Below, piece after piece: positions 1 to 60,162 of a stretch of DNA of 60,162 bases. Both the position numbers and the translations under genes were made by a program. Below the pieces are notes generated by a model. It ran no database searches, was not told the DNA's origin, and saw only the letters and a list, made by a program, of their open reading frames with translations. Source of the DNA: Spartobacteria bacterium (GTDB lineage: Bacteria; Verrucomicrobiota; Verrucomicrobiia; Chthoniobacterales; UBA10450); contig PNAA01000026.1 in the NCBI GenBank assembly GCA_003169975.1, positions 1 to 60,162 on the forward strand, in the 5' to 3' direction. Numbering within the stretch: the first letter of the stretch is position 1; every line of letters starts with the position of its first letter.

Positions 1-207
1 ACCCCAACGCCGACCCCAACGCCAACCCCGACGCCAACCCCAACCCCGACGCCAACCCCGACGCCGACCCCAACGCCAACCCCGACGCCAACCCCGACGC
101 CGACCCCAACGCCGACGCCGACGCCAACCCCAACCCCAACGCCAACGCCAACCCCAACGCCTCCGAATGCACCGAGTCCACCGACAGGGCTGCATGTTGT
201 ATTCTAA
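1..207 (+). CDS. 3' end of a protein with a threonine-proline repeat tail (partial)
   Basis: The plus strand is open from base 1 to the TAA at 205-207. It reads almost purely as alternating Thr-Pro for about 52 residues, encoded by interleaved ACCCCA, ACGCCA and ACCCCG units, followed by a short tail ending in TGLHVVF. Such TP runs are flexible, often glycosylated linkers of secreted proteins. The last residues (PPTGLHV) resemble the first strand of a fibronectin type III domain, but the stop follows at once. The 5' part lies outside the window, so function cannot be judged. The repeat could also be a slippage-prone minisatellite that has altered the C-terminus. Confidence 0.6.
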
Positions 208-380
208 GAACCGACCGGATTTGGGTGCGCTCGATTTTCGAGACTTAGTTCCGCGGCGGTGGCGGCCCGCTTGAGAGGCATAAATTACTTTGCCTCGCGC
301 CGGGAGTCAGTTCCTCGAATTCCCGGATGAGTGCTCGTCCGCTAGTATGCGGCCCCCGCGCTGTTGTCGAGGTGTCGAGA

Positions 381-455
<75 letters not shown>

Positions 456-623
456 AGACCGAGCGAAAGCACAAGAGACGAATCGCGTGCCTCGAGTCAA
501 GCGCGAAGAGAGAATGCGCATTTGAGCAAGCGGGAACGCCGGGCCACGCCGAAGTCGGTCGGCGCAGCGTTCGGCGGCTCATTAAGCCGCTACGAGAGGC
601 CCCTCGGAGGGGAATGGCCCAGA

Positions 624-1175
624 TCAGGCCGCGAGCTTGGTCGCTTCTTTGTGTCCCAAGATCCGAACCGTCTGTTTGAGTTGGTCGACCTTGAGCGGCT
701 TTTTCAAGACAGTGATCGGTCCTTTCGCCAGAATCCGATTGAGCATTTCACTATCGGGATAACCAGTGATGACTACGATCGGTAGATTGGGATCGATTTC
801 CTTCGCCGCGTCATAAACATCGTCCGCTGGTCCATCCGGCAATTTCAGGTCGAGAAAGAGCAGATCAAACCGCTGCTTCTCGAGCGCGGCGATCGCCTCT
901 TTTACCGTCCCGACAACGACGCGGCTGAAACCAATTTTCTTCAGGAACACTTTGAAGAGGTTTTGCAGGCTGACATCATCGTCCACCACCAACACCGTCG
1001 GCTGGCCGGAACGATCTTCTTTCAGGACATCCTTATCGAGGGAATCCTTCTTGATCCGCCAACGGCCGCCAATCTGAATCGCCGGCAGCTGGCCGCGCTG
1101 TACCAAATAATAGACAGTCGGCAGCGGAATTCGGAGATATTTCGCAGTCTCCTTGACCGTCAGTAGGTTATGCAT
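624..1175 (-). CDS. Response-regulator-like protein with N-terminal excisionase-type HTH
   Basis: 183 aa. Residues 1-50 form a MerR/excisionase-type winged helix (TVKETAKYLRIPLPTVYYLV, then the GGRWRI wing), as in BldC or phage Xis. Residues 58-175 form a CheY-like receiver with the acidic patch D65-D66-D67, phosphoacceptor D109 in FLDLKLPDG, T137 and K159 in LKKP. All receiver key residues are present, so it should be phosphorylated by a histidine kinase, though none is adjacent. DNA-binding domain before receiver is the reverse of the usual OmpR/NarL order. Upstream lies an AT-rich region with two palindromes (1207-1251) that may be its operator or promoter. It is probably a transcription regulator with unknown targets. 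Confidence 0.85.
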   Translation of the reverse strand: MHNLLTVKETAKYLRIPLPTVYYLVQRGQLPAIQIGGRWRIKKDSLDKDVLKEDRSGQPTVLVVDDDVSLQNLFKVFLKKIGFSRVVVGTVKEAIAALEKQRFDLLFLDLKLPDGPADDVYDAAKEIDPNLPIVVITGYPDSEMLNRILAKGPITVLKKPLKVDQLKQTVRILGHKEATKLAA

Positions 1176-1206
1176 GGCAGGAGGTCAGCAATTTTTTTCG
1201 CCAGTT

Positions 1207-1251
1207 GCAATATATATTGCCGAAACATGAGCATTATAAATTTTAGAATGC
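1207..1251. promoter_or_regulatory. AT-rich divergent promoter region with two palindromes
   Basis: Between the minus-strand HTH-receiver gene (start 1175) and the plus-strand methyltransferase is an AT-rich stretch. It holds a perfect 14-bp palindrome GCAATATATATTGC (1207-1220) and a near-perfect 21-bp palindrome (1231-1251) running from GCATT to AATGC with one mismatched pair. Their position fits operators for the divergent HTH protein; this is inference. Confidence 0.45.
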
Positions 1252-1390
1252 ATGTCAACACTCTTATTTTCACAGTGGCAGAAAGGCGCCCCGCGCCCGG
1301 CGGGCGCCCGATCGCTCAGGCGGAACTCTGGTCCTGCGGTGATATCGTCGCTGGACAATGGGTGACCGGGGGTTCACTATTCGCAACTTT

Positions 1391-2011
1391 ATGAGCGCAT
1401 TGTTTTTCAAACGGTTTTTGCAAAAGCCGTTTCAAATCGCCTCCATCATCCCCAGTTCGAAGGCGCTCGTGGAGCGGGTCGCGAGCAAAATGGATTTCAG
1501 CCAACCGCGGATCATGGCCGAGTATGGTCCCGGCGAAGGAGTTCATTCCCGCGAGTTGGCCGCCCGGATGGACGCCGACTCGCAGCTCTTCCTCTTCGAA
1601 CTGGATCGGGCCTTCTCCCGCGACCTCGATCGGCAGTTCGCCGATGATCCACGCGTCCACATCATTAACCGCGACGCCGCCAGTCTCGCCGAGGAACTCG
1701 CCCGCCGCGGCATTGCACAGTGCGACTACATTCTCTCCGGCATCCCCTTCAGCATTCTCGAGATCAAAAAGAAACGCGCTCTGCTCCAGGATACCTACGA
1801 CGCGCTCCGACCCGGCGGCGCGTTCATCATTTATCAGGTGACAAACGAACTCCGGCAGCACGCCACCTTCTTCGACCGCGCCGAATCTGAGTACTGCCTG
1901 CAAAATATCCCCCCGATGTTCATCACGGTTTTCCAAAAAGCGCTCACGCGGAATGGACACGTGCGGGTCGCGCCGCCCACAGCAAAAATTACGGCCCAGC
2001 GCACGGCATGA
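1391..2011 (+). CDS. Class I SAM-dependent methyltransferase, phospholipid N-methyltransferase-like
   Basis: 206 aa from the ATG at 1391. An in-frame ATG at 1358 would add 11 residues, and neither has a clear ribosome site. The N-terminus FLQKPFQIASIIPSSKALV has the pattern of PmtA-type phosphatidylethanolamine methyltransferases and rRNA adenine dimethylase relatives. Motif I is AEYGPGEG (about 43-50), the acidic end of strand 2 is FELD, and motif IV-like SGIPFS follows. Family members methylate PE head groups to PC precursors, but substrate cannot be assigned from sequence. The stop overlaps the fumC start (ATGA, 2008-2011), so translational coupling is likely. Confidence 0.75.
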   Translation: MSALFFKRFLQKPFQIASIIPSSKALVERVASKMDFSQPRIMAEYGPGEGVHSRELAARMDADSQLFLFELDRAFSRDLDRQFADDPRVHIINRDAASLAEELARRGIAQCDYILSGIPFSILEIKKKRALLQDTYDALRPGGAFIIYQVTNELRQHATFFDRAESEYCLQNIPPMFITVFQKALTRNGHVRVAPPTAKITAQRTA

Positions 2012-3426
2012 GTGCCTGCAAGACTCGCATGGAAAAGGATTCCATGGGCGAGATGTCTGTCCCGGAATCGGCGCTTTACGGAGCCTCGACCCAGCGCGCG
2101 GTGCTGAATTTTCCGGTCAGCGGCTGGCGTTTTTCGCGGCCGTTCATCCGCGCGCTTGGTTTATTGAAATGGGCCGCGGCCCAGGCGAACCACGATCTTG
2201 GTTTGCTCGATGCGGAGCGCAGCGCGCTCATCGTGCAAGCCGCCGAGGAAGTGGTCGAGGGCAAGCTCGACGAACATTTTCCCCTCGACATTTTCCAGAC
2301 CGGCTCGGGCACGAGCACGAACACGAACGCGAACGAAGTCATCTCCAACCGCTGCTGCCAACTCGCCGGCCAACCGATCGGCGCCCGCGTCCCGGTGCAC
2401 CCTAACGATCACGTTAACATGGGGCAATCGAGCAATGACGTCATCCCATCAGCGATTCACATCAGTGCCGCCGAGCAACTCAAGACGTGTCTCATCCCTT
2501 CCCTCGAAAAACTCGAGACCGCGCTTGCCGCCAAAGCGACCGAATTCCACGACGTGATCAAGATCGGACGCACCCATTTGATGGACGCGACGCCGGTGCG
2601 GCTCGGTCAGGAATTCGGCGGCTACGCGCAACAAGTGCGTTTTGGAAAACGCCGGGCCGAGCAGTCGATCGCCGCGCTCCAGGAACTCGCCCTCGGCGGC
2701 ACCGCGGTCGGGACCGGCCTTAATCGGCACCTCGAATTTCCGGCAAAAGTGATGCGTCATCTCGAGCAGCGAACGGGCATCGCATTTCGCGAAGCGGAAA
2801 ATCATTTCGAAGCACAGGGCGCCAAAGATGGCGTTGTCGAAGTGAGCGGCCAGCTCAAAACCATCGCGGTCAGTCTCTTCAAAATCGCCAATGATATGCG
2901 CTGGCTCGGCAGCGGTCCGCGCTGTGGGATTGGCGAAATTGCGCTGCCCGCCACCCAACCCGGCAGCTCCATTATGCCGGGCAAAGTGAACCCGGTGATC
3001 TGCGAATCCGTCATGATGGTCTGCGCGCAGGTCATCGGCGCCGACACCACCATCACCTGGGCAGGCGCGAACGGAAATCTCGATCTCAACGTCATGATGC
3101 CGGTGATGGCGCACAATCTTTTAACCAGCATCCGGCTGCTCGGAAATGTGGCCGAGATTTTTGCCGACAAATGCATCACCGGCATCCTTGCCAACAAGGA
3201 ACGCTGCCAGGAATTGGTCGAACTTTCGATGGCGATGGTGACAAGTCTGGCGCCGAAAATCGGCTACGATCGCGCGGCCGAGATCGCCAAGGAAAGCGCG
3301 AGGACGGGCAAGACGGTGCGCCAGATCTGCCTGGAAAAGAAGGTCCTGCCGGAAGCGGAATTGAACGCCGCGCTCGATCCGGTTGCGATGACCGAACCGG
3401 GCGGCGAAGGTGGCGGCGGAGGTTAA
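2008..3426 (+). CDS. fumC: Class II fumarate hydratase
   Basis: 472 aa, near the usual 460-470. It converts fumarate to malate in the TCA cycle in the cytoplasm, and needs no iron-sulfur cluster. The superfamily signature GSSIMPGKVNPV is at 319-330, the active-site region GRTHLMDATP with H190 is intact, and the TGSGTSTNTNANE substrate loop is near 98-110. ATG 2008 overlaps the preceding stop; Met8 is an alternative start. The C-terminus is odd: after the normal ending MTEPG comes a glycine-rich tail (GEGGGGG) encoded by a GGC/GGT-rich low-complexity run. Confidence 0.97.
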   Translation: MSACKTRMEKDSMGEMSVPESALYGASTQRAVLNFPVSGWRFSRPFIRALGLLKWAAAQANHDLGLLDAERSALIVQAAEEVVEGKLDEHFPLDIFQTGSGTSTNTNANEVISNRCCQLAGQPIGARVPVHPNDHVNMGQSSNDVIPSAIHISAAEQLKTCLIPSLEKLETALAAKATEFHDVIKIGRTHLMDATPVRLGQEFGGYAQQVRFGKRRAEQSIAALQELALGGTAVGTGLNRHLEFPAKVMRHLEQRTGIAFREAENHFEAQGAKDGVVEVSGQLKTIAVSLFKIANDMRWLGSGPRCGIGEIALPATQPGSSIMPGKVNPVICESVMMVCAQVIGADTTITWAGANGNLDLNVMMPVMAHNLLTSIRLLGNVAEIFADKCITGILANKERCQELVELSMAMVTSLAPKIGYDRAAEIAKESARTGKTVRQICLEKKVLPEAELNAALDPVAMTEPGGEGGGGG

Positions 3427-3490
3427 TTTTCCCGGGAGTTCGTTTGCCTAACGATCGGCCTTCGCCAATCGGAAATTATTTTTTCTTCCC

Positions 3491-3865
3491 ATGGTCGCCA
3501 ACGTCAACAGTCCGAGTTTCTCCGGCGGCGCGAATATCGCGATCAAATGCCCGTATCACACCTACGAGCAGACGATCGCTTTTTATCGCGACACCCTCGG
3601 CCTGCCTGTCGTCGAGGAAGAGGCGGAGGGCTGCATCTTTCAGTTCGGCCCCGTCCGGCTGTGGATTGATCGGGTCCCGAACATCAGCCATCCCGACATC
3701 TGGCTCGAGCTTGAAACCAACGATACCGAAAGCGCCGCGGCCTATCTCAAGAATCACGGCGTCTCACGGCGCGACGAAGTGGAACAACTGCGCGAAGACT
3801 TCGACGGGTTCTGGATATCGGATCCAGCCGGCGTCATTCATCTCGTCGTGGGCGACGAAGACTAG
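3491..3865 (+). CDS. VOC / glyoxalase-like family protein
   Basis: 124 aa, one vicinal-oxygen-chelate unit. The beta-alpha-beta pattern is visible: HTYEQTIAFYRDTLGLPVVEE, then FGPVRLWIDR, then a second half ending FWISDPAGVIHLVVGDED. Candidate metal ligands are H18-H22 region residues and a C-terminal acidic/His strand, but they cannot be placed with certainty. The family includes lyases, dioxygenases and resistance proteins, so substrate is unknown. It follows fumC by 64 bp and is separated by a copy of the GCCTAACGA motif. Confidence 0.8.
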   Translation: MVANVNSPSFSGGANIAIKCPYHTYEQTIAFYRDTLGLPVVEEEAEGCIFQFGPVRLWIDRVPNISHPDIWLELETNDTESAAAYLKNHGVSRRDEVEQLREDFDGFWISDPAGVIHLVVGDED

Positions 3866-3880
3866 GCTTTCCTGGCATAG

Positions 3881-4762
3881 TTACGCGGCCCGCGGCGCGC
3901 CTAACGAGACCGTCGTCGTCTCAAAAAACAGGTTCTCAAAAGTCGGCTGAAACGCGCCGCTGCGGGTCGCGCCAATCGCAAACTGCGGACTGATCTCCGC
4001 CTGCGCGGCGCAAAATACTTCGATGTCGGCTCGGCCACACTTTTTCAATTCCGCCCGCACCGTTCCGGCCGCGAGCTCCGGCGAATTGCAATCCCGGCTG
4101 AGATGTCCGAGCACGACGCGCGCGATCTTGCCGGGCAATAATTGCGCAATGGCGGCGGCGGCGGCCGGGTTGGAGAGGTGGCCATGCCGCGATTGGATCC
4201 GCTGCTTCACCGGCCAGGGCCGGTGCGGATCGTTCTGCAAAAGTTTTTCATCGTGATTCGTCTCGATGACGAGCGTTTGCACCTGGCGCAGGCGCTCAAT
4301 CGTGAGGCGGGTGGCGTGGCCGAGGTCGGTGATGTAGCCGAGCGCGCTCGCCCCCGCGTGGAAAGTGTAGCCGACCGGCTCGACCGCATCGTGCGGGACG
4401 GGGAAATTTTCGATCGTGATGTCGCAGATCGAAAAACTCGAACCGGTGCGAAAAATCCGCCAGTTGCGATGCGCGCCTAATCCCGCGGAGGCGGGATAAC
4501 GAATCGCTTCCGCGGTCAGCGCATTGCAATAAATCGGAACCTCGAATTTGCGGCAGAGCACCTCCAGCCCGCAAACGTGATCGCCGTGCTCGTGGGTCAG
4601 CAGGACGCCATCGATGTCGTTAGGCGTAAATCCGCAACGCGCGAGCCGCAGGACGAGCTGGCGCGCGCTCAACCCGCCGTCGACGAGCAGCCGGCAATGG
4701 TCTGTCGCGACCAGCGCGCTGTTCCCCGCGCTCCCGCTCCCGAGCATCGTCAGACTGAACAT
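3881..4762 (-). CDS. MBL-fold metallo-hydrolase (WalJ/YycJ-like)
   Basis: 293 aa from ATG 4762 (MFSLTMLGSGSAGNS). The frame opens 12 codons earlier at a TTG with no support. Strand 1 SGSAGNS is typical of the YycJ/WalJ group, and the zinc-binding motif THEHGDH is at 56-62. Later ligands lie in TDLGHAT and VLGHLSR. Relatives are exonuclease-like hydrolases linked to cell-wall and replication control in Firmicutes; the role here is unknown. It converges with the VOC gene. Its SLG codons near the C-terminus contain the GCCTAACGA motif. Confidence 0.85.
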   Translation of the reverse strand: MFSLTMLGSGSAGNSALVATDHCRLLVDGGLSARQLVLRLARCGFTPNDIDGVLLTHEHGDHVCGLEVLCRKFEVPIYCNALTAEAIRYPASAGLGAHRNWRIFRTGSSFSICDITIENFPVPHDAVEPVGYTFHAGASALGYITDLGHATRLTIERLRQVQTLVIETNHDEKLLQNDPHRPWPVKQRIQSRHGHLSNPAAAAAIAQLLPGKIARVVLGHLSRDCNSPELAAGTVRAELKKCGRADIEVFCAAQAEISPQFAIGATRSGAFQPTFENLFFETTTVSLGAPRAA

Positions 4763-4874
4763 CTCCCGATATTTAGCGAAGCGGAGCCGCGGGCACAAAC
4801 GGAAATCCTCCGACTCGGCGCGGGCGCGAACAATTTTCGACAGAGGCGAGAGTGTCGGATAAGTTTTCCTGGCG

Positions 4875-5525
4875 ATGGATGCGATCGATCTGGCCGGTCT
4901 CCGGCGCGAATACGAAACCCAGGGTCTGCGCCGGGCGGATCTGCATCACGATCCGATCGAGCAATTTGCGACCTGGTTTTCGACCGCCGTCAATTCCGCG
5001 CTGCCGGATGCAAATGCGATCAGTCTTGCCACCGCCACGCCCGACGGCAAACCATCGGCGCGCGTCGTTCTGTTGAAAGGATTCGATCAGCGCGGCTTCG
5101 TTTTTTTCACCAACTATGAAAGCGACAAAGGCCGCGAGCTGGCGGCCAATCCGCAGGCCGCCTTCGTCCTTTACTGGGTGCAACTAGAGCGGCAAATTCG
5201 TGTCGCTGGCCGCGTCGAAAAAACGTCGCGGCAAGACTCGGAAACCTATTTTCACGCGCGGCCGCGGGGCAGCCAGCTCGGCGCCTGGGTCTCGCATCAG
5301 AGCGAAGTGATCGATGCGCGCCGCATTCTCGATGCCCGCTTGGCGGAGATGACGGAGCGCTTCGCGGGGAGCGAGGAGGTCGAGCTGCCGCCGCACTGGG
5401 GCGGCTACCGGATCGTGCCCGAGACGATCGAATTCTGGCAGGGTCGCGCGAACCGGCTGCACGATCGCTTTCGCTACACCCGACGAAAGGATGACTCGTG
5501 GTTGATCGAGCGGCTCGCGCCGTGA
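4875..5525 (+). CDS. pdxH: Pyridoxamine 5'-phosphate oxidase
   Basis: 216 aa, normal length. It oxidises pyridoxine or pyridoxamine 5'-phosphate to PLP using FMN and oxygen. FMN contacts are recognisable in SARVVLLKGF (61-70) and VFFTNYESDKGREL, the QLERQIRVAG strand is at 102-111, and the C-terminal signature RANRLHDRFRY to SWLIERLAP is complete. It is divergent from the MBL gene, with 112 bp between them. PLP made here serves the aminotransferase and the glucan phosphorylase elsewhere in the window, as in any cell. Confidence 0.96.
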   Translation: MDAIDLAGLRREYETQGLRRADLHHDPIEQFATWFSTAVNSALPDANAISLATATPDGKPSARVVLLKGFDQRGFVFFTNYESDKGRELAANPQAAFVLYWVQLERQIRVAGRVEKTSRQDSETYFHARPRGSQLGAWVSHQSEVIDARRILDARLAEMTERFAGSEEVELPPHWGGYRIVPETIEFWQGRANRLHDRFRYTRRKDDSWLIERLAP

Positions 5526-5549
5526 TTCGTTAAGCGACCATTTTCTGGC

Positions 5550-6338
5550 ATGGAGGCACCCGACGAAGCAACCCGTTCCCGCCGCTGGACGCATGCGGCC
5601 GGGCCGCGCTACTGGTGGCACCGTCTGCCGGGGATGGATTTTGTCCCGCCGGTTTATTCCGACCTGACCGAGGCGGAATGGAAAATCGTGAGGGCCTGGT
5701 ACGAAGAGACCGATCGGAGCGGAGTCATTGGCGAATGTGCCGTCCCGCTTGTTTCGCTTCTCCACGGGCTGGTGATGGGCAATCGGATCGCGCGCATCGT
5801 GCAACTGGGAACCTGTGCCGGCTACTCGTCGCTCCTCCTGGGGTTCATGCTCCGGCGGATGAACGCGCCTAACGGATTGTTCACCCTCGATCTTGATCCG
5901 GAGCTTTGCGCGCTCACCCGGCGGTGGCTGGAGCGCGCCGGCCTGACGAACTTCGTCACGGTCGCGGAAGGCAACTCGCTCGATCCGAATTCGCTTGCGG
6001 CGGCGCAGGCGCACTTCCGCGGGGAGCCAGAAATGATTCTGCTCGATAGCTCCCATGAATATGGCGCCACCGTCCGGGAACTCGATCTTTGGTATCCGGC
6101 GCTGCAAATGGGCGGCCTCCTGCTGCTGCACGACGTGAGCCGGTTCGCGGAAGAATTCGACGTCACCGCGCAGGGCGGGGTACGGCGCGCGTTCGACGAG
6201 TGGCGGGAGAAAAATCCGCAGGCGGAAGCGATCTGCCTCAACGGCGAGTCGCGCACGATGGACTTACCGCGCCCACCTTACAAGGATGCCTGTGGGCTCG
6301 GAATCATCTACAAAGCAGAAGTCCAGGTGCCGGAGTAA
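5550..6338 (+). CDS. Class I SAM-dependent O-methyltransferase-like protein
   Basis: 262 aa. A Methyltransf_24/CmoM-like Rossmann core: motif I VQLGTCAGYSS (85-94), acidic strand FTLDLDPELC, and strand 4 MILLDSSHEYG, resembling cephalosporin hydroxylase and catechol O-methyltransferase relatives. The aromatic-rich N-terminus (GPRYWWHRLPG) is not a signal peptide. It follows pdxH by 24 bp on the same strand and may be cotranscribed. Substrate cannot be inferred. Confidence 0.75.
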   Translation: MEAPDEATRSRRWTHAAGPRYWWHRLPGMDFVPPVYSDLTEAEWKIVRAWYEETDRSGVIGECAVPLVSLLHGLVMGNRIARIVQLGTCAGYSSLLLGFMLRRMNAPNGLFTLDLDPELCALTRRWLERAGLTNFVTVAEGNSLDPNSLAAAQAHFRGEPEMILLDSSHEYGATVRELDLWYPALQMGGLLLLHDVSRFAEEFDVTAQGGVRRAFDEWREKNPQAEAICLNGESRTMDLPRPPYKDACGLGIIYKAEVQVPE

Positions 6339-6380
6339 CCCCAGCACCTGGACCTTAAATCTGCACGACGTTAAGTCGGC

Positions 6381-7517
6381 CTAACGATTACGAGTCGAAG
6401 TCGGCGCTTCGCCCCCTGTTTCCCGTCCACCAAAAAGGTAGGAGAAAACCGCGAAGACTTGCGCACGCGGGGCATCGGTGTTAACGCCGAAGAGCGGAGA
6501 AACATCGAACCTGGTATTCGCGGTTGGTTTCCACGCGATCGTCGGGCCGATGATGAAACGAGCGGATTCGCCCGTCTTAGGATCTTCGCGAATACCTTTG
6601 TCGCTAAACACGGTTAGTTGCATCTCCGCGCCTACTTTGAGGCGCTCTTTCTCGAGCAAGACCGGAATCATCGCGCTTTGGGCAAAGCCGTATTCGCGGC
6701 CGCGATCGCCACTGATTTCCTGCTCGTAGAAAACATTCAGTGCCCACTCCAGTTTCTCAGCGAATTCTTCCGAAAACAGCACCCGCCCTTCCACCGCGTC
6801 GGGCAGCGGAAGGTGCATGTCCAGAAAATCCCGTCCCTCGCCCGGGCCAGGTTTTGCCGGCGGACCTTCATCATGCAAAATGTCACCGATGCCGAATTTG
6901 TATTCGACGAACAAGGTTGGGTTGAAAGGAATCTTATCCCAATCGGCAAGGGCATAACGCGCCTCCACGCTGAAACTTCTCTCCTGGCTCGTTCCGCGAT
7001 AGGTCTCGACTGCGTTCTCGAAGGCGACGCCGAAACGATAGGGCAAACCAATCTCAACCTCTTCGGTGAAATTGTGATCGGGTCGATCGAACTTGAGCGC
7101 ATCGCCTTCATAGATCAAACCTGCGTAGACGGCGCCCGGCGGGAGCACATAGGCATTGACCAGGTTCGAAAACCGGCTGCGCGAGAGGGCGGGCGGTGCG
7201 CCGTAAGCGCTCGGCACTTCCTCTCCGCGAATCACAAGGCCCGGCTGGGTGACGATTTCGGCGGTCGCGCCAGTCGAGGCGGTTGATTTCTTACTCGACG
7301 TTTTCTTGCTCGAGGTCTGCGCTTGAGCAGAAGTGGTTGTCGGCCCACTGGAGGTTGTTTCTGCTGCGGCAACTTTGGTACCAGACAAAACCGCGTCTTG
7401 CGCGCGCAGGCTAGCCCCGGCGAAGAGAGCGGTGAGAACAGAGACGGCACAGAAGCCGAAGCTTCCCGTTAGGTAACCACGCCGAAAATCAGCGCGTGGC
7501 GAATTCGATTGATGCAT
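6381..7517 (-). CDS. Outer-membrane beta-barrel protein, secreted, function unknown
   Basis: 378 aa from ATG 7517; an upstream ATG at 7559 lacks a ribosome site. A Sec signal peptide is clear: RRGY, a hydrophobic stretch to about residue 37, then SLRAQ-DA. A Ser/Thr/Lys-rich linker follows, then about 270 residues of alternating strands ending in an aromatic terminus (FAVFSYLFGG), as in porin-like barrels and the phenol MetA-like transporter family. It is 87 bp downstream of the histidine kinase on the same strand, so it could be a target or third member of that operon. Ligand unknown. Confidence 0.6.
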   Translation of the reverse strand: MHQSNSPRADFRRGYLTGSFGFCAVSVLTALFAGASLRAQDAVLSGTKVAAAETTSSGPTTTSAQAQTSSKKTSSKKSTASTGATAEIVTQPGLVIRGEEVPSAYGAPPALSRSRFSNLVNAYVLPPGAVYAGLIYEGDALKFDRPDHNFTEEVEIGLPYRFGVAFENAVETYRGTSQERSFSVEARYALADWDKIPFNPTLFVEYKFGIGDILHDEGPPAKPGPGEGRDFLDMHLPLPDAVEGRVLFSEEFAEKLEWALNVFYEQEISGDRGREYGFAQSAMIPVLLEKERLKVGAEMQLTVFSDKGIREDPKTGESARFIIGPTIAWKPTANTRFDVSPLFGVNTDAPRAQVFAVFSYLFGGRETGGEAPTSTRNR

Positions 7518-7604
7518 GGTTTTCTTTTTAGAGGAAGCCGGGCAAGATGACAAGAACATAATGATATTTTTGTCATCAAGCAGCCGGTATGCCGGGCCGG
7601 CCGG

Positions 7605-9011
7605 TTATTCGCCCACGGTCGGCCTGTTCGGAAAGCGTAGCGTCACCGCGGTGCCGCGCCCGACCTCACTCGCCACGGAGATCGCGCCGCCATGCAGGTC
7701 GGCGATCGACTTCACTAGGGCCAGCCCTAGGCCAGTTCCCTCGGTGCTGCGCGACGCGTCGACGCGATAAAAGCGATCGAAAATTCGGGAAATGTGCGCA
7801 GTCGGGATGCCGCATCCGCTATCGCTCACCACGACCTCCGCACCTTCCGTATTCGACGCGAAAGAAATCGTGATCTGGCCGCCGTTAGGCGTGAAGCGCA
7901 CGGCGTTGTCCACCAGGTTGCTCACCGCGCGTCCGAACAAGACTGGGTCCGCGTAGACTTCGCCTTCGCCTTCACAGTTGATCACCAGGCGCCGTTCCTC
8001 CGCGATCGCTTCGTTGTAGGCGGCGATCTTTTCGATCGCGGCGCGGCCGTCGAAAGGCGAGCGCTGCGCCTGCCCCTCGGCTGCTTCCGCGCGCGCGAGA
8101 AAGAGCAGGTTGTCGATGATCGCGGAAAGCCGGGCGCACTCGGCGACGCTCGATTCGATCACCGCCCGATACTCGTTAGGCGAACGCGGCCGGGTCAAAG
8201 CCACTTCCGCCTCGCCGCGAATGTTGGCCAGCGGGGTGCGCAGTTCATGGGCGAGATCGGCCGAAAACTGCGAGAGCCGCGTAAACGAATCCTCGAGGCG
8301 GTCCAGCATATCGTCGAACGCGATCGCCACCGGCTGCAGCTCGCGCGGCCACTCCGCCGGCGGGACGCGTTCGTGCAACTGATGCGGGCCGACGCGCTGC
8401 AGCGACCCGGTCATGGCTGCCAGTGGTTGCAAGCCTCGTTTCGTCACCGTGATGGCGATGACGACGGAAGCCAAGATCCCGCAGACGAGCACGGTCGCGA
8501 CCAGGAAACCGAACTCCAGCATGAAACCTTCATCTTCCGAGCGATCCTGCGCGACCTGAATCAGGTAGCGCTGACCGCGCACCTCCTCCGCGGAGGAGAC
8601 TAACGAGAATAAACTGCCACCTGTTCGGTAATCGACCGGGCCCCATTCCGTCACACCCGCGCTCCGGCCCCGGGCGAAAAGCTCCGGCGGCAGCAAGCGC
8701 TTCATCCCGGGCGTCTCAGTCACGGTGGCTCCGGCCGAATCGATCACCCGCACCCAGTAGGACGCCCGTTCTCCGCCGCGGAGCGTTTTCAATTCGTTCT
8801 TCAGAAGGCGTGGCCCCGCGGCGGTACTCAGGTCGGCGCGAATGGCCAAAACCTTGTCCGCGAGGACGACGCGGTCCTCTTCGAAAGCGTGCCGGACGAC
8901 GATCCAATACAAGACCCCCAGCCCGCAGAAGAGGAGCAAAGCAGCAGCCGGGGTAAAGAGGAGGACCAGCTGGGAAGCAATCGACCGCGGCTCAGTCGGC
9001 TTTGAGGACAT
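7605..9011 (-). CDS. Sensor histidine kinase (CusS/QseC-like)
   Basis: 468 aa. Transmembrane helices at about 14-39 and 165-188 flank a periplasmic sensor domain of about 125 residues. A HAMP-like segment comes next, then HisKA with H255 in LAHELRTP, and a HATPase domain with N365/N369 in LVDNAVRF and the DSGCGI and GTGLGL boxes. It overlaps the response regulator gene by 20 bp, so the two are a cognate pair. The architecture matches heavy-metal/envelope-stress sensors, but the signal is unknown. Confidence 0.92.
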   Translation of the reverse strand: MSSKPTEPRSIASQLVLLFTPAAALLLFCGLGVLYWIVVRHAFEEDRVVLADKVLAIRADLSTAAGPRLLKNELKTLRGGERASYWVRVIDSAGATVTETPGMKRLLPPELFARGRSAGVTEWGPVDYRTGGSLFSLVSSAEEVRGQRYLIQVAQDRSEDEGFMLEFGFLVATVLVCGILASVVIAITVTKRGLQPLAAMTGSLQRVGPHQLHERVPPAEWPRELQPVAIAFDDMLDRLEDSFTRLSQFSADLAHELRTPLANIRGEAEVALTRPRSPNEYRAVIESSVAECARLSAIIDNLLFLARAEAAEGQAQRSPFDGRAAIEKIAAYNEAIAEERRLVINCEGEGEVYADPVLFGRAVSNLVDNAVRFTPNGGQITISFASNTEGAEVVVSDSGCGIPTAHISRIFDRFYRVDASRSTEGTGLGLALVKSIADLHGGAISVASEVGRGTAVTLRFPNRPTVGE

Positions 9012-9663
9012 AGCCGGCGCCGCGAACAGTGTGGATCAACTTTCTCGGATAAGGATCGTCCACTTTGGCGCGCAAACGTCGCACCATGACGTCGAGGACA
9101 TTGGTGCCGGTTTGAAAATCAAGCCCCCAGACGTGGCTCTCGATCTCCTTGCGCGTTACGACCTCGCCCGCCGAGCGAACCAGTTGTGCGAGGAGCAGAA
9201 ATTCCTTGGCGGTCAGATGAAGCGGATCGCCGGCCCGGACCGCGCGATTCCGGCGTGTATCCAGTTCCAGGTCCTCGATCCGCAACTGTTCACTCTGCTG
9301 CGCGGGGCTCCGGCGCAGCAGCGAACGCACGCGGGCGACCAGCTCGGAGAACGCGAACGGCTTGACCAGGTAATCATCCGCGCCAAGCTCGAGTCCCTTG
9401 ACGCGATCCGGCACGCTGTCGCGCGCGGTGAGAAATAGAATGGGCGTGTGCGCTCCGCCGCGGCGCAATTCCTCGACGACGGCCCAGCCGTCCTTCTTTG
9501 GCAGCATCACGTCGACCAGGAGAAGATCGAAACGCGTCGCGAGCGCGAGTTGGAGTCCGGTCTCTCCATCGCTCGCGGACTCGACGGCGTAGCCTTCCTC
9601 CTCGAGACCCTTGGCAATAAACGCGGCGGTCTTTTTCTCGTCCTCGATCAATAGAATGCGCAT
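8992..9663 (-). CDS. OmpR/PhoB-family response regulator
   Basis: 223 aa from ATG 9663 (MRILLIEDEK); an extension to 9699 has no homology pattern. The receiver has E7-D8, D51 and K101 (YLVKPF). The C-terminal winged helix shows LTAKEFLLLAQLVRS and RKEIESHVWG, with NVLDVMVRRLRAKVDD as the recognition region. First gene of a minus-strand operon with the kinase, overlapping it by 20 bp. Closest in style to CopR/CusR regulators, but without metal-efflux neighbours that reading is weak. Confidence 0.93.
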   Translation of the reverse strand: MRILLIEDEKKTAAFIAKGLEEEGYAVESASDGETGLQLALATRFDLLLVDVMLPKKDGWAVVEELRRGGAHTPILFLTARDSVPDRVKGLELGADDYLVKPFAFSELVARVRSLLRRSPAQQSEQLRIEDLELDTRRNRAVRAGDPLHLTAKEFLLLAQLVRSAGEVVTRKEIESHVWGLDFQTGTNVLDVMVRRLRAKVDDPYPRKLIHTVRGAGYVLKAD

Positions 9664-9744
9664 TGAAAAAGGTATAAAGGTTGCCTTCGCCGCGTTCAAG
9701 CTTGGCGGAGCGCCGCCCCTTACTGCCGGGCGGCTCTTTTCTCG

Positions 9745-10424
9745 TCACTCGAAAAACTTTTCCGCGTGCGGCCGCAAGTCGAGCTCCAGCGTCCAGGCGC
9801 TGCGGTGTTGATGGGCGAGATACCAATAGGTCTCCGCCATGCGGTCGGGATCGAGTAATGGTTCTCCTTCGCCTTCCCCGTCACCGGCCGGGCCGATGAT
9901 CCCATCCACGACGACATGCGCGACGTGCACTCCCTGCGGCCAGAGCTCGCGCGCGAGCGATTGCGCCAGGCCGCGGAGCGCGAATTTCGCGCTGCTGAAC
10001 GCGAGCCACCCGCCGCCGCGCACACTAGAGGTCGCACCCGTAAAGATCATCGCGCCGTCTCCCGCGCGCAGACGAAACCGCCTAACGTTGCGCTTGCGCC
10101 ACGAGTTCTCGAAATCTTCCGGCGTCGTTCCAAGGGACCATCACCCGACGAAGCGCTCGCGTTGTGCAGCAACACATTAATTTCTCCCAGCTCCGCGCGC
10201 ACTCGCGCGACGGCCGATTTCACTTCTTTCGGGCGGCTGACATCCGCGACCACGCCGATCGCCTTCCCGCCCGCGGCGGAAATCTTGCCCGCGAGCTGGT
10301 CGATGAAATCGGGATGCCGCGCCACCAGCCCGACGAGGAAACCTTCGCGCGCGAAGCGCCGCGCGAGCGCCGCGCCCAGGCCGGGGCCGACACCCGTGAC
10401 CAGGGCAACACGGTTTTCGCTCAA
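9745..10424 (-). pseudogene. Short-chain dehydrogenase/reductase, multiply frameshifted
   Basis: A TTG start at 10422-10424 overlaps the stop of the upstream gene (TTGA). The first part shows the NAD(P) motif TGVGPGLGAALA and VLLHNASASSG. The reading frame then changes: the expected TPEDFENSWR sequence is in the +1 frame, LGGFVCARE returns in the original frame, and the rest (AMIFTGATSSVRGG, FSSAKFALRGLAQSLARE, to 9745) is in another frame with some residues missing between. The catalytic Ser region is kept, but the Tyr-x-x-x-Lys motif reads FSSAKFA, lacking the tyrosine. At least three lesions make this a true pseudogene rather than one sequencing error. Confidence 0.85.
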
Positions 10425-10884
10425 GGTTTCCCTCCGAAGGTCACGAGATCATCGAGATCGATGAGATCCATCCACGTCTTGATGTCCTCGCGTGTCTTCG
10501 AAAACGAACCGACGCGGCGGAAGAAAAACATGAGCGTCTCGGGGTCACTATCGGGGGTGCGACGAATCATGTATTCACTCCATTGTTCGATCTCCCACGG
10601 CGTCGGCCGGTCCTGCGCGTGGGCCTTGATCCATTCGAGGATCTCGCCGTGCCTTTTCCGGCGGCGAGTTGTTCGAGCAACGTGGCCGGATCGAACCCGA
10701 GGAAGTTGATGATGTGCTGATCGAAAGGCGCGTCGTTGTTAAACTCGCCATTCCGGCCCATGATGGTGGCGCGGCCTTTGTCGAGCATCCGCGAAAGGAT
10801 GACGTAACCGCCGAGGCGGCAGCGCGGGCTGCGCGGCGGACGTTGTGTGAGATCGGGAGCGGAAATTTTTGGAGTATCGGTCAT
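10421..10884 (-). pseudogene. DUF5069-family protein with one frameshift
   Basis: From ATG 10884 (MTDTPKISAPDL) the frame runs through LGGYVILSRMLDKGRA and FGFDPATLLEQLAAGKG. Near 10647-10660 it shifts, and the family sequence continues in another frame as GEILEWIKAHAQ, PWEIEQWSEYM and TPDSDPETLMFFF to the TGA at 10421-10423. The total of 464 nt fits a single lost base. DUF5069 proteins are common in Verrucomicrobia, about 150 aa, function unknown. It may be a recent inactivation or an assembly error; the decayed SDR gene behind it favours the former. Confidence 0.8.
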
Positions 10885-10994
10885 TTTGGTTTTCGTTAGG
10901 CTATTTCGCGGGCGACGCTGGCGGCAGGATAAACCCGGCCAGGCGCCTCTCGCAAAGTGGTGGTCGAAAACTGATCTCGCAATAGCGCCGCGAG

Positions 10995-11759
10995 TTGCTA
11001 GAACCGGTGCCACCGATTTTGAAAAATTATCTCAAGCTGAATCTGAGTCTGCTTTACTGGGTCTTGGTCGCTCCCTTCCGGGGAGAGATGTTCGAGCTCG
11101 CGCCGGTCTTTCGCCAGATGGTCGCGATCGGGGTGCGCGCCGCGCCGATGGTCGCGCTCACGGCCTGCAGCGTGGGCGTGACGCTCGCGATGCAGGCCGC
11201 GCATTCTTTGCAGCAACTCGGCGCGGAAATTTACGTGCCCGACCTCGTCATGGTCACCCTGCTGCGCGAGATGGGCCCGGTCCTGATCGCCGTCATCGTG
11301 ATCGGACGCAGCGGATCGGCGGTCGCCGCGGAATTAGGCACGATGAAAGTGTCCGAGGAAATCGAAGCCCTCGAAGTGATGGCGATCAATCCGATCAGCT
11401 ATCTCATCGTGCCGCGTTTCCTGGCGATGCTCGTGATGCTGCCGGCGCTCACCATCCTGGGAGATTACATCGGCGTCTTCGGCGGATGGGTGGTCTGCCG
11501 TCTCGCGCTCGATTTCAATACCGCCGGCTACGTTTTGCGCGCGGTGCAAAGCGCCGACACCTGGGATCTTTACTCGGGCATGATCAAGAGCGTGGTCTTC
11601 GCCTGGATCATCATCACGATTGCCTGTAACGCCGGCCTGCACGTGGAGGGCGGCGCGGAAGGCGTCGGGCAAGCCACCACTTCCTCCGTCGTGCAGGCGC
11701 TCCTCGCTATGCTCGTGACGAACGCCATCCTAACCTCGATCTTTTTCTTTGGCGCATGA
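10995..11759 (+). CDS. mlaE: MlaE-family ABC transporter permease
   Basis: 254 aa, normal. A multi-helix permease with the family blocks ALTACSVGVTLAMQ, LREMGPVLIAVIVIGRSGSAVAAELGTM (the coupling helix, read in parts) and the conserved ISYLIVPRFLAM. It is the inner-membrane core of the Mla system, which moves phospholipids between inner and outer membrane. The start is a TTG at 10995; GTG at 11007 is an alternative. The stop overlaps the ATPase gene (ATGA, 11756-11759). Confidence 0.93.
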   Translation: MLEPVPPILKNYLKLNLSLLYWVLVAPFRGEMFELAPVFRQMVAIGVRAAPMVALTACSVGVTLAMQAAHSLQQLGAEIYVPDLVMVTLLREMGPVLIAVIVIGRSGSAVAAELGTMKVSEEIEALEVMAINPISYLIVPRFLAMLVMLPALTILGDYIGVFGGWVVCRLALDFNTAGYVLRAVQSADTWDLYSGMIKSVVFAWIIITIACNAGLHVEGGAEGVGQATTSSVVQALLAMLVTNAILTSIFFFGA

Positions 11760-12610
11760 CCCCGGAAAACCAGCCAGTCGTCGAAGTAAAGGATCTCATC
11801 CGAAAATTCGGCGAGCGCCGCGTGATCGACGATCTCACTTTCCAGATCCACCGGGGCGAAACGCTCGTCATCATGGGCGGGAGCGGTTGCGGCAAGAGCA
11901 CGCTGCTCCGGCACATCGTGGGCGTGATGAAGCCGAACTCCGGCTCGGTCCAGATTTTCGGCGAAGAGATCACCGTGATGAACGACCGCGAGATCGCCCA
12001 GGTGCGGCGGCGCTTCGGGATGCTCTTCCAATCCGGCGCGCTCCTCGCTTCGCTCACCGTCGGGGAAAATGTCGCGCTGCCGCTGCTGCAGCACACCGAC
12101 CTCACACCCGCCGAGATCGAGGAAGTCGTGACCCGAAAACTGCAAATGGTCGGCCTGACGGGTTTCGAAAATCTCAAGCCGGCCGAGATCAGCGGCGGAA
12201 TGAAAAAACGCGTCGGGCTGGCCCGCGCCCTCGCGCTCGATCCGGAGTTGCTCTTCAGCGATGAACCCACTTCCGGGCTCGACCCGATCATGACCGCGGT
12301 GGTGGACCGGCTCACCCTAGAGTTGACCCGCGGCAGCGGCATGACCGCGGTGGTCGTGACCCATGACATGACGAGCGCCTTTCGCATCGCGACCCGGATG
12401 ATCATGCTCAACCACGGCAAGATCATCGCGCAAGGCACGCCTAACGAGATCCGGGCCAATCCGAATCCCGACGTGCAGCAATTCATCAACGGCGAACCTG
12501 ATGGCCCCGTGCCGTTGAGTCTCTCCCAGAGCGAGCATCAGCATTCTGCTCAAGTGCAGCCGCGTCCGCTCGTCGGAGCGCGCGGCCGCTTCCACCGTAA
12601 AACACCATGA
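11756..12610 (+). CDS. mlaF: MlaF-family ABC transporter ATP-binding protein
   Basis: 284 aa. Walker A GGSGCGKSTL (41-50), Q-loop FGMLFQSGAL, signature ISGGMKKRVGLARAL, Walker B LLFSDEPTSGLDP, and an H-loop in VVVTHDM. It energises lipid transport through MlaE. The C-terminal approximately 25 residues after the core are basic (RPLVGARGRFHRK). It overlaps both mlaE and mlaD by 4 bp, a tightly coupled operon. Confidence 0.95.
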   Translation: MTPENQPVVEVKDLIRKFGERRVIDDLTFQIHRGETLVIMGGSGCGKSTLLRHIVGVMKPNSGSVQIFGEEITVMNDREIAQVRRRFGMLFQSGALLASLTVGENVALPLLQHTDLTPAEIEEVVTRKLQMVGLTGFENLKPAEISGGMKKRVGLARALALDPELLFSDEPTSGLDPIMTAVVDRLTLELTRGSGMTAVVVTHDMTSAFRIATRMIMLNHGKIIAQGTPNEIRANPNPDVQQFINGEPDGPVPLSLSQSEHQHSAQVQPRPLVGARGRFHRKTP

Positions 12611-13509
12611 AACGAAATTTTTCAGATTATCTTGTCGCCCTCGCGGTCGTCGCTTGCAGCGTGGTCCTGCTCGGGGCGCTGACCGTCGCCCTCTCCGGCT
12701 ATCGATTAAAAAAGCCGTCCCGCGTCCTGCAGATCGATTACGAAGACGTCACCGGCATCAAGGTCCATTCGGAGGTTCGTTACGCCGGAGCGCCCGCCGG
12801 GCGGGTGATTGAGATGCGTCATCTGAGCGCCGCGCAGCGCGTGGCGGAACCCAACAAAAAGGACGCGGTTCGGGTGAGCATCGAACTTCTCGACAGCGTT
12901 CCGCCTCTGCCGTCCGACATCGCGGCCACTCTCAGCTCCGATACGATGCTTTCGCCGAAGTTCGTCGCGCTCTCCGCCGGAACGCCGGGGAAAGCGCTTC
13001 TGCCTAACAACGCCGTGATCGAAGGCGCGCCCTCTTACGGGATCGAGCAAATCACCGGGGCGATCGGTCCGGTGCTGGCGAACGCGAACAAGTTGATCGA
13101 CAACCTGAGTGGCACGGTGACCAATTTAAACGGCACCGTGACAAGCGTGAAAACCAATCTCGGAGTGTTTCTCCCCAAGCTTTCACCGGTCGCAGACACG
13201 GCGAAAGTTGACCTCGAAGAACTGCAAAAGACGATTCAGGGCTTGAACGGCGTGGAAGTCAAAGCGAGCAATGTTTTTGCAACCGCCGATACGTTCGTCG
13301 GCTCGACCGATCAACAACTGCGCGAGCAGATGCGCGAGCTGCACGTGATTCTCTTGAACCTCAAGGTCATCACCACGCACGCCAAGGCGCTGGTCGATAC
13401 CCTGGCGGAGAAACCGAACCGGATCATTTTCAGCGGCAAAGCCAACAAGCTCACGCCCGAAGACCAGATCATCAAAAGCCACCAGGCGTTGCCGGCCCGG
13501 CAACCGTAA
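12607..13509 (+). CDS. mlaD: MlaD-family (MCE domain) lipid-binding protein
   Basis: 300 aa. One N-terminal transmembrane anchor (about 11-30) is followed by an MCE domain beginning ITGIKVHSEVRYAGAPAGRV, and then a long helical C-terminal part with TVTNLNGTVTSVKTNLG repeats. It would hold a hexameric periplasmic ring above MlaE. No mlaC or mlaB follows, which is usual outside Proteobacteria. Overlaps mlaF by 4 bp. A GCCTAACGA motif lies 4 bp after the stop. Confidence 0.93.
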   Translation: MKRNFSDYLVALAVVACSVVLLGALTVALSGYRLKKPSRVLQIDYEDVTGIKVHSEVRYAGAPAGRVIEMRHLSAAQRVAEPNKKDAVRVSIELLDSVPPLPSDIAATLSSDTMLSPKFVALSAGTPGKALLPNNAVIEGAPSYGIEQITGAIGPVLANANKLIDNLSGTVTNLNGTVTSVKTNLGVFLPKLSPVADTAKVDLEELQKTIQGLNGVEVKASNVFATADTFVGSTDQQLREQMRELHVILLNLKVITTHAKALVDTLAEKPNRIIFSGKANKLTPEDQIIKSHQALPARQP

Positions 13510-13575
13510 TCGGCCTAACGATTCCCGCCTCAAAGCCGCGCTCGCGCCGCGGGCAAAATCGCGCTAGGGAGTTGA

Positions 13576-16395
13576 ATGGCAATTTTCCTGCGATCGGCTG
13601 TCGGGTTTGCTTTGTTTGGTTGGTTCGTGCTGCTCGCGCCACCGGCGCGCGCCCAGGAATCGGAACTGGCGCCGATCGTTTCCCCCCCGCCGGCCGTCGC
13701 CGCGCCGGCCTCCTCCCCCATTCCTTCCGCAACCGCCGCGCCGTCGGCGACGCCGGTGCAGTTGACCGATGTTCTTTTCAAAGGCGTCAAGGCGCGCGCG
13801 ATCGGGCCGGCGGTGATGGGCGGCCGTGTCTCGGATATCGCGATCGATTCGCGTAATCCCGCGGTTTTCTATGTCGGGCTCGGAACGGGAGGGGTCTTCA
13901 AAACGGGCAACAACGGCGTCACCTTCGATCCAATTTTCGACAAGCAACCGGTGCTGTCGATCAGCGCGGTGGCGATCGCCCCCTCGGATTCGGATGTAGT
14001 CTGGGTCGGGACCGGCGAAGCGAACGACCGCAATTCCTCCGAATGGGGCGACGGCGTTTATCGCTCGACCGATGGCGGCGGGACATGGACGAACGTGGGC
14101 TTGAAAGAAAGCCGCGCCATCGCGCGCATCGTGGTTCATCCGACGAAACCGGAGGTGGCCTATGTCGCGGCGATGGGAAATCTCTGGAAGGACGGCGGCG
14201 AGCGTGGTCTCTACAAAACGACCGACGGGGGCAAGACCTGGAAGCTCGTCCTGCAGGCACCCGCGCCTAACGATGTCCGGACTGGCTGTGGCGATGTCGC
14301 GCTCGACCCGTCGAATCCCGAGATCGTTTACGCGGCGCTCTACGCGCGGCAGCGCACTCCGTGGTCATTTGCCTACGGGGTGACGGCAACGAACGGCGCC
14401 GATGTGGGCGGAATTTTCAAGAGTAGCGACGGTGGCGTGACCTGGAAAAAATGCGCGGGCGGTCTGCCTGGCCTGACCGGTCGCATCGGGCTCGCGGTGT
14501 CGGCGAGCAAGCCGAAGCTGGTGCTGGCGATCGTGCAGAGCGACGAGGGCGGCGCGAGCGATATCCGCGATCTTCACAGCCGGCGCGGCGGCGTTTTTCG
14601 CTCCGAAGATGGCGGCGAGAAATGGACGCGGATGAGCGACATTAATCCACGGTCCTTTTATTTCAGCCAGATCCGGGTCGATCCGGCTAACGATCAGCGG
14701 GTTTACGTGCTCGGCATGGCGTTGCTCGTGTCTGATGACGGTGGGAAGAATTTCCGGGAAGATCTTTCGGAGAAAGTGCACCCCGATTGTCATGCGCTCG
14801 CCATTCAGCCGGGGACGGCTCCGGCGCCGAAGCCGGCGAAACCCGAGGACAAGAACAAGCCGTCGAAGCCACCGGTCTGCCAGCGTCTCCTCCTCGGGAC
14901 CGACGGCGGTCTTTATCAAAGTTACGCGGCGGGGAAAGCCTGGGATCACCTCGCATGCATGCCGGCGGGCGAATTTTACCGTATCTCGCTCGATGACACG
15001 CAGCCGTTTTACCGGATCGCGGGCGGCTTGCAGGACAACGAGAGTTTTGTCGGCCCGAGCCAGGTGCCGAGCAAGGAAGGCATCCGGAATTCCGATTGGA
15101 CCGCCCTCGAGGGCGGCGACGGATTTTACGTCGTTTTCGATCCGTCGGATCGCGACATCTTCTACGCCGAGAGCCAGGAGGGTTACATTCACCGCATTAA
15201 TCTGCGCACCGGCGAGAAGCGCGACCTGCGCCCGGAGGCGGCGGAAGGCCAGGAGCGTTATCGTTTTCACTGGAACGCGCCGCTCATCGGCAGCCGGCAC
15301 CAGCCGGGTGTGCTTTACCTCGCCGGCAACCGCGTTTTTCGCCTAACGGATCGGGCGGAGCATTTCCAGGTGATCAGTCCCGACCTCACGCACAACGATC
15401 CGGCGCGGGTCAATACCAGCGGGAGTGGTGCGGAGAATTTCGGGGTCGTCTATTCCTTGGCCGAATCACCGGTGAAGGCCGGGTTGCTTTGGGCCGGGAC
15501 GGATGACGGGCGGCTTTGGCTAACCCAAAACGACGGCGCGAATTGGACGGAGCTGACGGCGAAGCTGCCGCAACCGGCGCGCGGCCAATGGATCGTGCGC
15601 ATCGAACCGGGCGCGAAGGATGCCAAGGTGGCCTACGTGGTGACGAACGCCTACCGGAGTGGCGACGATCGGCCGTTTATTTTGCGGACCGCGGATCTGG
15701 GCCAAACCTGGCAGAGCGTGGTCGGCCAGGGACTTCCGCCTAACGATCCGGTGGAGGTGGTGCGCGAAGATCCCGTTAACTCCAATTTGCTCTACGCCGG
15801 GACGCACTTTGGCTTGTTCGCCTCCTTCGACGCCGGCGGACACTGGCTGCGGGTGGGTGATCTGCCTAACGTGCGGGTGGACGATCTTCAGATTCATCCG
15901 CGCAGCGCCGATCTCGTCATCGCGACGCATGGCCGGAGCCTCGAGATTCTGGACGACACGCGCCCCTTCCGTGAGCTGACGCCGGAAGTGATGGCGCAAC
16001 CGGCGCATCTTTTCACGATCGCGCCCGCCCGGGGATTTTATCTGCTCGCGGGTTCTGCGGATTGGAACGGGAAAGGCATTTATCGCGGAGAAAATCCGCC
16101 GGAGGGCGCCTTGTTAACCTTTTGGGTGAAAGAGTTCGCCGGCGATGAAGTAAAAATCGCGATCACCAATTCCGCGGGGCAGCCGGTGGCGAATCTGAAG
16201 GCGGGCGGCGCGCCGGGATTAAGCCGCGTGAATTGGGATCTGCGGCCGACCGAGGATGTCCGGATTAAATACGGTGGCGACGACCCGAAGAAATTTGTGC
16301 CGAGCGGCGATTACACTGCGGAGCTGAGCTGCGGCAAAGAAAAGATGAAACAGACCTTCCACGTCGAGATCGCCGAAGGCATCGTCACTCGGTAG
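13576..16395 (+). CDS. Secreted BNR/Asp-box beta-propeller protein (VPS10/sortilin-like)
   Basis: 939 aa. A signal peptide (residues 1-26, cleavage near ARAQ-ES) and a Pro/Ala linker are followed by many Asp-box repeats such as STDGGGTWTNVG, TTDGGKTWKLV, SSDGGVTWKKC and SEDGGEKWTR, predicting two seven- or ten-bladed propellers as in sortilin/VPS10 or exo-xyloglucanase relatives. Residues about 845-935 look like a FlgD-type Ig domain (GLSRVNWDLRPT, VPSGDYTAELSC). No catalytic residues of sialidases can be assigned. Likely periplasmic or surface glycan/protein binder. The gene contains five CCTAACG copies, all in gene-sense orientation. Confidence 0.8.
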   Translation: MAIFLRSAVGFALFGWFVLLAPPARAQESELAPIVSPPPAVAAPASSPIPSATAAPSATPVQLTDVLFKGVKARAIGPAVMGGRVSDIAIDSRNPAVFYVGLGTGGVFKTGNNGVTFDPIFDKQPVLSISAVAIAPSDSDVVWVGTGEANDRNSSEWGDGVYRSTDGGGTWTNVGLKESRAIARIVVHPTKPEVAYVAAMGNLWKDGGERGLYKTTDGGKTWKLVLQAPAPNDVRTGCGDVALDPSNPEIVYAALYARQRTPWSFAYGVTATNGADVGGIFKSSDGGVTWKKCAGGLPGLTGRIGLAVSASKPKLVLAIVQSDEGGASDIRDLHSRRGGVFRSEDGGEKWTRMSDINPRSFYFSQIRVDPANDQRVYVLGMALLVSDDGGKNFREDLSEKVHPDCHALAIQPGTAPAPKPAKPEDKNKPSKPPVCQRLLLGTDGGLYQSYAAGKAWDHLACMPAGEFYRISLDDTQPFYRIAGGLQDNESFVGPSQVPSKEGIRNSDWTALEGGDGFYVVFDPSDRDIFYAESQEGYIHRINLRTGEKRDLRPEAAEGQERYRFHWNAPLIGSRHQPGVLYLAGNRVFRLTDRAEHFQVISPDLTHNDPARVNTSGSGAENFGVVYSLAESPVKAGLLWAGTDDGRLWLTQNDGANWTELTAKLPQPARGQWIVRIEPGAKDAKVAYVVTNAYRSGDDRPFILRTADLGQTWQSVVGQGLPPNDPVEVVREDPVNSNLLYAGTHFGLFASFDAGGHWLRVGDLPNVRVDDLQIHPRSADLVIATHGRSLEILDDTRPFRELTPEVMAQPAHLFTIAPARGFYLLAGSADWNGKGIYRGENPPEGALLTFWVKEFAGDEVKIAITNSAGQPVANLKAGGAPGLSRVNWDLRPTEDVRIKYGGDDPKKFVPSGDYTAELSCGKEKMKQTFHVEIAEGIVTR

Positions 16396-16457
16396 GCCGC
16401 TGCGTTTTTTCCGTCAGCCGCCAGTGTCCGTTGTATGCCGGAGGCCAGGCGAACGTA

Positions 16458-18472
16458 ATGCGCGAAAAATCCATCGCGGGATTGGGCGGTGCGCTCTTGC
16501 TTGTCGTCATTCTCGCAGTCTATGCGAACCATTTTCACAATGGCTTCCACATGGACGACGGGCACACGATCGTGGACAACGCGTCCATTCGCGAGCTGCG
16601 GAACATTCCGCTCTTCTTTCGTGACGCGACGACCTTTAGCGCGCTCCCGAGCAATCAATCCTATCGCCCGCTGGTCTCGACGCTGCTCGCCATTGACTAC
16701 CGACTCGCCCATGGGCTGCAGCCGTTCTGGTTTCATCTTTCGACCTTCACCCTCTTCCTCGCGCTCACGCTGCTGCTCGCCTTCGTCATTCATCATCTCC
16801 TCTCGCTCGACGCAGCCTCATCCCCGCACCGCTGGATTGCGCTCGCCGCCGCCGCGTGCTACGGGCTTGCCCCCGCCAACGCCGACACCATCAACTATAT
16901 CATTGCCTCGTCGGAGGTGATCTCCGCGCTCGGCGTGATCGCGTCGTTTGCCGTCTACTTCGCCTTCCCGCGGTGCCGCCGATATTCTCTCTACGTTCTC
17001 CCGGCCGCGATCGCCATTCTGGCTAAACCAACAGCCGCGATCTTTCCTGTGCTCTTCGCGGTGTTTCGTTTGCTCTTCCCGGACCCCGCAGCCGCGGGGC
17101 GCAGACCCCGCGCGCGGGCGCGGTTTGTCGCGGAAATGGTCCCGCCGTTTGTGATCTGCGGAGCGGTGCTCTGGTTCGTCCAGCACATGACGCCGCGCAG
17201 TTGGGTCGCCGGCGCCGCGAATGCGCACAACTATCTGGTCACGCAGCCATACGTAGCACTGCTCTATTTTAGAACGTTCTTCTGGCCGACCGGGCTCAAC
17301 GCCGACTACAACCTGAATCCGTTTGTCACGACGGGCGATGCGCGTTTATGGATCGGTTTCGCGTTCGTCGTCTTTCTGAGCGCGGCGGCGATCGTTGCCG
17401 CCGTTTGCAAGAAGACGCGCCTGATCGGCTTTGGCCTCCTCTGGTTCCTGATCGCGCTGCTGCCGACGTCGCTCTTTCCCCTCGCCGAAGCAATGAACGA
17501 TCACCGGGCATTTCCCGCTTACATCGGACTCGTGATTGCGCTCGCTGGGGCCGCGGAGTTACTCGTCGTCCGCCTGGATCGACCGCGGCGTTGGACGAAG
17601 ATCGTGGCCGCATGCGGGGTCGCGCTCTTCCTGTGCGCAAACGCCTGCGCAACGTTCCAAAGGAACAAGGTTTGGAAAACCGAGGAAACGCTCTGGCACG
17701 ACGTAGTACTAAAGAGCCCGCGCAACGGACGCGGTTTGATGACCTATGGCATCACGTTGGTGAACAACGGCAATTTTGCCGGCGCGCTCGATTATCTACA
17801 GCGCGCACAACAGCTCACTCCACCGTATTCGGTGCTGTTGATCAATCTCGCGATGGCGGAAAACGCGACGGGACAGATCGCGACCGCCGAGCAGCATTTT
17901 AAGGACGCGCTGCGACTGGCACCGTTGTCTCCCGATAGCTACATCTACTATGCGCGCTACGTGCTCGCGCACGCGCGCGCTGATGAGGCACAGGCGCTCC
18001 TGCGGCGGGCATTGGAGTTGAGTCCGACCGATCTGACCGCGCGCGAACTTTTGCAGAAAGCGGAGACGCACGACGTGGAGGCGCACGCCACCGAGGGCAA
18101 CGCGCTCCTGCGTCAGGGCAGGTTCGGCGAAGCGATCACCCAATATGAAACGGCCTTGGAAATCGCGCCGGATTTCGTTTCAACGCTGAACAATTTCGCC
18201 TGGCTGTTATCGACTTGTCCTGATGGGTCGCTGCGCAACGGCGCCAAAGCACTCGAACTGGCAGAGAAAGCCGATCGGCTTGCCGGCGGGGAAAGCCCCA
18301 TTTTCCTTCGGACCCTGGCTGCCGCTTATGCCGAGAATGGCCGTTTCAACGAGGCCATCGAAACCGCGCAGCGCGCGTCGCAAATCGCGATTGCCCAGAA
18401 AACTTCGTCCTGGCAAACAAGCTGGATAAGGATGTCGAACTTTATCGAAACAATCTTCCTCTGCACCGATGA
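16458..18472 (+). pseudogene. GT-C-like membrane protein with C-terminal TPRs (TMTC-like), frameshifted near the end
   Basis: From ATG 16458 (GGAGG 14 nt upstream). Residue pattern HFHNGFHMDDGHTIVDN with an Asp-Asp loop, YRPLVSTLLAIDY and about nine hydrophobic segments match the TMTC/GT-C glycosyltransferase fold, followed by about five TPRs from residue 430 on (NLAMAENATGQIATAEQHFKDALR and similar). Near 18398-18402, in CAGAAAACTTC, one base appears to be missing: shifting frame restores NFVLANKLDKDVELYRNNL and a stop at 18470-18472, while the unshifted frame runs into the infC region to 18650 with nonsense sequence. The lesion is in a short A-run, so a sequencing error is plausible and the protein may be intact in life (about 671 aa). 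Confidence 0.75.
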
Positions 18473-18546
18473 CATCAGGCTCGGCCGAGATCGCCGCCGG
18501 CATCGTCACTCGTTAGGCGCGGGGAAAATTTGGCTGCCGACGCGAC

Positions 18547-19131
18547 TCAATCCTCGGAGTCCGCGTCCTTGTCTTCCTCGATCTCCTCGTTCTCCGTCGA
18601 AAAGCGGCGTTTGCGTTTGTTCGCCGGCAACGGCGAAAGTGTCATCGTGATGTTCCGGCCGGCGGCCTTCGGCTCCATTTCCACCTGCGCCATGGTCGCG
18701 AGATCGTCGCGCACCTTGAACATCAACTCCATCCCGAACTCCTGGTGCGCCATCTCCCGCCCGCGGAATTGCAGCTGCACCCGCACCTTGTTGCCCTTGT
18801 CGAGGAACTGCTCGGCATGGCGGATTTTCGTCAGGTAATCGTGGTCGTCGATATTGACCCGAAACTTGATCTCTTTCAGCTTCGTGCCCGACGTCTTCTT
18901 GTCCTTTTCCTGCTTCGAGATGTCGTAACGGAACTTTCCGAAATCGACGATCTTGCAGACGGGCGGGTTCGCGGTCGGCGCGACTTCCACCAGGTCGAGG
19001 CCCATACTCTGGGCTTTCTTGATCGCCTCGGACAGTTTCATGACGCCGAGTTGCTCGCTGGTCGAGCCGAGGATGACGCGGACTTCGCGGGCGCGAATCC
19101 GGCCGTTAACACGAATTTGTTGTTGCAGAAT
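18547..19131 (-). CDS. infC: Translation initiation factor IF-3, ATT start
   Basis: 194 aa. The first ATG (19041) would delete the N-terminal domain. Reading upstream in frame gives QQQIRVNGRIRAREVRVILG, the canonical IF-3 start region, back to an ATT at 19129-19131. A GGAG site lies 7 nt before it, and a TAA three codons upstream closes the frame. AUU starts are the known basis of IF-3 autocontrol in E. coli. The N-domain (to about 80), linker KQEKDKKTSGTKLKEIKFR and C-domain (HAEQFLDKGNKVRVQLQFRGREM) are intact, and an acidic tail (EEIEEDKDADSED) extends the end. rpmI and rplT, usual partners, are absent downstream. Confidence 0.95.
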   Translation of the reverse strand: MLQQQIRVNGRIRAREVRVILGSTSEQLGVMKLSEAIKKAQSMGLDLVEVAPTANPPVCKIVDFGKFRYDISKQEKDKKTSGTKLKEIKFRVNIDDHDYLTKIRHAEQFLDKGNKVRVQLQFRGREMAHQEFGMELMFKVRDDLATMAQVEMEPKAAGRNITMTLSPLPANKRKRRFSTENEEIEEDKDADSED

Positions 19132-19148
19132 TAATTATCTCCGGCCGG
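19129..19148 (-). promoter_or_regulatory. infC initiation region: GGAG site and ATT codon
   Basis: On the minus strand CCGGAGATAATTAATT places GGAG 7 nt before the ATT. The in-frame TAA just upstream excludes a longer protein, so the start is decided. Confidence 0.8.
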
Positions 19149-19373
19149 CGACGAGGGAGTGAGACTGCCGCCGTCATTCTTATTCTCGCAATCTCCCGTC
19201 GAGCTCACCATGGAGCGCGCCGCACTCGGAAATCTTCGCGCCTGCGAGGAGCGCGTCGATTGGTTCGCGACCTGGCCCGAACCGAGGGGAAGTTGTATCC
19301 GACATCGGGAAAGTCGCAAGGCGTTTCTGAGCGGGAGACGAATCAACTGTGCGCGGGTGAAAGACAAACCGGA
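19132..19373 (-). other. 242-bp infC upstream region, no gene recognised
   Basis: This leader region between the DsbA-family stop and the infC ATT contains short open frames but none with a protein-like pattern. It should hold the infC promoter. I see no long T-run terminator. Confidence 0.4.
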
Positions 19374-20030
19374 TCAAGCGGGTGGATCGCCGAAATGCGC
19401 GGCGTGCGCGCGATATCCGACAATGTCGTCCAGCATCGCGTCGAGCGTCGCAGCCAGCGGCGCGGCTTTGGCGAAGCCGGAAAAGATCGCCCGATCGCCG
19501 ATCGGAGTGTTGATCACAAACGTGGGCCGTTGCGTCACCTGAAGCGCGTGAAATTCCGCGGTACTCTGGCGCACGCGCGCTTCGATCGCGGGCGTTTTCG
19601 CGTGTTCGAGCAGATGCTCCGGTTCCAGCCCGGCGGCTTCGGCGCCGACCTCCGCGGCGACGTCCCAATGAGTAAAACGTTTCCCCTGGCGCAATCCGGC
19701 GGTCGAGAGTGCGATCCAGACGCGATCGTCCACGATGCCAAAATCGCGCGCCGCCTCGGCCACGCAGTTCGGAGCCAGATATTCCGCGCTGCCTGGCTTA
19801 ACCCAACCGGCGTGCAACATCTGCGGGGAACGCATCAACATTCCGCTGCGCCGGTAGTACCATTCCGTGTGCGCGCGGGTCTTGGGCAGCCCGGTCTTGT
19901 CCATCAGCGCGACCCTCCACTGGAAATCGACCCGATCGCCATATTTTTCGCGCAGTTCATTCCAGGCCGGGATCGCCCAGTGACACCAGGAAGAGATGAC
20001 GTCGAGGTAGTTGGTCATGGTGAGTCGCAT
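19374..20030 (-). CDS. DsbA-family protein (FrnE/HCCA isomerase-like), single active-site Cys
   Basis: 218 aa from ATG 20030 (ATG 20018 also possible). Thioredoxin fold with inserted helical domain: N-terminal strand MTNYLDVISSWCHWAIPAW, and the cis-Pro loop QVTQRPTFVINTPIG. The usual CxxC is C-H-W-A, so one cysteine is missing and disulfide oxidation by the classic route is unlikely. Glutathione-transferase-like or isomerase activity, as in HCCA isomerases, is more plausible. No signal peptide. It precedes infC on the same strand with a 242-bp gap. Confidence 0.75.
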   Translation of the reverse strand: MRLTMTNYLDVISSWCHWAIPAWNELREKYGDRVDFQWRVALMDKTGLPKTRAHTEWYYRRSGMLMRSPQMLHAGWVKPGSAEYLAPNCVAEAARDFGIVDDRVWIALSTAGLRQGKRFTHWDVAAEVGAEAAGLEPEHLLEHAKTPAIEARVRQSTAEFHALQVTQRPTFVINTPIGDRAIFSGFAKAAPLAATLDAMLDDIVGYRAHAAHFGDPPA

Positions 20031-20141
20031 AAGACCTATATGACCTATCGCGGCGCACGCGGAAAAGAACAAATCGCGCTCGATTGACAAACTACCCGCC
20101 AATAACCGACTTCCTTTGCGCCCGGCGCGGACCGAAATATT

Positions 20142-21704
20142 TTGATCGACCTCAATCACATTCTGCTTTTCATCGCGATCGTCTCACCGCTGATTCTGCT
20201 CGCGCGCATCGCGCAACTGCGTAGCCCGCGGAACCACGGCTGGCGGATTGCCGCGGTGATCGTGCTCGCCGCTTGCGCTCTTGCCTGGTGGTTCCTGCCC
20301 TCGATTGCCGGTTTCGTCGGCGGGACGTTCTGGTGTTTACTGCTCCTCATTCCCTCGGTCTCGGAGCGGAAAATCGACGACCTGCTCGTCGCCCGGCGTC
20401 TTGCCCGCGCGCGGCAGCTGGCTGTCGTTAGGCGAATTCTCCATCCGTGGGAGGACTCGCCCCACCGCCCCGCTTTGCTCGACTGTCTCGCGCTGGCGAG
20501 CAGTGGCCGCCTCGATCGCGCGCTCGATCAGCTCGCCACCGAACGCGCCGCGCCCACCCCGGCCGGATCCTTCGCGAGCGCGCTCACTTTTGCCCTGACG
20601 GAAAACTGGGCGGCCTTGGTGGAATGGTGCCGGCGCGACTTGTCGGTGACGGCGAATCCCGCCGTGCTTTCGCTCTATTTCCGCGCGCTCGGTGAAACCG
20701 GCGCGCTGGAGGAATTGGTCCGCCAGTTTGCCTCGCGCCGGGCGAGTCGCGAGCCGGAGCTGACGAATGACTCCCTCGCGCGCTTTGACTTCGCGCTTGT
20801 CCTGGCCTTCGCCGGGCGGACGAACGATCTCGTTAGGCTCTTCGCCGGCGACCTCCGGCAAATGCCGCTCGAGCAGCGGCAGTTCTGGCTGGCGACGGCC
20901 GAGCTGGCGGCCGGGGATGGCCGCGCCGCGCGCGAGCGTCTGGAGAAGTTGCGCGCGGAGACGCGGGACGCGGTTCTGCGGCGTTCGATCGATCGACGCC
21001 TCGGGCAGGCCCCGGAGTTTCCGCCCTTTTCCGCCGCCGGCGCAATGCTTCTCGCGCGGCTCGTGGCCGAGACGATGGGGACGCAGCAGGCTGGGACGCG
21101 CCCGCGGACGAGCGGCACGCCGGCGGTCTGGGGGTTGATCCTCTTGAACGTCGCCATGTTTGGTGCCGAGTGGATATTCGGCGGCACGACCAACACGCAG
21201 ACGCTGCACAATCTCGGCGCGCTCGAGCCCGACGCGGTGATCAGGCAGCATGAATACTGGCGTCTGCTGACCGCGCTCTTCCTGCACTACGGCGCGCTCC
21301 ATATTTCGTTTAATCTTTACGCTCTTTACCTCCTCGGTCCGGAGCTGGAGCGAATGATTGGTTCGTTTAAATTCACCATCAGCTATCTGCTCGCTGGACT
21401 CGGTTCGAGCGCCGGCGTGGTTCTCTTGCGGGCGCTCGACCTAACGAATGCCGATCTGCTCGTTGGCGCTTCCGGTTGTGTCATGGGCGTGATCGGCGTG
21501 TCGGCGGGATTACTCTTACGCCATCGGCAATCGCCCCTCGCTGGGCGCCGCCTGCGCAACATCGTGGTCATTGTAGTGTTGCAAACGGCGTTTGATCTCT
21601 CGACGCCGCAGGTCAGCCTCGCGGCGCACCTGAGCGGCTTCGTCACCGGCGTTGCGATCGGGATGATTCTCGCTGGGCAGCGCCGTCGTTCAGCTCCTTT
21701 CTAG
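20142..21704 (+). CDS. Rhomboid intramembrane serine protease with N-terminal helical-repeat domain
   Basis: 520 aa, TTG start at 20142. Two N-terminal hydrophobic helices (1-70) lead to about 230 residues of TPR/solenoid-like helices (PALLDCLALASSGRLDRALDQL and similar), then a six-helix rhomboid core from about 325. The catalytic dyad is S444 in GASGCVMG and H496 in AAHLSG, and the HYGALHISFN loop-1 region and LGPELER are typical. It cleaves transmembrane substrates in the inner membrane. The long cytoplasmic repeat domain suggests a protein partner. Three GCCTAACGA-type motifs lie in the gene. Confidence 0.9.
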   Translation: MIDLNHILLFIAIVSPLILLARIAQLRSPRNHGWRIAAVIVLAACALAWWFLPSIAGFVGGTFWCLLLLIPSVSERKIDDLLVARRLARARQLAVVRRILHPWEDSPHRPALLDCLALASSGRLDRALDQLATERAAPTPAGSFASALTFALTENWAALVEWCRRDLSVTANPAVLSLYFRALGETGALEELVRQFASRRASREPELTNDSLARFDFALVLAFAGRTNDLVRLFAGDLRQMPLEQRQFWLATAELAAGDGRAARERLEKLRAETRDAVLRRSIDRRLGQAPEFPPFSAAGAMLLARLVAETMGTQQAGTRPRTSGTPAVWGLILLNVAMFGAEWIFGGTTNTQTLHNLGALEPDAVIRQHEYWRLLTALFLHYGALHISFNLYALYLLGPELERMIGSFKFTISYLLAGLGSSAGVVLLRALDLTNADLLVGASGCVMGVIGVSAGLLLRHRQSPLAGRRLRNIVVIVVLQTAFDLSTPQVSLAAHLSGFVTGVAIGMILAGQRRRSAPF

Positions 21705-21799
21705 CCCGGCAGGTCGCCGACCCGGGAAACGGAACGCTTGCTGCTACTCATTTTGCTGTCAGAGTTTCGCCCCTGTCTTAAAGGCCACGCTTCTCCGTC

Positions 21800-24355
21800 A
21801 TGCCGAACATTCAGACCTACAACGTCATTCCCAATCTCCCGGCGCAGCTCGAGCCGCTGCGCGAAATGGTTTTCAATCTTTGGTGGACCTGGGAGCCATC
21901 GGCCCGCCGGCTTTTCCGGCATCTCGATCCCGAGCTTTGGGAGCGCACCAATCACAATCCGGTCCGGATGCTCCAGCTCTCGCGCCAGGCGCGCCTCCTC
22001 GAAGTGGCGAAGGACGAAGTTTTCCTGCGCGAGCTCGCGGAAGTGCACGGCGCCTATAAGAAATATCTCGCCCGCAAAGACACCTACGGGAAAAAAGGCG
22101 CGAGGAAAGAGATCAAGAAACCGATCGCTTACTTCTCCGCCGAGTTTGGCTTCCACGAGTCGATCCCGAATTACTCCGGCGGCCTCGGCATTCTTTCCGG
22201 CGATCACTGCAAATCGGCGAGCGATCTTGATCTGAACTTCGTCGCCGTCGGACTGCTCTACCGGCACGGTTATTTCAAACAACAGATCAATAAGGATGGC
22301 TGGCAGGAAGCGATCAGCCTGAATCAGAACTACCATCACCTGCCGATCCGCGAAGTCTTGCGCGACGGTCAGATTTTGCTCGTCGCCGTGCCGCTCCTGG
22401 GGCGCCAGGTCTTCGCCAAGATCTGGGAACTGCACGTCGGCCGGATTAATCTTTACCTGCTTGACACGGACGTTCCGGAGAACGCCGCGGAAGATCGCCT
22501 GATCACAGCGGAGCTTTACGGCGGCGACCTCGAGATGCGCATGCGGCAGGAGATCGTGCTCGGCGTCGGCGGAGTGCAAGCGCTCACTGCTCTGGGCCAC
22601 GAGCCGGAAGTCTTTCACATGAACGAAGGTCACTCGGCCTTTCTCTCGCTCGAACGCATCCGGCTGCATGTGACCGAGAACCATCTCGATTTCTATTCGG
22701 CGCTCCAGGTGGTCGCTTCGGCGAACGTTTTCACCACCCACACTCCCGTGCCCGCCGGCAACGATTCCTTCCCGCGCGAGATGATGGTGCGTTACTTCAA
22801 TGATTTCGCGGCCCAACTGCAGATTCCCTTCGATGAACTTTTCCGCTTCGGCCAGACGACCACGAATCCGGTGGCGAGCTTTAGCATGACGATTCTCGCT
22901 TTGCGCATGAGCCGGCACGCCAACGGGGTGAGCAAGTTGCATGGCGAAGTGAGTCAGGCGCTCTGGAAAGATGTCTGGGCCGGGGTGCCGACCCATGAAG
23001 TGCCGATCACCAGCATCACGAACGGCATTCACACCAAGACCTGGATGGCCCCGGAGTTCTCCGCTCTCTACACGAAGTATCTGGGCGATTGGGAAGAGCA
23101 TCTGACGGAGCCGGATTTCTGGCGCGGCGTGCTCGAGATTCCCGATGCCGAGTTGTGGGAGACTCATCAAAAACTAAAGCTGCGCCTCGTGCACTTTGTG
23201 CGCGACCGCGTGCGCACGCGGCGGGAGCGGATCGGCGAATCGCCCGAGTCGATTCGCACGGTGAACTCCATTCTCGACCCCGAGATCCTCACGATTGGTT
23301 TCGCGCGACGGTTTGCGACCTACAAGCGCGGCGCGCTGCTCTTCAGTGACCCGGACCGGTTGCTGCGCATGCTCAACGACCTTGCGCGACCGGTGCAGTT
23401 TATCTTCGCCGGCAAAGCGCATCCCCGGGACGAGGGCGGGAAAGCGCTCATCCAGGAAGTCTACAAACTGACCCGGGAGTCGGGATTCCATGGCCGCATC
23501 GTCTTTGTCGAGGACTATGACACTTATATTGCGCGTCGTTTGGTCCAGGGGGTGGATCTTTGGCTGAACAACCCACTACGCCCGCTCGAGGCCAGCGGCA
23601 CCAGCGGGATGAAGCTTCCGCCCAACGGTGGCCTTAACCTCAGCGTGCTCGATGGCTGGTGGTGTGAAGGCTACAACGACAAAAATGGCTGGGCGATCGG
23701 GGCCGAGATCGAAGATGGCGACAGTGAATTTCAGAACGAAGTGGACGCGTCCAGTCTTTACCAACTTCTCGAGAACCAGATCATCCCGCTCTATTACGCC
23801 AAGCCGGACGGCCGCCTTCCCCTCGCCTGGTTGCAGCTGATGCGCGAATCGATTCGCAGCGTCACTCCCATCTTTAACACTCATCGGATGGTGAAGGAGT
23901 ACACCGAACGGCTTTACCTCCCCGCCGCCAGGGCTCACGCCGAGTTTTCACGCGATGGCTGGCAGGCGGCAACTGACCTGAGTCAGTGGAAAGCGCAGAT
24001 GAGAAAAGACTGGCCGCAGGTGCGCATCGGCGACGTGCAGATCGGCAATAAGGATCGGCAAAATATCCAGGTGGGCGATTCGCTTCAGGTCTCGGCCCAG
24101 GTCCATCTCGGCGCGCTCGACCCCCGGCATGTGCGGGTCGAGGCTTATCACGGCGAAGCGGAAAATGACGCGTTACGCCATCCTACCGTGACGGTGCTTG
24201 GGGAAGGAAAGCGCCTGGGCGGTGATGGAGATTACATTTACGAAGGGACCATCCCGGCGGCGGAGAGCGGCACCTATGGCTTCAGCGTGCGCGTTGTTCC
24301 GACCTATTCGCATTTACTCCAGGCCCATGAACTCCGGCTCATCGCCTGGGCATAG
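21800..24355 (+). CDS. glgP: Alpha-glucan phosphorylase (GT35, Thermotoga/Mycobacterium type)
   Basis: 851 aa. Phosphorolysis of alpha-1,4-glucans to glucose 1-phosphate. The PLP lysine is K605 in EASGTSGMKLPP, within the strongly conserved segment ending GWWCEGY. N-terminal DUF3417 domain (LPAQLEPLREMVFNLWWTWEP) places it in the short alpha-glucan phosphorylase subfamily rather than the GlgP of enterics. Conserved YFSAEFGFHESIPNYSGGLG and TTHTPVPAGNDSF are present. It stands alone; no other glycogen genes are in the window. Notably it has no copy of the GCCTAACGA motif over 2.5 kb. Confidence 0.96.
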   Translation: MPNIQTYNVIPNLPAQLEPLREMVFNLWWTWEPSARRLFRHLDPELWERTNHNPVRMLQLSRQARLLEVAKDEVFLRELAEVHGAYKKYLARKDTYGKKGARKEIKKPIAYFSAEFGFHESIPNYSGGLGILSGDHCKSASDLDLNFVAVGLLYRHGYFKQQINKDGWQEAISLNQNYHHLPIREVLRDGQILLVAVPLLGRQVFAKIWELHVGRINLYLLDTDVPENAAEDRLITAELYGGDLEMRMRQEIVLGVGGVQALTALGHEPEVFHMNEGHSAFLSLERIRLHVTENHLDFYSALQVVASANVFTTHTPVPAGNDSFPREMMVRYFNDFAAQLQIPFDELFRFGQTTTNPVASFSMTILALRMSRHANGVSKLHGEVSQALWKDVWAGVPTHEVPITSITNGIHTKTWMAPEFSALYTKYLGDWEEHLTEPDFWRGVLEIPDAELWETHQKLKLRLVHFVRDRVRTRRERIGESPESIRTVNSILDPEILTIGFARRFATYKRGALLFSDPDRLLRMLNDLARPVQFIFAGKAHPRDEGGKALIQEVYKLTRESGFHGRIVFVEDYDTYIARRLVQGVDLWLNNPLRPLEASGTSGMKLPPNGGLNLSVLDGWWCEGYNDKNGWAIGAEIEDGDSEFQNEVDASSLYQLLENQIIPLYYAKPDGRLPLAWLQLMRESIRSVTPIFNTHRMVKEYTERLYLPAARAHAEFSRDGWQAATDLSQWKAQMRKDWPQVRIGDVQIGNKDRQNIQVGDSLQVSAQVHLGALDPRHVRVEAYHGEAENDALRHPTVTVLGEGKRLGGDGDYIYEGTIPAAESGTYGFSVRVVPTYSHLLQAHELRLIAWA

Positions 24356-24473
24356 GGCGCATCTTCGTCCCTTGCTCCGTTAGTTAACTTTTGCGCCGCC
24401 GCCCACGGGTCCGTTTGATGGCACCCGGAGAACGCGTGAAAGCTTACAAATTCTTTTGCAGTTAGAGCAAAAC

Positions 24474-24506
24474 ATTGCTTGCTCAATCTTCAGTATGGCT
24501 TATAAC
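24474..24506 (+). promoter_or_regulatory. Possible promoter of the small basic protein gene
   Basis: TTGCTC (24478-24483) and TATAAC (24500-24505) are spaced 16 bp in an AT-rich stretch just before the ATG at 24513. If used, the leader would be very short. Weak evidence. Confidence 0.3.
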
Positions 24507-24512
24507 TGCGCC

Positions 24513-24881
24513 ATGGATCTATCTCTCAAACAACTGGAAGAAGCAGTGGCCGTTAGACGACAAATCGACCAACTGCGTAGTCGATTAAGTAGTCTGCTAG
24601 GCGGCGCCAGCGCTCCGAGCAGTAGCGGCAGCTCAACCTCGCCAAGCGCGCCCCGCGCTCCGCGCAAGCGCCGCGGCGGTCTTTCCGCCGCCGGCCGTGA
24701 ACGGATCGCTGCCGCCGCCCGCGCGCGCTGGGCTCGGGCCAAAGCCGCTGCCGGTCCGGCGTCAAGTGGCAAGAAGTCTGGCGGCAAGAAGAAAAAAGGT
24801 GGGATCAGCGCGGCGGGCCGTCGCAAGCTCTCGCAAATGATGAAGGCCCGCTGGGCGGCTCGGCGCAGAGCCCAAGGCTAA
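24513..24881 (+). CDS. Small basic protein with two SAAGR...ARWA repeats
   Basis: 122 aa from ATG 24513; in-frame starts at 24456 and 24495 exist but are less likely. Residues 1-30 form a heptad-like helix (LKQLEEAVAVRRQIDQLRSRL), then a Ser/Pro-rich spacer, then two copies of KKRGG(L/I)SAAGR(x8)ARWA at about 51-75 and 95-119 joined by an Ala/Lys-rich linker rich in KKSGGKKKKGG. The basic composition suggests nucleic-acid binding, like bacterial histone-H1-like tails. I recognise the repeat type from planctomycete/verrucomicrobial proteins but know no function. Confidence 0.7.
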   Translation: MDLSLKQLEEAVAVRRQIDQLRSRLSSLLGGASAPSSSGSSTSPSAPRAPRKRRGGLSAAGRERIAAAARARWARAKAAAGPASSGKKSGGKKKKGGISAAGRRKLSQMMKARWAARRRAQG

Positions 24882-24920
24882 TTTGTTAGGCAAGTTTCCG
24901 CGCGCGCTGGCCGACGCCAC

Positions 24921-26438
24921 TTAGAGCGTCGCCACGGTGCGGATAAACTCTCGATAATCCGCGGCCTCGCCGACTGCTTTGTTCAGTGCGGCGAGTCGCG
25001 GATTGTCATTGGGATGCGGCAGGGGCACGCGTTGTGGAGTCGCCCCAGCGGCAAAGACAATCTCATCCCATTGGATCGATTTGATCTGCGCGTTAAATCG
25101 GGCCACCGACCGACCGCGAAAGAAAGCGCGCGTGTCGGCCGGGGGAGCGAAGATGGCGCGCTTGATTTCTTCTTCGCTGACGAACTGCCGCATCGCTCCC
25201 TGCCGGACCAACTCATAGTGGAGGCCCGCGTCCGGAACGATGTTATGATATTCGAGATCGATCGATTGCAGCCACGGATCGGTCCAGGATAACTCTTCTT
25301 CCCTGAGCAACGCTTCCAGCAACTCTTTTTTTGCTACCCAGTCGACACGGTCCCGGCAGAGCCGGACGTCCCTTTCGAGGTCGTTTAACACGGCTTCCCA
25401 TTCCCGGAGCAGCCATTCCACTTCCGCATCAGGGTCCCGCGCCGACTTCCTGGCCGCGGCCAAATAGATGCGTTGCACATCGATTGCTGAGATCTTGCGT
25501 CCATCCGTGAGCTCGATGATCCAGTCATAAGTCTGGTCGCGGCTGATCGACTTGGTCGCGTTGATCGGCTGCGCAATTTCGATCTGAGGCGCGATGCCGC
25601 GTTCGATCAGGTCGAGCACCAGCGCTGTGGTGCCGACCTTCAACGCCGTCGCCCACTCACTCATGTTCGCGTCGCCGAGAATGACGTGGAAACGCCGGTA
25701 TAGGCTGGAGTCCGCGTGCGGCTCATCGCGCGTGTTGACCAGCGGTCGCCGGTTCATCGTATCAATGCTCACCAGGGTGGCGAAAAAATCCGCGCGCTGC
25801 GAAATCTGGTAAATACCGGGCTGCCCCGCGGCGCTCTCCGCTTCGATTCCCATCTTGCCCGCTCCGGCGAAAATTTGCCGGGTCACGAGGAAGGGCAGCA
25901 CGCGGGCGACGATCCGATCCCACGGCACGTCGCGCCGCATCAGGTAATTGTCGTGGCAACCGTAGCTATGTCCCGAGAAATCCGTGTTGTTCTTGTAAAG
26001 GCGCACCGCTTGCTCGTTAGGCAACTTCAGGTTGCGGCGGCGCGCGCACTCCGCCAGGATGCGCTCCCCGGCCTTGTCCTGCGCCACCAGTTCGCGCAGG
26101 GTGGTGCATTCCGGGGTCGAGTATTCCGGATGGGCGTGATCGTTGTAGAAGCGCGCCCCATTGCTCAGCACCAGGTCGCTTTTGATTTCCTCAAAACTGA
26201 GCGGCCGTTTGCGATCGATCTCGAAATAGGCCGACTCATCCGTGTCCTGGAGGAGTTCCGCGGCCCGGAAACCGCGCGCGTCGCGATGCGGATCCTCCAG
26301 GTCGTAGTCCCATTTCATGTGCGCGCCGTGTTCCGTGTAACCGCGCACCAGCTCGATCGATTCCGCCACCACGTCGACCGATTCCGCTCCGTCCAGCGTG
26401 ATCCCGTATTCCGTTTCCAACCCAAAGACCCGTCTCAT
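24921..26438 (-). CDS. dop: Dop-like depupylase/deamidase of the Pup (UBact) pathway
   Basis: 505 aa, full length for the Dop/PafA glutamine-synthetase-like family. ATP/metal-site segments FGLETEYG, NGARFYNDHAHPEYSTPEC (93-111), LYKNNTDFSGHSYGCHDNYL (148-166) and NTRDEPHAD are intact. The WDYDLEDPHRDARGF stretch (43-57), the loop present in Dop but not in the ligase PafA, favours Dop. Dop deamidates Pup-Gln and removes Pup from proteins. No pup/ubact gene, pafA, or proteasome subunit is nearby. In Gram-negative phyla, including some Verrucomicrobia, the partner is the Pup relative UBact. The gene follows hypE on the same strand with a 54-bp gap. Confidence 0.88.
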   Translation of the reverse strand: MRRVFGLETEYGITLDGAESVDVVAESIELVRGYTEHGAHMKWDYDLEDPHRDARGFRAAELLQDTDESAYFEIDRKRPLSFEEIKSDLVLSNGARFYNDHAHPEYSTPECTTLRELVAQDKAGERILAECARRRNLKLPNEQAVRLYKNNTDFSGHSYGCHDNYLMRRDVPWDRIVARVLPFLVTRQIFAGAGKMGIEAESAAGQPGIYQISQRADFFATLVSIDTMNRRPLVNTRDEPHADSSLYRRFHVILGDANMSEWATALKVGTTALVLDLIERGIAPQIEIAQPINATKSISRDQTYDWIIELTDGRKISAIDVQRIYLAAARKSARDPDAEVEWLLREWEAVLNDLERDVRLCRDRVDWVAKKELLEALLREEELSWTDPWLQSIDLEYHNIVPDAGLHYELVRQGAMRQFVSEEEIKRAIFAPPADTRAFFRGRSVARFNAQIKSIQWDEIVFAAGATPQRVPLPHPNDNPRLAALNKAVGEAADYREFIRTVATL

Positions 26439-26455
26439 GACCGATTAACATACGC

Positions 26456-26473
26456 TGCTCTTTTCGGAGAGCA
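26456..26473. other. Hairpin between hypE and dop
   Basis: TGCTCT-TTTCGG-AGAGCA is a perfect 6-bp stem in the 54-bp gap. It lacks a downstream T-run on the minus strand, so it may be a processing or attenuation hairpin rather than a terminator. Confidence 0.3.
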
Positions 26474-26492
26474 CCGACCTTGCTGCGGATCT

Positions 26493-27593
26493 CTAGCAGA
26501 TGCGGGGCAACTGCTCGCCCGAAAGCATGTCCACCACCCGGGTGCCGCCCACGCGCGTCCTCATGACAACGAAGCCGGGATGATCGCTCACCACTTCGCC
26601 AATGACGGCGGCCTCCCCGCCTAACGAATGGTTGCGCATGGCCGCGAGCGCCGCCTCCGCATCATCCGGCGCCACGACCGCGATCAGCTTGCCTTCGTTC
26701 GCGACGTACAAGGGATCGAGCCCAAGAATTTCGCAGGCGCCTTTCACTTCCTCGCTGATCGGGACCGCCGCTTCCTGCAGGAGGATGCCGACGTTGGCCG
26801 ATTGCGCGATCTCGGTCATTACGCTGGTCACGCCGCCCCGGGTGGGGTCGCGCAGGACGTGGACATCGCTGCAAGCTTTCAGAATGTCCTGCACCAGCCC
26901 GTTGAGTGAGGCGGTGTCGCTCGCAATCTCGGTTTCAAATTCCAACCCTTCGCGCACCGACATGATAGCGATGCCGTGGACCGCGATCGGACCACTGATG
27001 ATGATCTTGTCGCCGGCCTGGGCGCGGGCGGGATGAATGTTCACGTCTTTCGGGACGACCCCGATGCCCGCCGTGTTGATGAAAATTTTGTCGGCGTTGC
27101 CCCGGTCGACCACCTTGGTGTCGCCAGTCACGAGCTGCACGCCGGCCTCGTCCGCCGCTGCGCGCATCGATTGCACGATCCGCCAGAAATCCTCCATCGG
27201 GAGTCCCTCCTCGAGGATGAAGCCGACGGAGAGGTAAAGCGGCCTGGCGCCGCACATGGACAGGTCGTTGACCGTGCCGTGCACCGCCATTTTGCCGATG
27301 TCGCCGCCCGGGAAAAAGATCGGGCTGACCACGTAGGAATCGGTGCTGAAGGCAAGACGTTCGTTGCCTAACGAAAAGATGGCGCCGTCGTGCATCGGCG
27401 CGAGCAGCTCATTCGTGAACTGCGGCAGGATGATCTTGGAAATCAGCCGGTGACTGAGTTCCCCGCCGCTGCCGTGGGCGAGCACGATCTCTTTGTAATC
27501 CGTAATCGGGATCGGACAGCTCGCCGTGAGCAGGTTCCCATCCGCGGCGGTCTGGTCAGAAGTGCTGACTGCCGGAGGTTCGTTAGGTGACAT
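26493..27593 (-). CDS. hypE: Hydrogenase maturation factor HypE
   Basis: 366 aa from ATG 27593 (MSPNEPP); a GTG three codons upstream is an alternative. AIR-synthase fold with HGSGGELSHRL, STDSYVVSPIFFPGGDIG, VTGDTKVVDRG and TRGGVTSVMTEIA. The C-terminus LPRIC carries the terminal cysteine that is carbamoylated and dehydrated to thiocyanate, the source of the CN ligands of [NiFe]-hydrogenase. All motifs look intact, yet its partners hypD and gmhA next door are wrecks and no hypF or hypC is in the window. Start codons overlap a 9-bp inverted pair of the GCCTAACGA-type motif. Confidence 0.93.
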   Translation of the reverse strand: MSPNEPPAVSTSDQTAADGNLLTASCPIPITDYKEIVLAHGSGGELSHRLISKIILPQFTNELLAPMHDGAIFSLGNERLAFSTDSYVVSPIFFPGGDIGKMAVHGTVNDLSMCGARPLYLSVGFILEEGLPMEDFWRIVQSMRAAADEAGVQLVTGDTKVVDRGNADKIFINTAGIGVVPKDVNIHPARAQAGDKIIISGPIAVHGIAIMSVREGLEFETEIASDTASLNGLVQDILKACSDVHVLRDPTRGGVTSVMTEIAQSANVGILLQEAAVPISEEVKGACEILGLDPLYVANEGKLIAVVAPDDAEAALAAMRNHSLGGEAAVIGEVVSDHPGFVVMRTRVGGTRVVDMLSGEQLPRIC

Positions 27594-28040
27594 CCTCTGC
27601 ACCTAACGCGATGTGCACCAGATCCCAAATGATATGCACGGCAGTCGCATGCGCTTCCTGGATGCGATGAATGCTGAAGGAAGGCACAATGTAACAATAA
27701 TCCGCCACCTCGGGAAAGCGTCCGCCGTCTTTGCCGGAAAAGGCGATGCTGAGCATTTTTTTGGAGCGCGCTTCCTCGAGCCCGTAAATCAGGTTGGGCG
27801 ATTTGCCGCTGCTGCTGAAAACCATCGCGACATCGTTAGCCGTGGCCTGCAGCCGGAGTTGGTTGCGTAGACCCGGGTAGAATCGAGGTCGTTGCTGATC
27901 GCGGTCATGGTCGCGATATCGGTCATGAGCGGGACGGCGGGGAAAGCGATCCGCTTCTCGCTCTCGGCGCATTTACGCAGGACTTTTTCGCGGAACGGCT
28001 CCGTCATCCGGTCCGTCGCCGTCTCGATCGTCACGCTCAT
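27583..28040 (-). pseudogene. gmhA / SIS-domain phosphosugar isomerase remnant between hypD and hypE
   Basis: From ATG 28040 the frame reads REKVLRKCAESEKRIAFPAVPLMTDIATMTAISNDLD. The nucleotide/sugar-binding GNGGSAAD segment and about 40 residues are absent between the first helix and PAVPL. Near 27840-27860 the frame shifts, and family sequence resumes as QATANDVAMVFSSSGKSPN to FSGKDGGRFPEVADYCYIVPSFSIHRIQEAHATAVHI, ending at 27583. The 458-nt length confirms a net frameshift. Genes of this type sit between hypD and hypE in some hydrogenase clusters. Two independent lesions mark it as dead. Confidence 0.85.
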
Positions 28041-28956
<916 letters not shown>

Positions 28957-28960
<4 letters not shown>

Positions 28961-29283
28961 GCTATTCCGTGCAGGATTCGATTCGCGCGAAGGAATTCCA
29001 GAAGCTCGACCGCTCCGGGCAATGGCCGACGCTCGGTTAAAAAGACTTCAAAGAGCTCGGCGTGACGTCGCCCGAGCGATTGCACTTCCTTCGGTGTGAG
29101 TGAACTGCCCGCATCCGTCGCCAGCTCGCGCGTGAAGACTTCGCGAGCCATGCCGATGCGACGATGAATCTGCCACGCTTCGATCGTCACCCCGAGTTCG
29201 GCAAATGCAGACTGCCAGGCGAGCACGTGAGCGTAGACCGTGTCAACCAGGGTGCCATCGAGATCGAAGATCAACGCTCGCAT
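28957..29283 (-). pseudogene. HAD-superfamily hydrolase, truncated by fusion to the hypD remnant
   Basis: From ATG 29283 the N-terminus is classic HAD: MRALIFDLDGTLVDTVYAH with the nucleophile Asp, then a helical cap, then [19 protein letters not shown] (motif II Ser/Thr). Immediately after ATS the sequence enters hypD DNA in a different frame and stops at 28897 after nonsense. Motifs III and IV (Lys and DD) are absent. A deletion that removed the 3' half of this gene and the 5' third of hypD explains both ends. Confidence 0.85.
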
Positions 29284-29311
29284 CTAAGCAATCCGGCCTC
29301 GCCTCATTTCG

Positions 29312-30406
29312 TTAGGCCAGAAATTCATCGAGCGCTGCGCCGAGCCGCTCGAGGCCGCTGCGGAGATTTGCGGTCTCGCCGCCAATCCCGAGTCGGAAAT
29401 GTCGGGGCGACTCAAAGAACGCACCGGGCACGACCGAGGTTTCGTATTTCTCGCGCAGCAGCTTGAAGAACGTTTCCGGTTCACCACGCGGCAGGCGCGG
29501 AAATACGACCGTGCCCGCGGGCGGACGAAAGCATTCCAGGTCGGTGCGCGAATCGAGAAACGAATCAAGCAACGCGCGGTTCGGCGTGAGCAGAGTATGG
29601 GTGCGGGCGCGAAACCGCGCGAGCTGATCGAACGCCACCACCGACATGCGTTCGGCCGGGTGGGCGGCGGTGGCGGCGAAAAGATCGTTCAGCAACCACA
29701 TCTGGCGCGCCAGCTCCGGGGCGGCCAGGATCCAGCCGCAGCGCAGTCCGCTCAGGCCATAGGCTTTCGTCAGGCTGCTGGTCACGATGAAGTTTTCTCC
29801 TAACGAGAATGCCGACGGGGGTGCGGCATCGAACAACATCTCGAGATAAACTTCATCGACCAGCACACGCGCGCCCACCCGCCGCGCGATCTCGCCGATT
29901 GCCCGCAATGTATCCCCCGAAATCAGTGCGCCGCTTGGATTGTGCAGGTTGGTCAGCACCACGAGGCGCGTCGCGGGCGTGATCGCCTCTTCCATTTCCG
30001 GGAGCGCGAGATCGAAGTTATTTTCGAAGGTGCGCGCGATCCGTTTCACCCGCGCGCCGAGGTAGTGCACGACATCGAGCAAGAGCCCATAGGTTGGTTG
30101 TTCGATTACGACCTCGTCGCCCGGCGCGAGGAGCGCGGCCATTGCCAAATGATTCGCCATCGACGTCCCTTCGGCCGTCACGATGCACTCCACCGGCGCG
30201 CCGGTGTGCCGCGCGATCCGCTCCAGCAACGGTCCGTAGCCGTAACCACCGCCGGTGATCTCCAGCTCCTCCAGCCGCAACGGAAATTCCGAGAGCAGCA
30301 CGCTCGTTAGGCCGCTGGTTGCGAGATTGAAGCGCGCGCTGGAGCAGGTCTTCGCCCATTCCATGTAGCGCGAGCGTTTTGACTCGTGGGGAGGCGTGAG
30401 GTTCAC
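29312..30406 (-). CDS. PLP-dependent aminotransferase, class I/II
   Basis: 364 aa. Fold-type I signature: TAEGTSMANHLAMAALLAPGDEV near 78-98, NLHNPSG (153-159), DEVYLEM, and the PLP lysine K214 in SSLTKAYGLSGLRCGW. A C-terminal arginine region RLGIGGE is present. The small-domain N-terminus resembles aspartate/aromatic aminotransferases, but substrate cannot be told. It is in a minus-strand run behind the permease, which might supply its amino acid. The stop overlaps a TCGTTAGGC motif. Confidence 0.88.
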   Translation of the reverse strand: MNLTPPHESKRSRYMEWAKTCSSARFNLATSGLTSVLLSEFPLRLEELEITGGGYGYGPLLERIARHTGAPVECIVTAEGTSMANHLAMAALLAPGDEVVIEQPTYGLLLDVVHYLGARVKRIARTFENNFDLALPEMEEAITPATRLVVLTNLHNPSGALISGDTLRAIGEIARRVGARVLVDEVYLEMLFDAAPPSAFSLGENFIVTSSLTKAYGLSGLRCGWILAAPELARQMWLLNDLFAATAAHPAERMSVVAFDQLARFRARTHTLLTPNRALLDSFLDSRTDLECFRPPAGTVVFPRLPRGEPETFFKLLREKYETSVVPGAFFESPRHFRLGIGGETANLRSGLERLGAALDEFLA

Positions 30407-30442
30407 AGTTGGCAGTTGATCATCGAGGCGTCAGCCCAAACT

Positions 30443-30490
30443 GGACATGCGGAAGCATGTCCCTCCGGAGGGACGCGCTTCCGCGCGTCC
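30443..30490. repeat. REP-like double hairpin (48 bp)
   Basis: Two 8-bp hairpins, GGACATGC-GGAA-GCATGTCC and GGACGCGC-TTCC-GCGCGTCC, are joined by CTCCGGAG. The halves are inverted copies differing only at AT versus CG, so the whole is one long quasi-palindrome. It lies in the 120-bp gap between the aminotransferase and permease genes. The form is that of BIME/REP elements, which are spread by RAYT transposases. Confidence 0.7.
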
Positions 30491-30526
30491 AGATTCTTGC
30501 TCGGCCGGTGCGTGTTCATCCGTGGC

Positions 30527-31900
30527 TCAATCGACTGACTTATCTCCGCGCCGCCACAAAAAATAAATCGGCAATCCCGCGAGCGCGATGCCGAGCCCAA
30601 TGCAGGCGCGCTTCGGATCGTGGGCGAACGTGCTGATCACAATCATCCATTGCGCCGCGATGAAGAGCAGCGTCGTCCAGGGATGTCCCGGCACGCGATA
30701 ACTGGCCGGCGCCGGCGCCCGCCGCCGCAGGACGAAAAGACAGACCGCCGTCAGGCCAAAGAAAATGCAATCCATCGCGATGACGTAATTCACCACCTGC
30801 GCGTACGTCCCGGCGAGCGCGATCACGATCGCCCAGCCGCCTTGCAACATGATCGCCACCATCGGCACCCGCGTATGCGGATGCACCCGCGCCACCCCGC
30901 GGAAAAAGACGCCGTCCTGCGCCATCGCGAAATAAACCCGCGGTGCCGTCAGCATCGATTGCGCGAGGAATCCGAAAGCCGAGATGGCGATTCCGGCGGC
31001 GATCAACTGCCCACCGCGCGCGCCTAACAAACCGCGCATGACGGAGGAGGCGGGAGTGCTGGTGGCGGCGAGGCCGCTGGCGCCCAGCTCCCGCAGGTAA
31101 ACAAAATTCACCGAGAGATAGACCGCGATCACGCCCAGCACCCCGAGAATGAGGCCGCGCGGCAATGTTTTGCCCGCATCGCGCACTTCGCCGCCGAGAA
31201 AGCTCGACGTTTGCCAGCCGCCGTAGGCGAACACAACCGGCGTCATCGCCGCGCCGAACGCGATCGCCAGATTTACCGAAGCCGGCTGATCCAGCGCCGG
31301 GCGCCACGCGATCGCCGACGTGCCGCCACGCCAGAAACTGATCGCTTCGAGCAGCGCAATCGCCCCGATCGCCGTCAGCGTGAAGGTCGCTTGCAGCCGG
31401 CTGCCCGCGCGCACCCCGAGACAGTTGATCGCCGTGAGCAACGCCAGCGCCGCCGCGGCGACGAACGCATCGGGCAACGGCCACTGCGTCAGCTCGAGGA
31501 AATAGCGCGCAAAAGTTACCGCGACCGCCGCCATCCCGCCGGTCTGGATGACGAGCAACAAGACCCAGCCGTAAAGGAAAGCCACCGCCGGATGCAGCGC
31601 CTCGCGCAGATAAGCGTACTGCCCGCCCACCACCGGCAGGCGCGCGGCCAGCTCCGCATAAATAAATCCGCCGGCCAGCGCGATCAGGCCGCCCGCGATC
31701 CACGCCCCGAGAATGAGCGGCGCGGTGTGGACCCGCTGCGCGACGAGATAGGGATTGATGAAAATGCCCGCACCGATGATCCCGCCCATCACCGCCATCG
31801 TCGTGCCGAATAGGCCGAGCTGGCGGGCAAGGGGAGAAGGATGAAGGCGGAAGGATGAAGGATGAAGATCTACCCCGCCGTCGCCTTTTTCATCCTTCAT
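30527..31900 (-). CDS. APC-superfamily amino acid permease
   Basis: 457 aa, about 12 transmembrane helices. Helix 1 has the substrate-binding GIIGAGIFINP motif, and the PVVGGQYAYLREALHP segment is typical of the APA/LAT families (YfnA, cationic amino acid carriers). The start ATG at 31898-31900 lies inside a CATCCTTCAT repeat, and the first 22 residues (HPSSFRLHPS) come from that repeat; no better in-frame start is present before helix 1. It follows the phosphatase by 6 bp, so probably cotranscribed. Confidence 0.88.
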   Translation of the reverse strand: MKDEKGDGGVDLHPSSFRLHPSPLARQLGLFGTTMAVMGGIIGAGIFINPYLVAQRVHTAPLILGAWIAGGLIALAGGFIYAELAARLPVVGGQYAYLREALHPAVAFLYGWVLLLVIQTGGMAAVAVTFARYFLELTQWPLPDAFVAAAALALLTAINCLGVRAGSRLQATFTLTAIGAIALLEAISFWRGGTSAIAWRPALDQPASVNLAIAFGAAMTPVVFAYGGWQTSSFLGGEVRDAGKTLPRGLILGVLGVIAVYLSVNFVYLRELGASGLAATSTPASSVMRGLLGARGGQLIAAGIAISAFGFLAQSMLTAPRVYFAMAQDGVFFRGVARVHPHTRVPMVAIMLQGGWAIVIALAGTYAQVVNYVIAMDCIFFGLTAVCLFVLRRRAPAPASYRVPGHPWTTLLFIAAQWMIVISTFAHDPKRACIGLGIALAGLPIYFLWRRGDKSVD

Positions 31901-31903
31901 CCC
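31837..31903. repeat. GGATGAA/TTCATCC repeat with perfect 14-bp inverted copy
   Basis: GGATGAAGGATGAA at 31853-31866 is exactly inverted as TTCATCCTTCATCC at 31889-31902, with a further direct copy near 31837. It spans the start of the permease gene. Confidence 0.6.
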
Positions 31904-31906
31904 TCG

Positions 31907-32590
31907 TCATTTCCCCGTCTCATCCCACCATTTCGAAAGCCGCGCCGTCGGCACCGAGGGGATCGAGTACTCCGTCGCGGAATAGTGCGAGGTCGAATTA
32001 AAAAGAGTGAGCCGCGCGTGCGCCGCATCCTTGAAATCGACGATGTTCAGCGCCGCGGGGCTTTGATCGAGATTGTCGCGATAACGCCGCGGATCGAACC
32101 CGAGGAGCGAACTGAGGAGCAACCGGATCGTCGCCTTGTGCGAAACGATGATCAGGCACTCTCCGCGATGTGCCCTAACGATCTCCACCAGCACCGGCAG
32201 GGCGCGCGCCGTCACCGCCAGGCCGCTCTCGCCGCCGGCCGGCGCGAAGGTATAGGGGTCCTCCTCCCAGGCCGCGGCTTCCTCGGGATACTTCTGCTCC
32301 ACTTCGCGCCGCGTCATTTGCTCCCAGCGGCCGTGCGAGATCTCGCGCAGGCCGTCGCGCCTCACGACCTCGAGCCCGTGCGGCTGGGCGATGATGCTGG
32401 CCGTCTCCACCGTCCGTCCCAACGGGGAGGCATAGACCGCCGTGATCTTTTCGGCGCTCAACCTTGCCGCCAGCCGCCGCGCCTGCTCGCGGCCTTCGTC
32501 GGAGAGTTCCACATCGGTCGCTCCCGCGAAGCGATCCTCCGCGGTCAGGACGGTGGCGCCGTGGCGGATGAGAAAAATGCGAGTGCTCAT
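31907..32590 (-). CDS. Histidine phosphatase family protein (phosphoglycerate-mutase-like)
   Basis: 227 aa from ATG 32590. The catalytic RHG is R9-H10-G11 in IFLIRHGAT. R62-like SPLGRTVETA, the acid E in LREISHGRWE and the second His in LIIVSHKAT complete the active site. Members are small-molecule or cofactor phosphatases (CobC, PhoE types) or mutases, and no specific substrate is indicated. First gene of the minus-strand run. Confidence 0.9.
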   Translation of the reverse strand: MSTRIFLIRHGATVLTAEDRFAGATDVELSDEGREQARRLAARLSAEKITAVYASPLGRTVETASIIAQPHGLEVVRRDGLREISHGRWEQMTRREVEQKYPEEAAAWEEDPYTFAPAGGESGLAVTARALPVLVEIVRAHRGECLIIVSHKATIRLLLSSLLGFDPRRYRDNLDQSPAALNIVDFKDAAHARLTLFNSTSHYSATEYSIPSVPTARLSKWWDETGK

Positions 32591-32956
32591 GCCGGCTAGG
32601 GTAGCTGGAAGGCCGGGGCCGAGGCACGCAGTATTTTGCGGGCGATCGACCGCGAAGCGCCCATAAACCCGGCGCATTCATCTCCACTAGACTGCGTAAC
32701 GCTCGCTTCCGCCCACCGCCACGCCTGCCTGACGGCCCTTCGTCATCCACCACCGGGGCGCAGAAAAATAGGCTTCCCAGCATGGTGGGGAAATGGTTAT
32801 TCTGCGCTTCTCACCGCCCGCCCAATGCCTCCGCCGCTTCCGCCTTTCCCGCCGATATCAGGTGCAACCCCAAGAAATAGGCAGGAAAACTTCTGCTTAT
32901 TTCGATGCTAGACGACTCAGAGCACGCCCCGTGGAGATCACCGCCGAACAGCTAGC
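32591..32956. other. Non-coding or unrecognised stretch before the cassette
   Basis: About 370 bp with no convincing gene. An open frame from 32793 to 33014 (73 codons) runs through the attC-like site and has no family pattern, though VEITAEQLANLQRKL looks helical. It could be the degraded content of a preceding cassette. Confidence 0.3.
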
Positions 32957-33077
32957 GAATCTACAGCGGAAGCTGACGGCGAGCCGTCGTACTACCCAGC
33001 TTTCACATGATTGAAACCCTTCAACCCGCAGCCATGCACGCTACCGCTCGCCGCGGCTGAGCTTGCTTTCGTTAGGC
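32957..33077 (+). repeat. attC-like recombination site, left flank of cassette
   Basis: It ends with GCGGCTGAGCTTG, 4 bp, then TCGTTAGGC, the order L' then R' box of integron attC sites. Left-arm AAGCTGACGGC partly complements the L' arm, but the R'' box (ATCTACA) is degenerate. It shares CGAGCCG.CGTACTA.CCAGCTT and several other blocks with the site at 59928-60051. Confidence 0.55.
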
Positions 33078-33098
33078 GGCTACTGAGAAGAACTACCG

Positions 33099-33707
33099 AT
33101 GGAACGAGCACAACCTAAACATGACCGTGACGCAGCCGTTGCGTGTGCTGAAGCCTTTTTACGACTGGCAGAACCAATAGTCATTAGAATTGGCAAGGAT
33201 GTGCCAGAAAGCACGACACAGTCTCGTCCGTTTCTACCCAGCATGGGGGACGTGGCGGCGGCCGCGACAAATCTTGCCTTTGCCATTGAGCTGTATATCA
33301 AGGCGATCCTCATAGCGTCCGAGATCGACGCACCTACGGGCCGAGACGGTCATAACCTCGGCAGGCTACACGCGGCGATGCCTCAGCACTTTAAAAACGT
33401 GATCGAGAGATCGTATGAAGAGACACGGAAGAAAGATTGGAATGGCAGATACCCTTCCATAACCGTAGCCATGCGACCAGTACCGGCAAACCTACCGAAA
33501 TGGGATGACAATCGCAGCGAATCCTTGGATCTCGGAGCGCTCCTGAATCGCTCGTCGGATATCTTCACCGCTTGGAGGTATATCTACGAATTCAAGAATC
33601 CCGGCGAGGGCGGATGGCAATCCCACCGCTTTGAGTATGGCCTCCTCCTCTCTGCGTGCCGGACAATGCGAGACACCATTAAGTTGCTGCAAACAACTCA
33701 AGAATGA
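33099..33707 (+). CDS. HEPN-like protein carried in the cassette
   Basis: 202 aa. NLAFAIELYIKAILIASEI followed by GHNLGRLHAAMPQHFKNVIE matches the helix-pair pattern (F.xELxLKxLL ... GHxLxxL) of HEPN-superfamily proteins common in mobile DNA, toxins and abortive-infection genes. The canonical R-x4-6-H RNase motif is not obvious, so nuclease activity is uncertain. No toxin-antitoxin partner is present. Start at ATG 33099, 22 bp after the cassette boundary. Confidence 0.65.
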   Translation: MERAQPKHDRDAAVACAEAFLRLAEPIVIRIGKDVPESTTQSRPFLPSMGDVAAAATNLAFAIELYIKAILIASEIDAPTGRDGHNLGRLHAAMPQHFKNVIERSYEETRKKDWNGRYPSITVAMRPVPANLPKWDDNRSESLDLGALLNRSSDIFTAWRYIYEFKNPGEGGWQSHRFEYGLLLSACRTMRDTIKLLQTTQE

Positions 33708-33720
33708 ACTCACCAAGGCC

Positions 33721-33825
33721 GCCTAACCATACGACGACGCAGCTAGCAGCTCCGCTCGTCACGCCTCCTGCTTTGCTTCGCACGCAGGAGCCGTGCCGCG
33801 TTCCGCTGTAGCTGATCTTGTTCTC
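33721..33825 (+). repeat. attC-like site of the cassette, R' box lost
   Basis: R'' is GCCTAAC (33721-33727). The left arm GCAGCTAGCAGC pairs with right-arm GCTGTAGCTG, with one extra G on the left (the extrahelical base of attC). The centre is a perfect CTCCTGC...GCAGGAG stem. The right end GCTGATCTTGTTCTC matches the 60-kb site (GCTCATCTTGTTCTC), where GTTAGAC follows; here the box is replaced by a palindromic repeat. Confidence 0.6.
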
Positions 33826-33887
33826 TCCTCGTTTCCAAACTCCAGTTTGGGAACGAGGAGAGTGAACTGGAGTTTGGGAGCGAGGAG
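33825..33887. repeat. Palindromic repeat (CCAAACTCCAGTTTGG type)
   Basis: Arms of 17 bp (CTCCTCGTTTCCAAACT and AGTTTGGGAACGAGGAG) with one mismatch form a strong hairpin at 33825-33860, and a third arm GAACTGGAGTTTGGGAG follows to 33887. It abuts the broken attC-like site. Similar sequences are widespread REP-type repeats in several phyla. Confidence 0.7.
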
Positions 33888-33903
33888 CTGAGAGGGCCGT
33901 GGG

Positions 33904-35211
33904 CTATTGCGCCGCGGGCTCGGGCGGTGGGGGTTCAGGCGGCGGCTCGGCTTGCGGGGGCGACACTGCGGTGCCTTTGCGTGCGGCGACGATGAGGGTC
34001 GATTGCCGCGAACTCCAGCGGTAGCCAATGCCGAAGCCGAGCGGGCCCGGGTGGATCTGTTGGTAGAGCGTCTGCAGTTGCGGCTGGAAATGTTGTTTGA
34101 AGACGTCGATCGGGCCGGCGTAGGCACCGAAGAAACGCAGTTGCCATTTCGCTGAATCAAAGGCGGTGATCGGAATCCCGGAATCATCCTGCACGATGAC
34201 TTTGCTGTGGCTAAGGAGGAAATTGCGCACGGACTCAAAGCCGTTCTCGAACATGAGATAGGAAGCCGATTTCAAGAGGCTGTAACCGGCGCCATGCCTC
34301 TCGCAGAATTTGATGAAGCCGGGCTGGGAACGGATGCCTTCGTCGGACAGGTCGGTAGTGAAGTAGTAAAGGGTCTGGGGCGCCGTGTCCGGCGCGCCGC
34401 GAAAGGTGATGCGGACGCCGGGCGTAAGGCCTTTGGCTTTCTCGCCCTGCCCGCTGATGTGGGGCTGGCCGCTTTTGTCGAGGGTGATAAAGGTGATGTC
34501 GGTGATGCTCTTGCCGGAACGGGCGAGGAAGACGTAGAAGATCGGGAGGGTGCCTTTGAGATCCTCGCGCTGCAGGTCGGTCTTCATCTCTTTGGTGATG
34601 AAGAAGGAAAAATTGAGGACGCTGTTGAGGGATTTCTCGAGATTTTGCAGGACGGGGTCGAGCGAGGGACCGGCGTAGCGCAGGATATCGGGCAGCGGGC
34701 CGATCGGCTCGGTGCCGGCGAGGATGTAGGTGCGGGCGTTCGGGAAAAATTGTTCGGCGTAGAGGAGGTCCGGGCCGCTAAACATGTAGAAGACGACCGG
34801 GAGCGGCTGGGTCGCATCGGGCAGGTAGCTGGCTTCCCAGGTGCGGAGGCCGGCGAGCTGGACGGCATCGAGTTTTGTCCAGGCTTGGTTGAAAAACGCG
34901 GCGTGCCGCTGCCAGGCAGGATCCCGGGCGAGGGCGACGAGCGGGGAGCCGTCCGAGACCGGGAGGCCGGCGAGGAAATAGGCGGTGTCGTTTACGCCGG
35001 CGGGGACCGCGGGAACGCTAGGCGGAGGGATGGGAACTGGCCGTGGCGCCGTGGGCGTCGCCCGGACCGGGGTCGCAACGGGCGGCGTCGTGGCCGCGAC
35101 CGGCGGATTCACCGGGAGGGCGCGGCGGATTTCCTGCGCGGGCACGCGGCCCGCGGATGCGCAAAGGATGAGGAGCGTCAGGCTAACGAGTTGGGTCGGG
35201 AATAATTTCAC
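33904..35211 (-). CDS. Conserved-looking secreted protein of unknown function
   Basis: 435 aa. Signal peptide (hydrophobic to about residue 21, VPAQ-EI), a Pro/Ala/Thr-rich linker to about residue 75, then a globular domain of about 330 residues with FYMFSGPDLLYAEQFFP, ILAGTEPIGPLPD and HSKVIVQDDSGIPI, and a Pro/Glu-rich tail. The central part suggests a folded periplasmic domain, but I do not recognise the family. It stands behind the GT2 gene with a 28-bp gap. Confidence 0.7.
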   Translation of the reverse strand: MKLFPTQLVSLTLLILCASAGRVPAQEIRRALPVNPPVAATTPPVATPVRATPTAPRPVPIPPPSVPAVPAGVNDTAYFLAGLPVSDGSPLVALARDPAWQRHAAFFNQAWTKLDAVQLAGLRTWEASYLPDATQPLPVVFYMFSGPDLLYAEQFFPNARTYILAGTEPIGPLPDILRYAGPSLDPVLQNLEKSLNSVLNFSFFITKEMKTDLQREDLKGTLPIFYVFLARSGKSITDITFITLDKSGQPHISGQGEKAKGLTPGVRITFRGAPDTAPQTLYYFTTDLSDEGIRSQPGFIKFCERHGAGYSLLKSASYLMFENGFESVRNFLLSHSKVIVQDDSGIPITAFDSAKWQLRFFGAYAGPIDVFKQHFQPQLQTLYQQIHPGPLGFGIGYRWSSRQSTLIVAARKGTAVSPPQAEPPPEPPPPEPAAQ

Positions 35212-35239
35212 GATCTTTTTGGGCCTTCGCTGGGAGTCG

Positions 35240-36004
35240 TTAGGGCGACATCTCCGGCGAAGAGGCCGGGCGGGGCGCTCCGCGCGCGATCCGCCGGCGC
35301 AGGCTCACCACCTCGGAAAACATGCGCAAACTGTCCCGCACGATGTGCACCTTGCTGCCTTCGTGATGATCCCAGCGCACCGGCACCTCCCGCAGGCGCA
35401 GCCCGGCCCGTTGCGCGAGGAAGAGCAGCTCGACATCGAAACCGAACCCATTGATCTCCGCCTGCTCGATGATCGGGCGCGCGGCTTCCATCCGGAAAGC
35501 CTTGAAACCGCATTGTGTGTCGGAAAACGGAAGACCGGTCGTTAGGCGGACGATCGCGTTGAACACCTTCCCGCCCTGCTCGCGCCGCCAGGGCTGGCGG
35601 TGCCCGATCAGGCTGCGATCCAGCGCCCGGGAGCCAAAGACGATCTCGTCCTGCCCGTGCTCGATCGGCCCGACGATCTTCGGCAGTTCGGTGATCGGGG
35701 TCGAAAGATCGGCGTCCGAGAAAAGCGCGATCGGCGCCTGCGCGGCGAGCAGACCGGCGCGGACGGCGTGGCCTTTGCCGCGATTCTCCGCGAAGCGCAG
35801 GACGCGCGCCGCCACATCGGGCCGCCGGGCAAAAAGCTCCTTTGCGACCTGCGCGGTGCCGTCCGTCGATCCGTCGTCGACCAAGATCAATTCCGCGCCC
35901 CGGCGATAAGTCTGCAAATAACCGAGGAGAGTGAGCAGATTGTCGGTCAGGCGCTGCGCTTCGTTAAACGCGGGAACGACGACGGCGAGCGACGGGAGGT
36001 TCAT
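35240..36004 (-). CDS. Family 2 glycosyltransferase (dolichyl-P-glucose synthase-like)
   Basis: 254 aa from ATG 36004. GT-A core with VVPAFNEAQRL, ILVDDGSTDGT, ALFSDADLSTPI (the DxD-like metal site) and DTQCGFKAFR near 170. The RENGKGHAVRAG-like stretch (NRGKGHAVRAG) is typical of dolichyl/undecaprenyl-phosphate glucosyltransferases. No membrane helices at the C-terminus. It probably makes a lipid-linked hexose for surface glycans. The start lies beside a GCCTAACGA motif. Confidence 0.85.
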   Translation of the reverse strand: MNLPSLAVVVPAFNEAQRLTDNLLTLLGYLQTYRRGAELILVDDGSTDGTAQVAKELFARRPDVAARVLRFAENRGKGHAVRAGLLAAQAPIALFSDADLSTPITELPKIVGPIEHGQDEIVFGSRALDRSLIGHRQPWRREQGGKVFNAIVRLTTGLPFSDTQCGFKAFRMEAARPIIEQAEINGFGFDVELLFLAQRAGLRLREVPVRWDHHEGSKVHIVRDSLRMFSEVVSLRRRIARGAPRPASSPEMSP

Positions 36005-36017
36005 GCCTAACGAGTGT

Positions 36018-37184
36018 TCATCCCAGCGCGCCAAAGGCCAGGCCAAGGCCGTAAGTGACGACCGCTTCAATCACGCCGACCATCGTCATTTCCAGGCCCG
36101 AAGCCCACCAGGACCGGATGGTGATAAGCGATTTGACCGCGCCGACCGCGAAGTGCGCCAGGATGCTGATGGCGAAGGCCGCAATCACCGCCGGGAACCC
36201 GCTCATGAAGAAGAACGGAATGATAGGGATAAAAGCGCCGATCGCGGTCGAAAGGGCCGCGGAGAAAGCCGACGTCCATTGGTTGGGGAAATGGTGCTGG
36301 GACAATCCGAGCTCGCTCTGCGCCATCGCCTGGACCATCTGCTCGGGCTGCTCGGCGAGGCGTTCCGCCATGCGTTGCGATTCCTCCACGGAGAATCCCT
36401 GGAGTTGGTAAAAGAGCGCCATCTCTTCAATTTCCTCCTCGGGATTTTCTTCGACCTCGGCTTTCTCGCGCGAGATCTCGGCCTCGTAAATTTCGCGCTC
36501 GCTTTTGTTCGCGAGATAGGCGCCGGCACCCATGGAAAGAGCCGAGGCCATCATGCCGGCAAGGCCGGCGATGAGGATGTAATGCTGCTGGTTGTTGGTC
36601 GCGCCGGCGACGCCGGAAACGATGCCGAAGACCGCGCCGAGTCCGTCGTTGACGCCGTAGATCGCGTCCGCCACCCAACCGCCGCCGCGTCCGTGCCAGC
36701 GCTCGCGTTTCAAGATCTGGTCGAGCAAGCCCTTCGGGCCTAACGAGGGTGGAGGCGCGCTCATTGTATTAAGAATGCGCGCGTGGGCTTTTTCCTCGAG
36801 CGCGGTCCGGCGCAGAAATTCGTTTTCGTCCTCCTTGCCGCCGAGCGCGCCGGCGCGCTGCGCCTGGTAGCGCTCCTGGTCGCGATCTTCCGCCGCTTCC
36901 ATCCGTCGAATCGCAAGGTCCGCGCCCGCGGCGCGATTCCACCAGCGGTTGAAACGCCGCCGGAAACCATTTTCTAAAACGGGCGGCGCGGCGCCGAGTT
37001 CCTGCAGTTTACTTTCCCAGCGCGCCGCGTGACGCTCTTCCGCTTCCGCCATCCGCAGGAGGATGCCGCGGCGCTTTTCATCGGCCTCATTTGCGGCGAG
37101 GTCGCGATAAACCAGCGCCGTTTCCCGCTCCGCGCGCCAGTTGGCCTGGAGGGCGGCGACCGCTTTGGCATCTTCCGGCTTCAT
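36018..37184 (-). CDS. mbfA: Membrane-bound ferritin-like/VIT1 fusion (MbfA-like)
   Basis: 388 aa from ATG 37184; ATG 37214 overlaps the upstream stop. Residues 1-140 are a ferritin-like/rubrerythrin four-helix domain with Glu/His ligands (E..RETALVYRDLAANEADEKR, EAEERHAARWE, ALEEKAHARI). Residues 170-388 are a VIT1/CCC1 transporter (GRGGGWVADAIYGVNDGLGAVFGIV read in parts, with five helices and an acidic linker). MbfA exports iron in Rhizobiales and protects from peroxide. Located 14 bp behind the DMT gene. Confidence 0.88.
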   Translation of the reverse strand: MKPEDAKAVAALQANWRAERETALVYRDLAANEADEKRRGILLRMAEAEERHAARWESKLQELGAAPPVLENGFRRRFNRWWNRAAGADLAIRRMEAAEDRDQERYQAQRAGALGGKEDENEFLRRTALEEKAHARILNTMSAPPPSLGPKGLLDQILKRERWHGRGGGWVADAIYGVNDGLGAVFGIVSGVAGATNNQQHYILIAGLAGMMASALSMGAGAYLANKSEREIYEAEISREKAEVEENPEEEIEEMALFYQLQGFSVEESQRMAERLAEQPEQMVQAMAQSELGLSQHHFPNQWTSAFSAALSTAIGAFIPIIPFFFMSGFPAVIAAFAISILAHFAVGAVKSLITIRSWWASGLEMTMVGVIEAVVTYGLGLAFGALG

Positions 37185-37198
37185 TCCGTCACGCTCTA

Positions 37199-38173
37199 TT
37201 AGCTGGTTTCCCATCGATTGTGCAACTGTGGGCGCGAGAGGAGCGGAATTTTTTGATTAACCTGCTGCCCGGTGATCACGACCGCGACCGACCCGATGAT
37301 GAGCGCCGCGGCGAGCGCGGTCCGGACGGTGAGGATCTCGCCGGCAAAAAATGCGCCGAGCAGGACGGCCACGACCGGATTGACGTAGGCGTAGGTCGCG
37401 ACTTTGGCAGGATCGCAATGGCGGAGCAGCCAGATGTAAGCGGTATAGCCGACGACCGCGCCGATGAGGACGAGATAGGCGAATGCGCCTAACGACAAGG
37501 CGGTCACCTGGCGAAAATCAAAAGTCCGCGCTTCGCCGTGCACGAAGCCGGCGAGCATCATGAGCGCGCCGCCGCAGAGCATCGTTTGCGCGGAGGAAAG
37601 AAACGGGGACGGGGAGTTGCGCGCGCGGCGCGAATACAGGGAGCCGATCGACCAGAGGAGCGAACCGAAAAGGAGAATCAACATCCCCAAACCGCGGTGC
37701 GGCGAAGCGCCGCCCGGAGCGGTGAACAGGGCCGGACCGACCAGGATTCCGACGCCGGCAAAGCCTCCGGCAAGTCCGAGCAAAACGAGTGGCCGGGGCC
37801 GGGGCGCCGCGCCGGTAAACCACGCGAGGAGCGCGATATAAATCGGCACCGTTGCGACCAGGAGCGAGGCCAGGCCGGTCGCAACCCATTGCTCGGCGAC
37901 CGTTACGCTGCCGTTGCCGAAAAAGAGCAGGCAGGCACCGATGATCAAAGCCGTTCGCCATTCCGCGAAGGAAGAGCGCGGCGCGCCCTGCCAGCGAGCG
38001 ATGGCGTAGAGGATGATCCCGGCGAGAAAAAAGCGCGTGCCCGCCATAAGCAGTGGCGGGATGGAATTGATCGCGAAGCGAATCCCGAGATAAGTGGAAC
38101 CCCAAATTAGGTAGAGCGCGGCGAACGCGGCCAGGACTGCGATTTTGCGCGGCGCGGGGATCGCTTCGCTCAC
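37199..38173 (-). CDS. EamA/DMT-family transporter (YedA-like)
   Basis: 324 aa, GTG start at 38171-38173 overlapping the previous stop (GTGA). Ten hydrophobic segments in two EamA repeats, with LYLIWGSTYLGIRFAI and RFFLAGIILYA at the first, typical of the YedA/RhaT drug-metabolite group. It likely exports small metabolites, but none can be named. Translationally coupled to the sulfite-oxidase-like gene. Confidence 0.85.
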   Translation of the reverse strand: MSEAIPAPRKIAVLAAFAALYLIWGSTYLGIRFAINSIPPLLMAGTRFFLAGIILYAIARWQGAPRSSFAEWRTALIIGACLLFFGNGSVTVAEQWVATGLASLLVATVPIYIALLAWFTGAAPRPRPLVLLGLAGGFAGVGILVGPALFTAPGGASPHRGLGMLILLFGSLLWSIGSLYSRRARNSPSPFLSSAQTMLCGGALMMLAGFVHGEARTFDFRQVTALSLGAFAYLVLIGAVVGYTAYIWLLRHCDPAKVATYAYVNPVVAVLLGAFFAGEILTVRTALAAALIIGSVAVVITGQQVNQKIPLLSRPQLHNRWETS

Positions 38174-38811
38174 GAGAAGCGATCTTCCGTCCACGGATCG
38201 GCGGTGTTGCTGTAGCCGCGCACTTCCCAGAAACCGAGCTTGTCTTCCGCAGAAAACTCGATGGTCCTCACGAACTTGGCGCCTTTCCAGGCGTAGAGCT
38301 TGGGAATAATGACGCGCGCCGGGCCGCCATGCTCGCGCGTGATCGGTTTGCCGTCGAACTGGGTCGCGATCAGGACGTCGTCGTCGAGGCAATCGGACAG
38401 GCGCACGTTCGTGCTGTAGCCGTCGTAGCTGGTGAAAAGAACATGTTTCACTTCGGCTTTTGGCCTAACGAGATCGACGAGGGTAAAGAAGGCGACGCCC
38501 GTCCAGCGGCAGTCGAACTTGCTCCAGGTGGTGACGCAGTGAAAATCGCTCACGTCTGCGAACTGGGGGAGCGCGTTGAATTGCTCCCAGGTGAACGTCT
38601 GTGGCTTTTCCACCAGGCCGCCAATTTCGAGCCGCCATTCGCCTAACGAGATCTCCGGCCGCACCCCGAGATCGAGGACCGGGAAGCCGGGCGTGAGATG
38701 TTGCCCGGGCGGCAGCCGGCTCTCGGAGCGGACCGCAGGTTTGGCTTTCCCGCTCATTTTTCGGGCCCAGCGTTCCTTGCGCTCAGTGAGCGATGAATGG
38801 GTTTCGGCCAT
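38170..38811 (-). CDS. Molybdopterin-dependent sulfite-oxidase-like protein (YuiH type)
   Basis: 213 aa from ATG 38811. A single SUOX molybdenum-binding domain with the Mo-ligating C92 in DFHCVTTWS, the R near W103, and the KLYAWKGAKFV to WEVRGYSN C-terminal segment. No twin-arginine leader, heme or dimerisation domain, so it is a minimal cytoplasmic type. Substrate is unknown; MsrP-like sulfoxide reductases are relatives. It overlaps the DMT gene by 4 bp. Confidence 0.87.
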   Translation of the reverse strand: MAETHSSLTERKERWARKMSGKAKPAVRSESRLPPGQHLTPGFPVLDLGVRPEISLGEWRLEIGGLVEKPQTFTWEQFNALPQFADVSDFHCVTTWSKFDCRWTGVAFFTLVDLVRPKAEVKHVLFTSYDGYSTNVRLSDCLDDDVLIATQFDGKPITREHGGPARVIIPKLYAWKGAKFVRTIEFSAEDKLGFWEVRGYSNTADPWTEDRFS

Positions 38812-38835
38812 GGGATGATCGTTAGGCCGCACGGG

Positions 38836-38856
38836 GCCGGGGTCGGCGACCCCGGC
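38836..38856. repeat. GC-rich perfect hairpin behind the UVR gene
   Basis: GCCGGGGTCG-G-CGACCCCGGC is a perfect 10-bp stem directly after the UVR gene's stop, followed on the plus strand by CTACA. It may act as a terminator stem or REP unit, but no T-run follows. Confidence 0.5.
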
Positions 38857-39608
38857 TACAGGGACGGCGTCTTGATCTGGCGGATCGCGTCGCGCAATTC
38901 CGCGGCGCGTTCGTAGCGTTCGCCGGCGATGGCGCGTTCCATCTCGCGCTCCATCACTTCCAGTTTCGAGAGCGGCCGCCTGGCCCGCACTTCCTCGAGC
39001 CATTCATCGAGAAAAGCGAGCTCGGAACTCTTCGCTTCCATCTCCGGAAAAGCCGAATGCTGGAAAAACTCGCTGATCCGGTCGCGGCCGCTTTCGATCT
39101 CCCGAATGGCGTCGGCAAATTGTCCCTCGGCGAGCAAAATTGAAACCCGGGCGCGGGTATTCATCATCAGGACATAGGGCCGAAACTGTTGGAAGCTCCA
39201 GACCAGATCTTCCCGCTCGCTGTGTTCGTCGACGAAGGTAAAGAGGTCGAGGTTGCGTTGCGTATCGCGGATCACGCCTTCGAATTCATCGATCTGAAAC
39301 AGGCTCAAGTAGCGGTGGTAATACTGAATGCCTTCCTGCTGCAATTCGCCGCATTGCTCGGGCGAGAGCTCGTATTCCTCGCCCCGTTCCGCGGCGCGGA
39401 CCGCCCGGCGCTGGTGATAAACCAGGTACGACTCGCAGTTGTGCGGACGCTGGCCGTCGGGCCGGCCTTCCATCTCCATTTGCAGAAGGCCGAGATCGAT
39501 CCGGAGCTGGAGTTTTTCGCGGCCATCCAGACCAGGAACTTTCCGGACTTTGATCGCGCCGGCTTCGTGCGGCCAATCCTTCAAGAGCGTGTTCAAATCA
39601 AGGCTCAT
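38856..39608 (-). CDS. UvrB/UvrC-motif (UVR domain) protein, function unknown
   Basis: 250 aa. The C-terminal 35 residues (LEVMEREMERAIAGERYERAAELRDAIRQI) are a classic UVR motif, a protein-protein contact found in UvrB and UvrC. The N-terminal 200 residues are helical, hydrophilic and unassigned. McsA-like stress adaptors also use this motif, but the zinc-finger cysteines of McsA are absent. Divergent from xerD with 75 bp between starts. Confidence 0.8.
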   Translation of the reverse strand: MSLDLNTLLKDWPHEAGAIKVRKVPGLDGREKLQLRIDLGLLQMEMEGRPDGQRPHNCESYLVYHQRRAVRAAERGEEYELSPEQCGELQQEGIQYYHRYLSLFQIDEFEGVIRDTQRNLDLFTFVDEHSEREDLVWSFQQFRPYVLMMNTRARVSILLAEGQFADAIREIESGRDRISEFFQHSAFPEMEAKSSELAFLDEWLEEVRARRPLSKLEVMEREMERAIAGERYERAAELRDAIRQIKTPSL

Positions 39609-39683
39609 CGCGAGGAAACAATCGAGTCCGGGTTTGCTTTGTCAACGCGCGCCCGATTGCAAAGGGAGCGACCCTTGCGGACA

Positions 39684-40583
39684 ATGCCGGCGATGGAGCA
39701 GGAGATCGAGGCCTTCATTCGCTTCCTGGCGGTGGAGCGCGGTCTGTCCGAAAACTACCAGCTCTCCACCCAGCGTTCGTTAGGCGAATTTGCCGCCTGG
39801 TGCGCGCAGCGGAAACAGATCCGGCGCGCTCGCGAGGTCGGGTTGCCCTTGATCAGCGAATATCTGGCGGAACGGAAGCGCGGCGGGCTTTCCGCGTCGT
39901 CGATCAAACTGATCGTGGTCGCGCTCAAGATTTTCTTTCGCTTTGCGACCGCGCGGGGCGACGTGAAACGCGATCCGACCGACGCCCTGGCGCTCCCGCG
40001 GATTGAGCGTTATCTGCCGGAGACGCTGAACGAACTGCAGGTCGAGCAGTTGCTCGAAAGCGTGAATTCCAGCGCACCACTCGGTTTGCGCGACCGTGCG
40101 ATGCTCGAGTTGCTTTACGCCAGCGGGCTGCGCATTTCCGAGCTGGCCGGGGCGAAGCTGGAGAACCTGAATCTCGACGAAGGCGTGGTGCGCGTGACCG
40201 GGAAGGGAAACAAAACCCGACTCGTGCCGGTTGGGCGGAAGGCCTGCGCGGCGATCGCCGCCTACCTCGAGGAGGAACGGCCGCGCCTCGTGAAGCGACG
40301 GACCGGGAGCGAAGTTTTTCTTTCCACCCGGGGCTCCCGCCTAACGACGGTGCGCATCTGGCAGATCGTGAAGGCGGTCGCCCGGCGCTCGGGGCTGGAG
40401 GTCAACATCTATCCGCATTTGCTCCGGCACAGTTTCGCGACGCATTTGTTAGGCAACGGCGCCGATCTGCGCATCATCCAGGAAATGCTCGGGCATGCCG
40501 ATATCTCGACGACCCAGGTTTACACCCACGTCGACCAGCAGCGCTTGAAAGCGGTGCACCGCAAGTTTCACCCGCGGGCCTAA
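39684..40583 (+). CDS. xerD: Tyrosine recombinase XerD
   Basis: 299 aa from ATG 39684; ATG 39693 is 3 codons later. Catalytic residues R150 (SGLRISEL), K174/K177 in GKGNKTR, H245-R248 (HLLRHSF), H271 and Y280 (QVYTHV) are all present. Length and lack of the extra helix of integron integrases identify a chromosome-dimer resolution recombinase. Its dif target is not in sight. The stop is followed by a TAACGA motif and a large inverted repeat shared with FIST. Confidence 0.94.
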   Translation: MPAMEQEIEAFIRFLAVERGLSENYQLSTQRSLGEFAAWCAQRKQIRRAREVGLPLISEYLAERKRGGLSASSIKLIVVALKIFFRFATARGDVKRDPTDALALPRIERYLPETLNELQVEQLLESVNSSAPLGLRDRAMLELLYASGLRISELAGAKLENLNLDEGVVRVTGKGNKTRLVPVGRKACAAIAAYLEEERPRLVKRRTGSEVFLSTRGSRLTTVRIWQIVKAVARRSGLEVNIYPHLLRHSFATHLLGNGADLRIIQEMLGHADISTTQVYTHVDQQRLKAVHRKFHPRA

Positions 40584-40586
40584 CGA

Positions 40587-40677
40587 TGTAGACGCTTCGC
40601 TCTGCGAAGCGCGAGGAACGACGTTGTTTTGCAGATGAACGCTGTCCGCCGCGTCGCCCAGAGGGCGGCGTCTACAG
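40587..40677. repeat. Inverted-repeat element between convergent xerD and FIST genes
   Basis: Outer arms TGTAGACGC (40587-40595) and GCGTCTACA (40669-40677) enclose two hairpins: CGCTTCGC-TCT-GCGAAGCG and CGTCGCCC-AGA-GGGCGGCG. It fills the convergent gap and may serve as a two-way terminator, and its form is that of a REP/MITE element. Confidence 0.65.
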
Positions 40678-41847
40678 CTATTTGCAGAAGAGCGCGACCG
40701 ACGCGGTGTAGCCATGCAGGTAGCTGGCGTTGCCGATCGGGCCGATTTCGCCGTTGCAGAAAAGTCCCGCGCTCGGCACCGGTCCAAGAATTTCGGCGAG
40801 CGTCGCGGCATCGTGGTCTGGCACGCCAAAGAAACGATGGCCGCGCCCGTTGCAGGAAAAGACGAGCGAGGCAAAGGGCTCTCCGCCCCTGCGACCTTTC
40901 ATTTTGGCAAGTTCGACGAGGTCCGCGTGCGCGGTAATTTTATCGCGCAGTTGGTACTGCAAAGTTTGCCCGGTCCGGGCGCGGGTGCCGATCGCGACCG
41001 CGCCGGTTTGCGGGTCGGCGCCTAACAAGTTGCGGACGAGAAAATCGCCGCGTTTCAGGTCGGCGACGTATTCCGAAGCGGCCAGGCCGGCGAAGAGATT
41101 GCCGCGGGCGCGCTCTTTTTCCTCTTCGGACAAGCCGTTGAAGGTCTCGCTCAAGACCTGGTAAGCGGGTCGGGAGCCGAGGGCGTAGACAAGGTTGTCT
41201 TCCGCCTGGGTAATGGTGAAAGGCTCGCCGACCGGTTTGCAGCCCTGACTCACGATGGTGCGAACTTTTCCGCCCTTTACCGCGAGCGCGAGGACGGCCG
41301 CGTCGATCGCTTTGCCATCGAGGAGGAGCGCCTTTTCGCCGCCGTCGCCTGCGCCACTGGAAAGGCCGCCGATGCTGGGCGCATCAGGGAAAGCGACATT
41401 CCATTCCGCCAGCCAGCGTTCCAGGTTGGGCGCATAAGGATTGGCGAGAACGATCCAGGAATCGACGTCGTCCGGGCCGATGCCGGTCTCCATCTGCCAG
41501 TAGGCGGGCCCGGTCGATTCTTCGATTTGCTCGCTCGAAATTAAAACCGGCGTCAGTTTCGTCTCCGGTAGCCTAACGAGGAGCAACGACATTCCGGCGA
41601 CGCCCTCGGCTTCCTGGTTGCGGCCAATAAGGCCCGCGCCGACCGATCCGATGAGGAGCGGAATGCGCCCGTGCAGCCGGACAAGATCGAGCACTTCAGG
41701 GATCTGCGGCAGCCAGCTGGGGGAGAGGAAAAGGAAGCCGCAGGTCGGTTGACCGCCGCATTCGGCGAGGGCTTGCTCTGCGGCGGCGGCGACCGCGCTT
41801 TCCCGAAACTCGCCCAGAATGAGTCGCGAACCGGCGCACGTTTCCAT
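40678..41847 (-). CDS. FIST N- and C-domain signal-transduction protein
   Basis: 389 aa from ATG 41847. FIST_N (about 20-210) with PTCGFLFLSPSWLPQIPEV and the GGLSSGAGDGG region, then FIST_C from about 230 to the end (GRRGGEPFASLVFSCNGRG, FFCNGEIGPIGN-like). FIST proteins are thought to bind small ligands such as amino acids and often act with sensor kinases, but none is adjacent. Divergent from the anchored protein gene, 82 bp apart. Confidence 0.87.
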   Translation of the reverse strand: METCAGSRLILGEFRESAVAAAAEQALAECGGQPTCGFLFLSPSWLPQIPEVLDLVRLHGRIPLLIGSVGAGLIGRNQEAEGVAGMSLLLVRLPETKLTPVLISSEQIEESTGPAYWQMETGIGPDDVDSWIVLANPYAPNLERWLAEWNVAFPDAPSIGGLSSGAGDGGEKALLLDGKAIDAAVLALAVKGGKVRTIVSQGCKPVGEPFTITQAEDNLVYALGSRPAYQVLSETFNGLSEEEKERARGNLFAGLAASEYVADLKRGDFLVRNLLGADPQTGAVAIGTRARTGQTLQYQLRDKITAHADLVELAKMKGRRGGEPFASLVFSCNGRGHRFFGVPDHDAATLAEILGPVPSAGLFCNGEIGPIGNASYLHGYTASVALFCK

Positions 41848-41929
41848 GCATGGAGATCGTCGATGCGCGGCAAAAAGTCGAGCGCTGACGACGGCTCGCG
41901 ACAGTGCGATTTGGTGCGAGACTGCGCCG

Positions 41930-43729
41930 ATGAAGAAATTACTCGCAGTGATCGTGATCGCCCTGGTGGTCGCGGGTGCCGTGTGGGTGATCCTGCGGGT
42001 GCGGCTCGCGCAGCGCCTCGCGACGGTGCCGGAGCTCCTGCCGAAGACGACGCTGGTGCTGGCCCTAATGCCCGATTTTCCCCAGACGCGCAAGCAATGG
42101 CAAGAGAGCGACATTTACCAGATCTGGCGGGAACCGTCGGTGCAGGCGTGGTTACAGGAACCGCTCGCGCGGCTGCCGCAGGATCGCGGCGGTCGCAAGA
42201 CGCTGGAGGAATTCCTCCAGCTCGGACCAACGCACGGCTTCATCGCGCTGACGTCGCTGGAGAATAACGAACCGAAGTTAATCGGGGGTTTTCATTTCGA
42301 ACCGGCGCCGGAAGAGGCGCGGAAATTCATCGAGCAACGACAGGCGGAGTGGTTCCCGAAAACGGGCGAGGCGAAACGCGAAACGATCGTTTATGAGCAG
42401 CACAAGATCGAGACGGTGAGCGTTTCGCATTTCGTCTTCGCGAACGTTTACGACAACCATTGGTTTTTCGCGTCGAACGATCTCGCGGCGCTCAAGGCGC
42501 TGCTCGATCGGGTCGATCGCCGTCGGGGGGAAAAGGATGTCTCGTTAGGGGAGAGCGATTCCTTCAGCGCGGCGCTGAAACACCTGCCGGGCGAGTACGG
42601 CGGGATGATCTTTCTCGATCCGCGGCCCTTTGTGGAAAAGCTGATGCCGGTCGTCGCGATGACGGGGCAGTCGCTGGCCATGAACCAGCTGGCGCAGCTG
42701 AAGCAGGTGCGCAGTGTGGCGGCGACCCTTGGGTTTGATCACGGGAAAATGCGCGAGACCGATTTCGTGGCGATGCCGCTGGTAGGCGCGGAAGAGAAAC
42801 TGGCTCGTCGCTCGCTCGCCGGTGCCGGCGCGAACACGTTTCTCTACTCGGCGTCGCGAATCCATTGGCCCGAAAACACCTTCTCGCCATCGACGCCAGC
42901 CGCGGGTGGTATGCCGGCGATTGTGCAGCAACTAATGAACGCACTGACGGCGCGAGGCATGGCATTGAATGATCTGCGCGAGGCGTTTGGCGAAGAGCTG
43001 GAAATCGTCGGGGATTGGCCGACTGATGCGCGCTGGCCAACGCTTCAGGCAACGCTCCCGGTAAAGGATGCGGCGCGCGCCCGGAAGATCGCCGAGGCGC
43101 TGACCTCCGTTGAAATCGCCGGAGCAGCTTGGACACGCCGCGAAAAAGATGGCGCTACCGTTTACAGCGTGCAGCCTCTCGGCGGTTTTGTTCCGCTCAG
43201 TCCCGCCATCGCTGTTTCGGATAAAATAATGTGTGCCGGGTCTGATGCGGCGTCTGTGGAGGCCGCGGTCTCCACGGTCGCCCGACCAGCCGGCGGACTA
43301 GAGAAGAGCGCGCTCTTCCGGGATGCCGCCAAACAGGTTCCGGAGGCGGACTCGGGATTCAACTACGTTGACACCCGCTTGCTGTTCGAACGCGCGGACG
43401 CCGCGGTGCGTCCGCTGCTCTTGATGAGTGCGACGTTTTATCCCGCTCTCGGCAAGAATATCGATCCGGCGAAATTTCCGCCAGCGGAGGCAATCGCGAA
43501 GCATCTTTCGCCGATTGTGATGTCGCAGCGCTACGAAACCGACGGTTATGTCACTGAATCGGTTGGGCCAGTGACGTTTCGCCAGGCGACGGTTGGATTG
43601 GCGGGTCTGATCGGCGGTGCGTTCATTTACTTGCAGGAGGGGTTGAAGCGCGGCGGCTTGTCGCAGCCGAACCTGGCAAATCCCTTGCCATCAGCGGCCA
43701 CGCCGACTCCGACCGCGAGCCCGTTTTAG
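41930..43729 (+). CDS. Membrane-anchored periplasmic protein of unknown function (DUF3352-like)
   Basis: 599 aa from ATG 41930. One N-terminal transmembrane anchor (KKLLAVIVIALVVAGAVWVIL), a large extracytoplasmic region with LVLALMPDFPQTRKQW, a near-C-terminal hydrophobic stretch (GLAGLIGGAFIYL), and a Pro/Thr/Ala-rich end. The pattern resembles DUF3352 proteins of Cyanobacteria and Planctomycetes-Verrucomicrobia, but I cannot assign a role. Confidence 0.65.
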   Translation: MKKLLAVIVIALVVAGAVWVILRVRLAQRLATVPELLPKTTLVLALMPDFPQTRKQWQESDIYQIWREPSVQAWLQEPLARLPQDRGGRKTLEEFLQLGPTHGFIALTSLENNEPKLIGGFHFEPAPEEARKFIEQRQAEWFPKTGEAKRETIVYEQHKIETVSVSHFVFANVYDNHWFFASNDLAALKALLDRVDRRRGEKDVSLGESDSFSAALKHLPGEYGGMIFLDPRPFVEKLMPVVAMTGQSLAMNQLAQLKQVRSVAATLGFDHGKMRETDFVAMPLVGAEEKLARRSLAGAGANTFLYSASRIHWPENTFSPSTPAAGGMPAIVQQLMNALTARGMALNDLREAFGEELEIVGDWPTDARWPTLQATLPVKDAARARKIAEALTSVEIAGAAWTRREKDGATVYSVQPLGGFVPLSPAIAVSDKIMCAGSDAASVEAAVSTVARPAGGLEKSALFRDAAKQVPEADSGFNYVDTRLLFERADAAVRPLLLMSATFYPALGKNIDPAKFPPAEAIAKHLSPIVMSQRYETDGYVTESVGPVTFRQATVGLAGLIGGAFIYLQEGLKRGGLSQPNLANPLPSAATPTPTASPF

Positions 43730-43850
43730 ATCGAGTCAGCGAGTGCGACGTGCCGGCGCATCCGCCGAGGTTTAGGCGGCGAGCCTTATTTGACCGCCGG
43801 AATGAGAAAACTGCTGCGGTTTTGCCGAGATATGTTATCTTTTGTGGTCT

Positions 43851-44174
43851 ATGGCCATCCTTAAAAAGAACGCTTTTTCACGCCGAGTGCCGGACCTCGT
43901 TACCGAAGAGCTGGTGGCGGTCCTTTCCCGCCGCTCTTCTTTCGAGTTTAAACAACTCTTCGAGATTTTGCATGAGAACCTGCGGGCGCGGAATGCCGCC
44001 AGCGGTGGCGAGGAAATGCTGCGCCTGCGTGCTTACGAGAAACTGCAGAACCTGGTGGCGCGTGGCATGGTCAGGAAAACCGGCAAAAAGTACAAGGGTT
44101 TGCCTTCAGCTCTGGCCAAGGCTCTGCTTCCGTCCAACGGGCACATCCCGACGGCGGCTGCAACTTCCCGGTAG
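43851..44174 (+). CDS. Small helical protein of unknown function
   Basis: 107 aa from ATG 43851. Basic, alpha-helical: LVTEELVAVLSRRSSFEFKQLFEIL, MLRLRAYEKLQNLVARGMVRKTGKKYKGL, the latter resembling a winged-helix end. It may be a small DNA/RNA-binding regulator. It lies 49 bp before nuoA on the same strand and could be cotranscribed. Confidence 0.6.
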   Translation: MAILKKNAFSRRVPDLVTEELVAVLSRRSSFEFKQLFEILHENLRARNAASGGEEMLRLRAYEKLQNLVARGMVRKTGKKYKGLPSALAKALLPSNGHIPTAAATSR

Positions 44175-44223
44175 CGCGTTGTCGAGGCGCCGTGGTCTTG
44201 AACCGCGCATGCGGTCGTAGAAC

Positions 44224-44595
44224 ATGATCCGCGAATACATTCCGGTGCTGCTGCAGGCTCTGGTCGCCGTCGGCTTCGCGGCCGGCGCCTTAATCATCAG
44301 CGTGTTGCTCGGGAAATCGGGCCTGCGCACACAGACGAAGGACTCCGCTTACGAGTGCGGGATGGTGCCGCAGGGAGAAGCGCAGCCGCGCTTCAGCGTG
44401 AAGTTCTATCTCGTCGCGATGCTCTTCATTCTCTTCGACCTTGAGATCGTCTTCATGTACCCGTGGGCGGTGGTTTATCGCGAAGCGGTCGTCCATAGCC
44501 ACGTCATTTTCTGGAGCATGCTGAGCTTCGTTTCGATTCTGATGGTCGGCTACGTTTATGCGCTGAAAAAAGGCGCGTTCGACTGGAAAAAATAG
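44224..44595 (+). CDS. nuoA: NADH-quinone oxidoreductase subunit A (orphan)
   Basis: 123 aa with three transmembrane helices. Family blocks YECGMVPQGEAQPRFSVKFYLVAMLFILFDLEIVFMYPWA (read in parts: YECG, RFSVKFYL, FDLEIVF) are complete. Complex I couples NADH oxidation to proton pumping. nuoB-N do not follow; the next gene is a Dabb protein, so this subunit is detached from the main nuo cluster, or the cluster is split. Confidence 0.93.
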   Translation: MIREYIPVLLQALVAVGFAAGALIISVLLGKSGLRTQTKDSAYECGMVPQGEAQPRFSVKFYLVAMLFILFDLEIVFMYPWAVVYREAVVHSHVIFWSMLSFVSILMVGYVYALKKGAFDWKK

Positions 44596-44704
44596 CGTCG
44601 CGCCGCCCCTCCGGCGCGAATCATAGACATGTCCGCATGGGCTTGCCGGGGCCGCCGATTCTTGCTTGCGCCACCCTCAGGCAACGCCTAATAGCTATCC
44701 GCTC

Positions 44705-45022
44705 ATGGTTCATCACATTGGACTCTACAAATTGAAACCGGGCGTGACGCCGGAAGAGACCGAGGAGATGATGATGAACGCGCGAATGCAGCTCCTGAAG
44801 ATCGACGAGGTCCTGAGCATCAAGTGCGGCAAGCGGGTGGATCCGAAGATGCCGTGGCCGTTTTTTATCGCGATCGATTTCGAATCGATGGACAAACAGG
44901 CAATCTTTCGTGAAGACCCGATCTACATCAAATTTGTCGAGGAAGTGATCAAGCCGAAAACGTCCGAATACCTCGGGTTGGACTACGAGATGGATCCCGG
45001 CAAGGACGTTAATCTTTCGTGA
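44705..45022 (+). CDS. Dabb-family (stress-responsive alpha/beta barrel) protein
   Basis: 105 aa from ATG 44705. Ferredoxin-like fold with HHIGLYKLKPGVTPEETEEMM, a central strand PWPFFIAIDFESMDKQAI, and PIYIKFVEEVIKPKTSEYL typical of Dabb/EthD-like dimers. Function unknown. Encoded alone after nuoA, 109 bp away. Confidence 0.8.
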   Translation: MVHHIGLYKLKPGVTPEETEEMMMNARMQLLKIDEVLSIKCGKRVDPKMPWPFFIAIDFESMDKQAIFREDPIYIKFVEEVIKPKTSEYLGLDYEMDPGKDVNLS

Positions 45023-45152
45023 GACCGGAAAGCGGAAAGCGGGAACGGACGAGCGAATCCTCGCTGCGCCGGGCGGTCGACTGAGCGCGCGGTGGGGCTT
45101 TGTTCCTGCTGCGCTCCGGTATACCGGTCTTCACGTTCCGGTCTTTTGCCCG

Positions 45153-47087
45153 ATGCAGCTCGCTTATCTTTACTCTCGTTATCCAGTTGTTTCGCAGACC
45201 TTCTGCGACATGGAAATGCTGGAATTGGAGCGGCGCGGCTACGACCTGGTGATCGGTTCGGTGCATCCACCGCTCACCAGCCTGCGGCACGAACATTTCG
45301 CCCGATTTCGGTCGCCGGTTTATTATGCGCCGCCGGCGCCGGTCTTGTGTCTCTGGGAGCAGAAAACGCGAGCCGCACAACGCTGGCCGGAGAGCTTGAT
45401 TGAGCGTCATGATCGTCAATACGGAGCGAGCTTCAAGGCGGCGTTGCGGGCCCGAAATGCCTCCTACTTTGCCGAGCTTTTCACCCGTCACGGGATCAAT
45501 CATTTTCACGTCCATTTTGCGAATCGCGCCGCGCATACGGCACTTTTCGTGAAGCAAATCTCGGGCATTCCGTTCAGCATCACCGCGCACGGCCAGGATT
45601 TCATGTCGGATTTGGGACAGGATAATCTGCTGCGGGAAATATGTAGCGCGGCGGAATTCGTCGCGGTCGAAACGGATTTCAGCCGCGACCTGCTCCGGGA
45701 ACGATGCCCCGACGCAGCAGCCAAGATCCATCGAGTCTACAATGGCCTCGCGCTGGCTGAGCTGCCGGCTCCTCTGCAGGGAGAGCGCGAACCCGGTCCA
45801 ACCAGGATTCTCAGTATCGGTCGCCTCGTTCCGTTCAAGGGCTTTGAGGTCCTGCTCGAAGCCTGTGCCGAGTTGGACCGGCGGAACTTCGATTTTCGCT
45901 GTCAGATCGTCGGTGATGGTCCTCTCCGGGAAAAGCTCGAGGCGATGATCGCCCATTTGAAACTGGCCGGTCGTGTCGAGCTTTGCGGCTCACTTTCCCA
46001 GGCCGATGTCTTCTCGAAACTGCGCAGTTGCGACATTTTTGCGTTAGCGAGCGTCGTCGATTCCGAAGGTGCCAGCGACGTTTTCCCGACGGTGATCATG
46101 GAGGCAATGGCGTGTGCCCGACCGGTCGTCTCCACCAGGCTGGCGGGAATCCCGGAATCAGTCGTCGAAGGAGTCACGGGCCTGCTGGTTCCGGCGGGTG
46201 ATTGGGAGGAATTTGCTCTTGCCCTCGATAGGTTGGTCCGCGATCCGGCGCAGCGGAAGCGATTGGGCGATGCCGGCAGAACCCGGATGGAAAACGAGTT
46301 TGATGTGGTGAAGACAGTTGAACCCCTGCACCAACTTCTCTCGGGGTGCATTTCCGCTTCGTCCGTGCACCGACCGAGGCCAGCCCCGCCTGGCGCGGAG
46401 GTTAAGCAAACGGCGTATCTGATCGACCGATGGCCGGATGAGAGTCTTCCGTTCCTCGAGATGGAACTGCGCGCTTTGCGCCGAAACGGGGTGGCTCACG
46501 AGCCTTTCGTTTTCTGTCCGCCGGTGGCCGCGCGACTCTCGGCGAGGACCAAAGATCTTGTCATGGAGTTCCAATACCTGCCGGACGCGATGGTGATCGA
46601 GGCGGAGTGGCAATCGAGCATGCTTCTGGTCCGGGAGTTGGAAGCGATGCGCGCGAACCAGAAACATCGCCCACCCTCCGACCTGTTTCTCGAGCAGGCG
46701 CGTTACGCTGTGATGTTGCGGAAATTATTCCTGCAGCACAACATCGGTCACGTGCATGCCACCAACTCGCGCACTTTGTTATGCGCGCTCTGCTTGAAGA
46801 AGCTGCTTGGCTTGGGAATCAGTGTGGCGATCGAGGAAAAGCCGGTCCTGTCCGAGGCGATCATTCTGGAGGCGCTGGACCAATGTGTCGGCGGTCGCAG
46901 CGTCGATCGGGAACTGCTGGCGCGCCGGGGGAGCGGTTTCCTGTTTGACCAGACGCTCGAAAGGCCTTCGGTGAACGATATCGGCCCTTGGCTAACGAGG
47001 AAAGCGCGGGTCGAATGGACCGGTGCCCGCCTCTTCTGGCGGGAGTGGTCGCAACAGCTCATCGGATGGACCGCCGCGCATGAATAA
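45153..47087 (+). CDS. Glycosyltransferase family 4 with duplicated N-terminal domain
   Basis: 644 aa. Residues 1-405 are a complete GT-B enzyme: AYLYSRYPVVSQTF at the start, HVHFANRAAHTA, ILSIGRLVPFKGFEVL, and the donor-site EGASDVFPTVIMEAMACARPVVST with the EX7E-like acidic pair. From about 425 a second Rossmann-like unit starts with TAYLIDRWPDESLPFLEMELRALRRNG, a diverged copy of the N-terminus, ending without its own donor domain. Likely acts on surface polysaccharide with rmlA next to it. Overlaps rmlA by 8 bp. Confidence 0.85.
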   Translation: MQLAYLYSRYPVVSQTFCDMEMLELERRGYDLVIGSVHPPLTSLRHEHFARFRSPVYYAPPAPVLCLWEQKTRAAQRWPESLIERHDRQYGASFKAALRARNASYFAELFTRHGINHFHVHFANRAAHTALFVKQISGIPFSITAHGQDFMSDLGQDNLLREICSAAEFVAVETDFSRDLLRERCPDAAAKIHRVYNGLALAELPAPLQGEREPGPTRILSIGRLVPFKGFEVLLEACAELDRRNFDFRCQIVGDGPLREKLEAMIAHLKLAGRVELCGSLSQADVFSKLRSCDIFALASVVDSEGASDVFPTVIMEAMACARPVVSTRLAGIPESVVEGVTGLLVPAGDWEEFALALDRLVRDPAQRKRLGDAGRTRMENEFDVVKTVEPLHQLLSGCISASSVHRPRPAPPGAEVKQTAYLIDRWPDESLPFLEMELRALRRNGVAHEPFVFCPPVAARLSARTKDLVMEFQYLPDAMVIEAEWQSSMLLVRELEAMRANQKHRPPSDLFLEQARYAVMLRKLFLQHNIGHVHATNSRTLLCALCLKKLLGLGISVAIEEKPVLSEAIILEALDQCVGGRSVDRELLARRGSGFLFDQTLERPSVNDIGPWLTRKARVEWTGARLFWREWSQQLIGWTAAHE

Positions 47088-47976
47088 GAAAGCGATTCTC
47101 CTCGCCGGCGGCGCTGGCACGCGGCTTTATCCGCTCACCAAAATCGTCTGCAAGCAACTCTTGCCGGTCTACGATAAACCGATGATTTGTTACCCGCTGG
47201 CCACGCTTATGCTCGGCGGCCTGCGCGAGATTCTCGTTATCTCCACGCCGAAGGATGTCCCGATGCTGCGCGACTTCCTCGGCGATGGCTCGCAGCTCGG
47301 CATCCGTCTCGAGTACGCGGAACAGGCGGAACCGAAGGGGATCGCGCAGGCGATTCTTATCGGCGCGAACTTTATCGGCGCGGATGGAGCGGCGTTGATC
47401 CTCGGGGACAACATCTTTTACGGGAAGCTCGATTTCTTTCGCGACGCGCTCGCGCTCGAAAGGGGCGCCTGCATTTTCGGTTATCAGGTGCGAGATCCGG
47501 AGCGATACGGAGTGGTTGAGTTCGGCGCCGACGGACGCGCGATCAGCCTGGAGGAAAAACCGAGCAAGCCGAAAAGCCACTACGCCGTCCCGGGGCTCTA
47601 CGTTTACGACGAGCGAGTGGTCGAATTCTGCCGAAGCCTTCGTCCCTCGGCGCGCGGAGAGCTGGAAATAACCGATCTGAATCTCATCTACCTCCGTCAA
47701 AATTCGCTCCATGTCCGGCTCCTCGGCCGAGGGATGGCGTGGCTCGACACCGGCACGCAGACGAGTCTGCTCGAAGCCGCCAACTACATCGCGACGATTG
47801 AGCACCGGCAGGGATTAAAAGTTGCCTGTCTCGAAGAGGTCGCGCTGCGCGCCGGCTTCATCGATCAAGCCCAGATGGGGCGGCTCATCGATCGCCTCCC
47901 GAAAGGCGAATATCGAGATTATCTGCGCGTAGTCGCAGAGGAAGCGGCGACGCCGGCGACAAGCGGTTCAGTCTAG
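47080..47976 (+). CDS. rmlA: Glucose-1-phosphate thymidylyltransferase
   Basis: 298 aa from ATG 47080. It forms dTDP-glucose, the first step to dTDP-rhamnose. The nucleotide loop LLAGGAGTRLYPLTK, KQLLPVYDKPMICYPLA, GDNIFYG and EKPSKPKSHYAVPGLYVYD are diagnostic. No rmlBCD is in the window. Start overlaps the glycosyltransferase stop, indicating one transcript, so the pair probably contributes to surface sugars. Confidence 0.95.
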   Translation: MNKKAILLAGGAGTRLYPLTKIVCKQLLPVYDKPMICYPLATLMLGGLREILVISTPKDVPMLRDFLGDGSQLGIRLEYAEQAEPKGIAQAILIGANFIGADGAALILGDNIFYGKLDFFRDALALERGACIFGYQVRDPERYGVVEFGADGRAISLEEKPSKPKSHYAVPGLYVYDERVVEFCRSLRPSARGELEITDLNLIYLRQNSLHVRLLGRGMAWLDTGTQTSLLEAANYIATIEHRQGLKVACLEEVALRAGFIDQAQMGRLIDRLPKGEYRDYLRVVAEEAATPATSGSV

Positions 47977-48009
47977 GCGAGGCGCGCCAAACAAGAGCAG
48001 ACCTCCCAG

Positions 48010-48654
48010 TTACTCGCGAAGGAGGTGATTGGTGTCGGCCAGGAGGCGGGTCACGGCGTCGGCATCGGTCGCGTCGTAGTAACCGCGGATCACGCCGCTC
48101 CGATCCACCAGCACCATCCGGGTGCTGTGAATCGGGCCGGCCGCGCCGCCCTCGGCGGTCGCCAGCTTGAATCCGTCGCGCACTAACCAATAGATCGTGT
48201 TCTTGTCCCCTGTCAGGAATTGCCAGCGGCCAGGCTGCGCATTCAAACGGGCTGCGTAGTCACGCAACACGGCCGGCGTATCGTGTTGCGGATCGACGCT
48301 GAAGGAGACCAATTTGACGTCGGTGTCCCGCAGCGGCTTCTGCGTCTCGCTCATCCGGCTGCTGATCATCGGGCACGGACCCGGGCAGGTGCTGTAGACG
48401 AAATCCGCGATCCAGATTTTCCCCAGCAGCTGCTGGGAACCGAACGGCTGCCCATTCTGATCGATGAGCTGAAACGGCGGGACGACTCCATCCTTCGGCA
48501 ATGCGTGGTTGGCCAGTCGCGCGACCTGCATCTGGCGCAGAACAAGGAGACCGGCCGCGGTCAGCAGCGGGATGAGGATGAGCGTCGCTTTCCACGCCAG
48601 CGCTCTCCACGAAAGAGGCGCTCTCGTCGGAGCGAGGCTGGAGGCGCTGCTCAT
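48010..48654 (-). CDS. SCO1/SenC-family copper chaperone
   Basis: 214 aa from ATG 48654. One N-terminal membrane anchor (WKATLILIPLLTAAGLLVL) and a thioredoxin-like domain. Copper ligands are the CPGPCPM cysteines and a distal His in GPIHST, with DFVYSTCPG and FSVDPQHDTPAVL of the SCO type. It delivers copper to the CuA site of subunit II. Last gene of the oxidase operon; its start overlaps the ctaB stop. Confidence 0.93.
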   Translation of the reverse strand: MSSASSLAPTRAPLSWRALAWKATLILIPLLTAAGLLVLRQMQVARLANHALPKDGVVPPFQLIDQNGQPFGSQQLLGKIWIADFVYSTCPGPCPMISSRMSETQKPLRDTDVKLVSFSVDPQHDTPAVLRDYAARLNAQPGRWQFLTGDKNTIYWLVRDGFKLATAEGGAAGPIHSTRMVLVDRSGVIRGYYDATDADAVTRLLADTNHLLRE

Positions 48655-49550
48655 CGTTTTGTGAAAACCAGAGCGCCGAGCAGGAGCGGCAGATAGATGA
48701 TCGACCCGAAAAATAACTGTCGCGCGGTCGGCAGGCTGCGGTGCATTTGAAAGCGACAAGCGAGCGCGAGAAAGAGCCCGCCTAACGAGATGGCGATCGG
48801 CAGATAGACGAGCGACGCGATTCCAAACCAAACCGGCGTGAGGCTCGCGACGAGCAACAGCGCCGTAAAGAAAATGCTCTGCCGACCGGTGCGTCCGCCC
48901 TCCAGGTCGCGTCCGGAAAGCATCACGAAGCCGGCCCGCACATAATCTTCGCGATACATCCAGCCGATGGCGAAAAAGTGGGGCAGTTGCCAGAAAAACA
49001 GAATCCCGAAAAGCGTCCATGCCGGCAGAGCCAGATCGTTGCGGGCGGCCGCCCAGCCGATCAGCGGCGGGATCGCTCCGGGGATCGCCCCGACCAGGGT
49101 GTTGGCGGTGCTGATCCGCTTTAGGGGCGTGTAGGCGAAGAGGTAAATGCCGATCGTCACCGCGGCGAGGATTGCGCTGATGAAGTTGACGGCGACAGCC
49201 AGGTAGATGACGCCGCCGATTCCGAGGAGTGCGCCCACGAGCAATCCCTCGCGCGGCAGCATCCGACCCGACGGAATCGGGCGCGTCTGCGTCCGCAACA
49301 TGATGGCGTCGTGTTTATGTTCCCACCATTGATTGAGCGCCGCGGCGCCGCCGGCCGCCAGGGCAGTTCCAAAGACCGCGTGAACGAGTGCCAGATAATC
49401 CATCGGGCCTTGCCAGCCGAGGTAAAAGCCGACCGCGGTCGTGAGCAGGACGAGGAACGTGAGGCGCGCTTTGACGAGTTGCGCGAGGTCCGCCATCGTC
49501 CAGCCGCGTTCGATCGGGACAACCGGAGGTTCGATCACTGCGGTCTTCAC
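48651..49550 (-). CDS. ctaB: Heme o synthase (protoheme IX farnesyltransferase)
   Basis: 299 aa, UbiA-type prenyltransferase. The Asp-rich site is the NQWWEHKHDAIMLRTQTRP segment, with a second near NTLVGAIPGAIPPLIGW, and seven or more helices. It adds a farnesyl to heme b to give heme o, the step before ctaA. Overlaps the ctaA stop by 4 bp (ATGA type). Confidence 0.95.
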   Translation of the reverse strand: MKTAVIEPPVVPIERGWTMADLAQLVKARLTFLVLLTTAVGFYLGWQGPMDYLALVHAVFGTALAAGGAAALNQWWEHKHDAIMLRTQTRPIPSGRMLPREGLLVGALLGIGGVIYLAVAVNFISAILAAVTIGIYLFAYTPLKRISTANTLVGAIPGAIPPLIGWAAARNDLALPAWTLFGILFFWQLPHFFAIGWMYREDYVRAGFVMLSGRDLEGGRTGRQSIFFTALLLVASLTPVWFGIASLVYLPIAISLGGLFLALACRFQMHRSLPTARQLFFGSIIYLPLLLGALVFTKR

Positions 49551-50593
49551 GCTGCGCTCGCCTCCGCGAAGTGACCGGTCCGACGGGCCGGCAGGGGTGG
49601 CTGCGTCCCGTGCCGGAGCCGCAGGAGCACGGCGGAAATGATGATGCCGGCGGCAAAAGTGATCGCCCCAACCGCCACGTGTGCCGTCGCGATGTCGGCG
49701 GCTTTGTTGCTCCAGATCGTCCAGGCGCCCAGCGCGATCTGGGCGATAACGAGCGCCAGCCAGAAGGTCGCAAGTTTGGGCAAGGCGGGAGCGACCCGCT
49801 CCTCTTGCCTAACGAAAAACCAAAACGCCGCGATCGTTAGGCCGATGATCGCGGCCAGGCAGCGGTGGGCCATTTGCAGCCAGATCTGCCCGGCCGACAC
49901 GTCCGACATGGCCTGCGCCTCCCGCCCCACGTTGATCCGGGCGATAGTCGCGGGATCCGTGGCCGGAATGACCTGACCATAAGCGAGCGGAAAATCGGTG
50001 ATCGCAAGGTCGCGATGCTGATGGCGCATCGTCGCGCCGAGGGCGAGTTGCCCGTAGATCAGAGCGGAAGCGACCAGCGCAAGAATCGCCAGCGACCGGC
50101 GGGGAATCGCGCTGCCCGACTGGGAAAGTCTTCGCCAGATTGGTGAGGTCGCGAGCGCGATGATCACCACCATCCCGAGAAACGCCTGGGCGAGGCAGGC
50201 ATGAAAAATCCCAATTTGATCCTTCAGCAGCGTGACCCGCAATCCCCCGAGAACGCCTTGCAAGACGACCGCGCCTAACGACACCCAGCCGAGCGTCTTG
50301 ATCCATCGCTCGGCCGTCGAACACCACAGCCAGACCGCCAGGATGATGGTCAAAAATCCTATGACGGAGGCAATCAGGCGGTGGGTGTGTTCGAAGAAAA
50401 CCCCGCCGACCCATTGCGAGACGGGGAAGAAAAACATGTTATAGCCGAACGTCGTCGGCCAATCGGGGACAGCGAGTCCGACGCCTTTGCTCGTGACCAT
50501 CCCGCCGCTGCAAATGAGGAGGAGCGTCGCTCCCGCCGTGAACCAGGCAAAGCGATGGAGGAAGGGATTCGTCTCGGCGGCGGGCGTGCGCAT
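49547..50593 (-). CDS. ctaA: Heme A synthase
   Basis: 348 aa, eight transmembrane helices in two four-helix repeats. Heme-binding histidines are in EHTHRLIAS (repeat 1), GIFHACLAQ, AHRCLAA and TAHVAVGA. Typical COX15/CtaA GLAVPDWP motif near 38. It converts heme o to heme a. Contains an inverted GCCTAACGA pair at 49806-49841. Confidence 0.95.
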   Translation of the reverse strand: MRTPAAETNPFLHRFAWFTAGATLLLICSGGMVTSKGVGLAVPDWPTTFGYNMFFFPVSQWVGGVFFEHTHRLIASVIGFLTIILAVWLWCSTAERWIKTLGWVSLGAVVLQGVLGGLRVTLLKDQIGIFHACLAQAFLGMVVIIALATSPIWRRLSQSGSAIPRRSLAILALVASALIYGQLALGATMRHQHRDLAITDFPLAYGQVIPATDPATIARINVGREAQAMSDVSAGQIWLQMAHRCLAAIIGLTIAAFWFFVRQEERVAPALPKLATFWLALVIAQIALGAWTIWSNKAADIATAHVAVGAITFAAGIIISAVLLRLRHGTQPPLPARRTGHFAEASAA

Positions 50594-50634
50594 CGGTTCG
50601 TGGGCTCATTCCGGCTCGATGCCGGTCCCGTTTC

Positions 50635-51468
50635 TTATCCGCCGCCCGGGTTTGCTGTTTTCGGGGCGCCCGCGGGCGGCACGGCGCCGGGCGCGGGTGG
50701 CGCGCTTTGGTTGCCGGAAAGTTCGATCCGTTCCTTCAGCCACGCTTGATATTCGTCCGGCGTATCCACCACGAGGGTTCCTTTCATGCCGTAGTGACCA
50801 AGGCCGCAGAGCTGGCCGCAGACCACTTCAAAGGTTCCCGTTTTGATCGGTTTAAACCACATCGGGATGATCAGCCCCGGGATCGCATCCTGCGCGATCC
50901 GCATGCTCGGAAGGCAAAAGTTGTGGATCACATCCTTCGATGCCAGCTCGATGATCACATTGTGGTCGACCGGGACGTGCAACTCGCCCATCACGACGAG
51001 GTCGTCTTTCGAAGCGGGATCGGAAGGATCAAGCCCGATTGGATTCGAGTTACTCACCAAGGCGGCATCGCGCCGCCCAAAAACGCCGTCCGGCCCCGGC
51101 AGATGAAAATTCCAGTTAAATTGCTGGCCGATCGCGTGGACGAGAATCGCGTCCTTATTGTCCGGGAAAGCATTGACCCGTTTTGCCCAGAGGGGGATGG
51201 CGAAACCGATGAGCAGGACCGCCTCGATCAGGACGACGGCGAATTCCAAGTGGGTCGAGATGCCGCTGGTCACGCCTTCATGACTCGCCACCGGGTTGCG
51301 GCTTTTCCGAAACCGCCAGAGGACGAAAATGAAAAACGCCGACCACCCGACAAAGAGCGCGCCCATGAACCAATGGCAGAACTCGATGATATGATCGATC
51401 TGGTAACCATGCGCGGATGCATTCCCCGGCATCCCCATCAGCTCGTTGATGAAGGCGAGACTAGTCAT
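50635..51468 (-). CDS. coxB: Cytochrome c oxidase subunit II
   Basis: 277 aa. Two N-terminal helices (about 28-52 and 75-95) and a cupredoxin domain. CuA ligands are H182, C217, C221, H225 and M228 in VCGQLCGLGHYGMKG; Gln219 replaces the frequent Glu. No lipobox and no fused cytochrome c; it ends in a Pro/Gly-rich tail. Overlaps the upstream 86-aa gene by 8 bp. Confidence 0.95.
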   Translation of the reverse strand: MTSLAFINELMGMPGNASAHGYQIDHIIEFCHWFMGALFVGWSAFFIFVLWRFRKSRNPVASHEGVTSGISTHLEFAVVLIEAVLLIGFAIPLWAKRVNAFPDNKDAILVHAIGQQFNWNFHLPGPDGVFGRRDAALVSNSNPIGLDPSDPASKDDLVVMGELHVPVDHNVIIELASKDVIHNFCLPSMRIAQDAIPGLIIPMWFKPIKTGTFEVVCGQLCGLGHYGMKGTLVVDTPDEYQAWLKERIELSGNQSAPPAPGAVPPAGAPKTANPGGG

Positions 51469-51721
51469 ATTTCTCGAAGTCCTCGTCGAGCAACTGCTCG
51501 TGCGGCTCCAGCGGGATGCTCGCGTGGCGCCAAAGGTGCACGCCGAACGCGCTCACTCCGCCGAGCACGGACATGACCGCGCCAATCATCACCCAGATGG
51601 CGATCGCCATGTGCGCGTTGGTCTGGGAATCCTTCGCGGCCATGCAAGTGGCGCAGGCCAGCGCCTGCCCGGTCGGCGAGGCGAAAAGGAGCGCCAGCAA
51701 GAGAATGAGTTTAGCCTTCAT
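51461..51721 (-). CDS. Small membrane protein with CxxC in the oxidase operon
   Basis: 86 aa from ATG 51721. Signal peptide then ACATCMAAKDS with a CxxC pair at the mature N-terminus, a single transmembrane helix and an acidic tail. The conserved position between subunits IV and II suggests an assembly or copper-handling role, but I recognise no family. Confidence 0.75.
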   Translation of the reverse strand: MKAKLILLLALLFASPTGQALACATCMAAKDSQTNAHMAIAIWVMIGAVMSVLGGVSAFGVHLWRHASIPLEPHEQLLDEDFEKYD

Positions 51722-51927
51722 TAGATCAGACGAAGCCGTTTCATTTTCCGCCAGAACCAGCAGCCGTAAATAATGAGCACGATCGCGGACGCGAAGGAGA
51801 GAATCGCACCGACGACGTAGGAGGAGGTCGCCCCCATGCTGTTGATCCAGAGGCACCAAACACCGATCCCGAACGCGAGCAGCGTCGAAAACGTGATGAA
51901 AACAATATGAAAACCTTTGAGCGACAT
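51721..51927 (-). CDS. Small two-helix membrane protein in the oxidase operon
   Basis: 68 aa. Two hydrophobic helices (VFITFSTLLAFGIGVWCLWI and YVVGAILSFASAIVLIIYGCWFW) with a basic end. Its stop overlaps the next start (TAATG). The place in the operon suggests a minor subunit or assembly factor. Confidence 0.72.
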   Translation of the reverse strand: MSLKGFHIVFITFSTLLAFGIGVWCLWINSMGATSSYVVGAILSFASAIVLIIYGCWFWRKMKRLRLI

Positions 51928-52269
51928 TTAATGAACGACTGGATCGTACCAGGCTAGGTAGATGAGCCAGAAAAGGCCGAAAACAAAAATGGCGGTGAAA
52001 ATCAGGATCCGGTAGATCAATTTTTTCTCCGCTGAGAGGTGCATGAAAATGTAGGCGACCAGCCCGGCCTTGATCGTCGCTACGACCATCGCCACCGCCA
52101 CGTTGGCCTTTTGCGTCCCGAAGTTGACGTAGGATAGGAAGACCGTCAGGGCGGTAAAAAAGAGCAGTGTTCCACCGACAATCAGGTAGCCGCGGACGTG
52201 CTTGCTCACGTCGTGCGCATAATGCTCCGTCTCGTGATCGACCGGCTCGGTGGTGGGCGGATTATTCAT
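51928..52269 (-). CDS. ctaF: Cytochrome c oxidase subunit IV (prokaryotic)
   Basis: 113 aa with three helices. The family block KANVAVAMVVATIKAGLVAYIFMHL and the aromatic end WLIYLAWYDPVVH are clear. Hydrophilic His/Glu-rich N-terminus. Its stop is immediately followed by the next ATG. Confidence 0.85.
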   Translation of the reverse strand: MNNPPTTEPVDHETEHYAHDVSKHVRGYLIVGGTLLFFTALTVFLSYVNFGTQKANVAVAMVVATIKAGLVAYIFMHLSAEKKLIYRILIFTAIFVFGLFWLIYLAWYDPVVH

Positions 52270-52272
52270 CGA

Positions 52273-53148
52273 TTAGAGCAGGTAAAAGAGCGGAAAAACA
52301 AAGATCCAGACCAAGTCAACAAAATGCCAGAATAACCCCGCGACCTCAACTCGATTTGCGAGATGCTCCGGATTCTGGCGGTACAATCTCGACCCGAAGG
52401 GCAGCCATAAATAGGTGAAGACGATCACCCCGCCGAGCACATGCAGGCCGTGTAGTCCGGTGATCGTAAAGTAGGTCGCAAAGTAGGTGTTGTGCGTCGG
52501 CAGAAACATCGTCGCGCGGTCCACATCGGCTTTGTCGATGTGCGCGATCTTTTCCGTCGGCGGCACATAGAGGAAATGCGGCCGATCCATTTTCGGGTTG
52601 GTCGGATCGGTATAGATCGGGTCGAGCCCGACTTCGTAGTCCTTGATGCTGGCGTCGTGGAGCGCCTCATGATTATGGAGGTGACCGGTAATCTCGACCC
52701 GCGGCGGCAGGCCTTCGGAAAGGAGGTGCTTGTTCCCGAGATAGGGCTCGTACTTTTCCAGGGCACTCGGCTTTATGTAGGCGCCGAAATGTTCAAACTT
52801 CTGCGGCCATTCGTAGGCCAGCTTGACCACGAGGAAAGCGACGCCGCAGAGGATGGTGATCCCCATGTAAATCTTGTAGCGGGTGAACTGCCGCATCTTG
52901 AGCGCGGCCCAGGCCAGCACCACCGTGACCGACGAGGCGATCAGGATCGCGGTGTTCCCTGTACCGACCGGCACGTTGAGCAGGCCATGCGGCCAATAGC
53001 CCGGCTCGGCGTCGAGCCGGAGGAAGATATAGGCGGAAAATAATCCGCCGAAGAGCATCACTTCCGAGGCGAGAAAGAGCCAGATGCCGACCTTGGCGTT
53101 CCAGAGGCCGGTATCCGGCCGCGCGGTGACGGTGTAAGGAATTTCCAT
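52273..53148 (-). CDS. coxC: Cytochrome c oxidase subunit III with a hydrophilic insertion
   Basis: 291 aa. The seven-helix family pattern is broken after helix 4 by about 95 hydrophilic residues (from about 118 to 212, KFEHFGAYIKPSALEK to VDRATMFLPT), which are missing from bacterial and mitochondrial subunits. The helix blocks FLASEVMLFGGLFSAYIF, NTYFATYFTITGLHGLHVLGG and VEVAGLFWHFVDLVWIFVFP are normal. The insert is predicted to lie outside the membrane. Confidence 0.92.
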   Translation of the reverse strand: MEIPYTVTARPDTGLWNAKVGIWLFLASEVMLFGGLFSAYIFLRLDAEPGYWPHGLLNVPVGTGNTAILIASSVTVVLAWAALKMRQFTRYKIYMGITILCGVAFLVVKLAYEWPQKFEHFGAYIKPSALEKYEPYLGNKHLLSEGLPPRVEITGHLHNHEALHDASIKDYEVGLDPIYTDPTNPKMDRPHFLYVPPTEKIAHIDKADVDRATMFLPTHNTYFATYFTITGLHGLHVLGGVIVFTYLWLPFGSRLYRQNPEHLANRVEVAGLFWHFVDLVWIFVFPLFYLL

Positions 53149-53185
53149 TAGTGCGATCCGTTAGGCGTGGCGCGGGTTCCGGCGC

Positions 53186-55060
53186 CTAATGGCTGAGCGA
53201 CATGGCTGGCTCGTGCGGCGCCCGTTCGTTAGGCTCAACCGGTTCGGTCTGCATCGTGAAATCCTTCGCCCGGCCCGGCAGGCTGTATTCGTAGGGTCCG
53301 CGATAGGCGACTGGCGGGGTGAGGAAATTTCCGTGTGGCGGCGGCGACGGCGCGGTCCACTCCAGGGTGGTCGCTTCCCACGGATTGATCCCGACCTTTT
53401 GACCGTGCCGAATGCTCCAGAAGAAATTGATGATGAACGGAATCTGCGCGACGCCCATCGTCCAGGCAGCGATCGAGATCGGCAGGTTCCAGTGGAAACC
53501 GCTCAGGCCCCAGACCTTCTCCGAGGCGAGCGTCCAGCCCTCGCCGCCATCGTACCAGCGGCGATGCATCCCAAGCATCCCCTGCAGGAACATCGGCAGA
53601 AAAATCGCGTTCATGCAGATGAGCGACGGCCAGAAATGCACCTTCCCCCAGAAGTCGTTCATCTTTCTCCCGGTCGCCTTTGGAAACCAGTAATAGATCC
53701 CGGCAAAGACCGCGAAGATCGTCCCCGGCGCGACGATGTAATGGAAGTGCGCGATCACGTAATAGGTGTCGTGCAGGTAAAGATCGGCGCTGTTAAAGGC
53801 CAGCGGGATGCCCGTCAGGCCGCCGATTCCGAACATCGGGAGAAAGGCCGTCGCGAAGAGCATCGGCACCGTAAACCGGATCGACCCGCCCCAGAGCGAG
53901 ATGAAAAACGCGCTCAGGATGATGACCGACGGGATCGAGATGATCATCGTCGTCGTCTGGAAAAACGCGCTCACCGCGGTGCCCATGCCGGTCAGCCACA
54001 TGTGGTGGGCCCAGACGATGAAGGAGAGAAAACCGAGCACGAGCGCGGCGAGCACGAGCGACTTGTAACCCCAGAGCGGCTTGCGGGTGTTGTTCGCGAT
54101 GACCTCGGCCACGATCCCCATGCCCGGCAGAATCAGCACGTAGACTTCGGGATGCCCGAGGAACCAGAAAAGATGTTGCCAGAGCAGCGGGCTGCCTCCG
54201 CCACTGATCGAAACCGCCGTGCCATTGACCACCAGGCCGGTCGGCAAAAAGAAACTCGTCCCCGCGACTCGGTCCATCAGCTGCATCACAATCGCCGACT
54301 CAAGCGGCGGGAAAGCGAGGAGCAACAGAAACGCGGTGACAAATTGCGCCCAAACAAAAAACGGCAGCCGCATCCAGGTCATCCCCTTGGCCCGGAGCTG
54401 GATGATCGTCGCGATGAAGTTGATCGCGCCTAACAGGGACGAGGTAATGAGGAGGATGAAGCCGATCAGCCAAAGCGTCTGGCCGTTAAAAATGACGTCA
54501 TACCCCGGTCCCTTGTCCGCGATATCGGCCAGCGGCGTGTAGGAAGTCCAGCCGCCCTTGGCCGCGCCGCCCGGGACGAAAAAGCTGATCAGCATGATCA
54601 TGCCGCCGACGAAAAACGCCTGGTAGCTTGCCATATTGACCTTCGGGAAAGTCATGTCCGGGGCGCCGATCTGCAGCGGCACGACGAAATTGCCGAAGGC
54701 CGCGAAGGCCACCGGCACGATCCCGAGGAAGATCATGATCGTGCCGTGCATTGCGCCTAACGAGTTGTAAAACTCCGGCGTCATCACGCCGTTGTTCATG
54801 CTCCCGGGGCCGAGCATTCGTCCGATCAGGTTGCCGATTACCGGCAGTTCTTTGCCCGGATACGCCAGCTGCCAGCGCATCAACATCATCAGGCAAAAGC
54901 CGAGAAAGAGGAAAATCAGCCCGGTAATCAGGTACTGCAGACCGATGACCTTGTGGTCGGTCGAGAAAACGTATTTCCGGAAAAAGCCAAGCTCATGGTG
55001 CTCGTGAGCGGTGTCGTGATGGTCGTGCGCGGCGTGTGAAACGGAAGAAGAAGCATCCAT
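53186..55060 (-). CDS. ctaD: Cytochrome c oxidase subunit I (aa3 type A1)
   Basis: 624 aa. All heme/copper ligands are visible: the low-spin and high-spin His pairs and CuB His in WLFWFLGHPEVYVLILPG, HHMWLTG and HDTYYVIAHFHYI. GHPEVY with its glutamate marks type A1, with both proton channels. A His-rich N-terminal tail (HAAHDHHDTAHEHHE) precedes helix 1. First gene of a nine-gene operon ending with the SCO protein, on the minus strand. Confidence 0.96.
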   Translation of the reverse strand: MDASSSVSHAAHDHHDTAHEHHELGFFRKYVFSTDHKVIGLQYLITGLIFLFLGFCLMMLMRWQLAYPGKELPVIGNLIGRMLGPGSMNNGVMTPEFYNSLGAMHGTIMIFLGIVPVAFAAFGNFVVPLQIGAPDMTFPKVNMASYQAFFVGGMIMLISFFVPGGAAKGGWTSYTPLADIADKGPGYDVIFNGQTLWLIGFILLITSSLLGAINFIATIIQLRAKGMTWMRLPFFVWAQFVTAFLLLLAFPPLESAIVMQLMDRVAGTSFFLPTGLVVNGTAVSISGGGSPLLWQHLFWFLGHPEVYVLILPGMGIVAEVIANNTRKPLWGYKSLVLAALVLGFLSFIVWAHHMWLTGMGTAVSAFFQTTTMIISIPSVIILSAFFISLWGGSIRFTVPMLFATAFLPMFGIGGLTGIPLAFNSADLYLHDTYYVIAHFHYIVAPGTIFAVFAGIYYWFPKATGRKMNDFWGKVHFWPSLICMNAIFLPMFLQGMLGMHRRWYDGGEGWTLASEKVWGLSGFHWNLPISIAAWTMGVAQIPFIINFFWSIRHGQKVGINPWEATTLEWTAPSPPPHGNFLTPPVAYRGPYEYSLPGRAKDFTMQTEPVEPNERAPHEPAMSLSH

Positions 55061-55200
55061 AAATGCGAAGCAGATACTCAGTATCGGGCGAAACTTTTCA
55101 AGAGGAAAGCGACAAAATCATATACGCCGGGCGCGGGCGCGGCAGACGCCCCGGCAGGTTTGTGCTCGCAAAGGGCGCGAGGTTTTGAGATGGCGAAGGG

Positions 55201-55731
55201 ATGAAATGGATCCTCTACTTTGTCGTTTTCATCGCGGTCGTGAGCGGCGCCACATTTTTGATCGGCTACTCCCTGCCGGCAAAGACGACGATCTCGCGCT
55301 CGATCACTCTGCAACAACCGCCCGCGGCCGTCTTCGCGGTCCTCGCCGATGTGCGGCGGATGGCGGAATGGAATCGCAACACCGAGAAAGTCGAAATGCT
55401 GCCGTCCGTGGAGGGCAAGGAAGCGACGAAGCAGACGTTCAAAGACGGGATGGTGATGACCATTATCACCGCGGAAAGCGCGCCCCCGCATCATCTCGTG
55501 CGGAAATTGGGAGATGACGGCGGCCCCTTCGTCGGCTCGTGGACCTACGAAATTTCGCCGGCAGATGGCGGCTCGCGCGTCGTCCTGACCGAGGTGGCCG
55601 TCTTCAAGAACCCGCTCTTCCGCGTCATGACGCGCATCTTCGGCCAAACGAAATACATGGACGAGCATCTGCAAGACCTCGCAAAGAAGTTCGGCGAAAC
55701 CGCGCACGTTCGGCGAAACCGCGCACATTAG
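55201..55731 (+). CDS. Membrane-anchored SRPBCC (START-like) family protein with a duplicated C-terminus
   Basis: 176 aa. One N-terminal helix (ILYFVVFIAVVSGATFLIGY), then a Bet v1/START-like domain (SITLQQPPAAVFAVLADVRRMAEWN to MTRIFGQTKYMDEHLQDLAKKF). The last residues HVRRNRAH are made by a second copy of TTCGGCGAAACCGCGCAC, a tandem duplication that moves the frame before the stop. Function unknown. Divergent from ctaD, 140 bp apart. Confidence 0.8.
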   Translation: MKWILYFVVFIAVVSGATFLIGYSLPAKTTISRSITLQQPPAAVFAVLADVRRMAEWNRNTEKVEMLPSVEGKEATKQTFKDGMVMTIITAESAPPHHLVRKLGDDGGPFVGSWTYEISPADGGSRVVLTEVAVFKNPLFRVMTRIFGQTKYMDEHLQDLAKKFGETAHVRRNRAH

Positions 55732-55832
55732 TTAGGCCAGCCGGGCCGTCATCCCGAGCAATCGCTTTGGCGCCGGTCCGTGGACTGTGGTCCCGCCTTC
55801 TTAAGCAGACCTAATGATGCTCCGTCGAGAAG

Positions 55833-58800
55833 CTATTGAATGTTGTAAGCCTCCACCAAACCGACGCCCGTCGTGCCCTTCGCGCCGCGGACGATCGCGG
55901 TGTAGGCCCCGGGCGCAAGCGTCGCTTCGATCGCGGATTCGCGGTCGTCGGTGGGCGCGAGGTGCGCCGCTTCGATTTCCGCTTCTTGCGAATCCTTCCA
56001 ATTGTCGTCGAAGGCGATGACCGTGCCGCTGCTGTCGTGCAGCTCCAGAGTGGGATCCTGCAATGGATTGGCCACACCCACCGCGCCTAACGACGGCCCG
56101 ATTCCGCGCGCGACGATCGTCGAAGCGCCACCCCCGCCTCCGCCGACGAAGAATCCGCCGATCATGACGTTGTCGTTCGTTTGCACGAAGCCGCGGGTGC
56201 TGATGTTGGCCAGCTGCGAGTTGGCAGTCTGGTTGAGGTCGTAGGCCTCGACCAAACCGACGCCGGTGCCGCCATTGTTCCCCCGCAGGATGGCGGTATA
56301 AGTCCCGGGTTGAAGCGTGGCGACGATGGCCGATTCGAGGTCATTCGTCGGCGGGATGCCGGTGGCGATGATCGCGTCCATTTGGGTGTCTTTCCAATTG
56401 TTGTTCGTCACCACGGTGCCGTCGGGTTCATGCAACTCCAGAACCGGGTCGGCCAGCAACCCGCTGAGGCCCGCCGCGCCTAACGAAGGCCCGAGGCCGC
56501 GCACGATCACTTCCTTCGGGTCACTGCCGGTGATGATGAAGCCTCCGATCAGAACGTTGTCGGCGGTCTGGACGTCCAGCCGGGTCGAGATGTTGAGCAG
56601 GTTCGAGGGCGGAAGCGGCAGAGCGCCGAAAATCGGATCCACATTGATCGTTAGGTCGGCCTGACCGGAACCCGCCGCGTTGTTCGCGTTGATGGGAACG
56701 ATGAACGTCCCCGGCGTGGTAGGCATGCCGGAGATCAGGCCGGTGCTGTTGTTGGCCGTCAAGCCCGCCGGCAAATTTGTCGCGCCGAAGCTTGTCGGGT
56801 TGTTGGTCGCGGCGATCTGGTAGCTAAAGGGCGCACCGGGAGCCGCGTTCACCGTCGTCGCGCTGCTGATGACAGGCGCACCGGCCACCACGCTGGTGAT
56901 TTTAACCATCACACCAGTTGCATCGGTCGTTAGGGAAATTCCTGCCTGGCTCGGCGGCGAGAGGGTCGCGAAAGCGCCTGTTGAGGAAGCTGCGTTCACG
57001 ATCCGAAAAGTCTGGCCAACGGTCGGCGTGAATCCATTCACCAGCCGCACCCGCAAAGTCCCGCCTAACGTCGCCGCGCCCGTGACACTGATCTGGTCGT
57101 AACCGCTACCGACGGTCGTGCCACCGATCTCCGCGGAATAGGTGCTGCCGGCATCCTGTTCGTAGGCTCCGCCAACCGTCAGCACGCCGGGCGAATTGCC
57201 CGGGAAAATCTCCCCGCCCGCTCCCACGATCACCTTCCCGTTCACCCGCCCGTAGCCGGAAAGGATGCCGCCCGTGCTCACCCGCACGCTGCCCGCCGGC
57301 CCGAAGGCGCCGCTGCCCACCGCCATCATGCTGGTGGCGTCGATCGTCGCGCTGCCCGATTGGAAAATAGTCATTCGTTGACCGACGCGCATTGTGCCGC
57401 CGTTTTGCACCACCAGCGTCGAAGGGGGGTCGCTCGTGGCAAGGGTGCCCAGGTAGATGTTGTAGGTGTTCACCCAGTCGGATTGATCGACCATGATGGT
57501 TGCCTGAGCGCCCAGGGCGTAGGGTGCGGAGAAGCCGGGCATCTGCACCGTGGAGCCGATAGTGGCGTCAAAAGTTCCAGCTCCGGATTTCCCGATCAGG
57601 ATCGGAACATTGTCCGCGAAATCGGCTCCCGAGAGATACACCTGGCCGAAGCTGCCTTTTGCATTTCCGAGAATCAGATTCACGGTACTGCCCGCTGGGA
57701 AGATGAGCTGCGCACCGGTCCCCATACTGAGATAACCGCTGCCCGAATCACCCAAAATCGCCGGACCCGAGAGGGTGACACTGGTGCCCGAATCCTGGAG
57801 GCTGAGAAATCCGACGCTCCCGGCCTGCGACCCGACGAGAACGTCCGCCGTGCTCGTCGCCGTGACCTTGCTGCCGGTCTTCGCGATCAGGGAACCGTTG
57901 CCGGCATCTCCGATCGCGAATGCTGTTCCCGCCTTAAAAGTTGCTCCATCGCTCAGCGTCACAATGCCGTTGCCGCCGGCTGCTTCCCCGATCGATACCG
58001 CGGCCGCCTGGCTCGCATCCACCAGCGATCCTGCGCCATCCACGGGCAGAGTTCCCGTTGAGCCGGAATCGAGACCGACCGCGAAAACAGTTCCGCTATC
58101 GAGAAGCAGATGCGCCCCCGTCGAGATTTCGAAATCGCCGGTTCCGTCCTGGCCGATTGCCATTCCGCCCGACTGCACCTCCCACAGGGTCCCGGTCCCC
58201 GAAAAATAGACTGTTCCCACGCTTCCGGCCTGGGCCCCGATCTCAGCGTTCCCGGAATCCACCACCGCGCCGCTATCGATGCTGAGGCCGAAACCCGGAG
58301 AAGGCGCACTATAGCCGACAAACATCGCCTCGGATGTGCTGATCGTGGTTCCCGCGCCAGTCCAGTTGCCGCCGCCGCCGACATTGCCCGAGCCGTCGAG
58401 CGTGAGCTGCCCGCTCACGGTCAAGCCGCCGCCGTTGCTGATATCGAGAAAGCCCGCCGCGACGGAAAAATTTCCGTCGATCGTCGCGGCCGAGCCCGCA
58501 CCGTCGATCGCGAGCGTTACGCTGAGTCCATTGTTCAGCATCGGCGCACGCAAGGTGCCGCCGCTCTGCAGCGCAAGATTCAGATCCGTCGCCGCCGAGT
58601 TGAGAACGAGCGATCCGCCACCGGAAACGCTCCCACCCGTGCCGCTCACCACGCTTTGCGCCGTCTCCACGCCGCCACTGGAAACTTGGATCGCCTTTCC
58701 CGTATCGCTCTGCGTCGACAGGTGTCCGCCCTCGACGTTGATGAATGAGCACGTGCTCGCGTTGCATGTCCCGCCGCCTTTCAGGGTGAATCCCCCGGCG

Positions 58801-59081
58801 GTCATGGCAGTGAAGCTTCCCGTCACCGTGAGCGAGCCGCCGCCGCCCAACATCATCACGGAACCGCCGCTGGCGGTCACGTCATAGTCGTTCAACGCCG
58901 CGGTATCGCCGCCGCCCGGAGGCCCCTGCGGCGGCGGCATGTTCGTCGTGTTGTCGTACCAATTCGTGTCGGAGAAACTGCCCGCCTCCGTGCGCGTATA
59001 ATCATCGCCGCGCGAAACCGCGGTGGAAACAAAGAGCAGTCCGGCAGTCAGGCCGGCCCAAGCTCTGGTCGTAAAGGGCAT
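55833..59081 (-). CDS. Large secreted autotransporter-type adhesin-like protein
   Basis: 1082 aa from ATG 59081, with AAGGA 7 nt upstream. A signal peptide (1-24, RAWAGLTAGLLFVSTAVS) leads to about 650 residues of Gly/Ser/Ala/Thr-rich beta-helix repeats (the autotransporter-associated type: GGGSLTVTGSFT, SVGFLSLQDSGTSVT). A putative Ig domain with PVISSATTVNAAPGAPFSYQIAAT follows, then a twin module NISTRLDVQTADNVLIGGFIITG and NISTRGFVQTNDNVMIGGFFVGG. The twin module is what I link to Chthoniobacterales. No beta-barrel translocator end. Surface attachment is inferred. Confidence 0.78.
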   Translation of the reverse strand: MPFTTRAWAGLTAGLLFVSTAVSRGDDYTRTEAGSFSDTNWYDNTTNMPPPQGPPGGGDTAALNDYDVTASGGSVMMLGGGGSLTVTGSFTAMTAGGFTLKGGGTCNASTCSFINVEGGHLSTQSDTGKAIQVSSGGVETAQSVVSGTGGSVSGGGSLVLNSAATDLNLALQSGGTLRAPMLNNGLSVTLAIDGAGSAATIDGNFSVAAGFLDISNGGGLTVSGQLTLDGSGNVGGGGNWTGAGTTISTSEAMFVGYSAPSPGFGLSIDSGAVVDSGNAEIGAQAGSVGTVYFSGTGTLWEVQSGGMAIGQDGTGDFEISTGAHLLLDSGTVFAVGLDSGSTGTLPVDGAGSLVDASQAAAVSIGEAAGGNGIVTLSDGATFKAGTAFAIGDAGNGSLIAKTGSKVTATSTADVLVGSQAGSVGFLSLQDSGTSVTLSGPAILGDSGSGYLSMGTGAQLIFPAGSTVNLILGNAKGSFGQVYLSGADFADNVPILIGKSGAGTFDATIGSTVQMPGFSAPYALGAQATIMVDQSDWVNTYNIYLGTLATSDPPSTLVVQNGGTMRVGQRMTIFQSGSATIDATSMMAVGSGAFGPAGSVRVSTGGILSGYGRVNGKVIVGAGGEIFPGNSPGVLTVGGAYEQDAGSTYSAEIGGTTVGSGYDQISVTGAATLGGTLRVRLVNGFTPTVGQTFRIVNAASSTGAFATLSPPSQAGISLTTDATGVMVKITSVVAGAPVISSATTVNAAPGAPFSYQIAATNNPTSFGATNLPAGLTANNSTGLISGMPTTPGTFIVPINANNAAGSGQADLTINVDPIFGALPLPPSNLLNISTRLDVQTADNVLIGGFIITGSDPKEVIVRGLGPSLGAAGLSGLLADPVLELHEPDGTVVTNNNWKDTQMDAIIATGIPPTNDLESAIVATLQPGTYTAILRGNNGGTGVGLVEAYDLNQTANSQLANISTRGFVQTNDNVMIGGFFVGGGGGGASTIVARGIGPSLGAVGVANPLQDPTLELHDSSGTVIAFDDNWKDSQEAEIEAAHLAPTDDRESAIEATLAPGAYTAIVRGAKGTTGVGLVEAYNIQ

Positions 59082-59622
59082 GGAATTCCTTTCGTTTAGT
59101 GCGCCTCCGAGCAAGCATTTCCCGGCCTCGATGACAAGACAATTCGTGACCAAAGAAACAAACCCGCGCCAAAGCCCGAATCGAAGAAAGCGAAGCGCTC
59201 CGAAGAGCGCGCGCAAATTGCGGCGTTTCTGCCGCGGTCGCGAGATGGTTGAATCCAAGAGGGCTACGCCATGTCGTGCGCGAACCAATGCGGGATAAAA
59301 TCCAGTGTCCGGGCGTCCCTCTCCGACGATTCTTAACGCTCCCGAAAAACGCTCATGGAGCCTGTGGCCGTCCGAAAATGTTCCCCCAAAAGTCGCCCGA
59401 AGCCGCCGAACATCTTATCGTGCAGGCCGAAACCTCACGAGAGCCGGAACGCCATTCCGGTGGGTGATTTTATCCGTCGCTTCAGCGGTTCTGGCTTGTG
59501 CCAACCGCGCACTTTCGGCAGACTCGGCTTCATGTTGGCAATTTCCCGACGGTCACCCAGGCAGGCGGGCGGATTACACAGATTTTATCTGCCTTTAATT
59601 GCAGATTTTTGGGGCCGAATAC
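59082..59622. other. 540-bp stretch without a recognised gene
   Basis: Between the large secreted protein and the first cassette-like gene. Several overlapping open frames exist but none has a family pattern. GCAGATTTTATCTGC-like symmetry near 59578-59606 is the only structure seen. Confidence 0.4.
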
Positions 59623-59645
59623 TCGTTAGATGAAATAAGCGGCCT

Positions 59646-59924
59646 TTGGCGAAGCGAAGCAACCCATGGGAACTGCTGGCTATCTCTGCGCTCATTTTTG
59701 TGCCGGGTCTGTTTTTGCTGTTGCAGACCGGACCGTCTATTCTGCTTCAGGCCCGCAATTTTCCTGGTATTTCCAACTTGCTTTCTCTGTCACCTCACGT
59801 GGCTCACATCTTCGGTTCACTGGCGATTGCTTTTTCGCTTTTCATCGCCTCTTTGTATTTCTATGTTCGACACGCCGCCGCCCGCGAAGCAGCAGCGCCT
59901 CCTCCTCACTTCCTCGACCTGTGA
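59646..59924 (+). CDS. Small two-helix membrane protein in cassette B
   Basis: 92 aa from a TTG at 59646. Two transmembrane helices (ISALIFVPGLFLLLQTG and HIFGSLAIAFSLFIASLYFYV) and an Ala-rich end. No family recognised. The stop lies 4 bp before the attC-like site. Confidence 0.6.
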   Translation: MAKRSNPWELLAISALIFVPGLFLLLQTGPSILLQARNFPGISNLLSLSPHVAHIFGSLAIAFSLFIASLYFYVRHAAAREAAAPPPHFLDL

Positions 59925-59927
59925 AGC

Positions 59928-60051
59928 ATCTAAACCGTGCGGTGGAGCCGACCGCGAGCCGCCGTACTATCCAGCTTCACATCAGTTCAACCTGCCAATC
60001 CGTAGCGATGCGCGCCCTCGCTCGAGGCGGCTCATCTTGTTCTCGTTAGAC
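59928..60051 (+). repeat. attC-like site of cassette B
   Basis: Left box ATCTAAAC (59928-59935), left arm GGTGGAGCCGACC (59941-59953), right arm GGCGGCTCATC (60026-60036), right box GTTAGAC (60045-60051). The arms pair except for one extra G in the left arm, as in the extrahelical base that orients attC recombination. About 124 bp. Related to the site at 32957-33077. Confidence 0.6.
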
Positions 60052-60162
60052 CCCCATGCAGTGTGAGCCTCATCAACGTCCGTGGCGCGACCTGTGTGTA
60101 GATAGCGGGCTCAAGGACGAATGGCTCGAGTCGCTCAATTCCCTAGAAGCTATCCGAAAAGT
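60052..60162 (+). CDS. Start of a further cassette (partial)
   Basis: After GTTAGAC comes CCCCC and an ATG at 60056, whose frame stops after three codons, so the actual start is later or not visible. Only 111 bp remain. I can say only that the position is where a third cassette gene would begin. Confidence 0.2.

Follow-up and report, generated by a model that had tools for sequence, protein, structure and literature searches.

The 202-aa open reading frame at 33099-33707 of the window (the whole of contig 29, C29, 60,162 nucleotides) is, to judge from its flanking sequences, a gene cassette that belongs to the integrons of this lineage of soil Chthoniobacterales and now lies away from any integrase. 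We put the probability of this reading at roughly 0.9, a figure that covers the cassette and not the function of its payload. The cassette belongs to a known kind, the integron gene cassette, and its payload is an orphan of putative function. The genome analysed comprises 4.47 Mb in 59 contigs and is 97% complete.

attC sites, integrases and cassette anatomy

We used two covariance models to search for attC. Model R1 was built from 13 attC of an array in a genome from another family of the order (G020), all with perfect R''/R' pairs, and model R2 from ten attC of the genome under study, with all sites in the window excluded. The features of the window are as follows.

32954-33077, plus strand: upstream attC of about 124 bp, of the genome-specific type, with L' and R' intact and R'' and its surroundings decayed; aligns end to end with the other attC of the genome
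33069-33077, plus strand: R' box forming the 5' edge of the cassette, TCG^TTAGGC, a 9-mer identical to the dispersed genome-wide motif TCGTTAGGC; GTTAGGC at 33071-33077
33099-33707, plus strand: cassette gene, 202 aa, HEPN-like, GC 53%; ATG at 33099, stop ending at 33707; PF05168 match at residues 49-123; homologues not found in the collections named below
33721-33727, plus strand: R'' box GCCTAAC, fully complementary to the R' of the 5' edge
33721-33825, plus strand: the cassette's own attC, from R'' through the L'-R' spacer (GCTGATCTTGTTCTC), R' absent; recognised by models R1 and R2 and by its bottom-strand fold
33823-33862, no strand assigned: palindromic repeat CTCTCCTCGTTTCCAAACTCCAGTTTGGGAACGAGGAGAG, occupying the expected R' position; related copies elsewhere in the genome
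59646-59924, plus strand: second cassette of the window, encoding a 92-aa putative membrane protein; stop 4 bp ahead of the attC
59929-60051, plus strand: third of the window's attC, at the end of the contig; R2 111.7 bits (E 1.9e-31), R1 23.0 bits

The upstream attC, first noticed on an alignment of the genome's own sites in which the 124 bp ahead of GTTAGGC proved to be an attC, was matched by R2 over its full extent (32954-33077) with 106.7 bits (E 5.7e-30). The downstream attC was matched by both models, by R1 at 33731-33832 (24.1 bits, E 2.9e-4) and by R2 at 33721-33827 (19.6 bits, E 8e-4), and on the scale of the whole genome these matches are modest, with E about 0.02-0.06. R1 placed the third attC at 59928-60051 with E 6.2e-4. 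Across the genome R2 gave 28 attC matches at E<0.01 on 14 contigs, ten of the 28 being its own training sites, and R1 matched about 15 places. The L'-R' pattern GCTGANCTTN{3,9}GTTAGGC occurs three times in 4.47 Mb (control 0): at the cassette described here, next to the intI gene of contig C43 and next to the intI remnant on contig C36. The word 'solitary' in the original prediction therefore does not apply, as two attC flank the gene, a third lies in the window and the genome holds many more.

The attC type of this genome is present in 21 of the 24 relatives tested, with a maximum of 86 per genome, and among named records the contigs that carry it come nearly all from soil MAGs of Chthoniobacterales or Spartobacteria. 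Two congeners, G003 and G004 (86 and 56 attC matches), have their attC spread over many contigs, which suggests large or multiple integrons in these uncultured soil Chthoniobacterales. The end of the window itself (59646-60162) is another cassette array, comprising the 92-aa protein, its attC and then perhaps the start of a further cassette. Three attC of a variant with the terminal box GTTGATA (L018:11115-11237, L017:11-133 and L050:5495-5611) each lie about ten bases or less from the end of a contig, and perhaps represent a repeated array-end site that was collapsed in assembly. At L045:6806-8404 a 533-aa open reading frame, unusually long for a cassette, lies between attC sites.

Integron integrases were sought with the profile TIGR02249, which has a cut-off of 265 bits. 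Intact-looking intI genes were found on contigs C33 (481 bits) and C43 (442 bits); a third, on C30, lies above the cut-off at 301 bits but is broken, and fragments remain on C55 and C36, so that in total two integron integrases are intact and about three are broken. Thus the attC and intI searches that had been proposed as a check on the cassette reading were both positive, and the integron-type cassette of the original prediction is borne out by attC on both sides of the gene and by intI elsewhere in the genome. None of the intI genes is beside the cassette: C29 has a tyrosine recombinase at about 40 kb, in pieces and scoring no more than 80 bits against the cut-off of 265. The locus accordingly does not hold a complete integron, in which intI adjoins the array. 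CALINs, as IntegronFinder defines them, are clusters of attC without an integrase, and locally the locus is of this type, as had been predicted, with two attC within 0.9 kb and no IntI-level match on the 60-kb contig. The published threshold for a CALIN is at least two clustered attC (PMC9024848).

The anatomy of the element is typical of a cassette, with 21 bp from R' to the ATG, 13 bp from the stop to R'' and a low GC content. The predicted plus-strand gene with deviant base use was confirmed, its GC of 53% comparing with 61% for the window and being equalled or undercut in 12 of 1,192 equal-sized windows. The predicted GTTAGGC boundary is a genuine edge, but what lies there is a whole attC and more than a 7-mer, and the gene begins 21 bp past it, not 22 bp. 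The predicted 3' structure was likewise recovered: it has the R'' box, its arms pair but for a one-base bulge, and its central stem is perfect, but its R' box is absent. The bottom strand of this structure folds with -28.3 kcal/mol (z -3.55), and one of 200 shuffled sequences folded equally well.

The single attC of a circular cassette consists of the R''-to-L' part from its 3' end joined to TTAGGC from its 5' edge. When the ends of the present cassette were joined in silico in this way, the full 7-bp R pair was regained (GCCTAAC and GTTAGGC being complementary at 7/7 positions in the circular form), with a bottom-strand fold of -31.4 kcal/mol. That R'' and the R' of the 5' edge are exact complements is what would be expected if both derive from the one attC of a circular cassette.

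Boundary decay and the origin of the cassette

The cassette lies between a phosphoglycerate-mutase-like gene and a hypothetical gene. Each flanking attC lacks one outer box, the upstream one its R'' region and the downstream one its R', and the cassette therefore appears stranded. The downstream attC reads correctly as far as ...GATCTTGTTCTC, after which the palindromic repeat stands where GTTAGGC is expected. The simplest reading of the two missing boxes is that the cassette is probably immobilised. The repeat, CTCGTT[TC]CCAAACTCCAGTTTGGGAACG, has related copies at L018:7416 and L018:8138 and encodes an 'LVPKLEFGNE'-like peptide.

We compared the spot with its counterparts in relatives. In the nearest relative, G002, both neighbouring genes are kept, but 1.48 kb of other DNA separates them and includes an orphan open reading frame ending at the R''-like word ACCTAACCATAC, which is close to GCCTAACCATAC in the window. 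Since a different orphan frame lies between the same neighbours, the spot is variable. Neither R1 nor R2 detected attC in the G002 version of the spot, and no exact empty site came to light there, the intergenic DNA of G002 being different and giving no alignment to the window. Three other congeners did not show the mutase-like gene beside this spot. With moderate confidence, we take the spot to be an old variable cassette site. An older small array would have stood between the two neighbouring genes, mutase-like and hypothetical. An integrase would have inserted the cassette there or left it behind, and the cassette would later have been fixed in place as the outer boxes decayed.

Another way to view the locus is that there is no cassette at all, the 5' GTTAGGC being one copy of the dispersed motif TCGTTAGGC, the 3' hairpin an ordinary terminator and the likeness to a cassette due to chance. 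The motif is certainly abundant enough for this (38 copies in the window, 1,980 in the genome), and the copy at 33071 fits perfectly. However, ahead of that copy the sequence is homologous to attC for 124 bp (E 5.7e-30), and the 3' element not only matches the attC model of another family (E 2.9e-4) but also has GCCTAAC minus the motif's TC, and no T-run. We consider this explanation very improbable. The full upstream attC found by the covariance-model searches likewise rules out that the 5' boundary is a mere copy of the dispersed motif, or that such a copy served as a secondary IntI site for the cassette.

Within the cassette reading, we can ask whether the locus is a longer array eroded in place or an off-target insertion of a single cassette. 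The flanking attC are of two different types, and the upstream one therefore belonged to a preceding cassette, which argues for erosion, as do the different orphan frame with an R''-like end at the same spot in G002 and the broken intI genes, which show that integrons have eroded elsewhere in this genome. C29, however, has no intI remnant, its only tyrosine recombinase being of a non-IntI kind, and neither attC model matches at the G002 spot. On balance we lean slightly toward an eroded array. It is also conceivable that the cassette is still mobile, with an integrase acting in trans to excise it through R' on the upstream side and R'' on the downstream side. In favour are the two intact intI genes and a downstream attC that has kept its arms and central stem, but excision is expected to require two working attC with paired R''/R', and from each of these one outer box has gone; continued mobility is thus unlikely.

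The 202-aa payload protein

The HEPN profile PF05168 matches residues 49-123 of the payload protein with 21.1 bits (E 3.7e-4), just under its curated cut-off of 22, and a scan of the genome with this profile returned the 202-aa protein as its sole match. The predicted HEPN-like payload is thus suggested at a sub-threshold score. The motif Rx4-6H is absent from its place at the end of helix 3, the one occurrence being RAQPKH at residues 3-8, and a single-sequence AlphaFold2 model reached a pLDDT of only 41, too low to judge a four-helix HEPN fold by. Homologues were found neither in 387 genomes of the phylum nor in species-representative contigs, plasmids, phages or viral contigs, and the protein has no match in NCBIfam, PADLOC, PHROGs or PDB sequences. 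A part in phage defence or as a toxin, which the original prediction had put forward, is unproven because the HEPN match is sub-threshold and Rx4-6H is missing from its usual place, and PADLOC and NCBIfam lent it no match.

We also scanned 68 cassette genes lying beside attC in this genome and its relatives, and these gave 43 Pfam families, nearly all with one member. An unusual payload is therefore normal for these cassettes. DUF5677 is among the Pfam matches of the set as a whole.

If the HEPN match is taken at face value, the payload may be a small all-helical HEPN-fold protein that, quite tentatively, would cleave or bind RNA under stress or phage attack. HEPN domains in integron cassettes have already been published, with the hypothesis of an RNase that promotes dormancy (PMC3710099). 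The alternative is that the product is a catalytically dead or a non-HEPN helical protein, cassettes being near-random samples of small genes. This would account for the score below the cut-off, for an Rx4-6H at the extreme N-terminus only and for the failure to find homologues, and it agrees with the unrelated small proteins encoded by the clade's cassettes (43 families for 68 cassettes). However, the matched region resembles HEPN-T (AIELYIKA...GHNL), and several HEPN-T members have D in place of the H and keep a conserved H elsewhere (PMC3710099). We give a dead or non-HEPN product a little under even odds.

The dispersed 9-mer and comparison with known systems

The window holds 53 copies of GTTAGGC where about 3 are expected, because the enclosing 9-mer TCGTTAGGC is dispersed genome-wide, with 38 exact copies in the window (for example 3446 on the minus strand, 18512 on the plus, and 38641 and 56478 on the minus) compared with 0.3 expected. 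The 7-mer alone thus proves nothing, and the case for the cassette had to rest on attC structure; with the 9-mer scattered thousands of times, GTTAGGC and GCCTAAC are unusable by eye for integron calling here. The 1,980 copies in the genome divide between the strands as 981 and 999, whereas a reversed-pattern control gives 61 (31 and 30). Four congeners have 1,410 to 4,605 copies and two other genera of the family 2,147 and 1,802; elsewhere in the family there are 19 to 587, and ten other families of the order have 0 to 19, at or below the control.

Several properties narrow down what the motif may be. Its copies are balanced between strands within 20-kb pieces (chi2 19.7 on 21 df), and this lack of bias rules out a Chi- or KOPS-like polarity. 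The flanks are near random beyond 9-10 bases, which rules out an extended mobile repeat, and the share of copies within genes equals the coding share of a sample (82% in both cases) with both gene strands represented, which rules out a codon or intergenic effect. One-mismatch variants are enriched (TCGTTAGGG, 39 compared with 1.1), and copies seldom lie close together, with 1.5% under 100 bp apart compared with 6% expected. The genome has a ComEC-like open reading frame of 767 aa with a score below the curated cut-off. In its overall profile the motif behaves like a DNA-uptake sequence, which is more surprising than the cassette itself. We found no description of an uptake sequence in Verrucomicrobia in the literature searched, subscription papers lying mostly outside it. 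In the sister-genus genome G014 another word is over-represented, AAGATCGACA (TGTCGATCTT), with 246 copies in 140 kb (L181-L185, L221-L222) where 0.75 are expected, a density of 1.76 per kb; it is weak in G016 (L186-L188). This is a possible second 'dialect' of the motif.

In this family most attC have TCGTTAG[GA][CT] as their end, in genomes without the dispersed motif as well, and if the motif is an uptake sequence, cassettes would therefore carry a near-uptake tag by construction. The number of attC, however, does not correlate with the number of TCGTTAGGC copies across 17 genomes (rho 0.08, p 0.77), and attC ending exactly in TCGTTAGGC are not commoner in motif-rich genomes (17/49, compared with 12/41; p 0.65). 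With both tests null there is no sign of present coupling, and the 8-9 bases common to TCGTTAGGC and the attC ends could reflect coincidence or ancestry. The full idea, to which we give a little under even odds, is that (TC)GTTAGGC would serve soil Chthoniobacterales as a DNA-uptake sequence (three genera, each genome with about 1,400-4,600 copies), put a near-uptake tag on cassettes and couple uptake to integrons.

Integrons are on record in Verrucomicrobiota (PMC8618304). The locus resembles known integron cassettes and CALINs in having one gene between attC, the R''/R' pair GCCTAAC/GTTAGGC and intI elsewhere in the genome. It differs from the usual ones in having two sites only, with one outer box gone from each, and in its clade-specific upstream attC of about 124 bp. 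The payload, with its sub-threshold match, is like the 'Integron cassette HEPN' family (PDB 3jrt; PMC3710099) in placing a HEPN-type domain in an integron cassette, but the 202-aa protein matches no PDB chain and does not have the canonical Rx4-6H in place, and its host belongs to another phylum than the Gammaproteobacteria for which that family is listed (PMC3710099). More broadly, clade-specific attC in nearly every genome tested, with orphan payloads, point to a cassette economy in this soil order, most of which is uncultured.

The dispersed motif, as a putative uptake sequence, differs from the DUS of Neisseriaceae and the USS of Pasteurellaceae in phylum and sequence and in having few close inverted pairs. 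It shares with them a length of 9-10 bases, a density of about 0.4-1.3 copies per kb, strand balance, occurrence both in and out of genes, lineage specificity and a second motif in a sister genus. If TCGTTAGGC is indeed an uptake sequence, its origin and receptor could be tested across sister genera with different motifs, and sequence-specific DNA uptake would have an independent origin outside Neisseriaceae and Pasteurellaceae, in a third bacterial lineage.
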